In this document: piece by piece, positions 1-64,000 of the stretch | How the letters are laid out: every line of letters starts with the position of its first letter | How positions within the stretch are numbered: the first letter of the stretch is position 1 | From: an uncultured Oribacterium sp. | GTDB lineage: Bacteria > Bacillota > Clostridia > Lachnospirales > Lachnospiraceae | Direction: 5' to 3' | Length of the DNA: 64,000 nucleotides | NCBI GenBank assembly: GCA_946413525.1 | Contig: CAMKKZ010000008.1 | Coordinates: forward strand, 1-64,000 | Notes under the pieces: generated by a model | Told to the model about the DNA's origin: nothing | Database searches by the model: none | What the model saw: the letters and a program-made list of their open reading frames with translations, nothing else | Translations under genes and position numbers: made by a program

Positions 1-3000
1 CTTTGCCGTGATGGTGAAGCTCTTCTCGATTGTGCCGCTGTAATTTCCTTTGCCCGTCAATGTCACCGTGGCTGTTCCGACATTCACATTATCCGCATAG
101 CTCACGGTATAATCCGTCCCGGCCGAAAGCGTCCTGCTGCCGTCCTTCACCGTCACCGCCGGGGTCTTCGCCGTCCCGTCGTAAACGAAGCTGCCAGAGG
201 ACAGGCTCACCGCAAGCCCGCTAAGAGCCTTTGCCGTGATGGTGAAGCTATTCTTGATCGTGCCGCTGTAATTTCCCTTGCCCGTCAATGTCACCGTGGC
301 TGTTCCGATATTTACATTATTCGCATAAGTCACGGCATAATCCGTTCCGGCCGAAAGTGTCTTACCGCCGTCCTTCACTGTCACTGCCGGGGTCTTTGCC
401 GTCCCATCATAAACAGAACTCGAATATTCCAGCTCGACATCGCAATCCGAAAGATCCTTCAAACTCAGGACATGCCAGTAATCATCCTCCATTTTTTCGC
501 AGTAAAGACCCTCAGAGAGATATTCGGAACCCGTGAAATCCGCTCCGAAACCGCCTCCGTCTATCGTTACGCTGCTGGTGCTGCCCTCTTCTATGGTAAT
601 AGCCTGAGGCGAGAGATTCCAGTAGCTTCCGCCATGAATCAGCAGTTCCGCGCTGCTGCCTTCCTCCAGGACAATTGCCTTCACGCCGTAATAGTCGCCA
701 TCGTCCAGGATAATCCTTCCGTTTCCGCTGCCGGTACCGTCAGAGCCGGAAGATGCCCTGATTTCCCCGCTGAAGCTGGGAGTCGCGCCGCTAACATGAA
801 TGCTGCCGCCGCAATCGCCCTCCAGCCGGAGGCCCTGATAACAGACGCCATGGATAATCTCAATTTCACCGTTGTCGCTTGCCTGTACCAGGGGCTTCCA
901 GAAATAACCATCCGAAACGATTATCCTGCTCCCGGAACCGGCATTTTTGCATTCACCATAGCAATTCCCTCCGTCAAACTTCAAAATGCCGCCATCCAGA
1001 TTTTCAATACCGCACTGGAATTCCCCGGAATGAACATCCATGGTTCCGCCAATATTCTGTACGGGAACGTTCACCCCCTCCGTTTTACCAAAGCTTATGG
1101 ATTCCCCTTCTATCCTGACTGTTCCCGTATTCCTGAGCGATCCTGCTTCACCGTAAATGCTGCCCTCTCCCTTGATGGAAAGGCTGCCCTGAGAACGGAT
1201 CCCTATGCCGTCCTGAGCGTCAATCGAAAACCCATTCAGATTCAATTCGACATCGCTTCCCTCCGGGAATAAAAGACCTTCCGAGCTGTCCCGAAGCAGG
1301 ATCAGGGTTTTCCCGCTCTCGTTGGCGGCTTCAATGGCTTCATCCGCTGCTTCAAAATACTCATCTCCAACCTGCCAGGACATCTTGTTGATGACAGGAT
1401 AAAAGGCCATATCCCCTGTAATCACCAGGGAATCAAAATCCACAATATCCTGTCCATTCTCCTCCGTGGTCCAGCCCAGGAATTGATACAGGGACTGATA
1501 TTCCGGAGAATATAAAATAGCGGGAATGCCTCCTTCCTGGGCCTTAAGGGAAGTATTCACCTTTTTCCCTTTTACCGCATAGGCATGCACATAGCTTTCC
1601 CCTTCCGCGCCGCCGTCATGGAAGAAATGGCCATCCATGTTTCCGATGGCTTCGCCCTGGGCATTCCGGATATCCTTTCCATAGAAGGTCAGCTCGGCAA
1701 GATCTTCCGTTTCCACAACGGCCTCGAAAAAAACGTTTTTAGTGCCCTGCGGCGGAACGTAAGCATTGTACGTGGGCAGGATTCCGTCTTCTGCCGTTCC
1801 GCTTCCATTGAGATATACACGGAAGCCAGCAAAAGCCATCGTTCCTTCAGGAATCAGATTTTCTGTATAATACTGAAGCAAATCCGGTTTTTCCTGAATT
1901 GCCTTCCCCTCCGAGGCGTAAAAATCAATGTAACGTCCATCCGCGTTCAGGCTCTGGAAATATTCTCCCATGTCCACCCGGACCGGGATTCCCGCCCTCC
2001 AGACACCATAAACCACGACATCCTCAGTGGCCGTAAGCTCATCCGGAAGCATTTCTTTCCCGGCTGCGTCATAAGCCCAGCCTGAAAAGACCATGTTTGT
2101 CCCACCTGCGCTATCATAGCCAACAATGAACCTGCCTTCAAGATTCTGGAAAAAGTCGGAGCCCTGGGGCATCCACACGATGATGGGTTCTGTGATCCGC
2201 TCATTAACTATACTGCCATCTATGACATTCAGAAGATATCCGCCGTTCGGATCAAACGTAACCTTGACATTCCGCCTCCAGACCGCGTAAAACTCCATAT
2301 TTTTGCTCACGGTAAAGCTGCTTTGCTTCGTGAGAATATCCTCGTCCCCAGGCTCCGCCGCAGGGTCAGGGCTCCATCCGACCAGCTCATATTCATCGCG
2401 AAGGATGACGGGGAAACCATCCCCTTCCCAGAGGGCGGCAAGGTATTTCCCACTGTCAAAACGGACTTCCGTTCCCTCTTCCTCCGTGTATACAAGGCTT
2501 TCCGGCTGCTCCCCTTCATAATCGTAATTCGCGTGGAATACCAGATCGAAGCTCCTGGTGCTGCTCCAGACGGCATAAAGATCGGCATCATTCTGAACGG
2601 TATACTCGTCTCCGGCTTTATAAATGCCCTCATCGGAAGGATCCGCGTTCCTGTTGGTGCTGAAACCGATAAAGTCCCGTCCGTCCTGCTTCTTTCCGAA
2701 GGGCTCGCCCAAAGTGAGCTTTGTCCCCTCCAGTCCGGTTCTCACCTCCGTCTCCTCGTCAGCAGCGTCAAGATTCCTGTACAGGCGGATCGCGCATTCC
2801 TTCGCCCATACCGCATAGAGATCCGGCGCCTCCTCAAGCTCTTCGGGAAGCTGGTAATCCGTACCAGTGCCGAGAACGCTGTCGTCTCCCGGAGCGGCGT
2901 CCCGGCTCGTAGCCCATCCTATGATAAGCTTTCCGGAAACCCGGGAGCTCCACTCGCCCTGATCCACAAGGCGCACGGAAGAAGACCCACCGTCAGACGC

Positions 3001-6000
3001 TTCCAGGAACACCGTTTCATCCGTACCATCCGGGAAATTGGCATGCAGCATGACGCCCGGCCTCATCTGCCAAAGGGCATAAAGGTGCAATTTTCCATCC
3101 GCATCTGTATACTGGTCGGGATAAAATTCATTATACTCCGTGTCATTCTCTGCAAAGCGTGCCGCGCCGTCCGCGCTTTCGGATTCCTTCGTGCACCAGG
3201 CCTGGAAGATCCTTTTCGCGTTTTCCGGGCCGGACGGAAGCTTAATGGCATTATGCCCCCTCGCAAGTGAAAGCTCCTCCACAATATCTTCATCCCTGCC
3301 GTCATTAGCATGGAAGAAGACTTTGAAAAGCCCTATATCGCCATCCTGGCAATGAATTGTCGCCTGATAAAGCACCGTATTGGCATTTTCATCATTATTT
3401 ATCGTAATGCCGTCCCAACCCGACTTGCTTCCCTGATAATGGATATCCGCAAGCGCGCCACAGGATGAGAAAGCGGCCTTTCCGACAGTCGAAAGGGAGG
3501 CGGGGAAGGTGGCCGTTTCAAGCGCGGCGCATCCCTCAAAGGTGTTGCTGCTGATTTCCGTAATCCCGTCCCCAATCACAAGGCTCGTTACAGCCTCCTT
3601 GTCCCATCCGCCCTTAACAACTGTTCCTGTGCCGCTGATCGTAAGGACGCCATTCTCCAGAACCCAGGTGCAGTTATCGCCGCAGGGATTCCCCGAGGGG
3701 TTTTCCTGTTCCTGGTATGAGGGGTCGTAATCCTCCGAGGAAAGGGTCAGCTCCTCGTCTGAAAACTTCTCCCTGGTGAAATCATCATAGGTATAAGTAA
3801 TGCTGGCGGCAGAATAAATTAGATTCCCAACCTGATAGCTGTCCCAGCCGAAAACATACCCGCTGCCCAGTGATCCGGACTTATAACCCACAAGGAACAG
3901 GCGGTCGTCCGCGCCAATGCTGCCTTCGTCGCAGTTCGTCACGTCCACCATGTAATTCTTGTCATCATTCATGTGGATCACGTTCCACATATGATTTCCG
4001 GCCCCGGTTCCCCCGTTCATCGTGCCGGTGGCAAGGTAGCACTCAATCTTGTTGGAGCTAAATTTCGTCAGGTCGCAAAGATATTTAAAGGCCTTGGAAT
4101 AGCCCTCACAGACGATCTTCGTTTCAGGATCCTTGTCAAAGGCATAGATGATCTGCCAGGGGTCGCCATAGGGCGCATTGTTATTTACCGCGTCATGATT
4201 ATAGGAGGTCTCCTCGCAGATCCTCTCGCGGTAATGGACCAACTTATTATAATCGGACATGGAAACGGCCTCATCCACGATATCCCGCGCGTACGCCACC
4301 GACTGGCTGGCCGCCCCCGTTTTTTCCATGCTCGGCAGATATGTCCCCCTCTCCCCGCTCTGGCTGTAATCAGAGGATACGCTGAAGGAAATCGAATGAT
4401 TTCCGGGGGTGATGGAAGTAACTATTTGATCTTCCACGCTATAGGAGTAACTGCAACTCACTCCGGTCGAATAGGAATAGCCTTTTGTCTTGTCAAACCA
4501 GTAAAACTCATAGGGGAGATCGAGAAGAAGGGCGCGCACTATGGCCACGGGGTGCCAGGAAAGCCTCTCCTGCAAGGCGGCAACAGCTTCCGAACTGATG
4601 TCGCCATCGACAAGGGCCGGATCCACCCCAAGATCCTTCGGCGTGAATTTTTCCTGTCCGAAAAAATCCTTTGTGGAGATCGTGAATTCGGACGAATCCC
4701 TCTGCCCGGAGGCAATTTCCATTATCCCCGCCTTCAAATACTCATAGATTGCGTGATCTGTCTCTCCGAGGAGCTCACCCCTGTCCTCCTGCAGGACGGC
4801 TTCTTCCTCCGGATACATCAGGCTCTCCAGATATTCCTCGAAAAGCTCGTCACTGTCCGCAAGGTCCACATTCCGTACCGTTACGAACTCCGCGTCGACT
4901 TCGACTATCCCTTCTTCCTTTCCGTTTTCTGTCTCTATGCTTTCTATTTCTCCGCTTTCTTCCTGCAGAAGAACGGCTTCCTCGTCAAAAGGTGCGGACT
5001 CCCCATCCGTATCGGATTCTTCATCTATTTCGCTGGATTCTTCATCTATTATGCCGGATTCTTCATCAATACTGGATTTTTGGGTCATGTCGGACTCTTC
5101 ATCCGTATCGGAATTTTCGGCAATGGCGGAATCTCCGTTCATTTTGGAATCTTCCTCTGTATCAGGTTCTTCAATCGTATCGGATTTTTCGGCAGTTTCA
5201 GGCTCTCCATCCGTATCGGATTTTTCGGCAGTTTCAGGCTCTTCATCCGTATCGGATTTTTCGACAGTTTCAGGCTCTCCATCCGTATCGGATTTTTCGG
5301 TCATACCGAATTCTTCATTGAGATTTGAATCGTTGTCAGTATCAGACTTTTCAGCCTCCGCTTCCAAATCTGTATCGGCAGCAGACCCGGTATTGTCTTC
5401 CGTATGGTCATCTGTACGGGCACTTTCATCCAAAGCCGTTTCCTGCTCATCTGAGTCAGTCTTACCGTCTTCCTCCGTGTCAACGATGTCCTCATCATTG
5501 GATTCCGCGTCCATCTTATCATTGGATTCCAAGTCCATCCCGTTGTCGGAATCCGAGTCTATTTCATCGTCGGATTCCAATTCCATCTCGACGTCGGATT
5601 CCGAGTCTATCTCGTCGTCGGATTCCACGTTCATCTCGTCGTTGGATTCCGCATCCATTTCATCCTCTGCCCAGGCATCATCTGTTTTATCATTTTCATT
5701 AGCAAGAGGATCACCTGCTTCTGATTCTATTTCTTTTTCTACATCTGTATCCTCATCGTCAGACACAGGGTCCTCCCCATCGGAATCCTTTCCCGTCTCC
5801 AGACTGTCTTCCAGGGCAATGTCGGCCTCATCGTCAGCATCCTGTTCTTTTTCAGGCAATGTCTCCGTTTCCTCATCCGAAGCAAAGGATTCCCCGTCAG
5901 CAAAAGCCACATCTTCTAAATCTACTGCATCATCGGATCCGATCTCTTCCCTGAGGCCTTGCTGATCCTCTGCCAGTTCTTCAGAATCTTCTTCCACAGA

Positions 6001-6267
6001 CAGGAGATCCGCCGCCAGTCCTTCAGAATCTTCTTCAACAGACAGGAGATCCGCCGCCAGTCCTTCAGAATCCTCTTCAACAGACAGGAGATCCGCCGCC
6101 AGTCCTTCAGAATCCTCTTCAACAGACAGACAACCCTCCGCATCTACGGAAGACTGCCTCACAACGTCCATAGACTCCGCAGCATAACTCACAGAGCTAC
6201 CTATTAGGGAGCTTGCCAAAGTAAATGCAAGCATCCTTTTCATTATGACTCCAAACGACCGCTTCAT
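1..6267 (-). CDS. Giant secreted surface protein, C-terminus off window
   Basis: An open frame runs from the ATG at 6267 to the window edge, 2089 codons with no stop met in the lines I checked. An AAGGGAG ribosome site precedes it; a second ATG at 6243 is also possible. The N-terminus is a signal peptide (MKR, hydrophobic stretch, SYAAE). Then come long Asp/Glu/Ser tracts with 14-aa repeats (about residues 45-98) and 12-aa EKSDTD repeats (about 320-363). A transglutaminase-like core follows, with Cys720 in CEGYSKA, His759 in NHMWNV and Asp775 in MVDVTNCD. After it are a BspA-type leucine-rich unit (about 905-930), several InlB/Flg_new-type repeats ending in YAVW (about 975-1420), a beta-helix-like stretch, and at least two YDGTAKTPAVTVKDG repeats at the end. 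This architecture is typical of clostridial adhesins or cell-wall proteins. The substrate is unknown and any anchor motif lies off the window. Confidence 0.85.
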   Translation of the reverse strand, partial: MKRSFGVIMKRMLAFTLASSLIGSSVSYAAESMDVVRQSSVDAEGCLSVEEDSEGLAADLLSVEEDSEGLAADLLSVEEDSEGLAADLLSVEEDSEELAEDQQGLREEIGSDDAVDLEDVAFADGESFASDEETETLPEKEQDADDEADIALEDSLETGKDSDGEDPVSDDEDTDVEKEIESEAGDPLANENDKTDDAWAEDEMDAESNDEMNVESDDEIDSESDVEMELESDDEIDSDSDNGMDLESNDKMDAESNDEDIVDTEEDGKTDSDEQETALDESARTDDHTEDNTGSAADTDLEAEAEKSDTDNDSNLNEEFGMTEKSDTDGEPETVEKSDTDEEPETAEKSDTDGEPETAEKSDTIEEPDTEEDSKMNGDSAIAENSDTDEESDMTQKSSIDEESGIIDEESSEIDEESDTDGESAPFDEEAVLLQEESGEIESIETENGKEEGIVEVDAEFVTVRNVDLADSDELFEEYLESLMYPEEEAVLQEDRGELLGETDHAIYEYLKAGIMEIASGQRDSSEFTISTKDFFGQEKFTPKDLGVDPALVDGDISSEAVAALQERLSWHPVAIVRALLLDLPYEFYWFDKTKGYSYSTGVSCSYSYSVEDQIVTSITPGNHSISFSVSSDYSQSGERGTYLPSMEKTGAASQSVAYARDIVDEAVSMSDYNKLVHYRERICEETSYNHDAVNNNAPYGDPWQIIYAFDKDPETKIVCEGYSKAFKYLCDLTKFSSNKIECYLATGTMNGGTGAGNHMWNVIHMNDDKNYMVDVTNCDEGSIGADDRLFLVGYKSGSLGSGYVFGWDSYQVGNLIYSAASITYTYDDFTREKFSDEELTLSSEDYDPSYQEQENPSGNPCGDNCTWVLENGVLTISGTGTVVKGGWDKEAVTSLVIGDGITEISSNTFEGCAALETATFPASLSTVGKAAFSSCGALADIHYQGSKSGWDGITINNDENANTVLYQATIHCQDGDIGLFKVFFHANDGRDEDIVEELSLARGHNAIKLPSGPENAKRIFQAWCTKESESADGAARFAENDTEYNEFYPDQYTDADGKLHLYALWQMRPGVMLHANFPDGTDETVFLEASDGGSSSVRLVDQGEWSSRVSGKLIIGWATSRDAAPGDDSVLGTGTDYQLPEELEEAPDLYAVWAKECAIRLYRNLDAADEETEVRTGLEGTKLTLGEPFGKKQDGRDFIGFSTNRNADPSDEGIYKAGDEYTVQNDADLYAVWSSTRSFDLVFHANYDYEGEQPESLVYTEEEGTEVRFDSGKYLAALWEGDGFPVILRDEYELVGWSPDPAAEPGDEDILTKQSSFTVSKNMEFYAVWRRNVKVTFDPNGGYLLNVIDGSIVNERITEPIIVWMPQGSDFFQNLEGRFIVGYDSAGGTNMVFSGWAYDAAGKEMLPDELTATEDVVVYGVWRAGIPVRVDMGEYFQSLNADGRYIDFYASEGKAIQEKPDLLQYYTENLIPEGTMAFAGFRVYLNGSGTAEDGILPTYNAYVPPQGTKNVFFEAVVETEDLAELTFYGKDIRNAQGEAIGNMDGHFFHDGGAEGESYVHAYAVKGKKVNTSLKAQEGGIPAILYSPEYQSLYQFLGWTTEENGQDIVDFDSLVITGDMAFYPVINKMSWQVGDEYFEAADEAIEAANESGKTLILLRDSSEGLLFPEGSDVELNLNGFSIDAQDGIGIRSQGSLSIKGEGSIYGEAGSLRNTGTVRIEGESISFGKTEGVNVPVQNIGGTMDVHSGEFQCGIENLDGGILKFDGGNCYGECKNAGSGSRIIVSDGYFWKPLVQASDNGEIEIIHGVCYQGLRLEGDCGGSIHVSGATPSFSGEIRASSGSDGTGSGNGRIILDDGDYYGVKAIVLEEGSSAELLIHGGSYWNLSPQAITIEEGSTSSVTIDGGGFGADFTGSEYLSEGLYCEKMEDDYWHVLSLKDLSDCDVELEYSSSVYDGTAKTPAVTVKDGGKTLSAGTDYAVTYANNVNIGTATVTLTGKGNYSGTIKNSFTITAKALSGLAVSLSSGSFVYDGTAKTPAVTVKDGSRTLSAGTDYTVSYADNVNVGTATVTLTGKGNYSGTIEKSFTITAK
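5180..5305 (-). repeat. 36-nt in-frame tandem repeat (EKSDTD units)
   Basis: Three and a half copies of a 36-nt unit encode 12-aa EKSDTD(G/E)EPET(A/V) units in the acidic stalk of the surface protein. Units start at 5180, 5216, 5252 and 5288. The copies are nearly identical, so length variation by slippage is plausible. Confidence 0.85.
5974..6133 (-). repeat. 42-nt in-frame tandem repeat (SVEEDSEGLAADLL)
   Basis: Four units of 42 nt (the last partial) encode the 14-aa acidic repeat just after the signal peptide of the surface protein. The units differ by only a few bases. Confidence 0.85.
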
Positions 6268-6762
6268 AACCCCTGTCTCCCTTCTTTTCAGATTTCCAAA
6301 TACCTTTTCTCAAACACTGCCTGTGCCATTCCGGGTAATTTAAAATAATAAAATTATTGTATGCATGTAACTATTCTGCGCCCTATTCATCTCCTGCTTA
6401 CCGTACTCGATACGCCAATATAAATGCTTCATGTGAAAAGCCATCTTTCTTTATTTCCATCCTATCAGATTAAACAATTTTTTTGAAATTTTCAACAAAA
6501 AAATGGCTGATGGCAGTTACCCGTGTATACACATATATAAAAATATATCGACATTTTTTTCTTAAATATTAACAATTTTTTGTCCAAAAGAACTGTCAAT
6601 ACGATTTTTTGTTACTTTTCAAAGAAATACAAACTCATATTCAAGCGATTATGAGCACGATTTTGAGCAATTTTGAGCGATACAGATGAATACGGATGAA
6701 TAGTAAAAAACGCTTGACAAATCACGACAAAATGAGTAATATAATCAAGCCAGCGAAATTAA
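6268..6762. other. AT-rich intergenic region, promoter of surface gene
   Basis: No gene is supported here. The stretch is strongly AT-rich and should hold the leftward promoter of the surface protein gene and the rightward promoter of tRNA-Gln. At 6366-6388 it has a 21-base segment differing at two positions from the terminal repeat of the miniature elements at 41 and 42 kb. At 6650-6700 there are short direct repeats (ATTTTGAGC, GATGAATA). I see no recognisable riboswitch. Confidence 0.5.
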
Positions 6763-6834
6763 AGGGCTATCGCCAAACGGTAAGGCAACGGACTCTGACT
6801 CCGTCATTTCCTGGTTCGAATCCAGGTAGCCCTG
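6763..6834 (+). tRNA. tRNA-Gln (anticodon CTG)
   Basis: A full cloverleaf can be drawn. The acceptor stem is a perfect 7 bp (AGGGCTA with TAGCCCT) and the discriminator is G. The D arm is GCC/GGC, the anticodon stem ACGGA/TCCGT carries loop CTCTGAC, and the T arm CCTGG/CCAGG has loop TTCGAAT. The anticodon CTG reads glutamine CAG codons. CCA is not encoded. The first pair is A-U, a weak 1-72 pair as expected for tRNA-Gln. A terminator follows directly. Confidence 0.93.
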
Positions 6835-6839
6835 TCAGG

Positions 6840-6874
6840 ATCCTCCGGGAATTATGTTCCGGAGGATTTTTTTT
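6840..6874 (+). terminator. Rho-independent terminator of tRNA-Gln
   Basis: ATCCTCCGG, a 10-nt loop, then CCGGAGGAT followed by a run of seven or eight T. It lies six bases after the tRNA. Confidence 0.9.
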
Positions 6875-6982
6875 GTGAATAGGGTTTTATTTTACGGAAA
6901 TGGCGTATTTTTGCGATAATTGATTTTGTATATTTAATGACTTATTTTTCAGCAACCGAAATATTCATATGAGGATATTCAT

Positions 6983-7688
6983 ATGGGATTATACTTTCAG
7001 CCGGGAAATCTCCCTTTCAAAAAAATATCGTCAAAGAAAAGTTATGTGGATCGCACAGCCCTCATTGGGGAAATCAACAGACAAATTGATAATGGCGATA
7101 ACCTGATCTGTCTCAGTTTGTCGCGCAGAAGCGGAAAAACCTGGCATTTTCGAACTTTGTATTCCTATTATGACGAAAGCTGTGATTCCAGCACGTATTT
7201 TGACGGGACGTCAATTTCAAAAGATCCATCCTACAAAAAACATTTAAACAAGTACATTGTGATCCGGCTGGATATGGCCGTTCTCTTCTCTGACATGCCT
7301 GTATCGAAAAATATCCGGGATTACGTTGAAAAAGAACTGAAAGACGAGGCATTAAATATTTTTCCCAATCTTGATCTTTCATCCGAATGGAAAATCAATG
7401 TGATCCTATCCCGAATAGTCTCAAAACTTTGGTCGGGATCCGGATTCCGTTTTCGCCAGAATACCAAACCTGGAGCTCCGCAAAATTTTCAGGGATCTTT
7501 TGGATCCGCAAAGCGGGATGACCGAGCTTGTCCGGTTCATGAAGAACTCTCTGCAGCTCATGAAGGATGCGGAGGAATTAAACAGCAAGGCCGTTGCGGA
7601 AGGAATAGAACGCTATTTTGGGGAACACAAAGCAGGATATCCTTTTTGTCGGCAATTTAATCGCCAAAAAACCGCTTTAACGCTTTAA
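6983..7688 (+). pseudogene. Decayed AAA-ATPase (AAA_9 / PD-(D/E)XK type)
   Basis: The first frame from 6983 (MGLYFQPGNLPFKKISSKKS...) matches the N-terminus of the predicted AAA-ATPase family common in Clostridia, including a P-loop-like LSRRSGKT. Near 7440 the family match leaves this frame and continues in another as RIPNLELRKIF, the family's helicase-to-nuclease junction, ending at 7688. The central ATPase region with the Walker B motif (LLIDEYD) is missing, so the gene has an internal deletion and a frameshift. Intact members are usually over 500 aa. A GAGG ribosome site at the start shows it was once expressed. A short piece with the missing LLIDEYD motif sits at 11.1 kb on the other strand. 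Confidence 0.75.
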
Positions 7689-7715
7689 CACTTTATTAGA
7701 GGAGTTGTATAAATC

Positions 7716-8465
7716 ATGGCTGATTATACTGAAAAGAAAAATCTGAACCTGCTGTCGGCAATTGATGAATTGAAAAAGACACAAAACGAAGAAACGTTGA
7801 ATCTTTTCCTTGATGAACTGGCCCACAACGCGGAGTTTTATGCTCCCATGCGGACGGTCGGAAACGGGAAGGATGCCCGTCCCGCCTTTGCCATCATTTC
7901 CGACAAGGAAAAGCACCAATATTACGCCTTTTTCACCTCAAAGGAAAAAGCGCATTTATGGAGCCAGAGGAAGGAGAAGTACGCTCTCCTCTCCTTTCAG
8001 AAGATTGCCGGCATGTCCATAGGGGATCCCCGCATTGCCGGCTTCGTCATCAACCCTGCCTCTGACAATTTCATCGTCGGGCGCAAGCTGATTTCCGACG
8101 CGGCCCGCCTCCTCCATGCGGAATCCTTTGACCAGGAGGCCGAGGAAATCAAGGCCCCTGTGGAGTTTCAGGAACCGGATGGGAATTACGAGGAAATGCT
8201 GGACGCCCTGAAGGAATATATGCGGGGCGATTCCAACATTTCTGCCGCTTACCTTTTGCAGGCGGAGATCAACGGACAGACCAGCTATGTTATCATAGTC
8301 AACCATATTCACAAGATGCAGCCGAGCTTCGGAAACATCGGTCTCATCGCAAAGGATTTCGGGAACGGCCGGCCGGTAGCCCTCCTTTCAGCCCGGGCCA
8401 AAGAGGCCGGGGAAGCCATCAAGGATATCATGCCATTCTACGTGCGTCCCTTTGTGGTTAAGTAA
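7716..8465 (+). CDS. SseB-family protein
   Basis: The 249-aa product has the layout of SseB ('enhanced serine sensitivity') proteins: an N-terminal SseB domain (about 20-130, with PAFAIISDKEKHQYYAFFTS) and a second related domain (about 150-249) ending MPFYVRPFVVK. There is no signal peptide or membrane segment. The biochemical role of this family is not established; some members lie near secretion or toxin loci. GAGGAG lies 11 bases before the ATG. Downstream is the PfoR-like membrane gene in the same direction with an 80-bp gap, so the two may be cotranscribed. Confidence 0.75.
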   Translation: MADYTEKKNLNLLSAIDELKKTQNEETLNLFLDELAHNAEFYAPMRTVGNGKDARPAFAIISDKEKHQYYAFFTSKEKAHLWSQRKEKYALLSFQKIAGMSIGDPRIAGFVINPASDNFIVGRKLISDAARLLHAESFDQEAEEIKAPVEFQEPDGNYEEMLDALKEYMRGDSNISAAYLLQAEINGQTSYVIIVNHIHKMQPSFGNIGLIAKDFGNGRPVALLSARAKEAGEAIKDIMPFYVRPFVVK

Positions 8466-8544
8466 TGGAATCATATGGAATGATTGAACAGCCCTTCGGC
8501 GATTTAAGGGTAATCCGGGGATGAATCCGGGGAAGATGTGAGTC

Positions 8545-9633
8545 ATGAACAAGCTGCAGCAGTTTTTGAAGAAGAAAAATATCGAAATATCCTTAAAGCG
8601 TTACGGGATTGACGCTTTGGGTGCCATGGCGCAGGGGCTTTTCTGTTCCCTGCTGATCGGAACAATCATTAATACGGCCGGAACGCAGTTCCAGATCCCC
8701 TTTCTTTTGAAGCCTGTGGCTTCCATCGGGGATGTACAGTATACCGTGGGCGGCATTGCCTCCGCCATGAGCGGGCCGGCCATGGCCGCCGCCATCGGCT
8801 ATGCCCTGAAATGCCCCCCTCTCGTGCTCTTCTCCATGATATCCGTGGGCTTTGCCGCGAATGCCCTGGGAGGGGCGGGCGGGCCGCTGGCCGTGCTCTT
8901 CGTCGCCATTCTCGCGGCGGAGTGCGGGAAGGCCGTTTCCGGGGAAACGAAGATAGACATCCTTCTGACCCCCCTTGTCACCATTGGCGTGGGCATCTTC
9001 CTCTCCTGGCTGATCGCTCCGCCTCTCGGAAAAGCGGCCATGTCTGTCGGCGGGCTCATCATGTGGGCTACGGAACTGGCTCCTTTCTTCATGGGGATCC
9101 TGGTCTCCGTCATTGTCGGCATGGCTTTGACGCTCCCTATCTCGTCCGCGGCCATCTGCGCCGCCCTCGGCCTTCAGGGTCTTGCGGGAGGAGCGGCGGT
9201 GGCGGGATGCTGCGCCCAGATGGTGGGCTTCGCCGTCATCTCCTTCCGGGAAAACCGCTGGGGCGGGCTGGTCTCCCAGGGCATAGGAACCTCCATGCTG
9301 CAGATGGGAAACATTATCCGGAACCCCCGGATCTGGATCCCCCCGACCCTTTGTTCCGCAGTGACGGGTCCCATCGCCACCTGCATTTTCCGGCTGCAAA
9401 TGAACGGCGCCCCCGTCTCCTCGGGCATGGGCACCTGCGGGCTGGTCGGGCAGATCGGAGTTTACACCGGATGGATCCAGGACATTGCGAACGGCGCGAA
9501 AGCCTCCATCACGCCCATGGACTGGGCCGGGCTCTTCCTCATCTCCTTCCTGCTTCCCGCAGTGTTATCCCTGATATTTGACGCGATCTGCCGGAAGCTT
9601 GGCTGGATCCGCGAGGGGGATATGAAGCTTTAA
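8545..9633 (+). CDS. PTS EIIC_2 / PfoR-type membrane protein
   Basis: The 362-aa protein has about nine or ten hydrophobic segments with many Gly and Ala residues. Landmarks such as GGIASAMSGPAMAAAIGYAL, ELAPFFMGILVSVIVGMALTLPISSAA and SQGIGTSMLQMGNI are characteristic of the family that includes Clostridium perfringens PfoR and EIIC-like permeases without EIIA/EIIB domains. It probably sits in the cytoplasmic membrane. Its substrate is unknown and it may be regulatory rather than a sugar transporter. A purine-rich GGGGAAG precedes the ATG. No PTS partner genes are nearby. Confidence 0.8.
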   Translation: MNKLQQFLKKKNIEISLKRYGIDALGAMAQGLFCSLLIGTIINTAGTQFQIPFLLKPVASIGDVQYTVGGIASAMSGPAMAAAIGYALKCPPLVLFSMISVGFAANALGGAGGPLAVLFVAILAAECGKAVSGETKIDILLTPLVTIGVGIFLSWLIAPPLGKAAMSVGGLIMWATELAPFFMGILVSVIVGMALTLPISSAAICAALGLQGLAGGAAVAGCCAQMVGFAVISFRENRWGGLVSQGIGTSMLQMGNIIRNPRIWIPPTLCSAVTGPIATCIFRLQMNGAPVSSGMGTCGLVGQIGVYTGWIQDIANGAKASITPMDWAGLFLISFLLPAVLSLIFDAICRKLGWIREGDMKL

Positions 9634-9658
9634 AACCCAGATTTTCTTTGCTCTCGTA

Positions 9659-9682
9659 ATCCCTGTGCCAATGCACAGGGAT
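9659..9682. terminator. Perfect 10-bp hairpin after PfoR-like gene
   Basis: ATCCCTGTGC, loop CAAT, GCACAGGGAT, starting 25 bases after the stop. There is no T-run on either side, so it may act as an mRNA-stabilising hairpin rather than a true terminator. Confidence 0.4.
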
Positions 9683-9708
9683 CATCTCACCCAGTGTCAT
9701 AGAAAGGA

Positions 9709-9989
9709 TGTTGTGTTGAAAAGGTAGCTGCACATGGATCCGGCCCGCACAACTTCCTGGCATTTCAGCTTCTTTACAATGGAAAAGACCTGTGCCGCGT
9801 CAGGCTTGATCATCCTTCCCTCATCATCTTCTCTGATGAACCTGGAAGAAGTGAAGGAACCGTTTAATGTTTGCCTTGTGGTCTTCCGTTGCCCTCGCAG
9901 CAGCGCCAATATTATTCGCAAATTCATCGAAAAAAATGAGCTTCCTTGCCGAGTCGAAGTCACAGATGCAGGAGGTTTCTTTCTGGAAT
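9709..9989 (-). pseudogene. Fragment of a second helicase/GIY-YIG gene
   Basis: This segment aligns along its whole length with 12558-12838, inside the large helicase gene. Shared peptide stretches are DDEGRMI-DAAQV-SI and KLKCQEVVRAG-MC-YLFN, plus FQKETS and FFDEFANN in a shifted frame. The reading frame is broken and only about 90 codons survive. The homology stops abruptly at 9990, where sequence matching the region upstream of the intact operon (18529 onward) begins. I read it as the remains of an earlier copy of the island that suffered a large internal deletion. Confidence 0.8.
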
Positions 9990-9990
9990 G

Positions 9991-10770
9991 ATTTCCATAA
10001 TTATGTGTGAATATTATCGATTATAGGGCTTCAACAACATAACCCCACACATTATCATGAGACTTCCCTTCTACGTTTATAATCACGTCTGGCATCTCAT
10101 TCATTCCACACTTGAATCCCTGTTTGGTTTGTCTTCTGATAAAGCCATACGGTGAAAACAAGGGGATTGTATCTCAAAGGGATTCAGCAAGGAGGTGCCG
10201 TTTGGAAATAAAGGAGCAGCAAAAGCCATCATATGAAGATCTTTCTCGCCGGGTTCGGGAGCTGGAGGAGCGTCTGAGAATCATGGGAAACACGGAGTAC
10301 AAATCCAGGCTGTTCAGCTTCCTCTTCGGGCGTGAGGAAAACAAGGAATGGACGCTCTCTCTATACACATGAAAGACGGCAGTGCCGAAAACGACGGCCT
10401 GGAGATAGGTATTGCCATTGACAAGGCAATAGACGATATGCCGGAAGATTTCCTGATCAGGGAATTTCTCCTGGCACACAAAGCGGAGGTGAAAGACATG
10501 TGCCTTACTGAATATAACGAAGCGGAAACGATGGAAATGTTCCGGGAGGAGGGCCGAGAAGAGGGCCGAGAGGAGGGCCGGGAGCAGGGCCGAGAGGAGG
10601 GCCGGGAGCAGGGCCGAGAAGAGGGCCGGGAAGAGACCACGGTCACTCATATAAAAGATATCATGGAAAGCCTTGGATTTGGCATGGAAAAGGCCATGTC
10701 CGTGTTGAAAATCCCGGCAGAGAAATATGGCATGTACAGGTTGCTATTGGAAAAATCAGGGAAAAGCTGA
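9991..10770. repeat. Left copy of island-flanking direct repeat
   Basis: Diverged direct repeat of 18529-19383. Both begin ATTTCCATAATTATGTG, pass through GGCATCTCATTCATTCCACA and end with the broken Rpn-nuclease gene. The left copy lacks about 180 bp present at roughly 18600-18770. The pair brackets the restriction operon. Confidence 0.85.
10202..10770 (+). pseudogene. Rpn-type nuclease/transposase gene, core deleted (left copy)
   Basis: A TTG start at 10202 behind AAGGAGGTG gives an N-terminus with RRVRELEERL and SRLFSFLFGREENKEWTLSLY, typical of Rpn/PD-(D/E)XK 'recombination-promoting nuclease' proteins of Lachnospiraceae. That frame stops at 10372. The C-terminal part continues in an overlapping frame from 10348 (IGIAIDKAIDDMPEDF, AEVKDMCLTEYNEAETMEMF) and ends in seven EGRE/QGRE units before a conserved tail. 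Roughly 200 residues of nuclease core are absent relative to the family as I know it. The copy at 18.9 kb shows the same join, so the deletion came before duplication. A short C-terminal protein from the ATG at 10348 could still be made. Confidence 0.75.
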
Positions 10771-10873
10771 ACGTAAGCATGAAGAACTTTTCAACGCCTC
10801 TAAGAAACTTGTCGCTATATCAAGGTTTCGTAGGTCTATTTTTTCAGCCTTCCTTCTGCCTGTCGGCTTATAT

Positions 10874-10907
10874 TAAAAAAGGCATTCGGGATTACTCCTA
10901 AATGCCT
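10874..10907 (-). terminator. Terminator of restriction operon
   Basis: Read on the minus strand: AGGCATT, a 14-nt loop, AATGCCT followed by six T. It lies 30 bases beyond the last remnant ORF of the minus-strand operon and is the first good terminator after the helicase stop at 11162. Confidence 0.7.
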
Positions 10908-10938
10908 CTCCTCTCACATAAAAACGAACTTTTGCAAA

Positions 10939-11158
10939 TTACTGCTTAAAAAGTTTTACCCTGGCCTGCTTCCATTCGGATACTATCTCAGTAGCACGAT
11001 CTTTGTCCCCATTCAACATCGTATCAATAAGATCGTTTATTGTATCTTTCTCACTTGCTTTCTCAAGAGAGGACATCGTATTCATCGATCAAGAGAATGA
11101 CTTTTTCCCATAAATGGCATTCATCATGCGAATAATTGAATATCGGATACTTATTCAT
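10939..11158 (-). pseudogene. Short AAA-ATPase remnant
   Basis: Four bases after the helicase stop, an ATG at 11158 opens a 31-codon frame ending KVILLIDEYDVLS, the Walker B signature of the AAA-ATPase/PD-(D/E)XK family. Reading continues, one frame over, from the ATG at 11076 as a 45-aa peptide MSSLEKASEKDTINDLID... to the stop at 10939. The gene is clearly broken. The second part (DTMLNGDKDRATEIVSEWKQ) is not something I recognise and could be a separate small protein. The missing Walker B segment of the pseudogene at 7 kb is the same motif, on the other strand. Confidence 0.5.
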
Positions 11159-11161
11159 CCA

Positions 11162-14100
11162 TTAAATCCCATATTCCCCTCGTAAAAACTCTTCCAGTTT
11201 CCCTTCCTTCGCATATACAAGGGTGTCGGCCATTCGGAAGTTATGGTTTTTGATTTCCGTCTTCTCATCGAAGCCAAGGATGAAATTCACGGCGATCCGG
11301 TAGATGATTTCTGTCGGAGCAAGCCCGTATACCTGCTTCTCAAAAATATGTTTGAGCCGTGCGTGACCGTCCGGATAGATTTCCCGCATCTTCTCTGACT
11401 GATATATCCTTTTGACGATTTCTGACACATAAAGCCCGGACTTCATGTAAAGGTCCGCGAAGGTCTTATCCGGATCATCGAAGCACCCCGGGTTCTCTTC
11501 TTCCAGCATATCGACCATCTGCTTTACGATCCGCTTCGGCGTGAAGATCTGGTTCGTTTTCTGCGGCGGGATGTAGTCGAAAATATCCTCTTTCTGCGAC
11601 TCATCGAAATAGTTAGCCAGCTCCCGTTTTTTGTTCAGGAATTCCTTAATAGAATCATTGAAAACTGTTTCATCGAAGAGATGCCCTTCCCAGTGTTCCA
11701 TCTTTCCCGTAACCGGGTCAATCCTGTCTCCCCCATCCCTCAAATACAGGAAGTCATCGATCCCAATGCCGGTCACTTCCATGAATACAGCATTATTAAC
11801 ATATTTATCGAAATTAGCCAGGGTCAGCCTGTCATCTCCATAAGCCATGATGAAGCTCGGTATTGTCCGGGAGAAACCGCGCAGATGGGCGCGCACTTCC
11901 TCTTCCGTCTCATGTTTCGCGGCCTCCAGCTTGTTCTTTTCAAGCTGCTCAATCACCTCGACTGGCTTTTCATCGATCGTTTGTTTGATTGTATTTTGTG
12001 CGGCTGTCACGATCTCGTCCAGCAATCCCTGCATCCTGGATTCGTAAGCTTCGTCCGCCTTCTTCACCTCAACCTCAGTCTTTGCTGACTGCCGTGACCG
12101 TTCCAGAGCCGCCTTCGCAATCGCCTCCTCCTGCCGGTAGTCATCCGCGATTTTCCGGAAAGTCTTTTCAATGTCCTTCTCTATCTGCGATTCGATACGG
12201 TTCTTTGCCGCCTTTTTCGGATCATATTCATCCATGACTGGCTTCATACGTTCCTTCACGGCATCCTTTACCGAGTCCGCGATCTTTTTCATTTGTGTAT
12301 CGATTGCTTCAGGCGCCCTGGAGTCCTCTTCCAGCAGGTATTCTGTCTTTGCAATAATGTCGCTTTCGTCGTAGATCTTGTCCGCAAAGAATTTATTTGC
12401 CTGGCCGATTACGATTTCTTCCGGCACCTTTACATCGCCGTTTTCATCTACCGAAATGTCGTTGTCAAGTGCCGCGTCGTTCCGGGTTTTCTTTTCCTCC
12501 TGAGCAGTTTGAAGCTTTTTCACAATGTCCATGACGGCAGCGGAAGCGTTAAACACGTTGCCGATATTGAAAAGATAATTGCACATGAAGCCGGCCCGCA
12601 CGACTTCCTGGCATTTCAGTTTCCCTGGAATGGAAAGGACCTGTGCCGCGTCAAGCTCGATCATCCTTCCCTCGTCATCCTCCCCGATGACCGGGAAGAA
12701 GTTCAGGAGCCTTTTGATGTTTGCCTTTCGGTCTTCCGTCGTCTTCACTGCAGCGCCAAGATTATTCGCGAATTCATCGAAAATAATGAGCGTCCTTGCC
12801 GGGTCGAAGTCAAAGATATAGGAGGTTTCCTTCTGGAACGTCTCTCCGTTTACGGTAAACATGCAGGGATTCTGCGCCCGGAATGCCGCCTGCATATAAG
12901 ATGAAGGGCTCTTTAAGTTACAGAGCATCAGGACCGCGGACCATTCCGGCACCGTCACTCCGACCGTGAGCTGCCCGACGGTCAGCGTAATCGTTTTCTC
13001 ATGGGCCGCGATGGCATTCTTTACCCTGTCGAAATTCTTCCTGGCCGTATCGTTATCCTCATCTTCATCTTCATAGTTTGAGCTTCCGTCTCCCACGACC
13101 TTCACGATATAATACTCGCCAAATACCGGATCCGCTTTCAGCAGCTTTTCCAGTGCCTCAACACTTGCGATGCGGTTCAAATACCATAATGTATGTGACA
13201 GTTCCTTCCGAAGCTGCGGCGTTGAGAACGGATATTTTTCCTGCGTGCTTAATGCCTGCAGGAATCGTTTGATTTCCTTTTCGTGATAAAACTTCCCTTG
13301 CTCATCCACGGCAAAAAATTCGTTCAGGTCAAAGGCGTAATCCGTGAAATCCTCGGAGTTTTTGATCTTGTCACGGATCATATCGGACATCTGATAGGTG
13401 TACATGGCAAGGGACGGCAGCGGTTCATAAGGATTGTACCCCTCACCATCCCATTCTGCCTTCCGTTCCTGTTCGTCAGCGTAGGACCAGTTGAAGATCT
13501 GGTCGGCAGAAAATTTTGCGGACGCAAGCTGCTTGAATGGAGTGCCGGACAGGTACAGCGTATGATCCCGATTGATGTTATCAAACGCTCGCTCAGTGCG
13601 AATGGTCTCGATGCCTTCCTGTGCTTCATCAATGATCAGCAGATCAAACTTGATTCCATGATGAACGACAAAGTTATTATCCTTGTATTCTTTGGCCATC
13701 CATTCGAGCTTGTCAAACTTCCCGCCAAAATAAGAGGAACCTTTAAGACCCTGCAGCGACTCAAAAGCAATCATGCCCTTCTGCTCGTCTTCTGCTGCTG
13801 CGTTCATGCGCTTCTTGTATTCCTCCCGGCTCAATACCCCCGGCTTATCCTTTAAGGAATCGTTTTCGGACACAAAGCAAAGAGGTGCTTTCCAGCCAAT
13901 AAATTTCTGGAAATCCTCCGCCCATGCGTTCGCGATAGATGGCCTGTTCGTGACGATCAGCACATTCTGAAAGCCCATTCTGCATACAAGGTCATACGCA
14001 GTCAGCGTCTTTCCAAAACGAGGCTTGGCGTTCCACAGGAATTCCTTTCCGCCTTTCTCAAAATAGGCCTTCGTCATCTCCACTGCCGCTTCCTGCTCGG

Positions 14101-14515
14101 CCCTCAATGTGTAAGTATTTCTCTTTGACGACTGCGTCACAGTCCCTCTTCCGGCAAACTCATTAAAATACAGCAGGGATTGAGAGGCTTCAATCCTGAA
14201 CCATTCCGGCTGATTTGTCCCTCCTCCGTCCCTTCTTTCAACCCCTTTGTCAATTTCAAGGAACGCATGGAATTCTTTATCCGTGAAGGATTCACCGGAA
14301 TTATCCGTATATCTTGCAATCCCCTTCCACAAAAGGCGCGTTGTAATATCCGCCGTCTGTGTCTGCTGTCTGATACGTGCCTCGGGGGTCTGCTTATTCG
14401 TATAACCGATTTTGATCCAGCCGTCATGATATGACACTCCCGGCGTGTCATAAGCATAGATCATCGGCTCGACCTTCGCGAATGATTTAATATTCGGTGT
14501 GTTCTGCTCGGACAT
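11162..14515 (-). CDS. GIY-YIG / SF2 helicase / methylase-half fusion
   Basis: The 1117-aa protein is the last intact gene of the restriction operon, starting one base after the preceding stop. Residues about 18-60 (MIYAY...WIKIGYT...PEARIRQQ) look like a GIY-YIG endonuclease of the T5orf172 type. Residues about 140-600 form a superfamily 2 helicase: Walker A AKPRFGKT at 163-170, IDEAQ at 295-299, SGTP at 323-326. A charged, probably coiled region (about 700-900) follows. The last 130 residues look like motifs X and I of an N6-adenine methylase (QIFTPKRIV at 989, FADLYMKSGLYVSEI at 1019, VYGLAPTEIIYRIA near 1063), but the chain ends before NPPY, which is in the upstream gene. It probably translocates on DNA, cuts it, and pairs with the NPPY protein to complete the methylase. 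That pairing is inference. Confidence 0.75.
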   Translation of the reverse strand: MSEQNTPNIKSFAKVEPMIYAYDTPGVSYHDGWIKIGYTNKQTPEARIRQQTQTADITTRLLWKGIARYTDNSGESFTDKEFHAFLEIDKGVERRDGGGTNQPEWFRIEASQSLLYFNEFAGRGTVTQSSKRNTYTLRAEQEAAVEMTKAYFEKGGKEFLWNAKPRFGKTLTAYDLVCRMGFQNVLIVTNRPSIANAWAEDFQKFIGWKAPLCFVSENDSLKDKPGVLSREEYKKRMNAAAEDEQKGMIAFESLQGLKGSSYFGGKFDKLEWMAKEYKDNNFVVHHGIKFDLLIIDEAQEGIETIRTERAFDNINRDHTLYLSGTPFKQLASAKFSADQIFNWSYADEQERKAEWDGEGYNPYEPLPSLAMYTYQMSDMIRDKIKNSEDFTDYAFDLNEFFAVDEQGKFYHEKEIKRFLQALSTQEKYPFSTPQLRKELSHTLWYLNRIASVEALEKLLKADPVFGEYYIVKVVGDGSSNYEDEDEDNDTARKNFDRVKNAIAAHEKTITLTVGQLTVGVTVPEWSAVLMLCNLKSPSSYMQAAFRAQNPCMFTVNGETFQKETSYIFDFDPARTLIIFDEFANNLGAAVKTTEDRKANIKRLLNFFPVIGEDDEGRMIELDAAQVLSIPGKLKCQEVVRAGFMCNYLFNIGNVFNASAAVMDIVKKLQTAQEEKKTRNDAALDNDISVDENGDVKVPEEIVIGQANKFFADKIYDESDIIAKTEYLLEEDSRAPEAIDTQMKKIADSVKDAVKERMKPVMDEYDPKKAAKNRIESQIEKDIEKTFRKIADDYRQEEAIAKAALERSRQSAKTEVEVKKADEAYESRMQGLLDEIVTAAQNTIKQTIDEKPVEVIEQLEKNKLEAAKHETEEEVRAHLRGFSRTIPSFIMAYGDDRLTLANFDKYVNNAVFMEVTGIGIDDFLYLRDGGDRIDPVTGKMEHWEGHLFDETVFNDSIKEFLNKKRELANYFDESQKEDIFDYIPPQKTNQIFTPKRIVKQMVDMLEEENPGCFDDPDKTFADLYMKSGLYVSEIVKRIYQSEKMREIYPDGHARLKHIFEKQVYGLAPTEIIYRIAVNFILGFDEKTEIKNHNFRMADTLVYAKEGKLEEFLRGEYGI

Positions 14516-14516
14516 T

Positions 14517-15533
14517 TCAGTTCATCTCCTTCACATGAGTCTCAATGAATTCTATCTCCTCATCGGTAAGGCCGTACTTTTTGTAAAGCTGCTGGTCAAT
14601 CTCCGGGATGGATTTGGACCAGTCAATGTCGGAGGAAGGGGTGAAGTCCTGGAGAGGGACGTACTTCCACTTTGGGCCCGGACAATCTTGTGTGATTTTC
14701 AATACGCCAAGCATTGCTCTGCAGAATTTGCATTTTATATACTTGCTGACATTTTCTGCTTCAATTTTTGTATCAAATGCGCCAATGCCAATAAATGTTT
14801 GTGTATATGCCGTTCCAGGTTCGGCAATGATATCTTGTGACAGTGTTTCTCCGAAATCCCCCGCTCCATTTGCTTTAGATATCAGCACATTGTATTTATC
14901 TAGAGCTCCCGTACCGTCATTTATATAATCACGACGGATATAACGTTTCACACGTTTTGAAGACAAAAGTCCAATCATTTCTATATAATTGCTACCATCT
15001 TTTGGTAACTTCTCAAAAAATATTGGAGCGAGAGCTGTAAATGCACTTGTCCGTAATCTATCCACTAATTCTGGATGTTCGCTTTTCATTAATTTCGAGA
15101 CTGTATAGTTTAATGGTGAAGAAATGATTTCATTTAAGAATTGCGTGGAAATGGCCCTGACCTTCTTTAAAATCGCATTTAATTCCTGGAATTTTGTAAA
15201 CGTTCCTATGGCACCAAAAGTTTTATTATCGTCTCGATAGGTAATTGCTATGCCGCCTTTTATGTCAGTGTTTGGAAATACCTTTGTGCAATCAGCTTCA
15301 TAAAGTTCCACCTTGAAATGTTCGTCATTCAACATTTTTTCATTCCATGGTTTTGGTGTATAACCAGCATTGAATAAAAATCGTGCAGGTGTAATAAGTT
15401 GTACTGCATCTGCTACTTTATATGCCTCATCCATAAAAATGTTATATAGTGGTGGCATTCTCGTGCTTTCTGATTCTGTCGTTTCCATATACGGCGGATT
15501 GCCAATTATAAAATCAAATATATGTTCACTCAT
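14517..15533 (-). CDS. Eco57I-type methylase half with NPPY motif
   Basis: I start it at the ATG at 15533 (MSEHIFDFIIGNPPY), behind AAGGAG 10 bases upstream; a longer frame begins at 15566. The 338-aa product opens almost at once with FDFIIGNPPYMET, catalytic motif IV of N6-adenine methylases. It continues with family landmarks LYNIFMDEAYKVAD, PARFLFNAGYTPKPWNEKML and PNTDIKGGIAITYRD. The C-terminal half (about 170-338, WKYVPLQDFTPSSDIDWSKS) resembles the target-recognition part of type IIG enzymes. There is no SAM-binding motif I upstream of NPPY, so it should be inactive alone. Two other operon products carry motif-I-like segments and are candidate partners. The base composition is AT-rich compared with neighbours. 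Confidence 0.8.
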   Translation of the reverse strand: MSEHIFDFIIGNPPYMETTESESTRMPPLYNIFMDEAYKVADAVQLITPARFLFNAGYTPKPWNEKMLNDEHFKVELYEADCTKVFPNTDIKGGIAITYRDDNKTFGAIGTFTKFQELNAILKKVRAISTQFLNEIISSPLNYTVSKLMKSEHPELVDRLRTSAFTALAPIFFEKLPKDGSNYIEMIGLLSSKRVKRYIRRDYINDGTGALDKYNVLISKANGAGDFGETLSQDIIAEPGTAYTQTFIGIGAFDTKIEAENVSKYIKCKFCRAMLGVLKITQDCPGPKWKYVPLQDFTPSSDIDWSKSIPEIDQQLYKKYGLTDEEIEFIETHVKEMN

Positions 15534-15549
15534 ATTTTTAATTCTCCTT

Positions 15550-17529
15550 TCACATAATATCGGCAAGCTTCATGCCGTCATATTCCCAGTATTGTGCTCC
15601 CTGGTATGATCCTGACACGCTTACTGTTCCTCGTCTAACCTGGAGTTCTCTAGTTAAGGGTGACAGCCTCCATCTCTTCCCCTCAAATTCCACTTCCTTG
15701 TCAGAGATTACTTTTGCCCTGATGTTCGGGTCGGCAATAAAATCAATGTACGAATCAACGATTTGAAGATCCACAAAAGACAGTCCCTTATGTTCCTTTA
15801 CGGAGAAATTATTACGGCGCCGCATCTCATCCGGTATCGGCAATACTTCATTTAAAAGAAAATCAATCATCCATCTCATTCTTTTCTTTATGGCTTCATC
15901 ATTCCACTCGTCATTGTTCGTAATTTCCGTTCTTGCAATCTGAAGGCCTGCGTTGTTTTCATAGACTTCTTTTTTCTCGGAAAATGGTTTTTGTCCAAGT
16001 TCCTGATTATGCCTTATCAGCGTCAGGTTTCCGATATTATTTACATAAGTCTGATGTATGTCATCTGCCTTCTGACCCAAATCGTCCCTCCACCTGTCGT
16101 TTAATTTTTGAGGCATAATGTGCTCAATTTGGAGTTTTTTGTCGTTTTGATCCGGTCTGCTTTTTGTCAGCTTCTCTTCAATCATGGATAAAAACAGCTT
16201 GCAATGTTTGAAATTAAAGAAATTCATGGTTTCCAATATGCGTGCGGCTTCAATGTCATTTGGAAGCCGCGTATTGCTTTCCTGATTTGCCAGTATTTCA
16301 AACATTTTTACTTTTTTGTTGTCTGCGCGTTTCAAATCAATGATTTTGTTCGTCAGCATTGGAAAGTTTTTATTTTCTGCCGAAGTGATCCCCAAAAGGC
16401 GTCTTCTAAAGCAATAAATCTTAAAAACATCAAGTATATTTGCGGCGTCATCTTCCAAAAATGAACCGTGTTTCCATTCGTACAGCAATGCCATAATGAA
16501 AGAATAAGCCGTTGTGACATTGATTCGTCTTAAATCAGCCAGTATTGTATCAATCCGCGTACTTCCGGATTTAGCATCACCGATAATGCAGGCATAAATA
16601 TTGGAGTATTCAGAAAGGCTTTCCATTAAACCGCTCGCTTCCAATCCATCAAATAATTTTTTGAAAGAACTGTAAAGCTCTTTGTAATTCGATTCATATG
16701 CTTTTGGAAAAGGCTTTTTTGCCATGCACTGCATATAGTCCCTGATAAAATCTGAAACTTTATGGGGCACGGTTTTTTCAATATGCATCCAATGCTTATT
16801 GTAAAGCTTTGTCTGAGTGTCTGCGTCAAGCCCGAGCAGCAGATAATTACGCACAAGATCCGCCAGGGAAAGCGGTTTGCCCAACGAATTCATTGACTCA
16901 AAGATTTCCTGCGGGCTTTCCCATGAATTTTTTCTTGGTTCAAGTTCAATCGTTATTACACTGAATTTGTTGATTCCTTTGTCTACAAGGGCGCCAAGAT
17001 CGTTTCCGTTTTCCTTGTATTCTTTCAGCTTATTTTGGAAATATTTGTAATTACGATAAACTGGTGATTCCTTTTCCGAATCACTGATCGGTTCGCCTAA
17101 TACGATATTTTTATAGACATTCCAATCTGTCTCTACTTGTTTCAGCTTTATCTTATATTCGCCGTCTCCGGCAGCGCTTTGATTTTTCAAGTATTTGTTT
17201 TCTATGAAGGCCTTTAAATCTTTATCCTCAAGAATATCCCGTAACGCAACAAGAAAGAGCATTGTTGTCGTTATCCTTTGCTGTCCATCAATCAATACAA
17301 GTTTGTTCGGCTGTCCAAATGGAGTTTCATCCTGGAAGTATGTAATTGATCCGAAGAAATGTTCAACTTCCTTTCCGTTAAGGTTGTTGAAGCTTGTTTT
17401 CTTCACATCATCAAGAAAGACCTGGCATTGTTCTTCTGTCCACTCGTAATTTCTCTGATAGGGAGGGATGAAGAAGGTTACATCATTGTTTGATAATAAT
17501 TTTAGCAATTTGCTTTCCTGCGGTACCAT
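15550..17529 (-). CDS. GmrSD-like DUF262/DUF1524 protein
   Basis: The 659-aa protein starts one base after the preceding gene's stop. Residues about 10-250 form a DUF262 (GmrS-like) domain with the diagnostic LVLIDGQQRITTTMLFL near 77-93. Residues about 430-560 form a DUF1524 HNH-nuclease domain with KLQIEHIMPQKLND and NNIGNLTLIRHNQELGQKPF. GmrSD enzymes are nucleotide-dependent nucleases that in known cases attack modified phage DNA. The last 90 residues (EFEGKRWRLSPLTRELQVRRGTVSVSG..YWEYDGMKL, broken by charged loops) resemble a RAMA-like module often attached to methylase-associated proteins. That assignment is weak. Its place inside a methylase operon is unusual for a type IV enzyme. Confidence 0.8.
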   Translation of the reverse strand: MVPQESKLLKLLSNNDVTFFIPPYQRNYEWTEEQCQVFLDDVKKTSFNNLNGKEVEHFFGSITYFQDETPFGQPNKLVLIDGQQRITTTMLFLVALRDILEDKDLKAFIENKYLKNQSAAGDGEYKIKLKQVETDWNVYKNIVLGEPISDSEKESPVYRNYKYFQNKLKEYKENGNDLGALVDKGINKFSVITIELEPRKNSWESPQEIFESMNSLGKPLSLADLVRNYLLLGLDADTQTKLYNKHWMHIEKTVPHKVSDFIRDYMQCMAKKPFPKAYESNYKELYSSFKKLFDGLEASGLMESLSEYSNIYACIIGDAKSGSTRIDTILADLRRINVTTAYSFIMALLYEWKHGSFLEDDAANILDVFKIYCFRRRLLGITSAENKNFPMLTNKIIDLKRADNKKVKMFEILANQESNTRLPNDIEAARILETMNFFNFKHCKLFLSMIEEKLTKSRPDQNDKKLQIEHIMPQKLNDRWRDDLGQKADDIHQTYVNNIGNLTLIRHNQELGQKPFSEKKEVYENNAGLQIARTEITNNDEWNDEAIKKRMRWMIDFLLNEVLPIPDEMRRRNNFSVKEHKGLSFVDLQIVDSYIDFIADPNIRAKVISDKEVEFEGKRWRLSPLTRELQVRRGTVSVSGSYQGAQYWEYDGMKLADIM

Positions 17530-17530
17530 T

Positions 17531-18454
17531 TTATTCCCCCTCTTTTTTCAAATCCTTAAAAACAATGTCTTTCTTCCTCTTCCAATCTCTGATTACGCAA
17601 AGCTGTGCTTCATTTACATCATCCGCCCCAGCTTCATCCATATTGAAAAGAGTGATCTGCTCGGTCTCTACCGCCGGCCTTCCCAGCGGCACCGTATCTT
17701 TTAACCCGTCCATCTGCCAGATGTTCCAACTGATGATTTCCGCAATATTCCTCAGCGTTTTCAAGTCCGGCTTCTTCTCCCAGCGATCCTCATAATAATC
17801 GACATATGTCATCAGAAGGTTGATCCTTGCGATGAGGAGGCTGTCTCCCTGATATTCGTAGCCATATATAGACTGGAACGCTTTTGTTGCCCATGTCTTC
17901 CAGGTTTTTATTTCTTTTGTGTTTTCGTTCACAATACGGAGCTTCCGGTCAAGTAATCCGATCCTACGTTTTGGCGGCAGGATGAGATCTCCTGTGGCCG
18001 CGTCGTATCTTGACACAAGGAAAGGCGCCTCTCCGCATGTTATTTCCAGACGGTTGGAATTCACATACTGCGTCCATGTCTTTCCCTCAGGGAACTTAAT
18101 ATTCTCATTCGTTGTAAGCCATTCATGGCCAAATTCTGTGTTGAAAACATTCTTTCTTCCGAACCACTCCTCATCCACGTAATTATTCATCTGATTACAG
18201 AGCCATACAGGCGTAAACACCTCCGCCTTCTTTCTGGTTCTCGCCTGCTGTTCTTCCAGAGCCTTTTCAATGCGGGGCTGCAGCAGGACGGCGTCAAGGC
18301 CGAGCAGGTCTGTTTTTGTGATCTGCTTGCGGCCAGAAAAGCCATGTTCCTGATATGCGTCCGTGGCCCATATGATGTTCTGGCCTGTTGTGCGGTCTTT
18401 CAGTAAAATATCCAATACTTTTTCTGTTGGATACGTGCGTAGATTAATCAGCAA
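17531..18454 (-). CDS. Restriction subunit M-like SAM-binding half
   Basis: The 307-aa protein is first in the operon. The start is TTG at 18454 behind AAGGAGGG. It carries motif X (AEVFTPVWLCNQMNN, 77-91), a variant motif I (LEITCGEAPFLVSRYD, 136-151), a motif II/III-like region (SIYGYEYQGDSLLIARINLL, 195-214) and IISWNIWQMDGLKD near 245. It matches proteins annotated in many genomes as 'restriction endonuclease subunit M'. It ends without any NPPY catalytic motif, so it is either one half of a split methylase or a methylase-like scaffold. The motif I sequence TCGEAPF departs from the usual PxCGSGxF, so SAM binding is uncertain. Confidence 0.75.
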   Translation of the reverse strand: MLINLRTYPTEKVLDILLKDRTTGQNIIWATDAYQEHGFSGRKQITKTDLLGLDAVLLQPRIEKALEEQQARTRKKAEVFTPVWLCNQMNNYVDEEWFGRKNVFNTEFGHEWLTTNENIKFPEGKTWTQYVNSNRLEITCGEAPFLVSRYDAATGDLILPPKRRIGLLDRKLRIVNENTKEIKTWKTWATKAFQSIYGYEYQGDSLLIARINLLMTYVDYYEDRWEKKPDLKTLRNIAEIISWNIWQMDGLKDTVPLGRPAVETEQITLFNMDEAGADDVNEAQLCVIRDWKRKKDIVFKDLKKEGE

Positions 18455-18868
18455 GGTCTTTCCCTCCTTGTATGCATGGATAATATTATAGCATAAAGCA
18501 TTCTTTTGTTAAAGAAATATTTCCATAATTATGTGCAAATTTTAGCGATTATAGTGTTTTGTCAACATAAAAAGCCGCATTTTCATGTGACTTCCCTCCA
18601 GTGTTTTTGTTACTGTTCAGACTTCCTGATTTTCCATTGATTGATGTATATGTAATTTTCCATGCCCACAAGCCACTCCTCCCACGGATTCCTGGCAGGG
18701 AAATTAGTACTATTGGCAAGAGTGTAGAAGTGTGAAATGTGAATTGTAACACGTTTTTAATCACGCTCGGCATCTCATTCATTCCACACTTGAATCCCTG
18801 TTTGATTTGTCTTATGATAAAACCATACGGTGGAAACGAGGGAATTTATAAGGGGGTGTCGTTTCGGA
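18455..18868. other. Upstream region of restriction operon
   Basis: About 410 bp without a supported gene. It should hold the leftward promoter of the four-gene operon and the rightward promoter of the Rpn remnant. From 18529 onward it belongs to the direct repeat shared with 9991-10770. The part at about 18600-18770 is unique to this copy and holds only short frames I do not recognise. Confidence 0.4.
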
Positions 18869-19383
18869 ATGAAGGAGCGGCAAAAGCCATCATATGAAGA
18901 GCTTTCCCGTCGGGTTCGGGAGCTGGAGGAACGTCTGAGAATCCGGGGAAACACGGAATACAAATCCAGGCTGTTCAGCTTCATCTTCGGGCGTGAGGAA
19001 AACAAGGAATGGACGCTCTCGCTATACACATGAAAGACGGCAGTGCCGAAAACGACGGCCTGGAGATAGGCATTGCCATTGACAAGGCAATAGACGATAT
19101 GCCGGAAGATTTCCTGATCAGGGAATTTCTCCTGGCACACAAAGCGGAGGTGAAAGACATGTGCCTTACTGAATATAACGAAGCGGAAACGATGGAAATG
19201 TTCCGGGAGGAGGGCCGGGAGCAGGGCCGGGAAGAGGGCCGGGAGGAGACCACGGTCACTCATATAAAAGATATCATGGAAAGCCTTGGATTTGGCATGG
19301 AAAAGACCATGTCCGTGCTGAAAATCCCGGCAGAAAAATATGGCATGTACAGATTGCTATTGGAAAAATCAGGGAAAAGCTGA
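18529..19383. repeat. Right copy of island-flanking direct repeat
   Basis: Direct repeat partner of 9991-10770 in the same orientation, with many scattered differences. It contains the upstream boundary of the restriction operon and the second broken Rpn gene. Confidence 0.85.
18869..19383 (+). pseudogene. Rpn-type nuclease/transposase gene, core deleted (right copy)
   Basis: The ATG at 18869 opens MKERQKPSYEELSRRVRELEERL...SRLFSFIFGREENKEWTLSLY, stopping at 19033. The C-terminal part begins in an overlapping frame at 19009 (DALAIHMKDGSAENDGLEIGI) and runs to 19383 with only three to four EGRE/QGRE units. The internal join is the same as in the copy at 10.2 kb, with the nuclease core missing. 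The shorter repeat tail shows that tract length changes between copies. A 124-aa C-terminal peptide could be made from 19009. Confidence 0.75.
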
Positions 19384-19411
19384 ACATGTGTGGAAAAGCA
19401 TCGTCCGCATT

Positions 19412-19459
19412 CAAAAAGGCACTCTGTCACCGGTATCTCTACCGGTAACGAAGTGCCTT
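19412..19459 (-). terminator. Terminator of flavoprotein gene
   Basis: On the minus strand, AAGGCACT and AGTGCCTT enclose an inner ACCGGT/ACCGGT stem, followed by TTTTT. It lies about 180 bases beyond the flavoprotein stop at 19639. Confidence 0.6.
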
Positions 19460-19638
19460 CTGACAATTTCATTTCCTTATGATGAACACAAAAACGCAAA
19501 GGAAATTTGCCGCGGCGCGTTTCAGTGCCGGAAACACTTAAATCGGCGTTTCCTCAGGCTGTTCCCTGAATCCTGGCTCATCAAATTTCTTATAGAGTTC
19601 TTTATAAATTTTTTAAAAATTATCGAAACTATTCAGCC

Positions 19639-21657
19639 TTATTTTGCAAGCTCCAGGGCTTTCTTGATGGCTTCCTTCAGGGCATTTGTGGTGATCGTGG
19701 CGCCGCTGACCGCATCGACCGCGTCGACTTCCTTGTCGGAAGAAACGCCTACGAATTTCTCAGGCAGCTCTTTCAGGGCTTCTCCGCCGATATTCGGCGT
19801 CTCGGTCTCCTCAAGGATTTCCACCTTGGTAACCTTGCCGTCCTCGATGGTCGTTTTGACAGTGACGTCGCCCATCATGCCCTTGCCGCTGGTAACGTAC
19901 TCATTGTCCTCGGTCTCGTATTCCTTCTCCTTGTTGAGGTCCGTGATCTCGCCGGGCTTCGCGGGCTCGGATTCCACGGCTGTGCCTTCAAATGCGGGGA
20001 GCTCGTCCTTCTTGACGGCAGCGTTTTTGCCAGCCACGCGGCCAAAGGTGATGCACTCCGCGATATTCGTCCCGCCCTGATACATGCAGGCCGTAATGCC
20101 GCCGCACTCTCCTGCCCCGTAAAGGTTCGGGATCGGCTTTCCGTTCACGTCAAGGATCTCCGCCTTCTCATTCCTGCGGGGGCCGCCCTGCGTGTTCAAG
20201 AGACCTTGGACAACATACATCGCGTAATACTTGTCGCCCTCAAAGGCGCGCATGTACTGGGACTCGCGTCCGCACTTATAGTCAACGCCGTCTTCCGCAA
20301 ACTTGTTGAAATTCTCGATCGTAGCCTTCAGGGCGTCTTCCTTCGCGCCGATTCCTTCTGCCAGCTCCTTGATGGAAGCATATTCCTTCATCTCGTCAAT
20401 GTACGGCTCCTCAATCAGGCCGCCCTCCTTGACAAGCTCGAACTGCTTCTCGTCATAGATCACATAGACCTTCTCCGGGAAGGTAGGGTTCTCCCATATC
20501 CCGTTTTCATAGAGATGGCCGTGACGTACCGTCTCGGATTCATTCACGAAACGGTTCCCATCGGTGCCGACCAGGATGCAGGCGCCGGTATTCAGGGCAT
20601 TCTGGGCCAGGGTAGCGGGCTGCGCGCAGGGCGTTCCGATTTCCACGGGCCAGGTCACGCTGCCAAGGCCGAAAAGGCCTTCATAGCAGGTCATGTGCCA
20701 AAGATCCGCGCCAACGGACTGCGCCAGCTTGATGCCGTCGCCGGTATTATACTGGCCGCCGCGGGGGGCATAATTGATGACGCCGAGATACTGCTGCACC
20801 ATGTCGGGATTCGCCTCGAAGCCTCCGGTGGTGATGATCACGCCGTTCAGGGCGCGGACGTTCATGGTCTTCCCCTCGCGGCTGACCACGGCTCCGATCA
20901 CCGTCTTCGTCTCGGGATCCTGGATAAGGCCGGTGGCCGGGGTCTCATACCAGACATCGATCATATCCGCCCGGTCAAGAACGTTCTGCTTGAAGCCCTG
21001 GAAGAGATAGCCATCGGAAACTCCCTGATGAGTGGTCCAGAGGGCGATCTTGTCAGAACCCTCGAATTCCGGATATTCCGGGCTCATGGCGCCGAGGTCG
21101 GTATCTCCCACCTTGACCCCGGTCCAGTCAACGAATTCCTCCTTATCAAAGCCGAACTCGTCCGCAAGGATGTCGTCCATATTCGCGATGGCCTCGCAAA
21201 GTACATCCATATATGCCTCGGGTTGTTCACGGCCGCCGGCAAGCTGCTTGTAATAGGTCTTTGCCGCGTCCACATCATGGTTCGCGAAAGCGAAAAGCTG
21301 GCCGCAGACCTTGCTGTTTCCGCCGGCAAGCCCCTCCTCCATCTTTTCAACGATCAGCACGTGGGCCTTCTCATCGGCCGCGGTCTTTGCGGCAACCATG
21401 CCGGAAGCACCCATGCCGAGCACGACGACGTCGTATTCCGCGTCCCACTTGATTGTGTCCGCAAAGGTATGTGTTTCCTTGTCTGATTCCTTGGATTCCT
21501 CTTTCTTTTCCTCTTCTGCCTCTTCCTTGGAATCTTCCTTCTTCTCCTCTTCCTTCTCCTCAGGCTTTTCATCCGCAAGGGCAATGCCGCTCATGGCCGC
21601 GGCAGCGCCGGCTGCCAGGGCACCCTTCAGGAAATCACGGCGACTGAGATGTTTCAT
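19639..21657 (-). CDS. Tat-exported fumarate-reductase-like flavoprotein with FMN_bind
   Basis: The 672-aa protein starts with a Tat signal (SRRDFLKGALAAGAAAAMSG) and then a Glu/Lys-rich linker (about 30-62). The FAD domain begins DVVVLGMGASGMVAAKTA (about 75) and continues with the GGN and TTGGFE landmarks of the fumarate/urocanate reductase family. The end of the FAD domain is GAGECGG and GGTNIAECITFGRVAG. The C-terminal domain (about 575-672) is FMN_bind with DAVSGATITT, the site ApbE flavinylates at the Thr. It should work outside the membrane as a terminal reductase for an organic electron acceptor; the substrate cannot be read from sequence. There is no haem motif, so it must take electrons from a flavin-based partner. 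Related enzymes often carry FMN_bind at the N-terminus. Confidence 0.88.
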   Translation of the reverse strand: MKHLSRRDFLKGALAAGAAAAMSGIALADEKPEEKEEEKKEDSKEEAEEEKKEESKESDKETHTFADTIKWDAEYDVVVLGMGASGMVAAKTAADEKAHVLIVEKMEEGLAGGNSKVCGQLFAFANHDVDAAKTYYKQLAGGREQPEAYMDVLCEAIANMDDILADEFGFDKEEFVDWTGVKVGDTDLGAMSPEYPEFEGSDKIALWTTHQGVSDGYLFQGFKQNVLDRADMIDVWYETPATGLIQDPETKTVIGAVVSREGKTMNVRALNGVIITTGGFEANPDMVQQYLGVINYAPRGGQYNTGDGIKLAQSVGADLWHMTCYEGLFGLGSVTWPVEIGTPCAQPATLAQNALNTGACILVGTDGNRFVNESETVRHGHLYENGIWENPTFPEKVYVIYDEKQFELVKEGGLIEEPYIDEMKEYASIKELAEGIGAKEDALKATIENFNKFAEDGVDYKCGRESQYMRAFEGDKYYAMYVVQGLLNTQGGPRRNEKAEILDVNGKPIPNLYGAGECGGITACMYQGGTNIAECITFGRVAGKNAAVKKDELPAFEGTAVESEPAKPGEITDLNKEKEYETEDNEYVTSGKGMMGDVTVKTTIEDGKVTKVEILEETETPNIGGEALKELPEKFVGVSSDKEVDAVDAVSGATITTNALKEAIKKALELAK

Positions 21658-21865
21658 GAGAAATTACCTTCCTTTCTACGGAAAAATCCTTGTTTTGTGT
21701 TGCTTTTATTACTAATACCATCCCCGGGCTTTGCCGGGACAGGAAAAAATACATCCTTCCTCCCTATGCCCGGAAATGAATATGGCGTTAGTTCCTATTA
21801 TAAACGCATTTAGCCTGAATATCAATATTCCATCAAGTGTCAATAAAATGATTCTATTAAGCTTG

Positions 21866-23344
21866 TCAATTCTTGCAGGCCTTCCTGATTTCCTCAATCA
21901 CGATTTTCAGGGCCTTGATGCGGGCATACTTTTTGTCAACGGATTCCAGAATGTGCCAGGGCGCGAAGTTCGTGCTGGTCTTCTGGATCATTTCGTTAAT
22001 GGCTTCCTCATAAAGGTCCCACTTCTCTCTGTTACGCCAGTCCTCCTCCGTAATCTTCCACTGTTTTTCCGGCGTATTCTGCCTCTCGGTAAAACGAGCA
22101 AGCTGCGTATCCTTATCAATATGCACCCAGAACTTGATGATGACCGCGCCCCACTGGTGCAGCTCGTTCTCAAATTCATTCATCTCGTTGTAAGCGCGCT
22201 GCCAGTCGTTTTCGGAGCAGAAGCCCTCCAGCCTCTCCACCATGACGCGGCCGTACCATGTCCTGTCGAAAATTGCGATGTGGCCCGTCTTCGGCAGCCG
22301 GTTCCAGAAGCGCCACAGGTAATGCCTGGCCTTCTCATGAGGCTCCGGACTCGCGATAGGGTGCACTATGTAGCCCCGCGGATCCAGCGCGGCCGTGATC
22401 CTCTTGATATTGCCGCCCTTTCCCGCGGCATCCCACCCTTCATAGGCAATGATGACGGGGATCTTCTTCCGATAAAGCTTGTTATGCAGGTAGTGAAGCT
22501 CGGACTGAAGCGCCGAAAGCTCGGCCTTGTACTCCTCATCGGAAATCTCCTTACCCTCCAGAATGACATCCTCAAGCAAAGGCATTTTTTTGAGGGGAAA
22601 GATGTTTTGACGGATCGGTGCCGCCAGAGCCCTGTTTTTAAGCGCGGTGTCAATGCCCTGGTTCAGAAAACGCAGTACCTGCAGCTCGGCCCATTTCCTC
22701 TCCTTCGCGTCAATTATATACCATGGCGCGGTGGAACGGTTGGTATCCTTCAGATACCTGTCGTAAACATCGAGGCATTCATCGTAATGCTTGTTTTCCC
22801 AGAGGTCGGCGAAACTCACCCTCCAGGCCGTATCCTTCTCAGAGCAAAGCTCCTCAAGACGCCTCTTCTGTTCCTTCCGCCCGATATGGAAGAAGAATTT
22901 CATCACCAGGTACCCGTTGTCACAAAGCTGCCGTTCCGCCATGTTGATGCTGTCCACCTTCTGCTCGTATTCCTTGCCGGAAATGGTGCCTGCCGTGACG
23001 CCGCTTGTTACCTCCTCCATCCAGCAGGTATCAAAAAATTTGAAATTCCCCGCCTCAGGTATTTCCACAAAATAGCGGTACAGGAAAGGAAGGCGCCTCT
23101 GCTCCTCGGTGGGATCCGCGCTCATCGTGGCCACCTGGAAAAACCTCGGGTCTATATTCTTGATGACCTGGCTGATTACGGAACCCTTGCCGGCCGCCCC
23201 CCATCCTTCAAACATGACCATGACGGGAAGCTTGGCTTCCTTGATCCGCATCTGGAAACCCTGGAGCCGCGTCCGTTCTTCTTTCAACTGTTTTTTCAGT
23301 TCCTCCTTCTCAGGCACCGACTCTTTTGCGAAATTTTTCAACAT
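21866..23344 (-). CDS. pap: Polyphosphate:AMP phosphotransferase (PPK2 class II)
   Basis: The 492-aa product has two fused PPK2 domains, the layout of Pap, which makes ADP from AMP and polyphosphate. The N-terminal domain has MFEGWGAAGKGSVISQVIKN (Walker A-like, about 49). The C-terminal catalytic domain has AYEGWDAAGKGGNIKRITAA (about 297) and the Walker B-like FDRTWYGRVMVER. The motif WKITEEDWRNREKWDLYEEA is diagnostic of PPK2. The start ATG at 23344 follows AAGGAGGAG. The enzyme is cytosolic and probably helps recover nucleotide energy. It stands alone between the beta-helix gene and the flavoprotein gene, all on the minus strand. Confidence 0.93.
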   Translation of the reverse strand: MLKNFAKESVPEKEELKKQLKEERTRLQGFQMRIKEAKLPVMVMFEGWGAAGKGSVISQVIKNIDPRFFQVATMSADPTEEQRRLPFLYRYFVEIPEAGNFKFFDTCWMEEVTSGVTAGTISGKEYEQKVDSINMAERQLCDNGYLVMKFFFHIGRKEQKRRLEELCSEKDTAWRVSFADLWENKHYDECLDVYDRYLKDTNRSTAPWYIIDAKERKWAELQVLRFLNQGIDTALKNRALAAPIRQNIFPLKKMPLLEDVILEGKEISDEEYKAELSALQSELHYLHNKLYRKKIPVIIAYEGWDAAGKGGNIKRITAALDPRGYIVHPIASPEPHEKARHYLWRFWNRLPKTGHIAIFDRTWYGRVMVERLEGFCSENDWQRAYNEMNEFENELHQWGAVIIKFWVHIDKDTQLARFTERQNTPEKQWKITEEDWRNREKWDLYEEAINEMIQKTSTNFAPWHILESVDKKYARIKALKIVIEEIRKACKN

Positions 23345-23436
23345 AATACACTCCTCCTTGCATAATGCATAGTTTATTTCAGGTTTTCACGGCACAAGGA
23401 ACCCCGCGGAAGAACCTGTATGTTTAAGATTTATAA

Positions 23437-23476
23437 TTCAATATCCGCAACTGCCCGGGCAGTTGCGGATATTGAA
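23437..23476. terminator. Perfect 40-bp palindrome after beta-helix gene
   Basis: Two exact 20-nt arms (TTCAATATCCGCAACTGCCC and its complement) meet without a loop, 15 bases after the beta-helix stop at 23491. No long T-run follows on the minus strand, so termination would rely on stem strength alone. It may also be a regulatory or cruciform site. Confidence 0.5.
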
Positions 23477-23490
23477 AAATCAAGTTGCTG

Positions 23491-24396
23491 TCAATCCAAA
23501 ATCCGGATGGAATCCCCCATGTTCGGATTTTCCACAAGGGAATACAGGGCGGAGTGATCGAAAGCGCAGTTTACAAAGTACATTTTGTAATCATTATTCT
23601 CATAATACTGGTTCACGCTGGCCATGTTCCCCTCGAGCCTCCTGAAGGAGCAGCCAATGAAAAGCGCGCTGCTCCCGCCCCACAGATCAAGCATCGTATA
23701 CTCCCTGCAGTCATGGAACTGGGTATGGAGGAATTCGACATCCTTTGTTTCATTGATTTCAATACAGCCATAGGAACAGTCATGAATGCGCCCGCCTGAA
23801 ACATGTATATTATTCGAACGATACGTGCTGATCCCATAGGCTCCGCAGCCGTAAAGGTCGCAGTCATCAATGAAAATATCCTTGCCGGATTCCACATAGA
23901 TCACACTGCCGCTGCAGGTCCCCTGCTCCAGAATATGGCCCATGCGAAGGCCCTGCAGCCTGATGTTCGTACAGTTTGCGAGGGACAGCACGCTGCATGC
24001 GGCAGATTCACTGACGATCTCCGCCGGCTCCGTGGCATCCGCGGAAAGAAGCGTCAGATTCTTCACATTGCACAGGGCCGCCCCCTCCCAGATCCTGAAC
24101 GCGCCCTTTTTTTTGGACGTGTAGGAGTCCTGCGATTGGACATCGTCCCCCCGCAGCCATTCCGAAAGGTTGTACGTGCCGGGCATCAGGATGATCGTCG
24201 CGTTGTCCTTCACGGAAGCCATCAGATCCCCGACATTATACACCGTCACCACGGAATCCGAGACCTCGACCTTGTCAAATTCGCTCATGCTGTTAAAGGC
24301 CGCATATGCCCGGACCGGGGCAATGCATAACGAAAGGAAAAGTACCACCCATGCCCAATATGCTTTCATCTTTGATTTATAATTTCTTTTTTTCAT
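23491..24396 (-). CDS. Secreted right-handed beta-helix protein
   Basis: I start it at ATG 24396 behind GGAGGAG; a longer frame reaches 24426 without a ribosome site. The 301-aa product opens with a signal peptide (KAYWAWVVLFLSLCIAPVRAYA). The rest is short repeated strands such as TIILMPGTYNLSEWL, NLTLLSADATEP, NIRLQGLRMGHI, FIDDCDLYGCGAYGIS and NIHVSGGRIHDCSYGCIEI, the pattern of pectate-lyase-like or NosD-like beta-helices. No lyase catalytic pattern is evident, so a binding or glycan-processing role is equally possible. It lies 42 bp after the transglutaminase-like gene and is probably cotranscribed with it. Confidence 0.75.
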   Translation of the reverse strand: MKKRNYKSKMKAYWAWVVLFLSLCIAPVRAYAAFNSMSEFDKVEVSDSVVTVYNVGDLMASVKDNATIILMPGTYNLSEWLRGDDVQSQDSYTSKKKGAFRIWEGAALCNVKNLTLLSADATEPAEIVSESAACSVLSLANCTNIRLQGLRMGHILEQGTCSGSVIYVESGKDIFIDDCDLYGCGAYGISTYRSNNIHVSGGRIHDCSYGCIEINETKDVEFLHTQFHDCREYTMLDLWGGSSALFIGCSFRRLEGNMASVNQYYENNDYKMYFVNCAFDHSALYSLVENPNMGDSIRILD

Positions 24397-24438
24397 CACA
24401 TTCTCCTCCAAAATCCCACTACGCATCGAAAAAAGCCC

Positions 24439-25893
24439 TTAATCCATAAAAAAGCAAAGCACATTCTGCGCTTCCTGTACGGCATATCTGTATTCCGTAA
24501 GCCCGGGAAGGAGCTGGCCCAGCTTCCCCTCCGATACCAGCTCGGAAAGGCACCACTCACGCACCCCGGAAGATGAGCATCGGAACTGGATGAAGCTTTG
24601 TCCTGCCGAATGTGCCCTCGTAAATATACGGGCAAGTTTTTCCATGTCCTCCCCTTCCACAAACAGCCCGTTCTTTATAAAATAATTCCCCTCCGCAGCC
24701 GTACAGGAAGGAATCCGGAATGTGTCGTCCGGCTGATGATCCCTCTCCATTTCCTCCGATGTCAGGGCAAAATAGGCATAATTCACATAATCCCCATATC
24801 CGTCCTCTCCCGAGCTGAGCGCGTCGCCCCAGGTGACATCGAACTGATAATATGCCCCGTCCATTTTCACGACATTCCAGGCATGAAGCTCCCCATCTGC
24901 GACTCCGGATACCGTGACGGACTCTATGCCCCCAAGGCCCAGCAGGTATTGCATGGTCTTGGAATAGCCGTTGCACACGCTTCTCCCCTTGATGAGGACG
25001 GAGAGAATGTTCTGGTTCTGGTCGGCTCCCAGTTCATATTCCGTAGTCCGGATCAGATAATCAAAAATATATTTCACAAAATCATAATCCGTACCGTTAC
25101 CCGGCGCGCCGACAAGAATCTCCCGGGCAATATCCTCCACCGAGGACTTATATTTTTCCACGTCCTCGCGGCTCATGCTGTAATCCGGGCTGACCTTTAA
25201 GCTGATGGGGAGCCCGTTCATTGTCTGGACCGTGCTGGCATAGCCTGAGACATAAAAAATTTCCGGATGATCGGCAAGGAGGTGGAAATATACCTTTTCC
25301 AGCATTTCCGTACTGGGGGTCGAGACCGGAAACTCCTCCACGTTCCGAAGCCCCTCAAGTATTTCCATATACATCCTCTGCTCATCGCTGCTGTCAAGCA
25401 GGCTATAGCAGTACCCGGTATCCCCATAATTGAAATCGATTCCGCTCAGGGAAAACCCGTCATCCGTCTCCTGACCGGAATAGGCGGTTTCCGGCGTGGA
25501 TTCCCCGGCAACGCCATCCGAAAAGGAATAACCGCTGTCATGAGCGGGAAAGCCCTCCCCTGACTGCTTTGTTTCCTTTTCGTTATCGGATGGCCTTCGG
25601 GGCGGCCCATTCTCTCCCCAGTCCGCTTTATCAAAGTAATCGGAAAAAAAGGGGATGCGCGAAATCATGCCCTCTACCGCTTCCGCGAAATCCGGAAAAA
25701 AATCCTCCGTCTGGCGCAGAAGGATGTCCACATCATCGACCAATATGCGGGCGGTGTAGGGAAGCCTGGAATAAACAACCTCGTGTTTCAATACCATGAC
25801 CAGCACGATGAGAAAAATCATCATGCGGACCAACCCAATCAGCCAGGAAAGGAAGCCTCCTTTCCGCCTGCCATTCCTACGCCGCCTATCCAT
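24439..25893 (-). CDS. Membrane-anchored transglutaminase-like protein
   Basis: The 484-aa protein has an Arg/Lys-rich N-terminus followed by one membrane helix (about 14-37, WLIGLVRMMIFLIVLVMVL). A Ser/Glu-rich stalk (about 90-160) follows, then a transglutaminase-like domain: catalytic Cys in GRSVCNGYSKTMQYLL, His in GELHAWNVVKMDG, Asp in QFDVTWGD. The C-terminal about 100 residues have no assignment. It should face outward. Such domains act as peptidases, amidases or cross-linkers; which one is unknown. The giant surface protein at 1-6267 carries the same kind of domain. It is first of a two-gene unit with the beta-helix protein. Confidence 0.8.
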   Translation of the reverse strand: MDRRRRNGRRKGGFLSWLIGLVRMMIFLIVLVMVLKHEVVYSRLPYTARILVDDVDILLRQTEDFFPDFAEAVEGMISRIPFFSDYFDKADWGENGPPRRPSDNEKETKQSGEGFPAHDSGYSFSDGVAGESTPETAYSGQETDDGFSLSGIDFNYGDTGYCYSLLDSSDEQRMYMEILEGLRNVEEFPVSTPSTEMLEKVYFHLLADHPEIFYVSGYASTVQTMNGLPISLKVSPDYSMSREDVEKYKSSVEDIAREILVGAPGNGTDYDFVKYIFDYLIRTTEYELGADQNQNILSVLIKGRSVCNGYSKTMQYLLGLGGIESVTVSGVADGELHAWNVVKMDGAYYQFDVTWGDALSSGEDGYGDYVNYAYFALTSEEMERDHQPDDTFRIPSCTAAEGNYFIKNGLFVEGEDMEKLARIFTRAHSAGQSFIQFRCSSSGVREWCLSELVSEGKLGQLLPGLTEYRYAVQEAQNVLCFFMD

Positions 25894-26403
25894 TCTATCT
25901 TCCCATCCTCCCTTTTTATAAATGAAAAGTTGCTAATTTTGTAATAATTTAAGCATATTTCGTAATAATCTGTCAAGTGCATAAAGCTCTGTGACAAGGG
26001 CAAATATCCCCTGCATTTTTCACTTTACTTACAATTTCCTTAAGGGTATAATAGCATACAGTGATTCTCACTGAGGGTTTTGACGCGTACTGGAAATGCG
26101 CTTCAAAATCCGCCTGCGGCGGACAAACCCTCATTGCCGGGTGGCTGGCCTCGACCCGTAAGAGGGTCAGGGCATTTCCCCTGGCGGGGTTCGCCAGGCA
26201 CGGACATAAATGTTCCTGAATAAGCTGTATGGATCGCGATACCGCGTCTGTTTCCAGGCAATTTAAATGGCATGGAACCATTTAAAATCAGCCGTATGGA
26301 TCACGGATAACGCGTCTGTTTCCCGGCAATCATAATGGCATGGAACCATTCTATAATAGTGGAACATTCATGTCCTAAACATTATTAACTAGGAGGATAT
26401 TAA
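25894..26403 (+). promoter_or_regulatory. Long structured leader of ppdK
   Basis: This 510-bp gene-free region ends at ppdK. At 26068-26134 ACTGAGGGTTT pairs with AAACCCTCA and encloses TTTTGACGC/GCG-CT-TCAAAA and TCCGCC/GGCGGA, a three-way junction. Further hairpins follow (GACCC/GGGTC; CCTGGCG/CGCCAGG near 26199-26218). A 66-bp unit then repeats at 26224-26290 and 26291-26356, each copy with an AATGG/CCATT hairpin. A TATAAT at about 26353 could be a -10 element, in which case the structures would be upstream DNA rather than RNA leader. Confidence 0.4.
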
Positions 26404-29244
26404 ATGGCTAGAAAATGGGTTTACTTGTTTACAGAAGGCAATGCCGATATGCGTGAACTTCTCGGGGGGAAGGGCGCGAACCTTGCGGAGATGACGAATA
26501 TCGGACTCCCGGTTCCCCAGGGCTTCACAATTACGACGGAGGCCTGCACCCAGTATTACGAGGACGGCCGCGAGATCAACAGCGAGATCATGGGCCAGAT
26601 CAACGAATACATTACAAAGATGGAGGAAATCACAGGGAAGAAGTTCGGCGATAAGGAAAATCCGCTTCTGGTTTCCGTCCGTTCCGGCGCCCGCGCTTCC
26701 ATGCCCGGCATGATGGACACTATCCTGAACCTGGGCCTGAACGAGGACGTGGTGAACGTCATTGCCGAAAAATCCGGCAATTCCCGCTGGGCCTGGGACT
26801 GCTACCGCCGCTTCATCCAGATGTATTCCGACGTCGTCATGGAAGTGGGAAAGAAATATTTCGAGGAACTGATTGACAAGATGAAAGCCGACCGCGGCGT
26901 GAAGCAGGATGTGGAGCTCACGGCGGACGACCTGAAGGAGCTTGCCAACCAGTTCAAGGCAGAGTACAAGGCAAAAATCGGATCGGATTTCCCCAATGAC
27001 CCGAAGGAACAGCTTTATGGCGCCATCAAGGCCGTTTTCCGTAGCTGGGACAATCCCCGCGCCAATGTTTACCGCAGGGACAACGACATCCCTTATTCCT
27101 GGGGCACGGCCGTAAACGTGCAGTCCATGGCTTTCGGAAACATGGGCGATGACTGCGGAACCGGCGTTGCCTTCACCCGCGACCCGGCAACAGGGAACAA
27201 GGGGCTCTTCGGCGAGTTCCTGACCAATGCCCAGGGCGAGGACGTGGTGGCCGGCGTGCGTACTCCGATGCATATCACGGAGATGGAGCAGAAATTCCCG
27301 GAAGCTTTCCGTCAGTTCAAGGACGTCTGCCAGACGTTGGAGAAGCATTACCGCGACATGCAGGACATGGAGTTCACCGTGGAGCACGGAAAGCTCTATA
27401 TGCTGCAGACAAGGAACGGCAAGCGTACGGCTCAGGCCGCGCTGAAGATTGCCTGCGACCTTGTGGATGAGGGCATGAGGACCGAGGAAGAGGCCGTGGC
27501 CATGATCGATCCCAGGAATCTGGATACCCTCCTCCACCCTCAGTTCGACCAGACTGAGCTCAAAAAGACCCAGCCCCTCGGCAAAGGCCTTGGCGCGTCT
27601 CCGGGCGCAGCCTGCGGCCGGATCGTCTTTACTGCTGATGACGCGGTCAACTGGGCTGCCAGGGGCGAGAAGGTCGTCCTCGTTCGTCTGGAGACTTCTC
27701 CGGAAGACATTACCGGCATGAAGTCCGCGGAGGGCATCCTTACCGTTCGCGGTGGCATGACGAGCCATGCGGCCGTGGTTGCCAGAGGCATGGGCGAGTG
27801 CTGCGTGTCCGGATGCGGCGACATTGTCATGGACGAAGCAAACAAGCAGTTCACCCTTGCGGGAAAGACCTTCCATGAGGGCGACTACATTTCCATCGAT
27901 GGCACCACCGGCAATATTTACGGCGGCATTATCCCCACAGTGGATGCCAGCATCGCCGGCGAATTCGGACGGATCATGGCCTGGGCCGACAAGTTCCGCA
28001 GGCTCAAGGTCCGCACCAATGCCGACACGCCGCAGGATGCCAAAAAGGCCAGAGAGCTGGGCGCGGAGGGCATCGGCCTCTGCCGCACGGAGCATATGTT
28101 CTTTGACGAGGAAAGGATTGCCGCTTTCCGCGAGATGATCTGCTCGGATACCGTGGAAGCAAGGGAAGCCGCCCTTGACAAGATCCTTCCTTACCAGCAG
28201 GATGACTTCGAGAAGCTGTATGAGGCTCTGGAAGGCAACCCGGTCACCATCCGCTTCCTTGACCCTCCTCTTCATGAGTTTGTCCCTACCGAGGAGGAAG
28301 AAATCGAGAAGCTGGCCAACGCGCAGGGCAAGAGCGTGCAGGAAATCAAGGATATCATCGCCTCCCTGCATGAGTTCAATCCGATGATGGGACACAGGGG
28401 CTGCCGTCTCGCCGTCACTTATCCTGAAATCGCGAAGATGCAGACAAAGGCTGTCATCCGCGCCGCCATCAATGTCCAGAAGAATCATCCGAACTGGTCC
28501 GTGAAGCCCGAAATCATGATTCCGTTGATCTGCGACATCAAGGAACTCAAATATGTGAAGAAGATCGTGACCGAAACCGCCGACGCGGAAATCAAGGCTG
28601 CCGGCTCCAGCCTGAAGTACGAGGTCGGAACCATGATCGAGATTCCTCGTGCCGCCCTGACTGCGGACGAGATCGCGAAGGAAGCCGATTTCTTCTGCTT
28701 CGGTACGAATGACCTTACGCAGATGACCTATGGCTTCTCCCGTGACGATTCCGGCAAGTTCCTGAATTCGTATTACGATGCGAAGATCCTTGAGAACGAT
28801 CCTTTCGCGAAGCTGGATCAGACCGGGGTTGGAAAGCTTATGGAAATGGCCATCACCCTTGGGAAGCCGGTAAATCCGAAGCTCCATATCGGCATCTGCG
28901 GCGAGCACGGCGGCGATCCTTCCTCCGTCATGTTCTGCCACAAAATCGGCCTTGACTACGTATCCTGCTCTCCTTTCCGCGTGCCGGTCGCAAGGCTTGC
29001 TGCCGCCCAGGCCGCAATCAGCGACAAGGCCTGCGCAAAAACCGATAGTTCAGATAAGCAGACGAGGAAAGCAATCGTGGATGATGAGACAAAGCAGAGA
29101 CTGAAGGAATGCGCGGAAAAGGCGCAGACATTGGCCAGGGATCTGGCTGAAACCAGCGCGGAAGTCGCGAAGGCAGGCCTGGCGGGCCTGAAGGCGGGCA
29201 TTGAGGAAGCAAAACGCGCCTACAACGCGAACAAAAAGAATTAA
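26404..29244 (+). CDS. ppdK: Pyruvate, phosphate dikinase
   Basis: The enzyme reversibly converts pyruvate, ATP and phosphate to phosphoenolpyruvate, AMP and pyrophosphate. The 946-aa product opens with KWVYLFTEG and GGKGANLAEM (ATP-grasp domain). It has the phosphohistidine motif GGMTSHAAVVARGMGECCVS (about 450) and the C-terminal barrel with GICGEHGGDPSS and the catalytic Cys. Family members are near 875 aa. About 65 residues are added after SCSPFRVPVARLAAAQAAI: a Lys/Glu/Ala-rich helical tail ending KRAYNANKKN. AGGAGG precedes the ATG. In anaerobes it links glycolysis and gluconeogenesis at PEP. Confidence 0.96.
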   Translation: MARKWVYLFTEGNADMRELLGGKGANLAEMTNIGLPVPQGFTITTEACTQYYEDGREINSEIMGQINEYITKMEEITGKKFGDKENPLLVSVRSGARASMPGMMDTILNLGLNEDVVNVIAEKSGNSRWAWDCYRRFIQMYSDVVMEVGKKYFEELIDKMKADRGVKQDVELTADDLKELANQFKAEYKAKIGSDFPNDPKEQLYGAIKAVFRSWDNPRANVYRRDNDIPYSWGTAVNVQSMAFGNMGDDCGTGVAFTRDPATGNKGLFGEFLTNAQGEDVVAGVRTPMHITEMEQKFPEAFRQFKDVCQTLEKHYRDMQDMEFTVEHGKLYMLQTRNGKRTAQAALKIACDLVDEGMRTEEEAVAMIDPRNLDTLLHPQFDQTELKKTQPLGKGLGASPGAACGRIVFTADDAVNWAARGEKVVLVRLETSPEDITGMKSAEGILTVRGGMTSHAAVVARGMGECCVSGCGDIVMDEANKQFTLAGKTFHEGDYISIDGTTGNIYGGIIPTVDASIAGEFGRIMAWADKFRRLKVRTNADTPQDAKKARELGAEGIGLCRTEHMFFDEERIAAFREMICSDTVEAREAALDKILPYQQDDFEKLYEALEGNPVTIRFLDPPLHEFVPTEEEEIEKLANAQGKSVQEIKDIIASLHEFNPMMGHRGCRLAVTYPEIAKMQTKAVIRAAINVQKNHPNWSVKPEIMIPLICDIKELKYVKKIVTETADAEIKAAGSSLKYEVGTMIEIPRAALTADEIAKEADFFCFGTNDLTQMTYGFSRDDSGKFLNSYYDAKILENDPFAKLDQTGVGKLMEMAITLGKPVNPKLHIGICGEHGGDPSSVMFCHKIGLDYVSCSPFRVPVARLAAAQAAISDKACAKTDSSDKQTRKAIVDDETKQRLKECAEKAQTLARDLAETSAEVAKAGLAGLKAGIEEAKRAYNANKKN

Positions 29245-29315
29245 TAAGAATTAAAAAGTCAGACAGTTCAGCCACATAAGTTCTATCACATAAGTTCAGC
29301 CATATAAAATGGCAG

Positions 29316-29366
29316 AAAAAACCGGCATTCCGGGAAGCCTGCGCTTCCCCGGAATACCGGTTTTCT
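29316..29366. terminator. Bidirectional terminator after ppdK
   Basis: AAAACCGGCATTCCGGGAAG pairs with CTTCCCCGGAATACCGGTTTT with two small mismatches. T-runs on both strands let it stop ppdK from the left and the Ala-rich gene from the right. Confidence 0.9.
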
Positions 29367-29440
29367 TGTTTATCCCACGCTATATCTGCAAGTGAAAAAA
29401 CTGATGAAGAATTTCAGCAAGTTCTCATTTTTCTCCGGCC

Positions 29441-30112
29441 TTACTTGTACAAGGCGCTGAGCGCGCTGGCCATCTGGTTTCCCCTGCTAAGCGGGGCAGA
29501 GGACATAGCCTGGGCTTTTGGCATGGCAGCAGCCATAGTGGTCTTTGCCGCTGTACCGGGTTTAACGGATGCCGTCCTGGCCCCGGCACCGACAGCCGAC
29601 GAGCCGGAAGAGGCCTGCTGCGTACGGCCTTCGGTACTCCGGATTCCGGCCTGAGCATTTACGCCATTTGCGGCTTCTTTTTTCTCAGAACGAATCATGC
29701 GGCTGTTTGCCGCCTTCTTTCCGGAAATCCAGTTACGGCCTTCCTTGCTGATCTCCACATGGTCAAACCTGGGCTTTGTGAGGGCGCCGGCCTTCGCCGC
29801 GCTTTCCTGACCCTGGTCCTTCGCGGAGGCCTTGACGGCCTGGGCATTCCCCGCCTTGACGCTCTCGGAAAGCTTCTCCTGCTGCTGTGCCTGCAGCTTC
29901 TTCAGCTCTTCAGACTCCTCCTTCAGACCATTCGATGTAATCTTCTGATATTCCACTGCCCTGCCATTCATCTTTACGGCAAAATCCATGGATCTCTCCA
30001 TGCCTTTTTCGTCATTCCGAATCAAGGCATTTTCAAAGCCCTTCACCGGGGTCTCGCGAAGGCGCATCGCGGAATAAGTTCCCGTGATACCTTCCATAAT
30101 CTTTCCAGTCAT
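29441..30112 (-). CDS. Ala/Ser/Lys-rich hypothetical protein
   Basis: I do not recognise this 223-aa protein. It begins MTGKIMEGITGTYSAMRLRE with no signal peptide. The first 110 residues look helical (KITSNGLKEESEELKKLQAQ, coiled-coil-like). The remainder is low-complexity, rich in Ala, Ser, Gly and Lys, ending ASALSALYK. GGAGGT ahead of the ATG supports expression. It sits between ppdK and glyS with its own terminator. Some clostridial proteins of unknown function (DUF6033-like) have a similar form, but that is only a resemblance. Confidence 0.6.
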   Translation of the reverse strand: MTGKIMEGITGTYSAMRLRETPVKGFENALIRNDEKGMERSMDFAVKMNGRAVEYQKITSNGLKEESEELKKLQAQQQEKLSESVKAGNAQAVKASAKDQGQESAAKAGALTKPRFDHVEISKEGRNWISGKKAANSRMIRSEKKEAANGVNAQAGIRSTEGRTQQASSGSSAVGAGARTASVKPGTAAKTTMAAAMPKAQAMSSAPLSRGNQMASALSALYK

Positions 30113-30196
30113 ACTTTTTTACCTCCTTTCTATAGGATTAATGTTCACGGCATTTTCCATGCCGAAGGCAGATAGCCGGAACATTCAGACTTACGG

Positions 30197-31591
30197 TCAA
30201 AAAGCCAGTTTTTCGTCAAAATAAGCCTTCAGACCCTCGATGGGTATACGTACCTGGGCCATGCTGTCCCTTTCGCGGATTGTTACCGCATGGTCGTTTT
30301 CGGATTCGAAGTCATAGGTCACGCAGTAAGGGGTTCCGATTTCATCCTGACGGCGGTACCGCTTCCCAATATTGCCTCTGTCATCATATTCGCAATACCA
30401 ATATTTGGAAAGCTCTTCATGAATCTTCTCTGCGGCTCCGCCGAGCTTCTTTGAAAGAGGAAGCACGCCAATTTTGACCGGGGCAATGGCGGGATGGAAA
30501 TGAAGCACTGTCCGCTCGTCCCCTCCCTCCAGCTCTTCCACATCATAAGCCGCGCACAGAAAGGCCAGCGTCACGCGATCCGCGCCCAGGGACGGTTCCA
30601 CCACGTACGGAATATATCGCTCATTCTTCTCATCATCAAAATAACTGAGATCTTCGCCGGAAACCTCCTGATGACGGGAAAGATCGTAATCCGTCCGATC
30701 AGCGATTCCCCACAGCTCTCCCCATCCAAAGGGAAAGAGGAATTCAAGATCCGTCGTTGCCTTGGAATAAAACGAAAGCTCGGCCTGCTCGTGATCCCTG
30801 GCCCTTAACATATCTTCCGGAATGCCAAGGGACAGCAGCCAGTCCTGACAGAATTTCTTCCAGTAGGCAAACCATTCCAGATCCGTGTCCGGTTTGCAGA
30901 AGAATTCAAGCTCCATCTGCTCAAATTCCCTTGTACGGAAAGTGAAATTTCCGGGTGTGATCTCGTTCCGGAAGGATTTTCCAATCTGGGCGATGCCAAA
31001 AGGCAGTTTTTTCCGGGAAGTCCTCTGGATGTTTTTGAAATTCACGAAGATGCCCTGGGCTGTTTCCGGACGCAGATAGACCGCGTTCTTCGCGTCTTCC
31101 GTCACGCCCTGGAAGGTTTTGAACATGAGGTTGAACTGCCTGATTCCTGTGAAATTGTGCTTCCCACAGCTCGGGCAGGGCACATTATGCTCTTCTATGA
31201 ATTTCTCCATTTCCGCATTGGACCAGGCGTCCACAGATTCCGTAAGCGGAATGTCATTTTCCTTCGCGAAATCCTCGATCAGCTTGTCCGCCCTGAAGCG
31301 TTCATGGCATTCCTTGCAATCCATCAAAGGATCGGAAAAACTCGACAGGTGGCCGGATGCCACCCAGGTCTGCGGATTCATCAGGATGGCACAGTCCACG
31401 CCTACATTGTACTTTGACTCCTGCACGAACTTTTTCCACCAGGCTTTTTTCACATTATTTTTCAGCTCAACTCCAAGGTTTCCATAGTCCCATGTATTGG
31501 CCAGCCCCCCATAAATCTCGGAACCCGGAAAAATAAAGCCCCTGGTCTTTGACAGCGCTACGATTGTGTCCATTGAAAACTGCTTTGCCAT
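30197..31591 (-). CDS. glyS: Glycyl-tRNA synthetase (single-chain)
   Basis: It charges tRNA-Gly as an alpha2 enzyme of the eukaryote-like type. The start ATG at 31591 ([19 protein letters not shown]) follows GGGGAA; a TTG 15 bases upstream is less likely. Landmarks are [17 protein letters not shown], motif 2 ([20 protein letters not shown]), motif 3 near [10 protein letters not shown], and an anticodon-binding domain ([13 protein letters not shown]) from about 360. The length of 464 aa is normal. No T-box is visible in the 125 bp upstream. Confidence 0.96.
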
Positions 31592-31732
31592 AATTTCCCC
31601 TATCAATGTCTTTTATTTACTTTTTACTATTAGGTTATTAACTGTCCTATATGTTATTATCGTCCAGATATTTCTTTTGATTATAGATAGCTTCCGATGA
31701 ATATAATTTTCTTATATATTAGCTGCCGCGTG

Positions 31733-32404
31733 TCAGCCAATTGCTTTCAGAACCTGGAGGGAGCGAATGTTCGGCGGCATGAAATCACGCATTGCCTCAT
31801 CCACCCTTTTTGAAAACTCAAGAAGCGCGTCCTCTGTCAGAAGGAAGGTGAAAAGCTTTGACAGAGGGGTTTCCAGCACAAAGGACCAGGCATATTCAAC
31901 AGCCGGGGAGGAAGGGGTCAGGGGTTTCTCCGTATACTCCCCATTCAGTCGGAGGAGACGGAGTTCGAAAATCCTCCGGACCAGCGGGTTGGGAAGCCGC
32001 TCATTCAGGATGGCTTTCATTGACAGGTACAAAAGCGTGATTAGCTCCCCCGCGTCCAGCCCCTCCTGGGAGACATAGTCGGCAAGTTCCATGAAATAGG
32101 AACCATAGCAGGCCCTTTCCAGATCCAGCGCGATTTCCGAAAAATAGGAACCAATCTCTGCCGAACGCAAATTATACCCGGACTTTCCCGCGCGCAGGCT
32201 GAACGTGCCGAAGACAAAGCTGCGGGTCGCGGCCAGAAGCGGGGAAGACGGCTTCCTCGCCCCCGAGGCCCAGACAGTGATCTTGCCCCTTTCAGCGCTC
32301 AGTATGCTGACCCTGCGGTCATACTCCCGGAAGGGGAAGGAGGAAAGCACCACCCCATGCACCTCAAATTCCTTTTCATCAGATTTCACGGGGGTCATAA
32401 CCAT
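31733..32404 (-). CDS. recO: DNA repair protein RecO
   Basis: RecO mediates RecA loading in RecF-pathway repair. The 223-aa product has the OB-fold start (VHGVVLSSFPFREYDRRVSILSAERGKITVWASGARKPSS) and the helical domain (LRSAEIGSYFSEIALDLERACYGSYFMELADY). It is shorter than the usual 240-260 aa and lacks the Cys4 zinc-binding segment, which is also missing in some relatives. Its start (ATG 32404, or 32398) overlaps the end of era by 20-26 bases, so translation is coupled. The order era-recO is conserved in Firmicutes. Confidence 0.9.
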   Translation of the reverse strand: MVMTPVKSDEKEFEVHGVVLSSFPFREYDRRVSILSAERGKITVWASGARKPSSPLLAATRSFVFGTFSLRAGKSGYNLRSAEIGSYFSEIALDLERACYGSYFMELADYVSQEGLDAGELITLLYLSMKAILNERLPNPLVRRIFELRLLRLNGEYTEKPLTPSSPAVEYAWSFVLETPLSKLFTFLLTEDALLEFSKRVDEAMRDFMPPNIRSLQVLKAIG

Positions 32405-33485
32405 ATTCCCGGAGGTAGGTCGAATTATCCCTCCAGTTTTTCCGCACCTTCACAAAGAGCTTCAAATTAACCTTTCCTTCCACCAGCTCCTCAATCCGCA
32501 TTCTTGCGGCAGTGCCGATATTTTTGATCATCCGCCCCCCTTTTCCGATAATGATGCCCTTATGCGCCTCCCGCTCACAGACTATGGACGCGCTTACATC
32601 CCATAAGCCGGAAGGACGCTCCCGCATTTCTTCCACCAGGACCGCAATGCCATGGGGGACTTCATCCTCCAGCTTGTAGAGAGCCTGTTCCCTTATAAGC
32701 TCCGCGGCAATGCCCCGCATCGGCATGTCCGTCACGGTATCCTCGTCATAATACCTGGGGCCGATCGGGAGCAGGCGAAATATCTCATCCAAAAGCGCTG
32801 AGAGATTCATCTTTTTCCAGGCAGACAGAGATACCATGGCATCGAAATCAAGAAGCCCCCCATAAAGGTCAAGCGTCCTTTTCAAAGCATCCCCTGAGAC
32901 TGTGTCCTGTTTATTGACGACAAGTATTTTTTTCTGCTCCGTCTGCCGCAGGGCTTCCACGATCATGTCCTCCGAAGTGGATCTCAGCCAGTCCGGAAGA
33001 GATTCCTTGGGTGAATCACCGGGGCTAGAGGATGTCTCCCATAAGGCGGGCTTTGACTGCCCCTCCGGCTGATCGTCATTTGCGGGCTTTGACCGCCCCA
33101 CCGGCTGATCGTAATTTACAGGCTTTGACCGCCCCTCCGGCTGATCGTCATTTGCGGAATCAAATCTGTCCGCCCCCTGATTCTCAGGAGCAAAGCTCAG
33201 CGGCTCCACAAGCCAAAGCACGACGTCGGCATCGCCCAATGACTTTTCCGCCGCCCGCTCCATGTAGTTCCCAAGCTTATTCCTTGCCCTATGCATCCCC
33301 GGCGTATCCAGAAAGGCGATTTGCCCCCGCTCATCATCATAAACTCCCAGAATCCGGGTTCTCGTGGTCTGGGGGCGTTTTGAGGTTATCGCGATCTTCT
33401 GCCCCACCAGGGCGTTCATAAGGGTGGACTTCCCCACATTCGGTCTGCCCACAAGCGCCACAAAACCAGATTTAATCTCCATCAT
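32379..33485 (-). CDS. era: GTPase Era with tandem-repeat insertion
   Basis: Era helps 30S subunit maturation and binds 16S rRNA. From the ATG at 33485 (or 33482), just overlapping the peptidase stop, it runs GFVALVGRPNVGKSTLMNAL, DTPGM and NKQD. The C-terminal KH domain has HKGIIIGKGGRMIKNIG. A normal Era is near 300 aa; this one is about 368. The surplus lies between the WLVEP strand and the NKQD motif: three 12-aa units ANDDQPEGRSKP plus a Ser/Pro-rich linker, a region that should loop out of the G domain. The apparent upstream extension to 33578 is only an overlapping frame of the peptidase gene. Confidence 0.94.
   Translation of the reverse strand: MMEIKSGFVALVGRPNVGKSTLMNALVGQKIAITSKRPQTTRTRILGVYDDERGQIAFLDTPGMHRARNKLGNYMERAAEKSLGDADVVLWLVEPLSFAPENQGADRFDSANDDQPEGRSKPVNYDQPVGRSKPANDDQPEGQSKPALWETSSSPGDSPKESLPDWLRSTSEDMIVEALRQTEQKKILVVNKQDTVSGDALKRTLDLYGGLLDFDAMVSLSAWKKMNLSALLDEIFRLLPIGPRYYDEDTVTDMPMRGIAAELIREQALYKLEDEVPHGIAVLVEEMRERPSGLWDVSASIVCEREAHKGIIIGKGGRMIKNIGTAARMRIEELVEGKVNLKLFVKVRKNWRDNSTYLREYGYDPREI
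33048..33155 (-). repeat. 3 x 36-nt tandem repeat inside era
   Basis: Three in-frame 36-nt units (33048, 33084, 33120) encode ANDDQPEGRSKP, VNYDQPVGRSKP and ANDDQPEGQSKP. Unit-to-unit differences are few. Confidence 0.9.
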
Positions 33486-36400
33486 CCGCCCCCTGCCCGG
33501 CCAGGCCGGACATGTCCGCCGGGAACAGGTCCTCGGTGCTGTAGAAAAGCTCCTTCGCGTTGTCAACCGCGGCGGCATTTCCTATGGTGCAGGAAGCGCC
33601 ACACTGAAGGATCTCTTCCACATAGTCCGCCAGCGCCCGAATGTCTGATACCTCCGCATCCAGCACCTCATCCCGAATCTTTTGGAACATCTCATTGGAT
33701 ATCCCCCTAATGTAGGCGCTAAGGGCCCGGGCGGTTTTTGCATGGTTCGAAAGGGGCGTATCCATCCTGGATATGGTTCCTATGACATATTTTGTCATAT
33801 CCCTGGGGCTCGCTTCAAAGCTGCGCAGATAGTCGGGAATATCCCGGTAAATCCTGTCTGTTTCCTCAATATGGGGATCCCGGTAGGACACAAAATGAGA
33901 TTCTCCCGAATAGCCAAAGCTGCACATGCACCCATAGGCGCCGCCCCTGACCCTGAGGTTCTGCCAGAGATATTCATAATCCATTATCCCTGTCAGCACC
34001 CGCAAAGCGCCCGTATATGGATGCTTCAAGGTGTCAAAGCGGCCGCTCCTCGCGACATAATTCACCATCGAGGATGTACGGAAGCCTTCATTCCTGTTGC
34101 CGGAAAGCAGGATCTGCGGCACGGAATCCGCCTCCGTTGGCATGTCGGCTTCTTCCTTCACGGAACGAGGGGAATTTTCTAAATACAACTTGCGGAAGGC
34201 TCCCCAGCTTTCCCGGATCTTCCGGAAGCCTTCCTTCCCGGAACCAACGGAAACAAAGAGCCTGTCAATGTCAAAGAGCTTTCCCGCCAGAGCTTCAAGC
34301 TTCCCGGCAAAAGACGCCGGGTTTTCCCTGTGCAGCTTCACGGCCTTTTCAAGAAAACGGAAAAAGCTGATTCCTTCCGTCAGCTCGTAATAGGCCGAGG
34401 ACGCGGAATAATAAGAACCTGCCCGCCCTACCGCGAAATTATGGGAACTGCCCTCGATCCGCATCCGCATCCTGGACAAGGACTCATTAAGGATTTCCCC
34501 CATCCTTTTCTGATCTCCATATTTCGTGGAATGAAGTATTTCCTCAAGCAGGGAGAAGGCCGTCCCCGTCTCGTCCTCAAGGAATTTGAGATCCACGATA
34601 AAGCATCCCGTATATCGGCTGCTGTCCTGTAGATTCCCATAGCAGTTCATGGAAAAATTCAGCCCGCCCAGATGAAGGTATATTTCGGACGCGAGATCCT
34701 GGAAGCCATGATTCCTCGTGTCCATATAGGCCAGCGCCGCGCGGAGAAAGGATGCGTACTGCAATTCTTCTTCCGTAAGGTCCGCGGTGCTGAAAAGGAG
34801 CTGCAGGTAGCTGATCCCCTTCGTCGGAAGCTCTGTAAACAGCACGCCGGTACCGTCCATTTTTTCCACCAGGGAATGATATTCCTCCGCTTCGCGCGAT
34901 ATATCCTCCCTTTCCAGCAGGGGCAGCTTCAAAAGGTCCTCCTCCGGGGTGGGGCTCGCCTGCCACTCCGCCAGCTTCCTGCCGTCCTCCGCCAGCTTTT
35001 CCCTTTCCTCCGGGCTCATGGACTCAAGCTTTTTGGAAAGCTCCGTTTCCAGCTTCTGCTCCTGCTTTTCCGTAAGCCCGCTTTCCGGACGCACCACAAT
35101 GAGGGCGGAATGGGGATTGTCCAGCAGATATTTCCGCACCAGCCCTTCAAAATAGCCGCTGTCCAGCTCTTTCCGCAGCTCATCATACAGCTCAAGGCAC
35201 TCCAGGTAAGACCAGGGCTTCCCCCCATAGAGCCAGGATTCCAAAACGGACAGGGCATAAACCAGGCCCTTCGGCGTCCTGCCATAGTCCTCCTCGCGGT
35301 AAAGGAACTCGTCATGGCGGATGGCGGAAAGCAGGGCCTTTTTGTCCAGCCCCTGATCACAAAGCCCTCGGAGCGTCTCCTCAATAATGGAAAGGAAGCG
35401 CTCCTCCTTGTCCATATCCGTATTTTTGGCCGTGATCGCGAAATAAGGCTGCAGTATGCCCGTATCCAGCCCGCCGTAAACATCCTGCCCTATGCCTGCG
35501 GAAAGCAGGGCCTGCTTGAGGGGGGCGCCGGGAGAAGTCAGCAGGGCATATTCCAGCATGGAAAAGGCCATGCGCTCCTTCTGTCCCTCGAGACCGTCCA
35601 GCACAATTCCCAGGCTTAAATAGGTGTTTTCCCTGAGCGACTCGCCGGGAAGGACCGCATAGGGCTCCTCTTCCCTTCTCCTCTTCGGAAAGGCCTCCTG
35701 CCTTTCAATCCCGGAATCCGGATCAATGGCGTCATAATCATGGAGATATTCCCTGTCCAGCCATTCCAGCTTCTTTTCCATGTCAAGGTCGCCATAAAGG
35801 ATGATATACGCGTTCGAAGGGTGGTAATAACGCCTGTGGAACTCGCAAAAGGCTTCATAGCTCAGGGAAGGGATATCCTGCGGATCCCCCCCGGATTCAT
35901 TTCCATACGTCGTGTTCGGGAAAAGCGCGTGAAGCGTAGTCCTTTCCAGGACCTCGTCAGGGCTGGAAAACGCCCCCTTCATCTCATTATAGACAACCCC
36001 GTTATAGGAAAGGCCGGCCCCGTCCTGCGCCTTTTCGCCAGCCATGGCGTCATTCCCGTCCGGCTCCCCAATAGAAACGGGAACGGTCTCCTCCTGCCCA
36101 TCTCCAAAGAGCGCGGCGGCAGTCCCGTCAAAATCCCCGGCGGGATCTGCCAGCTCATAATGCCAGCCTTCCTGCCGGAAGATCCTCTCATCCCTTATGC
36201 AGTCAGGGTGCAGCACGGCATCCATGTAAACATCCATCAGGTTGTCAAAGTCCTTCTCATTAGTGGACGCGATGGGATAAACCGTCTTGTCGGGATAGGT
36301 CATGGCATTGAGGAAAGTGTTCAGAGACCCCTTGGCCAGCTCCACAAAAGGATCCTTTAAAGGGAATTTTTTCGACCCACAGAGGACGGAATGCTCCAGA

Positions 36401-36585
36401 ATATGGGCAACTCCGGTAGAATCTGACGGGGTCGTGCGGAACGCGATGCAGAAGACCCTGTTCACATCATCATTCTTCAATGTGAAAACTCTGGCGCCAG
36501 ACTTACGGTGCCTGTATTCCATGCCCACCGCGGAAAGCTCCGGTATACTTTTCTCCCCAATTAACTCGTATATATTTCTTTGCAT
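33472..36585 (-). CDS. M16C (presequence-protease-like) metallopeptidase
   Basis: The 1037-aa cytosolic zinc peptidase has the inverted zinc motif HILEH in STGVAHILEHSVLCGSKKFP (about 60-80), followed by KGSLNTFLNAMTYPDKTVYP. This is the M16C/PreP subgroup, which breaks down oligopeptides. Four insulinase-like domains fill the length, and the C-terminal part has RGGAYGCMCSFGYSGE, typical of the last domain. GAGAGGATT precedes the ATG. Its last codons overlap the start of era, and the gene block continues with recO. The role is probably peptide recycling. Confidence 0.92.
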   Translation of the reverse strand: MQRNIYELIGEKSIPELSAVGMEYRHRKSGARVFTLKNDDVNRVFCIAFRTTPSDSTGVAHILEHSVLCGSKKFPLKDPFVELAKGSLNTFLNAMTYPDKTVYPIASTNEKDFDNLMDVYMDAVLHPDCIRDERIFRQEGWHYELADPAGDFDGTAAALFGDGQEETVPVSIGEPDGNDAMAGEKAQDGAGLSYNGVVYNEMKGAFSSPDEVLERTTLHALFPNTTYGNESGGDPQDIPSLSYEAFCEFHRRYYHPSNAYIILYGDLDMEKKLEWLDREYLHDYDAIDPDSGIERQEAFPKRRREEEPYAVLPGESLRENTYLSLGIVLDGLEGQKERMAFSMLEYALLTSPGAPLKQALLSAGIGQDVYGGLDTGILQPYFAITAKNTDMDKEERFLSIIEETLRGLCDQGLDKKALLSAIRHDEFLYREEDYGRTPKGLVYALSVLESWLYGGKPWSYLECLELYDELRKELDSGYFEGLVRKYLLDNPHSALIVVRPESGLTEKQEQKLETELSKKLESMSPEEREKLAEDGRKLAEWQASPTPEEDLLKLPLLEREDISREAEEYHSLVEKMDGTGVLFTELPTKGISYLQLLFSTADLTEEELQYASFLRAALAYMDTRNHGFQDLASEIYLHLGGLNFSMNCYGNLQDSSRYTGCFIVDLKFLEDETGTAFSLLEEILHSTKYGDQKRMGEILNESLSRMRMRIEGSSHNFAVGRAGSYYSASSAYYELTEGISFFRFLEKAVKLHRENPASFAGKLEALAGKLFDIDRLFVSVGSGKEGFRKIRESWGAFRKLYLENSPRSVKEEADMPTEADSVPQILLSGNRNEGFRTSSMVNYVARSGRFDTLKHPYTGALRVLTGIMDYEYLWQNLRVRGGAYGCMCSFGYSGESHFVSYRDPHIEETDRIYRDIPDYLRSFEASPRDMTKYVIGTISRMDTPLSNHAKTARALSAYIRGISNEMFQKIRDEVLDAEVSDIRALADYVEEILQCGASCTIGNAAAVDNAKELFYSTEDLFPADMSGLAGQGADDGD

Positions 36586-36600
36586 AATCCTCTCTCTTCT

Positions 36601-37446
36601 TTAAATCACTCCGGACAGCCTTTCGAAAAAAAAGACAAGTGCTTCCTTTGTATACGCATGCAGGGAAAGCAGCAGATCCTCCTCAGAAGCAATGGTGCCC
36701 ACTTCTTTGAGGCCCATTTTTTCGGCCATCCTTACCGCCCTGTACATATTCGGGGCAGACGTAAGGATCCCTACGGATGATGGCAGGGGCACTGCCCTGC
36801 CCCCCTTGCCCCTCCCGCCTGTTTTCGAATCCTGTTTTCTTTTGAACAGCGGCACGGCAAATTTTTCTCCCATGATATCTTCCATGATCACTTCAATGGA
36901 ATATTGTATCTTATATCTGGTGGACCGGGAATAGAATTCCATGATAATATTCCCCGGCGGTATTCCCCGCTGAATCATGTAGTAATACATGACTGTCGCC
37001 TGCGTGCTTTTGTCCTGCTTCCCCCTGCCGCCGGAAAGCACGAGCATGGTGTCAGGGTTCCTTTTGCTATAGCTGATCGCAAGGTCAAGCCTTTTCTGAA
37101 GCTGATCTGACATCTTGTTTTCATTCAAGTCCGTCCCCATCACGATCAGGTACTCCAGGCCTTCCTTTGCCTTATTTCCCGAAAAGAAAAAAATCCTCAG
37201 GATGATGGCACAGAGAATCAGCATGAATAACACATAGGTGGCGAACGGAAATACGAAAAGCTGCAGGACAATCTTCTCCTTCTGCTGCCTTTTGCGCCGG
37301 AACAGCCGCCGCAGGCTCAGAAGAAAAAAATTGGCAAACGAAAGAAGAAGCCAGAACCAATAATAAGGCACATCCCCAAAACGGAGGACAATTAAAACAA
37401 AATATATAAGAGCGGCAAAGCCGCTGCATAGCAAAGTCAGTTCCAT
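36601..37446 (-). CDS. YdcF/SanA-like DUF218 membrane protein
   Basis: The 281-aa protein has three or four N-terminal membrane helices (about 1-90), then a DUF218 domain: YLIVMGTDLNENKMSDQLQKRLDLAI, MLVLSGGRGKQD and IIMEFYSRSTRYKIQYS. Relatives include ElyC/YdcF/SanA, tied to envelope integrity and undecaprenyl-phosphate handling; the exact reaction is not known. Between about 190 and 215 a basic Gly/Lys/Arg-rich loop interrupts the usual domain. It lies 15 bp upstream of the M16 peptidase gene in the same direction. Confidence 0.8.
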   Translation of the reverse strand: MELTLLCSGFAALIYFVLIVLRFGDVPYYWFWLLLSFANFFLLSLRRLFRRKRQQKEKIVLQLFVFPFATYVLFMLILCAIILRIFFFSGNKAKEGLEYLIVMGTDLNENKMSDQLQKRLDLAISYSKRNPDTMLVLSGGRGKQDKSTQATVMYYYMIQRGIPPGNIIMEFYSRSTRYKIQYSIEVIMEDIMGEKFAVPLFKRKQDSKTGGRGKGGRAVPLPSSVGILTSAPNMYRAVRMAEKMGLKEVGTIASEEDLLLSLHAYTKEALVFFFERLSGVI

Positions 37447-37488
37447 TTCATTTTTATCATCTTCATTATCCCTGGCATGTCATTGCAT

Positions 37489-38739
37489 TCAGGACGGGGA
37501 ACGAAGAACGTCCCCTGCCTCTGGACAAACCGTCATCCGGACCCGGAGCCTTTGCCCCGCATGGGGGCAGGAGTCCTGGCGCAGCCCGCTTTCCGCGTCT
37601 TTGATTTCAAGTACTTCCGCAGGCAGGTCACGCCCATCGGGCTTCATGACGCATAGCGTGTCCCCCACGGAAAATTTGTTCTTCTGGGTCAGGAAGAAGC
37701 TTCTATCGCCACAAGCCCCGCAGGATACGCTCGCTGTGCCGTAATAGGTGGAACCGGAAACATATGAAAGGCCCTCGTAAATCTGCCCGTCCCCGGAAGG
37801 CTTCCCAAAATAGAAGCCTGTGCCATAGGGACGATAAGTGCAGGCTGCCACTTCCTTCCTGTACCAATCCCGCCTTTCATAATATGTCTCCGGAGACTCA
37901 TTCCATTCATCTATGGCAAGCCTGTAGGCCCTGGCGACAGTTGCCACATAAAGCGCTGCCTTCATCCTCCCTTCCACCTTGAAGGAAGAAATGCCTGCCT
38001 CCAAAAGCTCCGGTATATGGGAAATCATGCACAGATCCTTCGAGTTCAGGATGTACGTCCCCTTCCCCTCTTCTTCCTCGATTGGGAAATATTCTCCAGG
38101 CCTTTTCTCTTCCATTAGCGCGTAATGCCAGCGGCAGGGATGGGTGCATGCGCCCCGGTTCGCGTCTCTTTCGGCCAGAAAATTAGACAAAAGGCAGCGT
38201 CCCGAATAAGCCATGCACATGGATCCATGCACGAAAGCTTCCATCTCCATATCCTCCGGGATCCGCTCCCGGATTTCGGAAAGCTCCCGGAGGCTGAGCT
38301 CCCGGGCACAGACAATCCTCCTCACGCCCTGGGCATACCAGAACAGGAAGGTCTGATAATTCGTGTTGTTCGCCTGGGTGGAAATATGGATCGGCATCCC
38401 GGGCATCTCCTCCCTCGCCAGAAGGAAGACCCCGGGGTCGGAAATGAGCACGGCATCCGCGCCGCTGGAAGAAAGCTCCCGGAAGAAAGAACGCAGCCCC
38501 GGAAGATCGTCATTATGGGCGAATATATTCGCAGTGATATACACACGGCAGCCGTGGGCATGGGCAAAGGCGGCGCCTTCGCGTATTTCTTCCATTGTGA
38601 AATTCTTTGCCCCTGCCCGAAGCGAGAAAGCCTCCCCGCCCAGATAAACGGCATCCGCCCCGTAACGAATGGCCGTGCGCAGTAATTCCGGAGATCCGGC
38701 AGGAAGCAGGAGTTCCGGTTTGAAGACCCGCCTATTCAT
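37489..38739 (-). CDS. U32 family peptidase / tRNA hydroxylation protein
   Basis: I start it at ATG 38739 (MNRRVFKPELLLPAG), behind GGGAGGAGG; this overlaps the preceding gene by 8 bases. The 416-aa product carries the U32 signature HGSMCMAYSGRCLLSNFLAE, Cys in GACTHPCRW, and a C-terminal domain. U32 proteins once called collagenases are now linked to prephenate-dependent tRNA U34 hydroxylation (TrhP) or rRNA hydroxylation (RlhA). Which of these applies here cannot be decided by reading. The Cys set (GRC, GAC, HPC) would fit an iron-sulfur site. Confidence 0.88.
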   Translation of the reverse strand: MNRRVFKPELLLPAGSPELLRTAIRYGADAVYLGGEAFSLRAGAKNFTMEEIREGAAFAHAHGCRVYITANIFAHNDDLPGLRSFFRELSSSGADAVLISDPGVFLLAREEMPGMPIHISTQANNTNYQTFLFWYAQGVRRIVCARELSLRELSEIRERIPEDMEMEAFVHGSMCMAYSGRCLLSNFLAERDANRGACTHPCRWHYALMEEKRPGEYFPIEEEEGKGTYILNSKDLCMISHIPELLEAGISSFKVEGRMKAALYVATVARAYRLAIDEWNESPETYYERRDWYRKEVAACTYRPYGTGFYFGKPSGDGQIYEGLSYVSGSTYYGTASVSCGACGDRSFFLTQKNKFSVGDTLCVMKPDGRDLPAEVLEIKDAESGLRQDSCPHAGQRLRVRMTVCPEAGDVLRSPS

Positions 38740-39232
38740 TTCCTCCTCCCACGATCTCGGCTCCGTATTCATCCGTTTCCGGCTCTGACTCTACATTTAA
38801 GTCAGTAAGCTCATCCGCATTCTGATCAAGAAGCTTCCTGTCCTTGAGTTCGGACATCTTTTTCCCCTCTTCGGAGAGATGATTGATCATATCCAAAACG
38901 GTCATAGAGGAATTGAGCTGGTAAACACCGGGCTCAAACTTCGCCTCGTAAAGACGCGCCTGCAGGGCAAAGGAACGATCATTGTCCAAAAGGCCCTGCC
39001 GCTCCAGCTTTTCCCCCAAGGCGGAAAAATCCTCGCCGGGCAGGATTTCAAAGCTCATCTCCACCCCGGGCATCGGGTCACGGGCATGTTCATATAGCAG
39101 CCCATGACCATAACGATAAGCTTCGCCAATCCCTTTGGAAAGGAAGTAGACTGCCAGGGCGCCGACAATCACGCGCCAGGCTATTCCAACCATCGCGCTG
39201 GCAATGCTGCTGAGCGGATCATTTTCACCCAT
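38732..39232 (-). CDS. YceG/MltG-like protein, LysM-like part only
   Basis: The 166-aa protein has one N-terminal membrane helix (about 12-32). A segment follows resembling the LysM-like subdomain of MltG/YceG transglycosylases (FEILPGEDFSALGEKLERQGLLDN, FEPGVYQLNSSMTVLDMINH). The catalytic YceG domain with its Glu is absent, so it is not an active transglycosylase. The C-terminus is acidic (DELTDLNVESEPETDEYG). GGGGGATAAA precedes the ATG, and the last codons overlap the U32 gene, so the two are translated together. A regulatory or scaffolding role at the cell wall is possible. Confidence 0.65.
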   Translation of the reverse strand: MGENDPLSSIASAMVGIAWRVIVGALAVYFLSKGIGEAYRYGHGLLYEHARDPMPGVEMSFEILPGEDFSALGEKLERQGLLDNDRSFALQARLYEAKFEPGVYQLNSSMTVLDMINHLSEEGKKMSELKDRKLLDQNADELTDLNVESEPETDEYGAEIVGGGNE

Positions 39233-39289
39233 TTTATCCCCCCTGTATACTCATAAGCAAAGAAAGCCTGCAAAATCCAATATTATTAT

Positions 39290-39345
39290 GACTTAATGCC
39301 GCAGGCATTTGGTCAAGTTTGTGACACTTGCTCAAGCGGCACGAA
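39290..39345 (+). repeat. Two-hairpin repeat, copy A
   Basis: GACTTAATGCCGCAGGCATT, TTTGTG and AGCGGCAC occur in the same order and spacing as in the inverse-oriented copy at 42587-42640. It lies between the YceG-like gene and rnj. Confidence 0.55.
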
Positions 39346-39367
39346 CGCGGTCTGAATAGCATGCCGT

Positions 39368-41155
39368 TCAGACCTCCATAATGACGGGAAGGATGACCGG
39401 ATTCCGCTTCATTTTCTTCCAAAGGAAATCCGAGAGGCTGTCTTTTATGATGTTCTTGATCTTGCCCCAGTCATTGACGTGCCGGACCAGGCAGTCGTCC
39501 ACGGCATTCTGCACATGAACCCTGGCCTCCTCCATCAGATCCTCCGATTCGCGGACATAAACGAAGCCCCTTGAAATCAGGTCGGGTCCGGCAAGAAGGT
39601 GTCCCGAATAGCGCTCCAGCGTCAGGACGACGACGATTATGCCGTTCTGGGAAAGGTTCTGTCTGTCCCGGAGAACGATATTACCCACATCGCCAACGCC
39701 CAGCCCGTCCACGAAGATACCGCCCGCGTTCAGCCTCTCCCTGATTTCCGCATGCACATCCTCGCCATTGGCCGTAAACACCAGGACGTCCCCATTCTCC
39801 AGAAGCAGGCAGTTTTCCTTGTATACGCCCGTTGATTCCGCAAGAAGCGCGCCTGCATGCCGGTAATAATACTCCCCATGCACCGGGATGGCAAAGCGGG
39901 GCTTCACAAGGGAATACAGAAGCTTCAGATCCTCCGCGCAGGCGTGGCCGGACACGTGCGTATCCTCCACAATGACCTGTGCATGCTGCATATAAAGCTC
40001 GTTAATGACCTTGGCCACTGCCTTCTCGTTCCCCGGAATCGGATGGGAGGACATGACGACAACATCATTTGGATGGATATGCACCTTGCGATGCTGGCCG
40101 CCGGCCATACGGGAAAGGGCGGCCATTGACTCACCCTGAGAACCCGTGGTGATCAGCACGGTCTTCTCATCGGGGTAATTCTTCAGCTCATCCACATCAA
40201 TCAAGGTTCCTTCGGGAATATCGATATAAGAAAGCTCGGAGGCCACCTGTATGACATTCACCATGGAGCGTCCTTCCACCACCACCTTCCTGCCGTACTT
40301 CGCGGCAGTATTGATAATCTGCTGCACCCGGTCCACATTGGAGGCAAAGGTGGCCACGATGATCCGATTGTCCTTATGCTCGGCAAAAATGAGGTCAAAG
40401 GTCCTGCCCACGGATCTTTCCGACATGGTGAAGCCCGGCTTTGTCGCATTCGTGGAATCCGAAAGCATGGCCAATACGCCCTTCTTCCCCAGCTCCGCGA
40501 AACGCTGCAAGTCAATCGGGTCACCAAACACAGGCGTATAGTCCACCTTGAAATCCCCGGTATGTATGATGACTCCGGCCGGGGTATGGATGGCAAGGGC
40601 TGCCGCGTCCTGAATCGAGTGGTTTGTCTTTACGAACTCCACCTTGATATCGCCAAAATCCACGTATTCCCCATACTGCATGATCCTGGTATCCACCTGG
40701 TTTTCCAGCCCCGCCTCCGCAAGCTTCCCCTTGATCAGGGCAATCGTGAGCTTTGTCGCGTAGACAGGGCGGTTCAGCATCTTGAGGACATAAGGCAAAG
40801 CGCCGATATGATCCTCATGCCCATGGGTGATCACAAAACCCTTGAACCTGGATGCCCTTTCCTGCAGATAGGAAATGTCCGGAATAACAAGGTCGATGCC
40901 CAGCATATCATCTGAGGGAAAGGAAAGGCCGCAATCCACCGCAATCAGGCTCTTCTCGGTCTCTATAATCGTAATGTTCATGCCGATTTGATCCAGACCG
41001 CCCAGGGGAATGACGCATACTTTGCCAAAATATTCGTCTTTTTCTGACTTTTTTGTTTTTTCCACTGTTCCAAAACGGGCTATCCCGAAGCTTTGGTTCT
41101 TTCCCGTTGACCTGCTGTCCTCTTTCCTGCTATCAGAGCTTTGCTTTTTTTCCAA
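39368..41155 (-). CDS. rnj: Ribonuclease J
   Basis: RNase J is the main 5'-exonuclease and endonuclease of Firmicutes mRNA decay. The 595-aa product has a charged N-terminal extension (about 1-35, KEDSRSTGKNQSFG), then the metallo-beta-lactamase core with HGHEDHIGALPYVL, HTGDF, beta-CASP motifs (SDSTNA, TTGSQGE) and PVHGEYYYRHAG. The start is TTG at 41155 with AAGGA seven bases upstream. A 164-bp miniature element sits only 30 bp upstream of it. At the 3' end GGTCTGAA...TTCAGACC forms a hairpin that includes the stop codon. Confidence 0.95.
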   Translation of the reverse strand: MEKKQSSDSRKEDSRSTGKNQSFGIARFGTVEKTKKSEKDEYFGKVCVIPLGGLDQIGMNITIIETEKSLIAVDCGLSFPSDDMLGIDLVIPDISYLQERASRFKGFVITHGHEDHIGALPYVLKMLNRPVYATKLTIALIKGKLAEAGLENQVDTRIMQYGEYVDFGDIKVEFVKTNHSIQDAAALAIHTPAGVIIHTGDFKVDYTPVFGDPIDLQRFAELGKKGVLAMLSDSTNATKPGFTMSERSVGRTFDLIFAEHKDNRIIVATFASNVDRVQQIINTAAKYGRKVVVEGRSMVNVIQVASELSYIDIPEGTLIDVDELKNYPDEKTVLITTGSQGESMAALSRMAGGQHRKVHIHPNDVVVMSSHPIPGNEKAVAKVINELYMQHAQVIVEDTHVSGHACAEDLKLLYSLVKPRFAIPVHGEYYYRHAGALLAESTGVYKENCLLLENGDVLVFTANGEDVHAEIRERLNAGGIFVDGLGVGDVGNIVLRDRQNLSQNGIIVVVLTLERYSGHLLAGPDLISRGFVYVRESEDLMEEARVHVQNAVDDCLVRHVNDWGKIKNIIKDSLSDFLWKKMKRNPVILPVIMEV

Positions 41156-41184
41156 TCCGATATCCTTCTTTCATTAAAATGCAG

Positions 41185-41348
41185 TAACTATTCAGCACCC
41201 TATTCGCAGTCGCCTTTGGCGACTGCTCATGTGGGCGTTCAGAGGCGCTCCGCGCCTTGTCCGCCCTCTGGATTTCCGAGAATTCCAAATGAAAAGCAAG
41301 CTTTCCATTTGGAATTCTCGGAAATCCAGAAGGTGCTGAATAGTTACA
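41185..41348 (+). mobile_element. 164-bp miniature inverted-repeat element, copy 1
   Basis: Begins GTAACTATTCAGCACCCT and ends with its complement (one mismatch). It is flanked on both sides by the perfect 8-bp target duplication AAAATGCA (41177-41184 and 41349-41356). Inside are a CAGTCGCC/GGCGACTG hairpin, an AGGCGC/GCGCCT hairpin and a long hairpin with 24-bp arms (41268-41331). It codes for nothing and should be a non-autonomous element moved by a transposase encoded elsewhere. It lies between the DUF1292 gene and rnj. Confidence 0.92.
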
Positions 41349-41380
41349 AAATGCAATAATCAGGTTTTGAAGAAACAGCA

Positions 41381-41647
41381 TTATTTCTCGATGATAATGT
41401 CCTCATCCTCCAGCATGCTGGCAAAGACCTCCATCACGGCCTCCGCCTCCTCCCCATCCAGGAATATGTATCTGGCCTCTGAGTCTGTTTCCTCAGAAAC
41501 ATCCTTCATAATATAGCAATCCCCGTCGTCATCCCCGCCGGCATCCGTGACCAGGATATAATTATTCCCCTGTATCATGGTTTCCTCCAGGATTTCCAAC
41601 TCGAGATTTCCGTCCTCCCCTTCCAGAATAATGCTGTTCGCTGCCAT
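41381..41647 (-). CDS. DUF1292 protein (YrzB-like)
   Basis: The 88-aa acidic protein starts at ATG 41647 (MAANSIILEGEDGNLEL...) behind AGGGGGATC. The frame continues upstream only because it overlaps ruvX out of frame. DUF1292 members (B. subtilis YrzB) have this length and a high Asp/Glu content; function unknown. The stop is 14 bases before ruvX-distal sequence and close to the miniature element, which now separates it from rnj. The order ireB-ruvX-DUF1292 is conserved in Firmicutes. Confidence 0.88.
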   Translation of the reverse strand: MAANSIILEGEDGNLELEILEETMIQGNNYILVTDAGGDDDGDCYIMKDVSEETDSEARYIFLDGEEAEAVMEVFASMLEDEDIIIEK

Positions 41648-41661
41648 GACTGATCCCCCTT

Positions 41662-42090
41662 TTAAACGGTCCCTTCCCGACTGCGCAGATAGTCCTCCAG
41701 GATGATTGCTGCCGCCATCTGATCTATCACTTCTTTTTGTCTCGCTCTGGGACGTCCTGCCTCCGAAAGCAGCTCCTCCGCCTCCCACGTCGTCAGTCTC
41801 TCGTCACAAAAAACAACAGGGATGGCAAGCCTCGCGGCAAGCTTTCCCGCAAAATCCCTTGTCTTTCTGGCCCTGGTCCCCTCCTCCCCGCTCATAAGGA
41901 GAGGAAGGCCGATTACCACCAGGCCCACCTTATAAGATGCGGCAATCCCGCAAATTTCCGAAATCGTTCTGCGAAGCTTGTCCTCACGTTCCCGAAAAAC
42001 CGTCTTTAGCGGCAGAGCCAAGCTTTCATATTCATCCGTCACCGCGACGCCCACAGTATGTGAGCCATAATCCAGACCCATTATCCGCAT
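41662..42090 (-). CDS. ruvX: Holliday junction resolvase-like RuvX/YqgF
   Basis: I start it at ATG 42090 (MRIMGLDYGSHTVGVAV) with AGGTG upstream; an in-frame extension to 42168 has no family match. The 142-aa protein has the RNase H-like fold motifs GLDYG, VVIGLPLLMSG and FCDERLTTWEAEELL, with the final Asp in IDQMAAAIILEDYL. The family has been linked to 16S rRNA 5'-end processing and resolvase-like activity. It is followed 14 bp later by the DUF1292 gene. Confidence 0.93.
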   Translation of the reverse strand: MRIMGLDYGSHTVGVAVTDEYESLALPLKTVFREREDKLRRTISEICGIAASYKVGLVVIGLPLLMSGEEGTRARKTRDFAGKLAARLAIPVVFCDERLTTWEAEELLSEAGRPRARQKEVIDQMAAAIILEDYLRSREGTV

Positions 42091-42326
42091 TTTGCACCTA
42101 TTTGACCCATCTCTTTTGACCCATCTCTCCCACGATTCGCAATATCCACCCTGTAAGAACCCTGCCATCTGATTGAACCCTATCCGAAACGCATCATCAG
42201 AACCATATCAAAGTCCTTCAATCAGCAGACACACAGATAGACAGAGCCCTGTCAGATGCTTTTCATCAGGATCCAGAAAGAGCCCTATCGGAGCGGATCA
42301 TGTCCCTGTGTTTTCAGGCATATTTT

Positions 42327-42490
42327 GTAACTATTCAGCACCCTCTGGATTTCCGAGAATTCCAAATGAAAAGCAAGCTTTCCATTTGGAATTCTCGGAA
42401 ATCCAGAGGGCGGACAAGGCGCGGAGCGCCTCTGAACGCCCACATGAGCAGTCGCCAAAGGCGACTGCGAATAGGGTGCTGAATAGTTAC
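42327..42490 (-). mobile_element. 164-bp miniature inverted-repeat element, copy 2
   Basis: Inverted copy of 41185-41348 with the same termini (GTAACTATTCAGCACCCT and complement). It is flanked by a different perfect 8-bp duplication, CATATTTT (42319-42326 and 42491-42498), so it inserted independently. The long hairpin is at 42344-42407. It separates ireB from ruvX. Apart from one base near an end and the loop orientation, the two copies read as identical. Confidence 0.92.
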
Positions 42491-42498
42491 CATATTTT

Positions 42499-42665
42499 TA
42501 AGGGTTTAACCACAGCTTTCCTAGCTGCAGTTAAACCCGGGTCAAAAATCCTCCCATGAAGGATGAAAGGCAAGCCTTTCATGCTTCATTTGTGCCGCTG
42601 GCGCGGCACAAATGGGACTCAATGCCTACGGCATCAAGTCAAAGGATAAATTCCCATGGAAGCCT
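42499..42665 (-). other. Hairpin cluster downstream of ireB
   Basis: A gene-free 167 bp packed with stems: GGGTTTAAC/GTTAAACCC, ATGAAAGGC/GCCTTTCAT and TTGTGCCGC/GCGGCACAA, plus an imperfect GACT..ATGCC stem. The 42587-42640 part is the inverse partner of 39290-39345. Together with the miniature element it fills the ireB-ruvX gap; 42091-42318 holds nothing I recognise. Confidence 0.5.
42587..42640 (-). repeat. Two-hairpin repeat, copy B
   Basis: Reading on the minus strand it runs GACTTGATGCCGTAGGCATT, TTTGTG, AGCGGCAC, matching copy A at 39290-39345 except for a few bases and a 4-nt spacer difference. Confidence 0.55.
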
Positions 42666-42932
42666 TTAGCGGCCAAATTTATTTTCGATATAAACCGTTA
42701 CCAGCTCTTCAAGGATTTCGTCTCGTTCCACCTTCATGATCAGGCTCCTGGCTCCTTTGTGGCTGGTGATATAGGTCGGATCGCCGGACATAATGTACCC
42801 CACCATCTGATTAATGGGATTATATCCCTTCTCTGTCAAAGCTTCATAAACCTGGGAAATCACTTCTGTAACGTCAAAGCTCATTTCCTGAGTCGGCCTG
42901 ATGATCTGCGTATTTGTAAATTCATTATTCAT
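42666..42932 (-). CDS. ireB: IreB family regulatory phosphoprotein
   Basis: The 88-aa protein (UPF0297/DUF965) includes [41 protein letters not shown] and [16 protein letters not shown]. In Enterococcus, IreB is phosphorylated by the Ser/Thr kinase IreK and modulates cephalosporin resistance. The N-terminal Thr residues (NTQIIRPTQ) fit phosphorylation sites. The start ATG at 42932 follows AGGGGACG. It heads the ireB-ruvX-DUF1292 series, now interrupted by the miniature element. Confidence 0.92.
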
Positions 42933-42982
42933 GCTGTCACGTCCCCTTAAACTATTGGTTTATTTTAAAACAAATCTGTCCG

Positions 42983-44335
42983 CTACGCAAGTATATAATC
43001 ATCACAGATTTCAATTCCCTTTACAGGAATCAAGTCACCTACCCCGATGTCAGATTTCCCGGGCCGTCCTTGCGGTATCAGATATTTGATATATGTCCTG
43101 CCAAAGCCTGACATATACCTTTTCCCTTTAAACAATATTTCTTCCTCGATCAATACTTCTTCTTCCTTTCCAACATACTTTTCCCTATAGGCACGAGACA
43201 GCCGTTCCGACAAGTCAATCATCTTATCGGACCGGGCTGACTTCACCTTCCCGGCGATCTGGCAGGGAAGCCGTTCTGCCGCCGTCCCCTGCCTCCTCGA
43301 ATATTTGAAGACATGGAGCTCATAAAAGCCAATCTCTTCCACAAAACGGCAGCTTTCCTCAAAATCCTCTTCGCTTTCTCCGGGAAAGCCCACGATGATA
43401 TCGGTCGTGATGGCCGCATCCGGGAAGAATTCCCGGAGTATATCCACGCTTCTCCGAAAATCATCCGTATTGTAATGCCGGTTCATCGCCCGAAGGACCC
43501 TGTCGGAACCGCTCTGGAGGGACAGGTGGAAATGCGGGCAAAGCACAGGGAGAAGGGAAAGCCTTCGGGCAAATTCACGGCTAATGACCCCGGGCTCCAG
43601 GCTCCCCAGGCGGAGACGCCAGGAACCCCGGATCCCGGCCAGTGCCTCGATGAGCTCCAAAAGCCCTTCCTGCACGGCATTCCTTTTCCGAAAAGATCCA
43701 TATGTCTCGCCCGCAAAGTCCAGGCCATAGGACGAGAGGTGAATCCCGTTCAGGACGATTTCCCTGTAGCCGCTTTCCAGCATCGTTTCCGCCTCGCGGA
43801 CGGCATCCTCCAGCGGACGGCTGCGCGCCGGCCCCCGGACATATGGAATTATGCAGTAGCTGCAGTACTGGCTGCATCCATCCTGCACCTTCAGGAAGGC
43901 CCGGGCGCGTTCCGGATTCCTGCCGGCATGCAGCTTTTCATAATCCTGTTCCGTCGCGATGTCCGGGATAATGGCTGATTGTTCCGGATACTCCTTAAGC
44001 AATCGCACGATGCCGCCCTTCCGGTTATTGCCCAGCAGGAGGTCGGCCGCCCCTTCCCTGATGAGAGCCTCCGCTCCGGACTGCACATAACAGCCCGCGG
44101 CCACGATAAGGCTTTTCGGGTTCCTAGCCCTTGCCCTGTGGAGCATCTGCCTGGACTTCCTGTCCGCCACTCCCGTGACAGAGCAGGTGTTCACAATATA
44201 TATATCGGCAGATTCTTCCCAGGGAACAATGGATGCGCCGGCGAGACGGAGTTCTTCCTGCATTGCCTCCGACTCATAGGAATTAACCTTGCAGCCCAGA
44301 TTGTGAATCGCCACCCGGCAATTTTTTATTTCCAT
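42983..44335 (-). CDS. mtaB: tRNA t6A37 methylthiotransferase MtaB
   Basis: MtaB converts t6A to ms2t6A at position 37 of ANN-decoding tRNAs using two [4Fe-4S] clusters. The ATG at 44335 follows AGGTGG. Landmarks are the UPF0004 domain Cys residues (LGCKVNSYESEAM, VNTCSVTG, AAGCYVQ), the radical SAM CSQYCSYCIIPYVRGPARSR (about 155) and a TRAM domain (from about 385). The 450-aa length is normal. It lies 50 bp upstream of ireB. Confidence 0.94.
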   Translation of the reverse strand: MEIKNCRVAIHNLGCKVNSYESEAMQEELRLAGASIVPWEESADIYIVNTCSVTGVADRKSRQMLHRARARNPKSLIVAAGCYVQSGAEALIREGAADLLLGNNRKGGIVRLLKEYPEQSAIIPDIATEQDYEKLHAGRNPERARAFLKVQDGCSQYCSYCIIPYVRGPARSRPLEDAVREAETMLESGYREIVLNGIHLSSYGLDFAGETYGSFRKRNAVQEGLLELIEALAGIRGSWRLRLGSLEPGVISREFARRLSLLPVLCPHFHLSLQSGSDRVLRAMNRHYNTDDFRRSVDILREFFPDAAITTDIIVGFPGESEEDFEESCRFVEEIGFYELHVFKYSRRQGTAAERLPCQIAGKVKSARSDKMIDLSERLSRAYREKYVGKEEEVLIEEEILFKGKRYMSGFGRTYIKYLIPQGRPGKSDIGVGDLIPVKGIEICDDYILA

Positions 44336-44441
44336 AGAAAGAGCCACCTTCCATCCATCTTTCCTTGACTTTACATCCCGATGCTGATATAAAATGATAA
44401 CAGATATTTACCATTATACCAAGCGCAAGGAGGATTGAATT

Positions 44442-44687
44442 GTGAAAACAGTCAGTATTTCTTTAAATTCCATTGACAAAGTAAAATCTTTTGTAAATGA
44501 GCTTGTCCGTTTTTCCAATGTTGATTTTGACCTGGTCTCCGGACGTTATGTAATTGACGCAAAGTCCATCATGGGAATCTTTTCCCTCGACCTTTCCAAG
44601 CCGATCAGCCTGAACATTCATGCCGATGAGAAGCTGATGGAAGAAATCATGACAGCTCTCCAGCCCTACATCGTAGAGGAGGCATAA
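44442..44687 (+). CDS. HPr-like protein without active-site His
   Basis: The start is GTG at 44442 behind AAGGAGG. The 81-aa product has HPr-fold landmarks: DLVSGRYVIDAKSIMGIFSL and DLSKPISLNIHADEKLMEEI. However, the segment where HPr carries its catalytic His reads SLNSIDKVKSFVNELV, so no phosphocarrier His is present. It cannot act in the PTS in the normal way and is probably a structural relative with a regulatory role. It is divergent from mtaB and precedes thiI by about 160 bp. Confidence 0.78.
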   Translation: MKTVSISLNSIDKVKSFVNELVRFSNVDFDLVSGRYVIDAKSIMGIFSLDLSKPISLNIHADEKLMEEIMTALQPYIVEEA

Positions 44688-44750
44688 AAATCGCGATGCC
44701 GCGCCTCTTTATCGGCAGGATTTACCGCCTTTGGCAAAGGCTGTCATCCT

Positions 44751-44787
44751 CCCCTGTCGAAACGGTTAAAACCCGTTCCGACAGGGG
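44751..44787 (+). other. Strong hairpin between HPr-like gene and thiI
   Basis: CCCCTGTCG plus AACGG pairs with CCGTT plus CGACAGGGG around the loop TTAAAA. No T-run follows, so it is a weak terminator candidate or processing site. Confidence 0.4.
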
Positions 44788-44849
44788 ATTCCTGGCAAAC
44801 GCAAGCTGCTACCTGAACAAATGTCAGTAAGCAAAGATGTATTTTAAAA

Positions 44850-46070
44850 ATGCAATATCAAAGTTTTTTAATCAAATATGCTGAAATCGGCACAAAGGGG
44901 AAGAACCGCTCCGTCTTTGAGGACGCCCTGGTTCATGACATACGCATGAAATTAAAGCCCGTAAAGGGGGATTTCATCGTAACCCGCGAAAGAGGCCGTA
45001 TTTATGTCAGCGCGAAATCAGAAGATTTCGAATATAAGGACGTTCTGGACGCCCTTAGCCACGTTTTCGGCATCGCCGGCATCTGCCCTATGCTCCAGAT
45101 GCCAAACACCCATGATTACAAGGCAATATCTCAAAAAGTCCTTTCTCATTGGACGGATGTGTATGGTGAACGTCCTGTCAGCTTCAAGGTGCAGAGCCGA
45201 CGGGCTGACAAAACCTTCCCTATGACCTCCAATGAATTGGACGCCGAGCTCGGCCATGACATCCTCGAAGCCTTTCCCGAGTGCAGGGTAGACGTGCACA
45301 CGCCCGAGGTAAGGCTGTTTGTCGAGGTAAGGCAATACATTAATATCTATTCCGAGACACTGCCCGGCGCCGGCGGAATGCCCCTTGGGACAAATGGAAA
45401 AGCCATGCTCCTTCTGTCCGGCGGCATTGATTCACCGGCAGCAGGATACCTGATTTCCCGGCGCGGAGTGGTGATTGAGGCCTGTTATTTTCACGCCCCT
45501 CCCTATACCTCGGAAAGGGCAAAGGAAAAGGTCGCGCAGCTTGCGAGGCTTGTGTCCCGGTTCTCGGGCGCAATCGCGCTGCACATCGTAAACTTCACGG
45601 ATATACAGCTTTATATATATGACAAATGCCCTCATGAAGAACTTACGATCATCATGCGACGATATATGATGCGCATTGCGGAAAGGATTGCGGGACAAAG
45701 GCACTGTATCGGCCTTATTACCGGGGAATCCATAGGGCAGGTCGCAAGCCAGACCATGGAGAGCCTGTTCTGCACGAATGAGGTCTGTTCCCTGCCGGTC
45801 TACCGGCCCCTGATATCCTTTGACAAGCAAGACATTGTAAGCCTTGCTCAGAAGATCGGGACCTACGAAACCTCCATCCTTCCCTATGAGGACTGCTGTA
45901 CCATTTTCGTCGCGAAGCATCCGGTCACAAGGCCGGATCCCGAAAAGATCCGCGCGTCCGAAAAAAAGCTTATCCCGGAAATTGACGAAATGGTAGACAA
46001 GGCCATCCAGGAAGCCGAGCTTATCTGGTGCGATCCGGGCAGGGAAAACGCCGGGACGGACGCGGACTGA
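44850..46070 (+). CDS. thiI: tRNA 4-thiouridine synthase ThiI
   Basis: ThiI transfers sulfur to U8 of tRNA and can support thiamine thiazole synthesis. The 406-aa product has the N-terminal ferredoxin-like part, THUMP domain (about 60-165), PP-loop LLLSGGIDSPAAGYL (about 188) and YEDCCTIFVAKHP (Cys pair, about 350). It lacks the C-terminal rhodanese domain, as is normal in Firmicutes. The usual neighbour, a cysteine desulfurase gene, is absent here. Its ATG at 44850 has no strong ribosome site in view. Confidence 0.94.
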   Translation: MQYQSFLIKYAEIGTKGKNRSVFEDALVHDIRMKLKPVKGDFIVTRERGRIYVSAKSEDFEYKDVLDALSHVFGIAGICPMLQMPNTHDYKAISQKVLSHWTDVYGERPVSFKVQSRRADKTFPMTSNELDAELGHDILEAFPECRVDVHTPEVRLFVEVRQYINIYSETLPGAGGMPLGTNGKAMLLLSGGIDSPAAGYLISRRGVVIEACYFHAPPYTSERAKEKVAQLARLVSRFSGAIALHIVNFTDIQLYIYDKCPHEELTIIMRRYMMRIAERIAGQRHCIGLITGESIGQVASQTMESLFCTNEVCSLPVYRPLISFDKQDIVSLAQKIGTYETSILPYEDCCTIFVAKHPVTRPDPEKIRASEKKLIPEIDEMVDKAIQEAELIWCDPGRENAGTDAD

Positions 46071-46166
46071 TCTGACCGGGCGGGACCGCCCTTTGGCTAT
46101 CAGGATTCGACAGGAGGGAACCGCTCTCAAAGGATTGAAAAGTCAAAAATCATATCAAACATAGAA

Positions 46167-46204
46167 GAACGTCTTCGGGTTTTCATGCCTGAAGGCGTTC
46201 TTTT
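46167..46204. terminator. Terminator between thiI and prmA
   Basis: AGAACGTCTTCGGG and CCTGAAGGCGTTCT pair with one mismatch around TTTTCATG, followed by TTTTC. It serves thiI; the other strand could serve prmA. Confidence 0.8.
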
Positions 46205-46300
46205 CAGGACTTTTGTCACTGCCCCTTCATTTCCGCGTTCGAAGGCGCACGCCTTATCCACCTCTTGAGCTTCGGGAAATATTCTTCCGGAAGGATTCCT

Positions 46301-47407
46301 TTATCCTATCCGCTTTGCGGCAATTCCAATCCATTCCCCTTCATGGGTGATTTCCAGGACTTCAAACAGATCAGGAACCCTGGAAAAAGCGTCCAGAACT
46401 TCCTGCTGCTTTTCTTCCAGTATTCCGGATGAAAGGAAAAGGCCACCCACCTTCAGAAGCTTCCCAATGGTTGGAATCAACCTGATAATGACAGGTGCCA
46501 GTATGTTCGCGCAAGCTATATCAAAGACGTCATGATTGGGAAAATTCTTCTCCTCCGTTGAAGAGGGCATCTCCTCCGCCAGATTGACGATGGAAACGGG
46601 AAATAGCTCTTCCGGGATTCCATTCAACGAAAGATTTTTACTCACGGCGGAAAGCACCGATTCATCCAGATCCGTGCCGAAAACGCGTGCCGCGCCCAGC
46701 TTCAGGGCAGCTATTCCCAGAATGCCGGAACCCGTGCCTACATCCAGCACCGCGTCCCCTTCTTTCAGGTATTTCCTCAGCCCCCTTAGGCAGAGCCTGG
46801 TCGTTTCATGCTGGCCGGTTCCAAAAGCAGATCCCGGGTCTATGATAATGGAGATCTCCCCTTCCTCCGTTCCGGCCTCTTCTTTCCCTTCCTGACCGGA
46901 TTCCCAGGGAGGACTAATTCTTATCCCATCCACGGAAAAGCTGTGGAAATATTCCTTCCAGCTATTCTCCCAATCCAAATCGGAAATATCGCTGACCTCT
47001 ATCCTGCCCTCCCCCATATCACAAAAAGAGCGAAGATCCTGTACTGTTTCCTTCAAATCCCCAAGAAGCGCGGAGAATTCCTCCTCCGTAAAGAGATTGT
47101 CCGCATTCGCCGTATAACTAGCGTCTATGGAGGGATCGGCTTCTTTCCGGCGGGCATCCTCCAGCCTTGCTTCCTTTTCCTCCGCCGTGCTTATTTCCAC
47201 ATAAAAAATGACCTGTGCCGTCCCGTCATCCGGCCCCGGATCAGGCAGGATATCAATAAACATCCCCCTGCTCTCCTCATCAGTCAGGGGCTTGCGATCC
47301 TGAATTTCTGCCCCCATTATCTTGAGATCCATCAAAGAGGATACAAGGATGTCCTCCGCCGCTTCCGTAGTATGAATCGTAATCTTTCTGCAAATCAAAT
47401 CATTCAC
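46301..47407 (-). CDS. prmA: Ribosomal protein L11 methyltransferase
   Basis: PrmA trimethylates L11. The 368-aa product has the N-terminal substrate domain and then the SAM fold: SAFGTGQHETTRLCLRGL, VLDVGTGSGILGIAALKLGA (motif I), GTDLDES and the post-motif ACANILAPVIIRLIP. It exceeds the typical 290-320 aa by an acidic insertion at about 80-110 and a Glu-rich loop near 175 (QEGKEEAGTEEGE). The start is ATG 47407 behind ACAGGTGA. In many Clostridia prmA follows dnaJ; here it stands between thiI and the HAD gene. Confidence 0.93.
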   Translation of the reverse strand: MNDLICRKITIHTTEAAEDILVSSLMDLKIMGAEIQDRKPLTDEESRGMFIDILPDPGPDDGTAQVIFYVEISTAEEKEARLEDARRKEADPSIDASYTANADNLFTEEEFSALLGDLKETVQDLRSFCDMGEGRIEVSDISDLDWENSWKEYFHSFSVDGIRISPPWESGQEGKEEAGTEEGEISIIIDPGSAFGTGQHETTRLCLRGLRKYLKEGDAVLDVGTGSGILGIAALKLGAARVFGTDLDESVLSAVSKNLSLNGIPEELFPVSIVNLAEEMPSSTEEKNFPNHDVFDIACANILAPVIIRLIPTIGKLLKVGGLFLSSGILEEKQQEVLDAFSRVPDLFEVLEITHEGEWIGIAAKRIG

Positions 47408-47494
47408 CTGTCAAAAGTCTAAAAACCTTCACCGAAGGGCAAACCATTATCCCGTGCCGGCCCCGTGCGCGAAAAGGCTGCTGAAAGCATTTTC

Positions 47495-47595
47495 ATCCCC
47501 TGGATCAGGCCATAATGCCGAAGCCTGCAACGCATTACCAGGAATTGACCGAAATCGAAGATCTTTATCCCCTAAATCAGGCCATAATGCCGAAG
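47495..47595 (-). repeat. 30-bp direct repeat at HAD gene 3' end
   Basis: ATCCCCT-NN-ATCAGGCCATAATGCCGAAG occurs at 47495-47524 and again at 47567-47595, where it encodes the last HAD residues and the stop. It is a small local duplication. Confidence 0.7.
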
Positions 47596-48336
47596 TCCCT
47601 TTGCGACGCCGTCTTCCAGTATCGCCGCCGTCACATATTCAGCAACCTCCTTCGTTTCCGCTGCCGCGTTCCCCATGGCAATCCCATGCCCGGCTGCCTC
47701 AAGCATGCTGATATCATTAACGCCGTCCCCAAAAGCATAGGTGTTTTCCCTGGGCACTCCCAGCTTTTCCGCGACAATGCGGATCGCGTCCCCCTTGTCC
47801 ATGCCAAGGATTGTCACATCGGCGCTGGGGTGATTGCCGTGAGGGTTCAGAAGGCAGAAGCCGGAAAGCGCTTCGTTAATAGAAGAAAACACTGACAAGT
47901 CAGAGAAAAAAACATCGAAATTGTAAACCCTGTCCCCTTCTTCGGGACTTTTCCCTCTGATCTCATCCAGGCCATAGAACGACGCAATGCGATGCTTATG
48001 GGATGGATCCCCGCCAAAATAAACATCTTCCTTTCCAAAAAAAAGATAATCCACACCCAGTGCGTCCAGACGCCTCCTGATTGATCCAATCTGTTCGGCT
48101 GTAAGCGGACTTTCGTGGAGTATCTGCCCATTTTTCACGGATAATCTGCCATTACAGCAGACAAAGCCATCCGCCAGCCTTCCAAAATTGTCCTCGGCAT
48201 ACCGATAGTAGCGTCCGGAGCAGATGAAGACCAGATCACCCCTTTCCCTGATCAGGCCAATCGCTCTTTCAGCGCTCTCCGGCACATTCTTTTTAATTGC
48301 CAGCGTTCCATCTATATCGAAAAATAGCAAGTTCAT
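47572..48336 (-). CDS. Cof-type HAD hydrolase
   Basis: The 254-aa product starts at ATG 48336 (MNLLFFDIDGTLAI), with GGAGG 11 bases upstream. It has the HAD nucleophile DIDGT, the late GDGVNDISMLEAAGHGIAMGNA and a type IIB cap, so it is a sugar-phosphate-like or other small phosphatase. The 3' end (HYGLI, stop TAG) is repeated almost exactly about 70 bp downstream. Substrate unknown. Confidence 0.88.
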   Translation of the reverse strand: MNLLFFDIDGTLAIKKNVPESAERAIGLIRERGDLVFICSGRYYRYAEDNFGRLADGFVCCNGRLSVKNGQILHESPLTAEQIGSIRRRLDALGVDYLFFGKEDVYFGGDPSHKHRIASFYGLDEIRGKSPEEGDRVYNFDVFFSDLSVFSSINEALSGFCLLNPHGNHPSADVTILGMDKGDAIRIVAEKLGVPRENTYAFGDGVNDISMLEAAGHGIAMGNAAAETKEVAEYVTAAILEDGVAKGLRHYGLI

Positions 48337-48661
48337 CTTAATGTCATCCTCCAAAGAAAGTATATATTTTCTTTATCAGGAATTCAAGTTAATACTTGCC
48401 ATTGTTTCCTTACTGTTTTTTTTCTATAATGAACGGGGGCGAGAACAGGATTCAATTGCCAGATAATTGCCAGAGGATTGGCGAATGATTGATAGATGAT
48501 TGATAGATGATTGATAGACGATGGATGAACCATTGACAGGCCATTGCCAAACAAAGGAAGTGCTGATGCTGAACGACGAAACAAAGAACGAAGGAATCAG
48601 ATGGCTGAAGAAACATACAGGATGCAATTAATAAAGATTCGCATGATGAATACGAAAAAAA
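48337..48661. other. Divergent intergenic region with 11-bp repeat
   Basis: 325 bp separate the HAD gene and a rightward membrane-protein gene. At 48485-48517 the unit ATGATTGATAG is repeated three times, with a degenerate neighbour ahead. Nothing else is recognisable; promoters for both genes should lie here. Confidence 0.5.
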
Positions 48662-49246
48662 ATGGAAGCTAAATACATGGAAAAAAAGCCTTTTCAGACA
48701 AACAATTCAAGACGATATGAATCTTATTCCGACTTTGAGGTTCTGGTGGTCAGTCCCCGTCTGCCTCCCCGCCTTATCCTGCTTCTTTCCCTCTGTCTTT
48801 TCGTCCTGCTGGCTTTCTGCAGCCTGCATGCGGATTGGCCTGAAAGGGCTTCCCTTTATTCCGGAAATCTTTATCAATTCCTCCATTCAAGGCTTGCGGC
48901 AGCCCTTGCCCCCATGATCATTCTCCTCTTATTTGCCGTCTGGAACGCGGGTGTCCCCTTTAAAATCACCGTGATCGGGGAGGAAATTACGGTCTACCCC
49001 GCCCTGGGCCGGCCACAACGTTATTCTTCCGAACAAATCAGCAGATATGAAACCTGGCAGGAGAAAGAAGACGGAAACAAGAAGTCACGCGGGAAAAACA
49101 TTGCAGCCTGGCCAAACGGGAAATACATGACAGTCTGGTCAGGCGGGAAAAAGATATTCCGCATAGGGAGCAATTGGAACAATGCCATCCTGCTGGAGGA
49201 TTACCTGTGGAAAAAAGGGATAGAGCATAATACCAACGAACGCTAG
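48662..49246 (+). CDS. Two-helix membrane protein of unknown function
   Basis: The 194-aa protein has a short polar N-terminus and two membrane helices (about 36-58 and 79-100), then a soluble region. That region (FKITVIGEEITVYPALGRPQRYSSEQISRYETW, KIFRIGSNWNNAILLEDYL) resembles membrane-associated PH-like proteins of Firmicutes (DUF6560-like). A start at the second Met (MEKKPFQT, five codons in) is possible. No partner genes are near. I assign no function. Confidence 0.6.
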   Translation: MEAKYMEKKPFQTNNSRRYESYSDFEVLVVSPRLPPRLILLLSLCLFVLLAFCSLHADWPERASLYSGNLYQFLHSRLAAALAPMIILLLFAVWNAGVPFKITVIGEEITVYPALGRPQRYSSEQISRYETWQEKEDGNKKSRGKNIAAWPNGKYMTVWSGGKKIFRIGSNWNNAILLEDYLWKKGIEHNTNER

Positions 49247-49342
49247 GCCTTCGGGGTCATGCGAGATGAGCTGTCACGGCACAGTTCGGCGCTCGTCTGG
49301 GAATTGCGAAGGATTTGCTCTCTGCTCATGCATGGCGGGCTG

Positions 49343-50653
49343 TCACGGGATAATGCCGCAGGCCGCATCGGATGTTTTTCTGAGATAACGTATTACCTCC
49401 ACAGGATACATTCCTTCTGCCGTTTCATTCGTTGCCATAACGGCTGAGGCTCCGTCCCTGACCGCATGGAAAATATCCGAGACTTCCGCCCTGGTGGGAA
49501 TGCTGTTAAAGCGCATGGAAGAAAGCATTTCTGTCACCACAAGGAAGGGCTTGCCGCAGGCACGGCACGCCTCGGATATCCGCATCTGAGCTGCGGGAAG
49601 ATCCCAGAGGGGCATGTCATTTCCCAAATCCCCCCTTGCAATGACGATCATGTCGGCCTCCTCCATGATTTCCGGCAGCTTCTCCATCCCCATTCTGTTT
49701 TCAATTTTCGCGAAAATCCGGACATGGGAAGAGCCCGCCTCTTTCAAAGCCCGCCTAAGATCCCGAATATCTTCCTTTCCCCTCACAAAGGGCTGCATTA
49801 CCGCGGTAACTCCATATTCCGGGAAAAGGGCGATGTTCCGATAATCCTGCCCTGTCAGAGCCGGCAAAGGAGGCACATCCTTTCCTTCCAGCTTCAGGTT
49901 CTTTTTGCCCTGCACTCTTCCGCCCCTGAGCACTTCCGCGACAAAAGGGACGGCCCTGCCCCCGCAGACTGTCTTTGACGGAGCCAACGGCCCCTCTGCT
50001 TTGAGAAGGATTTTTCCATCATCAATGAGCAGCCTGTCTCCCGGAGAAAGAATTCCCGATAAGGTGCCTGGAAGCGGCAATGCCGGCATATGGATAATGG
50101 ATGTGGAAGCCTCATTATCGTTCTTCATAAGAGAGGCTGTTTCAGCAGATTCAAAGGAGGCATCCTGATAATCAATGTCAGTGGAAAATAAGGCATCTTT
50201 TCTGGAATCAGTGTCGTCCCTGATTCCAGAACTGTCCGGAGGATTGGAGTGGGTCTGAATGCCGGAATTGCCCTGAATGCCGGAATTGTCCTGAACGCCG
50301 GAATTGCCCTGAACGCCGGAATTGCCCTGAAAATACAGCAGGCATTTTTCTCCCTCAGAGAGGTTCACAGGGGCAAAGAGGCTTCCAATCCGAAGCTCCG
50401 GCCCCTGTAGATCAATCATCAGCCCGGCGGGCTTGCCGGCTTTTGCGGCTGCCTCCCGGTAAAGCGATATCCAACTCCTTTTTTCTTCCAGTCCCCCGTG
50501 GGACATATTGAGACGAATCCCGTCCATTCCTTCCCGCAGCATCCTGAGAAGAATCTCCGCGTCAGCACATTTCGGCCCCAATGTGCCAAACACTTCAATC
50601 CTATGCTCAGGCCCGAATCCAGAGGGAACCGTTTTATCAATGTCACAATTCAT
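49343..50653 (-). CDS. Pyruvate-kinase-like protein with repeat insertion
   Basis: It starts at ATG 50653, preceded by AGGTGAG; a GTG at 50662 is less likely. The 436-aa product has pyruvate kinase landmarks: TLGPKC, NMSHG, LQGPELRIG, FAKIENRMGMEKL (catalytic Lys), ARGDLGNDMP and TRAEVSDIFHAVRDGA. The usual C-terminal regulatory domain is missing. In the B-domain entry, four GNSG(V/I)Q units and a Ser/Asp-rich linker (about 105-190) are inserted. Several conserved positions differ (MLSSMRFNSIP for MLESMIKNPRP; ATNETAEG for LSGETAKG). It may be a functional short isozyme or a diverged paralogue. Confidence 0.8.
   Translation of the reverse strand: MNCDIDKTVPSGFGPEHRIEVFGTLGPKCADAEILLRMLREGMDGIRLNMSHGGLEEKRSWISLYREAAAKAGKPAGLMIDLQGPELRIGSLFAPVNLSEGEKCLLYFQGNSGVQGNSGVQDNSGIQGNSGIQTHSNPPDSSGIRDDTDSRKDALFSTDIDYQDASFESAETASLMKNDNEASTSIIHMPALPLPGTLSGILSPGDRLLIDDGKILLKAEGPLAPSKTVCGGRAVPFVAEVLRGGRVQGKKNLKLEGKDVPPLPALTGQDYRNIALFPEYGVTAVMQPFVRGKEDIRDLRRALKEAGSSHVRIFAKIENRMGMEKLPEIMEEADMIVIARGDLGNDMPLWDLPAAQMRISEACRACGKPFLVVTEMLSSMRFNSIPTRAEVSDIFHAVRDGASAVMATNETAEGMYPVEVIRYLRKTSDAACGIIP
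50255..50326 (-). repeat. 4 x 18-nt tandem repeat in pyruvate-kinase-like gene
   Basis: Four 18-nt units at 50255, 50273, 50291 and 50309 encode GNSGIQ, DNSGIQ, GNSGVQ and GNSGVQ variants in frame. Confidence 0.9.
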
Positions 50654-50780
50654 TTTTCTCACCTATGTCAAAAAAAGTTCCAAGCAAAGCTTCCGGCATT
50701 TCCATTTTCCATCTCATCCAGCGAAAGCTTAAGCCAATGCCATAGGACATGAATGTTCCCCCGGGATAACCCGCTGATTG

Positions 50781-51428
50781 TCAAGCCAGCATAAGCATCA
50801 TGGCGTAATGACAGGCAGAACCGGCCACCACAAAAAGGTGGAACAGTTCATGATTGCCGAACCATACAAAAGTCTTTTTGAAAAGCGGAAGCTTCAGGGC
50901 ATAAATGATGCCGCCTACCGTATAAATTATACCACCGATGGTCAGAAGCGCAAACTCCGCATTCGTCAATACCTCGCGAATTCTGAAGATGGCAAACGCG
51001 CAGGTCCATCCCAGCAGGATGTAAATAAATGAAGAAAGCCATTTCGGACAATCAATCCAAAACGCGTTCATGAGCATTCCTAATGCGGAAATGGCATAGA
51101 CGGCAATAAGGAGCGCCCATCCCGCCCTGTCTCCCATGGCCACTAAACAGACCGGAGTATAGCTTCCCATGATCATTACAAAAATCATCATGTGATCAAT
51201 CTTTCGCAGAATCCTGTTCACCCTCGGAGAAATATCAAAAAAATGATAGGTAGAGCTCGCAGCATATAAAAGGATGAAGCTTAAGCCGAAAATCAGGAAC
51301 GCAGCCACCTTCTCAGGCGACGGAGCCCTGGCCACACGGTATAAAAGCGGGGCCATCGCTATCATGGAAGCAAGCATGGCCACATAATGAGTCAAAAAGC
51401 TGCCAGGATCCTTGATCTTGATATGCAT
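50781..51428 (-). CDS. Hemolysin III family membrane protein (TrhA-like)
   Basis: The 215-aa protein has seven predicted membrane helices and the PAQR/hemolysin III signatures: SSTYHFFDISPRVNRILRKIDHMMIF near the second helix and HELFHLFVVAGSACHYAMM at the end, supplying metal-binding His and Asp residues. The start ATG at 51428 follows AGGAGG. In Firmicutes the family has been tied to membrane fluidity control; haemolytic activity need not apply. It stands alone. Confidence 0.9.
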   Translation of the reverse strand: MHIKIKDPGSFLTHYVAMLASMIAMAPLLYRVARAPSPEKVAAFLIFGLSFILLYAASSTYHFFDISPRVNRILRKIDHMMIFVMIMGSYTPVCLVAMGDRAGWALLIAVYAISALGMLMNAFWIDCPKWLSSFIYILLGWTCAFAIFRIREVLTNAEFALLTIGGIIYTVGGIIYALKLPLFKKTFVWFGNHELFHLFVVAGSACHYAMMLMLA

Positions 51429-51520
51429 GACGTACCTCCTTTCAAAACCAAAGACTGTCTTTTCAACTCTATTTTAAACGTTTTTCATTATAATATCAAG
51501 TAGTTTTGAATACTACGTTG

Positions 51521-51563
51521 AAAATAAAAAACAGAACGTTTTCAGTATTGAAGCTGAAAACGT
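51521..51563 (-). terminator. Terminator after eda
   Basis: On the minus strand, GGAACGTTTTCAG and CTGAAAACGTTCTG pair around CTTCAATA, followed by TTTTTTATTTT. This is the first good terminator downstream of the ribosomal operon. Confidence 0.9.
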
Positions 51564-51601
51564 TCCGCTCATCTATCCGTGTATATGCCGGGTCTCTCGT
51601 A

Positions 51602-52228
51602 TTAATGTGTCAGGTCGTATGCCTCCTGGCAGAGCTTCGTAATCTCAGCCCAGTTCTTCGAGGCAACCAGGTCCTTCTTGCAAACCCAGGTTCCGCCCAC
51701 GCAGATAATCTTGTCAAAAGCAAGGTATTCCTTGACGTTGGAGGGGCTAACGCCGCCGGTCGGCATGAATTTCAGGGCTGGGAATACAGAAGCCAGTGCC
51801 TTGATTGTATTCAGGCCACCATAGGCTGCCGCCGGGAAGAATTTGACCATGGGAAGGTTGTAACGAAGAGCATTCGTAATGTCGGTTGGCGTGCAGGTTC
51901 CAGGGCAATACGGAACGCCATGCCCGATCGCGTACTGGGCTACCTCGTCAGAAAAGGACGGGCTGACAACAAACTGGGCTCCCGCTTCCAAAGCCCTGGC
52001 GCACTGATCCCGATCCAGAACCGTGCCTGCTCCAACCATAACCTCCGGGCACTCCTTAGCGATCCTGCGAATGGATTCCGCGGCTGCATCCGTACGGAAA
52101 GTGACCTCCGCCATAGGAAGCTTGCCGGCCGCAAGCGCCTTTGCAAGAGGGACTGCGTCTGCAGCATCATCCAGCACAACCACAGGGCAGACCTTCACCT
52201 CTGCCAACTTCTTCATGAATTCTGTCAT
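51602..52228 (-). CDS. eda: KDPG/KHG aldolase
   Basis: The enzyme splits 2-keto-3-deoxy-6-phosphogluconate (and 4-hydroxy-2-oxoglutarate) to pyruvate. The 208-aa product has MAEVTFRTDAA (catalytic Glu region), GAGTVLDRDQCARALEAGA, PYCPGTCTPTDI and the Schiff-base Lys in MVKFFPAAAYGG. The start is ATG 52228 behind AAAAGGAG. It begins 33 bp after rplQ, with no terminator visible between them, so it is likely to be read from the ribosomal operon. No sugar-acid pathway genes are near. Confidence 0.95.
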   Translation of the reverse strand: MTEFMKKLAEVKVCPVVVLDDAADAVPLAKALAAGKLPMAEVTFRTDAAAESIRRIAKECPEVMVGAGTVLDRDQCARALEAGAQFVVSPSFSDEVAQYAIGHGVPYCPGTCTPTDITNALRYNLPMVKFFPAAAYGGLNTIKALASVFPALKFMPTGGVSPSNVKEYLAFDKIICVGGTWVCKKDLVASKNWAEITKLCQEAYDLTH

Positions 52229-52261
52229 GATTTTTCTCCTTTTACTTTTGCGTCTTTAGCC

Positions 52262-52798
52262 TTAAATAAGCTCCAGCAAAACCATCATGGCGGCATCACC
52301 TTTCCTGAGGCCGACACGTACGATTCTTGTGTAACCACCGTTCCGGTTCGCGTACTTGACGCCATATTCCTCGAAAACCTTCTTCGGGATATCAACCTTC
52401 TTTGTGTTCCTCTTGCGACCAGCCTTCTTTTCCGGGACATCCTTCGGAACATAGGTGAGGGCAAGAATCTGACGCCTTGCGGCAAGACGAGAAGGCTTGT
52501 CCTTTCGGATTGTCTTGTCGATTTCATCAAAAACGGTCACTTTCTTGCCATCCTTGACTTCTTTTACGCGCTTTCCGTTGGCATCCTTGCGAGGCACCTT
52601 GGCCTTTACAGTGACATCCTCGTAATTATCCTTCTCACGGATGCCAAGTGCCACAATCTTCTCAACTATCCTGCGGACTTCCTTTGCCCTGGCCTCCGTA
52701 GTGAAAATCTTCCCATGCTGCAGCACCGCCGTTACCTGGGCGCGAAGAAGCGCTTTCCTCTGATCCGTAGGCCTGCCTAACTTTCTATAACCTGCCAT
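52262..52798 (-). CDS. rplQ: 50S ribosomal protein L17 (long form)
   Basis: L17 lines the peptide exit tunnel. The usual landmarks are GYRKLGRPTDQRKALLRAQ, TTEARAKEVRRIVEKIV, and the end NRNGGYTRIVRVGLRKGDAA. Typical L17 is 115-130 aa; this has 178, with a charged insertion at about 62-130 (KDANGKRVKEVKDGKKV...VPEKKAGRKRNTKKVD). Long L17 forms occur in related Clostridia. Confidence 0.95.
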   Translation of the reverse strand: MAGYRKLGRPTDQRKALLRAQVTAVLQHGKIFTTEARAKEVRRIVEKIVALGIREKDNYEDVTVKAKVPRKDANGKRVKEVKDGKKVTVFDEIDKTIRKDKPSRLAARRQILALTYVPKDVPEKKAGRKRNTKKVDIPKKVFEEYGVKYANRNGGYTRIVRVGLRKGDAAMMVLLELI

Positions 52799-52886
52799 AA
52801 AAATCTTTCCTCCGCCGTGCTTTTTAGTCTTACCGGCTATGAATTATTATTGTAACTGCGAAATCACTCACTTGGAACAGTTACGA

Positions 52887-53924
52887 TTAATCCTCCTTCT
52901 GGGCAAGGCTCAGATTCAGCTCTTTCAGTTTCGAAAGCACCTCTTCCAATGATTTCCTGCCCAGATTCCTGACCTTCATCATGTCCTCAGAAGTCTTTGC
53001 GCAGAGTTCCTGAACCGTATTTATTCCAGCCCTCTTCAGGCAATTATAGGAACGGACGCTGAGTTCAAGCTCGTCAATATTCATCTCCAGAACTTTTTCT
53101 TTTTCATCATCCGGCTTCTCAATCATGACCTGCGTGGTTGCAGTCGAAGCAGATAGATCCACAAATAATGATAAATGTCCGGAGAGCATCCTGGCGGCCA
53201 TTGATACTGCGTCATCTGGCGGGATCGTGCCATTGGTGAATACGTCAAGCGTTAATTTGTCGTAATCCGTCATATTGCCGACACGAGTATTTTCCACGCT
53301 CATATTGACACGCTCCACCGGCGTATATACTGAATCAATAGGGATGATGTCTTCTGGACTGATGCCCAAATTCTCCCCCTCGAAATATTTCAGCATTTCT
53401 TCCGGAGAGATTTCACCGGAAGCGACATAGCCCCGGCCGCCCGTAATAAATATATCCATGGAAAAGGAGCCGAAATCTTTGTCCAGAGTGGCAATATGCT
53501 GATCCGGATTGACAATTTCTATTTCATCTGAATCAAGCACCAGATCCGACCCTTTGAGCTCAATTCCTTTTTTATCTGAATCAAGCGCCAGATCCGCGGC
53601 TTCCCCGGGAACAGCAACGCTGCCATGTATTACCCTGACAGAGGGGGATGAATCCCTAACGGCCAGGCTCCTTAAATTCATGATTAGCTCTGTAACGTCT
53701 TCCCGGATTCCTGGGATGAAACCGGCTCCCGGTGTGAAGCCCTCAGCGGAAATCTTCACGCCCGATATCGCTGCCCCCGGAAGGGCAGAGAGCATGATCC
53801 TGCGGAGAGAGTTCCCCAATGTCGTCCCATACCCCCTCTCCAGAGGCTCGCAGACGAATTTGCCATACCGTTTGTCTTCGGAAATTTCCACAATTTCAAT
53901 ATTCGGTTTCTCGAAATCGAGCAT
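52887..53924 (-). CDS. rpoA: RNA polymerase alpha subunit
   Basis: The 345-aa protein has the N-terminal assembly domain (RYGKFVCEPLERGYGTTLGN, LRRIMLSALPGAAI) and the C-terminal domain that contacts promoters and activators (LELSVRSYNCLKRAGINTVQ, ...LGRKSLEEVLSKLKEL). The family length is about 315. Extra residues lie around 115-130, where a 16-aa segment (ADLALDSDKKGIELKG / SDLVLDSDEIEIVNPD) is partly doubled. It sits in the usual alpha-operon place between rpsD and rplQ. Confidence 0.97.
   Translation of the reverse strand: MLDFEKPNIEIVEISEDKRYGKFVCEPLERGYGTTLGNSLRRIMLSALPGAAISGVKISAEGFTPGAGFIPGIREDVTELIMNLRSLAVRDSSPSVRVIHGSVAVPGEAADLALDSDKKGIELKGSDLVLDSDEIEIVNPDQHIATLDKDFGSFSMDIFITGGRGYVASGEISPEEMLKYFEGENLGISPEDIIPIDSVYTPVERVNMSVENTRVGNMTDYDKLTLDVFTNGTIPPDDAVSMAARMLSGHLSLFVDLSASTATTQVMIEKPDDEKEKVLEMNIDELELSVRSYNCLKRAGINTVQELCAKTSEDMMKVRNLGRKSLEEVLSKLKELNLSLAQKED
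53527..53595 (-). repeat. Short direct repeat inside rpoA
   Basis: Two 21-nt copies (53527-53547 and 53575-53595) differ at one base and lie 48 bp apart, encoding DL(A/V)LDSD twice. Confidence 0.85.
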
Positions 53925-53969
53925 TCCTTGTCTCCTTCCTGACCTCGGTATTTGAGCGCTGCGGACTGT

Positions 53970-54563
53970 TTATTTCGAATACAACTCGACGATCAGCATC
54001 TCATTGACTGGGACATCAATCTCATCTCTGTGAGGGAGCTGCTTGACTGTGGCCTTCATATTTTCATGATCCACATCAAGCCAGGCGGGAAACAGCCTGC
54101 CTCCGGTCGCTTCCTGAATATCTTTATACCTCTGAGCAGTCTTCATGGATTCCTTGATGGCAATCTCATCGCCTGCGGATACCAGATAAGACGGTATATT
54201 CACAACCTTGCCATTGACGGTCACATGCCTGTGACCGACCACCTGCCTGGCCTCTCTCCTGGTCCTGGCGAGACCCATCCGGAAAATCACATTGTCCAGC
54301 CTGGATTCCAGCAAAATCATCAGGTTCTCACCGGCCTGGCCGCTCATGCGCTCCGCCTTTGCATAGTAATTACGGAAAGGCTTTTCCAGGACTCCGTAGA
54401 TGAATTTCGCCTTCTGTTTCTCGCGAAGCTGGAGAGCATACTCGCTCATCTTCCTCCTTGGATTCCGGAGCTGCCTGATTGACTTCTTTTCAACCCCAAG
54501 GAAATGGGGCTCAAGGCCTAGGGCCCTGCATCTTTTAAGTACAGGAACTTTATCTACTGCCAT
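53970..54563 (-). CDS. rpsD: 30S ribosomal protein S4
   Basis: The 197-aa primary-binding S4 has RNPRRKMSEYALQLREKQKA and the S4 RNA-binding domain (LESRLDNVIFRMGLARTRRE, VGHRHVTVNGKVVNIPSY). It lacks the N-terminal zinc Cys cluster, so it is a Cys-free form. It is preceded by a 217-bp leader with inverted repeats, larger than any other gap in this operon. Confidence 0.96.
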   Translation of the reverse strand: MAVDKVPVLKRCRALGLEPHFLGVEKKSIRQLRNPRRKMSEYALQLREKQKAKFIYGVLEKPFRNYYAKAERMSGQAGENLMILLESRLDNVIFRMGLARTRREARQVVGHRHVTVNGKVVNIPSYLVSAGDEIAIKESMKTAQRYKDIQEATGGRLFPAWLDVDHENMKATVKQLPHRDEIDVPVNEMLIVELYSK

Positions 54564-54780
54564 TCTTCCTCCTATTTGTTTGTATATATCTCCCCTGTCA
54601 GAGTGGATTTCGTGCAGGCAATGCTTTTATCAGAATTGTTTTTGCCACTCTGATTCGTTGACAAACCGATACGGTATTATGTCAACCAGGTTTCAATGCT
54701 GCAATCTTTGCAGCGACATACGCCCTTTACACTGATTCAGCTTCTTCGGGCCGGAAAGCCGCCGAAGCGGCAAGCCTACA
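54564..54780 (-). promoter_or_regulatory. Candidate rpsD leader / internal regulatory region
   Basis: In the 217-bp gap between rpsK and rpsD, CAGAGTGG pairs with CCACTCTG across about 40 nt ahead of the ribosome site. Further up, GTTGACA pairs with TGTCAAC. S4 is a known autoregulator of its operon, so a binding structure is plausible; TTGACA could also be an internal -35 element. I cannot decide between these. Confidence 0.35.
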
Positions 54781-55176
54781 TTAAACTCTTCTGCGCTTTG
54801 GCGGACGGCATCCGTTGTGCGGGACAGGAGTCACGTCCTTGATGGAGGTGACCACCAGGCCATTAGCCTGCAATGCCCGGATAGCGGCTTCCCTTCCAGA
54901 TCCCGGCCCTTTCACCATAACGTCCACAGTCTTGAGACCATGCACCAAAGCTGCCTTCACGGCAGTTTCCGCAGCCATCTGGGCTGCATACGGGGTAGAT
55001 TTCCTTGAACCTCTGAATCCAAGACCACCAGCACTCGCCCATGAAAGGGCGTTCCCCTGGGCATCCGTCAATGTCACAATCGTGTTATTGAAGGATGACT
55101 GGATATGTGCCTGTCCGCGTTCAACGTTTTTCTTTACGCGCTTTTTTGTCACTCTTTTGCCAGTTGACTTTGCCAT
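54781..55176 (-). CDS. rpsK: 30S ribosomal protein S11
   Basis: The 131-aa platform protein has [50 protein letters not shown] and the end [16 protein letters not shown]. Length and ends are normal for the family. It follows rpsM in the alpha-operon order. Confidence 0.97.
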
Positions 55177-55260
55177 AATTAAACTAACCTACTTTCCCTT
55201 TTTGTTTCATCTTCCTGTATTTAAAACATGAAGATCCGCTGCCTAAAATAAAGCTAAGTA

Positions 55261-55629
55261 TTATTTCTTCTTGTTTGCTACCGTCTTCCTGGGTCCCTTC
55301 CTGGTCCTGGCGTTGGTTTTTGTTTTCTGCCCTCTGACCGGAAGCCCCTTCCTGTGACGGATGCCCCTGTAGCAGCCAATTTCCTGTAGCCGCTTGATAT
55401 CCAGTGCCACGTCCCTGCGGAGATCGCCTTCCACGGTCTGATGCTCCGCAATGTAGTTGGCAAGGCTGCGGACTTCATCATCCGTCAGATCCTTCACCCG
55501 AGTATCAGGATTTACATTGGTTGCCGCAAGAATCTTGTTCGAGGACGACCTGCCGATGCCAAAGATATACGTCAATCCGATTTCAATCCTCTTCTCTCTC
55601 GGCAAATCCACACCCGCGATACGAGCCAT
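55261..55629 (-). CDS. rpsM: 30S ribosomal protein S13
   Basis: The 122-aa head protein contacts tRNA and forms bridge B1. Landmarks are [33 protein letters not shown] and the basic tail [26 protein letters not shown] precedes the ATG. Confidence 0.97.
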
Positions 55630-55667
55630 TTTGCACTCTCCTTCCTGAAAATTCAGTTACGCAATAA

Positions 55668-55781
55668 TTATCCCTGTCTCTGCTTATGCTTAGGATTTTC
55701 GCAGATTATTCTTATAGAACCTTTCCGCTTAATCACCTTGCATTTCTCGCAGATTGGCTTTACAGATGACCTGACTTTCAT
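55668..55781 (-). CDS. rpmJ: 50S ribosomal protein L36
   Basis: The 37-aa protein [20 protein letters not shown]... has the zinc ligands CEKC, C and H of the Zn-binding form. The ATG at 55781 follows AAAGGGG. The frame remains open upstream to 55913, but that extension is not part of L36. Confidence 0.96.
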
Positions 55782-55916
55782 CACAATCCCCTTTCCGTAA
55801 ATAAATCTGAACAGAGTATCTATACGATTATAACAAACATAGCAGTGATTGTAAAGCAAAATTTTATTTTTTAAGTATTTAGCACTTATCTTATCTTCGT
55901 ATTTATCCTGCAATCC

Positions 55917-56135
55917 CTACTTATCCCTCCAGATGATCCTGCCCTTTGACAGATCATAGGGGGAAAGCTCAATCGTCACCTTGTCCCCAGGCAGGATTCG
56001 GATATAATTCATTCTCAGCTTTCCCGAAATATGTGCCAGAACCTGGTGTCCGTTCTCCAGTTCGACCTGAAACATTGCATTTGGAAGTTTCTCAATTACC
56101 TTCCCGGTAATCTCAATAACATCTGCCTTCGACAT
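55917..56135 (-). CDS. infA: Translation initiation factor IF-1
   Basis: The 72-aa OB-fold protein has [40 protein letters not shown] and [20 protein letters not shown]. Length is exactly standard. GGGAGGAG precedes the ATG. No KOW-domain gene stands between it and map, unlike in several relatives. Confidence 0.97.
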
Positions 56136-56225
56136 TCCATTCTCCTCCCGCTTATGGATTCTTCGCTAAAAAATACAGGCTTACGTGTGTACAGAACGTT
56201 TCTCTTCCCGCTTATAAAAACGCCC

Positions 56226-56978
56226 TCACTCAATGATGCTTAGTATTTCCGGGCCATTATCCGTAAGCAGGATCGTATTTTCATAATGGCAGGACAGCTT
56301 CCCGTCCTCTGTCACCACGGTCCATTCATTATCCAGCACCCGTACTGAATTTTTGCCTTCCGTTATCATAGGCTCCACGGCAAGCGTCATTCCGGCCTGA
56401 AGCTTCGGCCCACGCCTCTTCATCCGGAAATTCGGCACCTCCGGATCCATATGCACCTCCCGCCCGATACCGTGGCCGACATAATCCCGAACAACGCCGA
56501 AGCCCTCTCCTTCTACATAATCCCCGATCGTCCCACAGATGTCATTCAGATGATTTCCCGGAACAGCCATAGATATGCCCTTCCAAAAGCTTTCCCTGCA
56601 GACATCCATAAGCCTTTTCGCCTCCGGGGAGCATTCGCCGACCGGCCACGTCCTTGTAGCATCGGAATGATAACCCTTGTAGCAGGTGCCTATGTCAAAA
56701 GATACAATGTCCCCTTCCTTCAACAGGCGGTGTTTGTTTGGAATGCCATGGATAAGTTCATCATTGATGGAAATGCAGCAGGCGGCTGGAAAATCATAAA
56801 GATGCAGGAAACTGGGCGTGCATCCATTCTTCCGTATGAAGCCCTCGGCAAAAGAGTTAAGCTCCTGCGTGCTGACACCGGGCTTCACCATTTCGCCAAG
56901 GCGCTCATGCACCTCGGCCAGCACCTTGCCTGCCGCCTTCATCAGTTCAATTTCACGTTTCGATTTAATCTCTATCAT
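56226..56978 (-). CDS. map: Methionine aminopeptidase type I
   Basis: It removes the initiator Met. The 250-aa product has the metal ligands in DIGTCYKGYHSDATRT (two Asp), YVGHGIGREVHMDPEVPN (His), LAVEPMITEG (Glu) and the final Glu in CHYENTILLTDNG. It begins 15 bp after adk ends. Confidence 0.96.
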   Translation of the reverse strand: MIEIKSKREIELMKAAGKVLAEVHERLGEMVKPGVSTQELNSFAEGFIRKNGCTPSFLHLYDFPAACCISINDELIHGIPNKHRLLKEGDIVSFDIGTCYKGYHSDATRTWPVGECSPEAKRLMDVCRESFWKGISMAVPGNHLNDICGTIGDYVEGEGFGVVRDYVGHGIGREVHMDPEVPNFRMKRRGPKLQAGMTLAVEPMITEGKNSVRVLDNEWTVVTEDGKLSCHYENTILLTDNGPEILSIIE

Positions 56979-56993
56979 TTCCGAATTGCCGCC

Positions 56994-57638
56994 TTACGCT
57001 TCCAAAATGCTTACCAGATCCTGGAAGACACTTTCAAGCTCCTTCGTGCCATCCACTCCCCTGAGGACGCCCGCCCCCCGGTAATAACGAATAAGGGGCT
57101 CTGTCTGCTTGTGATAAACATCCAGCCTCTCTTTTACTGTTTCCGGCTTGTCATCGGAACGTATGATAAGCTCTGCCCCGCATTTGTCACAGATGCCTTC
57201 TTTGGCAGGGGGCGCAAACTCTATGTGATAAGTGGCGCCGCATTTTGGGCAGGCTCTCCGGCCGCCCATCCGTTTTACGATGGCTTCGTCCGGAACCTCG
57301 ATGTCCAACGCGAAATCAATCTTGTCCCCCATCTTTTCCAGAGCAGCGGTAAGGCTTTCGGCCTGAGGGATGGTTCTCGGAAAACCGTCCAAAACATAAC
57401 CATTCCCGCAGTCGGCCTCCTTGATCCGGTCAAGGAGCATGCCAATCGTCACCTCGTCCGGCACCAGCTCGCCCTTATCCATATAGGCCTTCGCCTTCAT
57501 ACCCAGTTCTGTTCCGCCCTTAATATTCGCGCGGAAGATATCGCCCGTAGAAATATGGGGGATTCCATATTTCTCGGCTATCTTGATGGCCTGCGTGCCC
57601 TTCCCCGCCCCGGGGGCTCCCAGCATGACAATCTTCAT
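56994..57638 (-). CDS. adk: Adenylate kinase (zinc-binding LID)
   Basis: The 214-aa product starts at ATG 57638 ([16 protein letters not shown]), behind AGGAGG. It has the P-loop, [11 protein letters not shown], and a long LID with a Cys4 zinc site ([12 protein letters not shown] and CDKCG). It balances adenine nucleotides. Its place after secY is conserved in Firmicutes. Confidence 0.97.
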
Positions 57639-57716
57639 GTTTCTTCCTCCTGATAAACTTATGAACAACAGCCCCCTGCGTCATAAGACATAGGAGGCCG
57701 CTGAAAAATTAATTGA

Positions 57717-59057
57717 TTAATTATCCAGGAATCCCTTGTAATTTCTGACAACCAACTGTGAATCTATCGCCTTCAATGTCTCAAGGACGACGCCCACGAT
57801 AATGATGAGCGAGGTGCCGGAAAAAGAAATTCGGCTCACATTGAACACGCCAGATACAAAGATCGGCACGATGGCAACAATGCAGAGACCCGTAGCACCA
57901 ATGAAAATGATATACTTGAGAATCGATTCAAGATAATCACTTGTAGGTTTTCCCGGACGTATGCCCGGTATGAAGCCTCCCTGCTTCTTCATGTTGTTTG
58001 CAATCTCCAAAGGGTTGAAGGAAATCGAGGTATAAAAATACGCGAAGAAATACAAAAGCACGATGTATATAAGCAGTCCGATTGAATAAATCGGAGCATC
58101 AGGATTACACCAGCTACCAGAATTCAAGGTCATGATGATTCTCCCGGGAATTGAGCCGTAATCCACATTCAGAATCTGGCCAATGACCACAGGCATTGTC
58201 ATAAGGGAGGAAGCAAAAATCACGGGCATGACGCTGGCCGTATTCACCTTCAACGGAATCTGGGAAGACTGTCCGCCAACCATGCCGCGCCCCTGGATGC
58301 GCCTGCTGTACTGAACGGGAATCCTGCGCTCGGCATCCTGAAGAATTACGGTAAACACCACCATGGCCGTAATCGCGGCAACAATGATGATGACCGCTAC
58401 CACCATGGTAGCCACATTCCTGCCCTGTACGAAGCGCACAAAAAGCGTCATGAAATCCTGCGGGACGGAGGAAAGGATATTGAACAAAAGGACAAGGGAA
58501 ATGCCGTTCCCAATCCCCCTTTCCGTCATTTCCTCACCAATCCACATCAACAGCGCGGAACCGGTAGTCATCCCTATTACACAAATGACAACATCGGCAA
58601 ATTTCCGAAAAGCGCTTGCCGTGGCATAGCCGACAAGCAAGCCGCTTCCTCCAAAGCCTACAGCCATGGCAGTTGATTCGATCAATGCCAGGCCAATCGT
58701 CGCGAACCTGGTGTAATTCTGAATCTTCTTCCTGCCTTCCTCACCCTCCTTCTGCATCTCCTCGAGCGCCGGGATGGCTACCGTGAGAAGCTGCAGGATA
58801 ATGGATGAAGTAATGTAAGGCGTAATGGACAGAGCGAAAATAGAAAGCTGCTGGAACGATCCTCCGGTCATGGTATTAAACCAGCCGAAAGCGTCATTGT
58901 TAGCCATTTGGTCAAACAAATCGCGGAAATAGCCGGCATTCACGCCCGGTATGGGAAGGTTTGAACCAAATCGGATAACTACTAGCATCAGTAAAACGAA
59001 AAGGATCCTGTCCCTTAAATCTTTTACCTTAAATGCATTCACTATCGTTTGAAACAT
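57717..59057 (-). CDS. secY: Protein translocase subunit SecY
   Basis: The 446-aa membrane channel has ten helices, the plug-region GGSFQQLSIFALSITPYITS and EEMQKEGEEGRKKIQNYTR. The cytoplasmic loop GRGMVGGQSSQIPLKVNTA and the end QGGFIPGIRPGKPTSDYL are typical. Its start overlaps the rplO stop (TGATG). Confidence 0.97.
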   Translation of the reverse strand: MFQTIVNAFKVKDLRDRILFVLLMLVVIRFGSNLPIPGVNAGYFRDLFDQMANNDAFGWFNTMTGGSFQQLSIFALSITPYITSSIILQLLTVAIPALEEMQKEGEEGRKKIQNYTRFATIGLALIESTAMAVGFGGSGLLVGYATASAFRKFADVVICVIGMTTGSALLMWIGEEMTERGIGNGISLVLLFNILSSVPQDFMTLFVRFVQGRNVATMVVAVIIIVAAITAMVVFTVILQDAERRIPVQYSRRIQGRGMVGGQSSQIPLKVNTASVMPVIFASSLMTMPVVIGQILNVDYGSIPGRIIMTLNSGSWCNPDAPIYSIGLLIYIVLLYFFAYFYTSISFNPLEIANNMKKQGGFIPGIRPGKPTSDYLESILKYIIFIGATGLCIVAIVPIFVSGVFNVSRISFSGTSLIIIVGVVLETLKAIDSQLVVRNYKGFLDN

Positions 59058-59500
59058 CAGACCACCTCGCAGCTTCCTCCGGCGGCTTCAACCTTCTCTT
59101 TGGCCCCGGCAGAAAAACCGCTCACCTTGATATTGAATTTCTTTGTCAGCTCCCCATTCCCAAGGATTTTGACGCCGTCATTCAGCTTCTTGACAATACC
59201 CTTCTCCATCAGGATCTGTTCCGTAATCTCCGCCCCGTCCTCGAACTTTTTCTCCAGCATGGATAAGTTAATGCCAGTCATCACCTTCCTGTTCCGATTG
59301 GTGAATCCCCTCTTCGGAATGCGGCGGTAAAGGGGCATCTGGCCGCCCTCAAACCCAGCCCTCGGGGCGCCCGAACGCGCCTTCTGTCCCTTGTGGCCCT
59401 TGCCGGCAGTCTTGCCGTTTCCGGAGCCGTGCCCACGGCCGCGCCGGAAGTTATTGGAATGCTTTGCGCCTTCCGCAGGCCTCAAATTTGATAAGTCCAT
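59057..59500 (-). CDS. rplO: 50S ribosomal protein L15
   Basis: The 147-aa protein has [40 protein letters not shown] and [15 protein letters not shown]. Length and ends are standard. AAGGAGG precedes the ATG. Confidence 0.97.
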
Positions 59501-59511
59501 TCTATGCCTCC

Positions 59512-59694
59512 TTAGATCTCTGTAACTTCCACCAGATGGTTAACCCTCTGGATCATGCCCCTTGTAGCACCGTTATCCGGAAGCTCTACCGACTGGCGTA
59601 TTTTCCGAAGGCCCAGGGCCTTGACCGTAGCCCTCTGCTTCGGAATCGCGCCGATTGGTGATTTAACCAGCGTGATTTTCAGTTTCTCGGCCAT
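59512..59694 (-). CDS. rpmD: 50S ribosomal protein L30
   Basis: The 60-aa short bacterial L30 runs [34 protein letters not shown] and [17 protein letters not shown] precedes the ATG. A 156-bp gap separates it from rpsE, with a repeated ATGTGATATCGC that I cannot explain. Confidence 0.96.
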
Positions 59695-59850
59695 TTGAAT
59701 CCTCCTCTCCTGTATTTTGCAGTAGCTTTACAACCGTCCTAATTGCCGATGAACGGAAGCGATATCACATTTCACGTATCATTAACAGGCTGTACGCCGA
59801 TTTAATCTGTGGTGCGGAAACGCGATATCACATCATCACGGCCTTGTTCC

Positions 59851-60369
59851 TCAGTCCGTAATCTCGGCAACGCTCTTTCCCCTCAGGGCGGCGAACTGCT
59901 CAGGTGTCTTCATGGATGTCAATCCCTGAAGAGTAGCCAGCACCACATTGGTCTTGTTGTTGGATCCAAGGGACTTTGTACGGATGTTGCGGATTCCGGC
60001 AAGTTCAAGAACGGACCGGGCAGGGCCGCCGGCAATGATGCCGGTTCCTTCCGGTGCCTTCTTCAGAAGTACCGTGGAGGCTCCGAACTTTCCGATATAA
60101 TCATGCGGAATCGACCTTTCATCATTTACGGGAATAGTGACAATGTTTTTGAAAGCAGCTTCTTTGCCTTTGCGTATCGCCTCCGGCACCTCCAGGGCCT
60201 TGCCAAGGCCGCATCCGACATGGCCGTTCTTATCTCCCACCACTACGAGAGCAGAAAAGCGCATCGTACGTCCGCCCTTTACGGTTTTTGCAACACGCTT
60301 GATGGCGACGACGTTATCTCCCCAGTCGTCCTCTTTCACTTGGCTTATATCAAAGATTTCTCGCTTCAT
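59851..60369 (-). CDS. rpsE: 30S ribosomal protein S5
   Basis: The 172-aa protein has the S5 double-stranded-RNA-like domain ([37 protein letters not shown]) and the C-terminal [19 protein letters not shown]. Length is standard. Confidence 0.97.
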
Positions 60370-60390
60370 CTTGCTGTTTTCTCCTCTCGA

Positions 60391-60753
60391 TCAGAATTTG
60401 AGGCCGGCTTCTCTTGCCGCTTCCGCAAGCGCCTTGACCTTTCCATGGTACAGGAATCCGCCACGGTCAAAGACAACCTCGGAAATTCCCTTTTCGATTG
60501 CCTTTGCGGCAATTGCTTTCCCAACATACGCGGCGGCAGCAATATTGTTTGTGATTTCCAGCCCTGCTCCCTTGTCCAGCGTAGAAGCGGCGCAAAGGGT
60601 ATGGCCTATGCTGTCATCAACAATCTGCGCATACATATGTTTATCTGATCTGAAGACGCAAAGACGGGGTCTCTCAGGAGTCCCGGAATAACGGTTTCTG
60701 AGTCTTTTGTGCTTTTTCTGACGTACCAAAGCCCTGTTTTTCTTACTGACCAT
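60391..60753 (-). CDS. rplR: 50S ribosomal protein L18
   Basis: The 120-aa 5S-rRNA-binding protein has [31 protein letters not shown]-like text ([12 protein letters not shown]) and the end [29 protein letters not shown] precedes the ATG. Confidence 0.97.
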
Positions 60754-60770
60754 TCTGTTATCCCCCCTCC

Positions 60771-61313
60771 TTACTTCTTACCGGTCTTGCCGACCTTGCG
60801 CCGGATCGTCTCGGTGGAATACTTGATTCCCTTCCCCTTATAGGGCTCAGGCGGTCTTTTTTTGCGAATTTCGGCGGCATACTGACCCACCTTTTCCTTG
60901 TCAATTCCCCGGACAAAGACAACGTTCGTTCCTTCAACGGCTGTCTCAACCCCTTCAGGATCCTCCATCGGAACCGGATGACTGTATCCCAGTGTCAGGG
61001 TAAGTGTCTTGCCCTGCTTTGCCGCCCTGTATCCAACGCCATTGATCTCCAGCTTTTTCTCAAAACCCTTCGTGACGCCTTCCACCATGTTATGAATCAG
61101 CGCCCTGGTAAGTCCATGAAGGGACTTTTCTTTTTTGTTATCATTAGGCCTGCTAACCACGATATGGCCCGCATCTTCCTTGATCGTTATTTCCGGAGCA
61201 AAAGTTCTCGTAAGCGTTCCCTTTGGTCCTTTTACCGTCACCTGGTTGCCGTCACCGAATTGAACGGTAACACCAGCAGGAATCTCTACCGGTAATTTTC
61301 CAATACGTGACAT
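60771..61313 (-). CDS. rplF: 50S ribosomal protein L6
   Basis: The 180-aa protein begins [18 protein letters not shown] and carries the two L6 domains, [19 protein letters not shown] and [19 protein letters not shown]. Length is standard. A 110-bp gap with no visible terminator separates it from rpsH. Confidence 0.97.
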
Positions 61314-61423
61314 ATATTGTCTCCTCTCTTACATTCTCAGCTCTTCTTAACGGAGCTGTTTTCAGATTCATGTCTTATGCAGCAGTTCAGATTGGAAAAA
61401 GTATCTGACAACTGCCCTATCAC

Positions 61424-61825
61424 TCACCAAACGAACGCGAGGACTTCCCCTCCGACATTTTTTGCCCTGGCTTCCTTATCCGTCATGACACCAAGGTTTG
61501 TGGAGACAATGGCAATTCCCAGACCGCCCAGAACCTTCGGCATATCTTCCTTGCCGGCATAAACACGTAAACCCGGCTTTGAAATACGCTTAATGCCGCT
61601 GATGATGCGCTCATTTTTCGACGCGCCATATTTCAGCGTTATCTTGATGTCCTGAAATTTGCCATTCTCAACCATCTCGCATTTCCTGATATAGCCTTCC
61701 TTCGCCAGGATTTCGGCAATCGCCTTCTTCATCTTGGAGGAAGGAATGTTCACGGTGTCATGCTTTGCAGTATTCGCGTTACGAATTCTCGTAAGCATAT
61801 CTGCGATCGGATCACTCATACTCAT
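61424..61825 (-). CDS. rpsH: 30S ribosomal protein S8
   Basis: The 133-aa protein has [40 protein letters not shown] and the C-terminal [20 protein letters not shown] with a normal end. S8 also represses its own operon in known bacteria. Confidence 0.97.
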
Positions 61826-61901
61826 AATTACGGATATCCTTTCTTATTTTAAAGCTGCCGGAAGACATTGTTGGGCTGCCCCCGGCATTTACGGATTTCA
61901 A

Positions 61902-62087
61902 TTACCAGGAAGCCTTCCTGACGCCGGGAATCTGCCCCTTGTACGCAAGCTCGCGGAAGCATACACGGCAAATGCCATATTTCTTCAATACGCTATGGGG
62001 CCTTCCGCAGATCTTGCATCTGGTATATGCCCTCGTTGAGAATTTGGCCGGCCGCTGCTGCTTCAACTTCTTTGATAACTTTGCCAT
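61902..62087 (-). CDS. rpsZ: 30S ribosomal protein S14 type Z
   Basis: The 61-aa zinc-binding short form has [20 protein letters not shown] with both CxxC pairs and the end [19 protein letters not shown] precedes the ATG. Confidence 0.97.
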
Positions 62088-62102
62088 ATATCCTCCTAAG
62101 CC

Positions 62103-62642
62103 TTACTTTGCAAAAGGCATGTTGAAAAGGGTGAGAAGCTCCCTGGCTTCCTCGTCCGTCTTTGCCGTGGTCACAAAAATAACATCCATGCCCCTGACCT
62201 TGTCAACCTTGTCGAACTCAATCTCAGGAAAAATGATCTGTTCCCTGATGCCAAGGGCGTAATTTCCCCTGCCGTCAAAGGCATTTGGATTGACGCCGCG
62301 GAAGTCGCGGACACGGGGAAGCGCAAGGTTTATCAGACGGTCGGCAAACTCATACATGCGTTCGCCCCGAAGAGTCACCTTGCATCCAATGGACTGACCC
62401 TCCCTTAATTTGAAGTTCGCGACGGACTTTTTGGCCTTGGTGATAATGGCATGCTGCCCTGTAATAACTTCCAGGTCACGAACGGCACTGTCAAGTATCT
62501 TTGAATTTTCCTTCGCCTCGCCGACGCCCATATTGATCACGATTTTCTCGAGCCTGGGGATTTCATTCACATTCTTGTATCCGAACTTTTTCTTCATAGC
62601 TTCTTTAATATCGCTATTGTAAAGTTCCTTAAGCCTGGCCAT
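62103..62642 (-). CDS. rplE: 50S ribosomal protein L5
   Basis: The 179-aa protein has [40 protein letters not shown] and [16 protein letters not shown]-like text at the end ([17 protein letters not shown]). It binds 5S rRNA. AAGGAGGAAG precedes the ATG. Confidence 0.97.
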
Positions 62643-62661
62643 TTCCTCTTCCTCCTTCCGC

Positions 62662-62967
62662 TCAATCGATCACCTTGCCGGTCTTCTTGGCATACCTGAC
62701 CTTCTTGCCGTTCTCCACGCGGAACCCGATCCTCGTGGCCTTCCCGTCCACCAGGATCATCACGTTGGACGCGTCCAATGCCGCCTCCTTCTTGATAATG
62801 CCACCCTGGGGATTAGCCTGGTTCGGCTTCTGGTGCTTGGTGACCATATTGCAGCCCTCTACCACGACCCTGTTCTTCTCAGGGTCAAAAGCCAGGACCT
62901 TGCCCTGCTCACCCTTGCTTTTCCCGGCAATGACCTTGACCATGTCGCCTTTCTTAATTCTATGCAT
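62662..62967 (-). CDS. rplX: 50S ribosomal protein L24
   Basis: The 101-aa assembly-initiator protein starts at ATG 62967 ([19 protein letters not shown]) behind GGGAGG. It has the KOW motif and [17 protein letters not shown]. The upstream in-frame codons to 63000 overlap rplN and are not used. Confidence 0.96.
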
Positions 62968-62980
62968 CTCCGTACCTCCC

Positions 62981-63349
62981 TTATAATACTTCCGGCGCAA
63001 GGGATACGATCTTCATATAGCCATGATCGCGAAGCTCTCTGGCGACCGGTCCAAAGATACGAGTGCCCCTCGGAGTATTATCGTCCTTCAATATCACAGC
63101 CGCGTTTTCATCGAAGCGGATATAGCTGCCATCCTTCCTGCGGGCCTTGTCCACGGTGCGGACGATAACGGCCTTCACCACATCGCCCCTCTTCACCTGG
63201 CCGCCCGGAACGGCATCCTTGACAGATGCAACAATGATGTCGCCTATCGCGGCATACCTCCTTGTAGAGCCGCCCATAACACGGATGCAGAGCAGTTCTC
63301 TCGCGCCTGTGTTATCAGCAACCCTCAATCTCGTTTCCTGCTGAATCAT
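62981..63349 (-). CDS. rplN: 50S ribosomal protein L14
   Basis: The 122-aa protein begins [20 protein letters not shown] and ends [12 protein letters not shown]-like ([12 protein letters not shown]). Length is standard. GAAGGAG precedes the ATG. Confidence 0.97.
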
Positions 63350-63373
63350 TTCATGCTCCTTCCCTGCATCAGT

Positions 63374-63652
63374 TTATTTGGCTTTTTCAAGAATTTGCAC
63401 CAGCCTCCAGCGCTTTGTTTTGGACAAGGGCCTTGTGGCCATCACCTTCACTACATCTCCCTCACCGGCTTCATTATTTTCATCATGCGCATATATCTTG
63501 ACGGTACGTTTTACGATTTTTCCAATTACGGGGTGCTTGACGTGATCTTCGATTGCAATAACGATGGTCTTGTCCATCTTCGCACTTACGACCCTGCCGG
63601 TACGTGTCTTTCTAAGATTTCTCTCTTTTGCGATTTGTGCCATTTCTGCCAT
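63374..63652 (-). CDS. rpsQ: 30S ribosomal protein S17
   Basis: The 92-aa protein starts at ATG 63652 ([20 protein letters not shown]) behind GGGGAG; a start three codons later is possible. It has [20 protein letters not shown] and the end [14 protein letters not shown]. The in-frame extension to 63763 overlaps rpmC and is not used. Confidence 0.96.
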
Positions 63653-63665
63653 TTGCTCCCCTTTC

Positions 63666-63869
63666 TCACGCCTTCGCCTTAATTGTGATAACGGTCTGAA
63701 TACGGGCGATGTTCTTACGGACCTCATGGATCCTGGCGGTATTATCAAGCTGATTCGTCGCATTCTGGAATCGCAGGTTAAAGAGCTCCTTCTTCGCGGT
63801 AACCAAATCCGCCCGGAGCTGCTCCACGCTCTTCGCAGTCAATTCTTCTACATATGCTCTTTTCTTCAT
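63666..63869 (-). CDS. rpmC: 50S ribosomal protein L29
   Basis: The 67-aa protein has the L29 signature [20 protein letters not shown] and [17 protein letters not shown]. Its ATG overlaps the rplP stop (ATGA). Confidence 0.97.
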
Positions 63870-64000
63870 ACGTTATCACCGCCTTCCAGATCGGCCTTGG
63901 ACACGATCTTGCAATTGCACGGGAGCTTATGGGACGCAAGGCGCAGTGCCTCTCTCGCTGTCTCCTCCGGCACGCCGGCAATCTCGAAAAGCACCCTGCC
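63866..64000 (-). CDS. rplP: 50S ribosomal protein L16, C-terminal part
   Basis: The last 44 codons and stop are in the window: [20 protein letters not shown], then [20 protein letters not shown]. The N-terminus is beyond the right edge. Its stop overlaps the rpmC start. Confidence 0.95.

Follow-up and report, generated by a model that had tools for sequence, protein, structure and literature searches.

A DrdVI-like restriction-modification operon in which one catalytic and recognition half may serve two enzymes

Analysis of a 64-kb stretch of DNA (64,000 nucleotides, hereafter the window) revealed a four-gene operon, g1 to g4, which is read as a DrdVI-like restriction-modification system whose single catalytic and recognition half, encoded by g3, serves two enzymes; the probability of this reading is put at roughly 0.58. 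In the predicted scheme, g1 (SAM binding) and g3 (NPPY motif and target recognition) would together form an m6A methylase that marks the host, and g4 would bring a GIY-YIG nuclease and an ATP-driven translocase and borrow g3 through a C-terminal homologue of the SAM-binding half. The changed methylase half on the helicase probably lets one shared part aim both enzymes. Judged by sequence, the operon is a variant of the known DrdVI/MaeIV 'split methylase' kind with its own division into polypeptides. Its relatives yield a rule for restriction systems of a sizeable and so far little-described group, namely a near-constant set of half-domains with moving protein boundaries.

Organisation of the operon and its proteins

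A first-pass annotation of the window had proposed the gene order SAM half, GmrSD-like nuclease, NPPY half and GIY-YIG-helicase-SAM half. Reading of the open reading frames bore out both order and coordinates: four open, tightly packed genes run on the minus strand from 18454 to 11162. Gaps of 1 nt separate g1 from g2 and g3 from g4; the g2/g3 junction is a 17-nt overlap if g3 starts at TTG (15566) and a 16-nt gap if it starts at the likelier ATG (15533). All features below lie on the minus strand.

The first gene, g1 (17531..18454, 307 aa), starts with TTG, with AAGGAGGG 7 nt upstream of this codon, and encodes a lone SAM-binding half of a gamma-class adenine methylase, in the role of M1. Motifs X (FTP, 18209-18217), I (LEITCGEAPFL, 18017-18049), II (YGYEYQ, 17849-17866) and III are present and NPPY is absent. 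The protein had no Pfam match at E 1 or better and matched the PADLOC model PDLC03390 (MTase_II) at E 2.4e-106. The g2 product (15550..17529, 659 aa) is a GmrSD-type (DUF262 plus HNH) type IV nuclease, an optional companion of the system, with GmrSD_N (120.6 bits) and GmrSD_C (80.2 bits) both above the Pfam cut-offs and 'Orf5' (E 1.1e-108) and HEC-06 (E 4.8e-62) as its top PADLOC matches.

The catalytic half with the target-recognition domain is encoded by g3 (14517..15566). Its motif IV, GNPPY, lies at 15489..15503, close to the start of the gene, as the first-pass annotation had noted, although the position given there, 15533, is that of the gene's ATG. Pfam Eco57I was matched at 54.3 bits over profile positions 71-171 of 171 only, and PADLOC PDLC03375 (MTase_II) over positions 11-348 of 348; no SAM half was seen on motif reading of g3. 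GNPPY is encoded once in the 64 kb, counting both strands, against 0.04 expected, and one was present in 4 of 100 shuffles. A single match to g3 was found in its own genome.

The largest protein, g4 (11162..14515, 1117 aa), combines a GIY-YIG (T5orf172) domain (14180..14515), a helicase/translocase with a ResIII match above the Pfam cut-off (13535..14113), and a second, variant SAM half at its C-terminus, here called the K-half (11162..11695). The whole-protein Pfam scan of g4 missed the GIY-YIG domain, which was detected when residues 1-147 were scanned alone (24.8 bits, cut-off 20); T5orf172 also matched 15 of 15 aligned g4 members. No recognition domain is visible in g4. The first-pass annotation had described a C-terminus with motifs X and I that stops where motif IV should follow. 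QIFTP, DLYMKSG (11435..11455) and the end point agree with this description, although the motif I is non-canonical, with Lys in place of the first Gly, and the motif II equivalent, YGLAPT (11312..11329), has no acidic residue.

NCBIfam gave nothing useful for the operon proteins, and searches of solved structures by sequence with g4, g1 and g3 singly gave nothing convincing. A promoter-like TTAACA-16-TATAAT with TG precedes g1 (18485..18512); it is a consensus match only, 16 sites of this kind being present in the region against 15.1 expected from shuffling. To the left of the operon lies a 273-bp relic of a second copy of g4.

Comparison with known systems

DrdVI of Deinococcus wulumuqiensis 479 (PMC6430315) resembles the operon in having a separate SAM-half protein, M1, one NPPY/recognition half, and a GIY-YIG-translocase protein. 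The pDrdVI plasmid encodes an M1 of 212 aa, a K-half-NPPY protein (M2) of 539 aa and a helicase of 851 aa, and the motif I of M2 has Lys, as does that of the g4 half. Work on DrdVI used the methylation-free laboratory E. coli strain ER2796. The systems differ in the position of the K-half, which in DrdVI is joined to the NPPY half, none being found on the R protein, whereas here it sits on the helicase and g3 stands alone. The operon is therefore a variant of DrdVI rather than a member of the DrdVI type. No GmrSD gene is annotated on the DrdVI plasmid stretch, unlike the operon with g2. MaeIV of Methanococcus aeolicus, named together with DrdVI as a 'split methylase' in the accessible part of PMC10113651, is likened to the operon by description alone. 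The first-pass annotation knew of no named system with this exact make-up; a named and partly characterised relative does exist. In Bibersteinia, Btr188ORF1790/ORF1760 comprise M1- and M2-like parts and a DrdVI-like GIY-YIG protein; the M1-like and M2-like parts lie in one gene, and the system is described in the accessible text as fragmented and inactive (PMC4996451).

The PADLOC search suggested at first pass, in which g1 and g3 had matched MTase_II models, also placed two proteins on one type IIG model, PDLC03626 (REase_MTase_IIG, 1359 positions), with g4 matching positions 154-626 and g3 positions 1012-1359. This single model spans the helicase-K-g3 layout, unlike the separate g4 and g3 of the operon. 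Like a type IIG system, the operon has a single recognition domain, borne on its one NPPY/recognition half, but its nuclease and methylase are not in one polypeptide. Nor is there the single nuclease-helicase-methylase-recognition polypeptide of type ISP (LlaGI/LlaBIII), or the complete Mod methylase in one protein beside Res of type III, the only GNPPY being that at the start of g3.

Type IIG-like systems of permuted domains around one recognition module are known (PMC4752239, as far as its available text goes). The same text describes OspHL35III, with one recognition domain and a separate translocase and GIY-YIG endonuclease, as here, although its MmeI-like methylase is one unsplit protein. 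Methylases naturally made of two polypeptides include M.AquI and M.EcoHK31I (PMC3404938); these are C5 methylases cut elsewhere, and the available part of that source mentions neither a competing second half nor a helicase. The fused methylases of PMC12898733, to judge from its accessible portion, are of a different kind and were set aside. In the literature covered, which lay mostly outside subscription papers and did not include REBASE, so that absence is unproven, no description was found of a pair of SAM halves, of the Lys or of boundaries that move. In the records examined, members of the group are annotated piecemeal as 'restriction endonuclease subunit M', 'Eco57I restriction-modification methylase domain' or 'DEAD/DEAH box helicase'.

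Distribution and layouts of related loci

A search of species genomes (84,980) with g1 gave 498 relatives; the 80 best were retained as genome-contig loci. Further loci came from other genomes, plasmids and viral contigs, and 144 were left after removal of near-duplicates; L001-L012 and L093-L126, being short match copies, were excluded from the census. Four core elements were scored: the g1-like SAM half (A), the second SAM half (K), the NPPY/recognition half (B) and the helicase (H). All four were found in 108 of the 144 non-redundant loci, the window lying outside the 108. The presence of the four elements in these loci is a matter of definition, and the results are their number and arrangement. 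The other 36 loci were incomplete, 14 being flagged at the end of a stretch and eight showing g1 alone without that flag; these may be contig ends or remnants.

The window layout, with A and B as separate proteins and H-K fused, was found in 33 of the 108 loci, and separate A, K-B and H in 31. A-B with H-K accounted for 19, A with H-K-B for 16, and rarer or broken arrangements for nine. Single copies were present in 106 loci for B, 106 for A and all 108 for K, and the four doubled elements (A and B) are genes broken into two ORFs. With single copies and varied layouts, the inventory of elements is nearly constant and the polypeptide boundaries move.

The first-pass annotation had viewed the methylase as cut and rearranged. 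That it is cut across polypeptides is supported by natural fusions of B to A (L007 and others) and of B to K (L127, L141, L146), by the profile matches of the g4 C-terminus to DrdVI-type M2 and M1 halves, and by a predicted model in which a relative's natural g1-g3 fusion adopts a complete methylase fold. The rearrangement concerns gene order only. Circular permutation of the methylase was considered and rejected because the natural A-B and K-B fusions hold the normal motif order.

Most DrdVI-type loci were found through M2 and the genome-contig loci through g1, so that loci lacking g1 or M2 are under-sampled. For this reason three profiles were also run on a common set of 391 genomes from the window's class; matches were found in 16 genomes for the g4 half, 17 for g1 and 21 for g3. 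Of the 111 non-redundant loci in which K-half, g3 and helicase occur together, a normal SAM half, lone or fused to g3, is also present in 108, a share inflated by the discovery of most such loci through g1; of the remaining three, two reach the end of a stretch.

Two SAM-binding halves with different motifs

In gamma-class methylases SAM is contacted by the motif I Gly and the motif II acid. In the alignment of g1 proteins (A2, the window with 29 of 84) the motif I Gly is present in 30 of 30 and the motif II acid in 30 of 30, as 29 Glu and one Asp. In the g4 halves (A1, the window with 24 of the 45 listed) Lys replaces the Gly in 25 of 25 and Ala replaces the acid in 25 of 25. The alignment of g3 proteins (A3) comprised the window with 35 of 68. 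Since both contacts are replaced, the g4 half is probably a SAM half that has lost SAM binding. The near-invariant Lys could instead serve SAM binding.

The motif II acid is also absent from 31 of 31 aligned M2 halves (A7) and kept in 38 of 38 aligned M1; these rows were picked with patterns requiring Lys and Gly, respectively, so that the motif I column is fixed by choice and the motif II column is free. Unbiased readings of Lys against Gly come from A1, from A2, from a pattern allowing either residue, which gave Lys in 37 of 37 readable ORFs with duplicates counted, and from the locus census. The census covered 120 K-half ORFs, with Lys in 117 of the 118 readable ones and Thr in L092; the short ORFs of L203 and L205 were left unread, and the readings for L129, L134 and L139, which the pattern had got wrong or failed to find, were put right by eye. 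The Gly pattern fitted 135 of 141 g1/M1 parts, and of the six misses L157 and one piece of L163 have Gly by eye, L161 and L163 are pieces of broken genes, and L160 and L164 were left unread. Nine entries scored as having NPPY in the A part are g1-g3 fusions with NPPY inside the tested stretch. Among NPPY-half ORFs, NPP[YFW] occurs in 121 of 130; the rest include fragments, and L067 has NPAY.

By profile comparison, DrdVI-type M2 halves matched the g4 half at 99.2% (E 2e-19), and M1 halves matched the g4 half at 94.5%, M2 halves at 97.7% and g1 at 99.3%. When the g4 half and g1 were compared directly, the value was 22%, below significance, and the homology of the two therefore runs through M1. 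One subgroup of helicase-K-g3 fusions also fell below significance against other K-halves by profile (5.3% and 8.9%). Against solved structures, neither the g1-g3 fusion profile (E up to 0.1) nor the g4-half profile (E up to 5) found a match; the M2 profile gave one marginal match, to PglX (E 0.097), in which CGSG is paired with the Lys motif and GLDID with GIAIT.

Exchange of the recognition cassette

Pairwise distances over 48 loci showed that g1 follows the K-half (r 0.87) and the helicase (r 0.88) closely. The central part of g3 correlated weakly with g1, K-half and helicase (r 0.33, 0.27 and 0.24), although almost none of 500 permutations reached such values; for the end part of g3 the correlation was moderate (r 0.44-0.45). 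Mean identities were 57.7% for g1, 69.7% for the K-half and 70.4% for the helicase, and within g3 41.1% for the central part and 75.2% and 65.8% for the two ends.

Among 50 loci, 69 pairs reached 75% identity or more in g1 and 80% or more in the K-half, and g3 was below 60% in 61 of these pairs and below 45% in 10. One case is L068/L071, with identities of 93% in g1, 95.5% in the K-half and 30% in g3, where DNA similarity breaks directly past NPPY and returns about ten codons short of the end of g3. Comparable internal replacements of g3 were found in L041/L039, L074/L076, L030/L020 and L013/L155. Thus, g1 and g4 evolve in a coupled manner and g3 shows cassette swaps. If a locus remains viable with the cassette swapped and g1 and g4 unchanged, either the cassette aims both activities or restriction is inactive; the former is the simpler reading.

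A shared half for methylation and restriction

In type I systems HsdS fixes the specificity of both methylation and restriction. In the operon this role would fall to g3, whose one recognition domain would set the specificity of both through a shared half of the methylase fold. Since g4 has no visible recognition domain, its one evident tie to sequence recognition is the K-half, and relatives of this half directly precede NPPY in single-chain proteins, the K-half is proposed to dock on g3, as fusions and homology suggest; in g1's place there it would form the restriction complex. Binding of g1 and of the g4 half to g3 would be mutually exclusive, and the system would be expected to cleave DNA.

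More tentatively, and at somewhat worse than even odds, the K-half may be a decoy SAM half of the restriction subunit, in which the near-invariant Lys disables SAM binding and which vies with the true SAM half for the one NPPY/recognition half. The g3 protein would then be the catalytic half of a methylase or the aiming part of a nuclease according to which half-fold is completed, a domain-completion switch between self-marking and attack. If the shared-half scheme is right, the Lys in the would-be SAM pocket would be a testable marker of decoy subunits, and one small exchangeable protein would reset the specificities of methylation and restriction jointly.

Some observations count against sharing. 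In g1-g3 fusions g4 would have to compete with a g1 that is covalently joined to g3. Some tracking of g1, the K-half and the helicase is also seen for the end part of g3, and even the weak correlations lie above nearly all permutations. L204 has K-half, g3 and helicase, yet no g1/M1 was found there, with 5.9 kb upstream covered.

Rather than taking turns, g1, the g4 half and g3 could always form one complex, like M1-M2-R of DrdVI, with the K-half as a structural cap or dimerisation face that does not displace g1. This is unlikely, though consistent with the nearly always single core elements of the 108 loci, with the single K-half-g3 protein of DrdVI-type loci (31 of 108), and with the joint cloning of DrdVI M1 and M2. 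However, both kinds of SAM half are found fused directly before NPPY, and the usual methylase fold has one catalytic half and one SAM half. A further point in favour of a constant complex is Btr188ORF1790 of Bibersteinia, whose N-terminus resembles M1 and C-terminus M2 in the accessible description (PMC4996451).

It is improbable that the g4 half and g3 instead make up the active methylase, in effect a divided type IIG enzyme, with Lys in an unusual SAM pocket and g1 as an accessory or regulator. Single-chain helicase-K-g3 proteins with normal motif order (L127, L141, L146 and others), the almost invariant Lys and the undetected g1/M1 of L204 fit such an enzyme. The motif II acid, absent from all aligned g4 and M2 halves and kept in all aligned g1 and M1, argues against it, as do the model of the g1-g3 fusion as a complete methylase and the normal SAM half in 108 of the 111 loci, an inflated share.

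The GmrSD gene and other cargo

The first-pass annotation had linked the methylase to a helicase and two nuclease types. Natural fusions and profile matches support the helicase and the GIY-YIG nuclease, but GmrSD is no fixed part. A search with the DGQQR pattern in ORFs of at least 300 codons found a GmrSD-like ORF on the operon's strand, either inside the operon or no more than 200 nt away, in at least 17 of the 108 whole-core loci, at varied positions; the count is a minimum, since the pattern did not pick up the annotated DUF262 gene of L142.

The spacing from A to B exceeds 300 nt in 12 of the 33 window-type loci. Ten cargo ORFs were scanned, nine of them from between A and B and one, in L058, from in front of g4; the Pfam names were YhcG/DUF1016 (two), Schlafen AlbA_2, RhuM, HNH, DUF3368, ATPase_2/DUF234, ExoX-like, DUF4268 and HEPN. 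As GmrSD placement varies and the same slot carries other cargo, g2 is one of several passengers.

An integral role for GmrSD, as the second nuclease of a four-part machine, was rejected as a rule on these counts and is very improbable for the operon itself, even though g2 sits tightly between g1 and g3 in the same orientation and relatives 60% and 65% identical to it hold this position in L047 and L075. The optional g2 would be predicted to attack phage DNA with modified bases. It is probably a type IV complement, much as BrxU/GmrSD is described in the accessible part of PMC8565348 as giving complementary protection beside a methylation-based defence, the partner there being BREX. Finally, a decayed, inactive locus retained by chance, as the neighbouring g4 relic might suggest, is scarcely credible given four open frames, intact motifs and conserved relatives across many genomes.

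Repeats and a gene relic beside the operon

The operon is flanked by direct repeats at positions 10073-10772 and 18751-19385 of the window, which are 87% identical to each other. Within each repeat is an ORF whose product includes a reiterated REEGREQ-like segment and for which a Pfam scan at an E-value of 0.01 returned no match. Eight full or partial copies of the repeat, including these two, are present in the organism's own genome, and the flanking pair might have served as recombination sites in the gain of the operon.

A relic of a second copy of g4, the gene for the nuclease-helicase with the C-terminal variant SAM-binding half (K-half), lies to the left of the operon at positions 9716-9988. 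Its 273 bp share 85% identity with an internal part of g4 (12567-12838), pointing to a past duplication of the gene or to a copy that was there before.

Variation among related loci

Locus L042 carries a tandem pair of g1-g3 fusions (7782-12554), each joining a SAM-binding half to an NPPY catalytic half. The two fusions are 64.6% identical to each other and are followed by a third g1, only the start of which is present at the end of the stretch; the array possibly provides several specificities. At L062, a small separate protein (3122-3844), GIY-YIG-like by eye, is encoded between a g1-g3 fusion and g4, and its C-terminal stretch resembles, also by eye, the tail of the window's GmrSD-type nuclease, g2.

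The K-half of a helicase-K-g3 fusion at L092 (10916-14977) reads LDIAGTSGE, being the only readable K-half with Thr in place of Lys. L204 (5965-10450) encodes a helicase and a K-half-NPPY protein of the DrdVI type, the known split-methylase system; no lone SAM half (M1) was detected upstream.

The profile search with M2, the K-half-NPPY fusion of DrdVI-type loci, matched 40 viral-contig loci. Three neighbouring genes of phage NatCom_35866, recorded from human feces (L234, 5238-10469), would fit a DrdVI-like set, judging by gene order and the match to g4. In a Bifidobacterium longum plasmid copy (L143), an IS256 transposase gene (10059-11243) separates g1 from g3.
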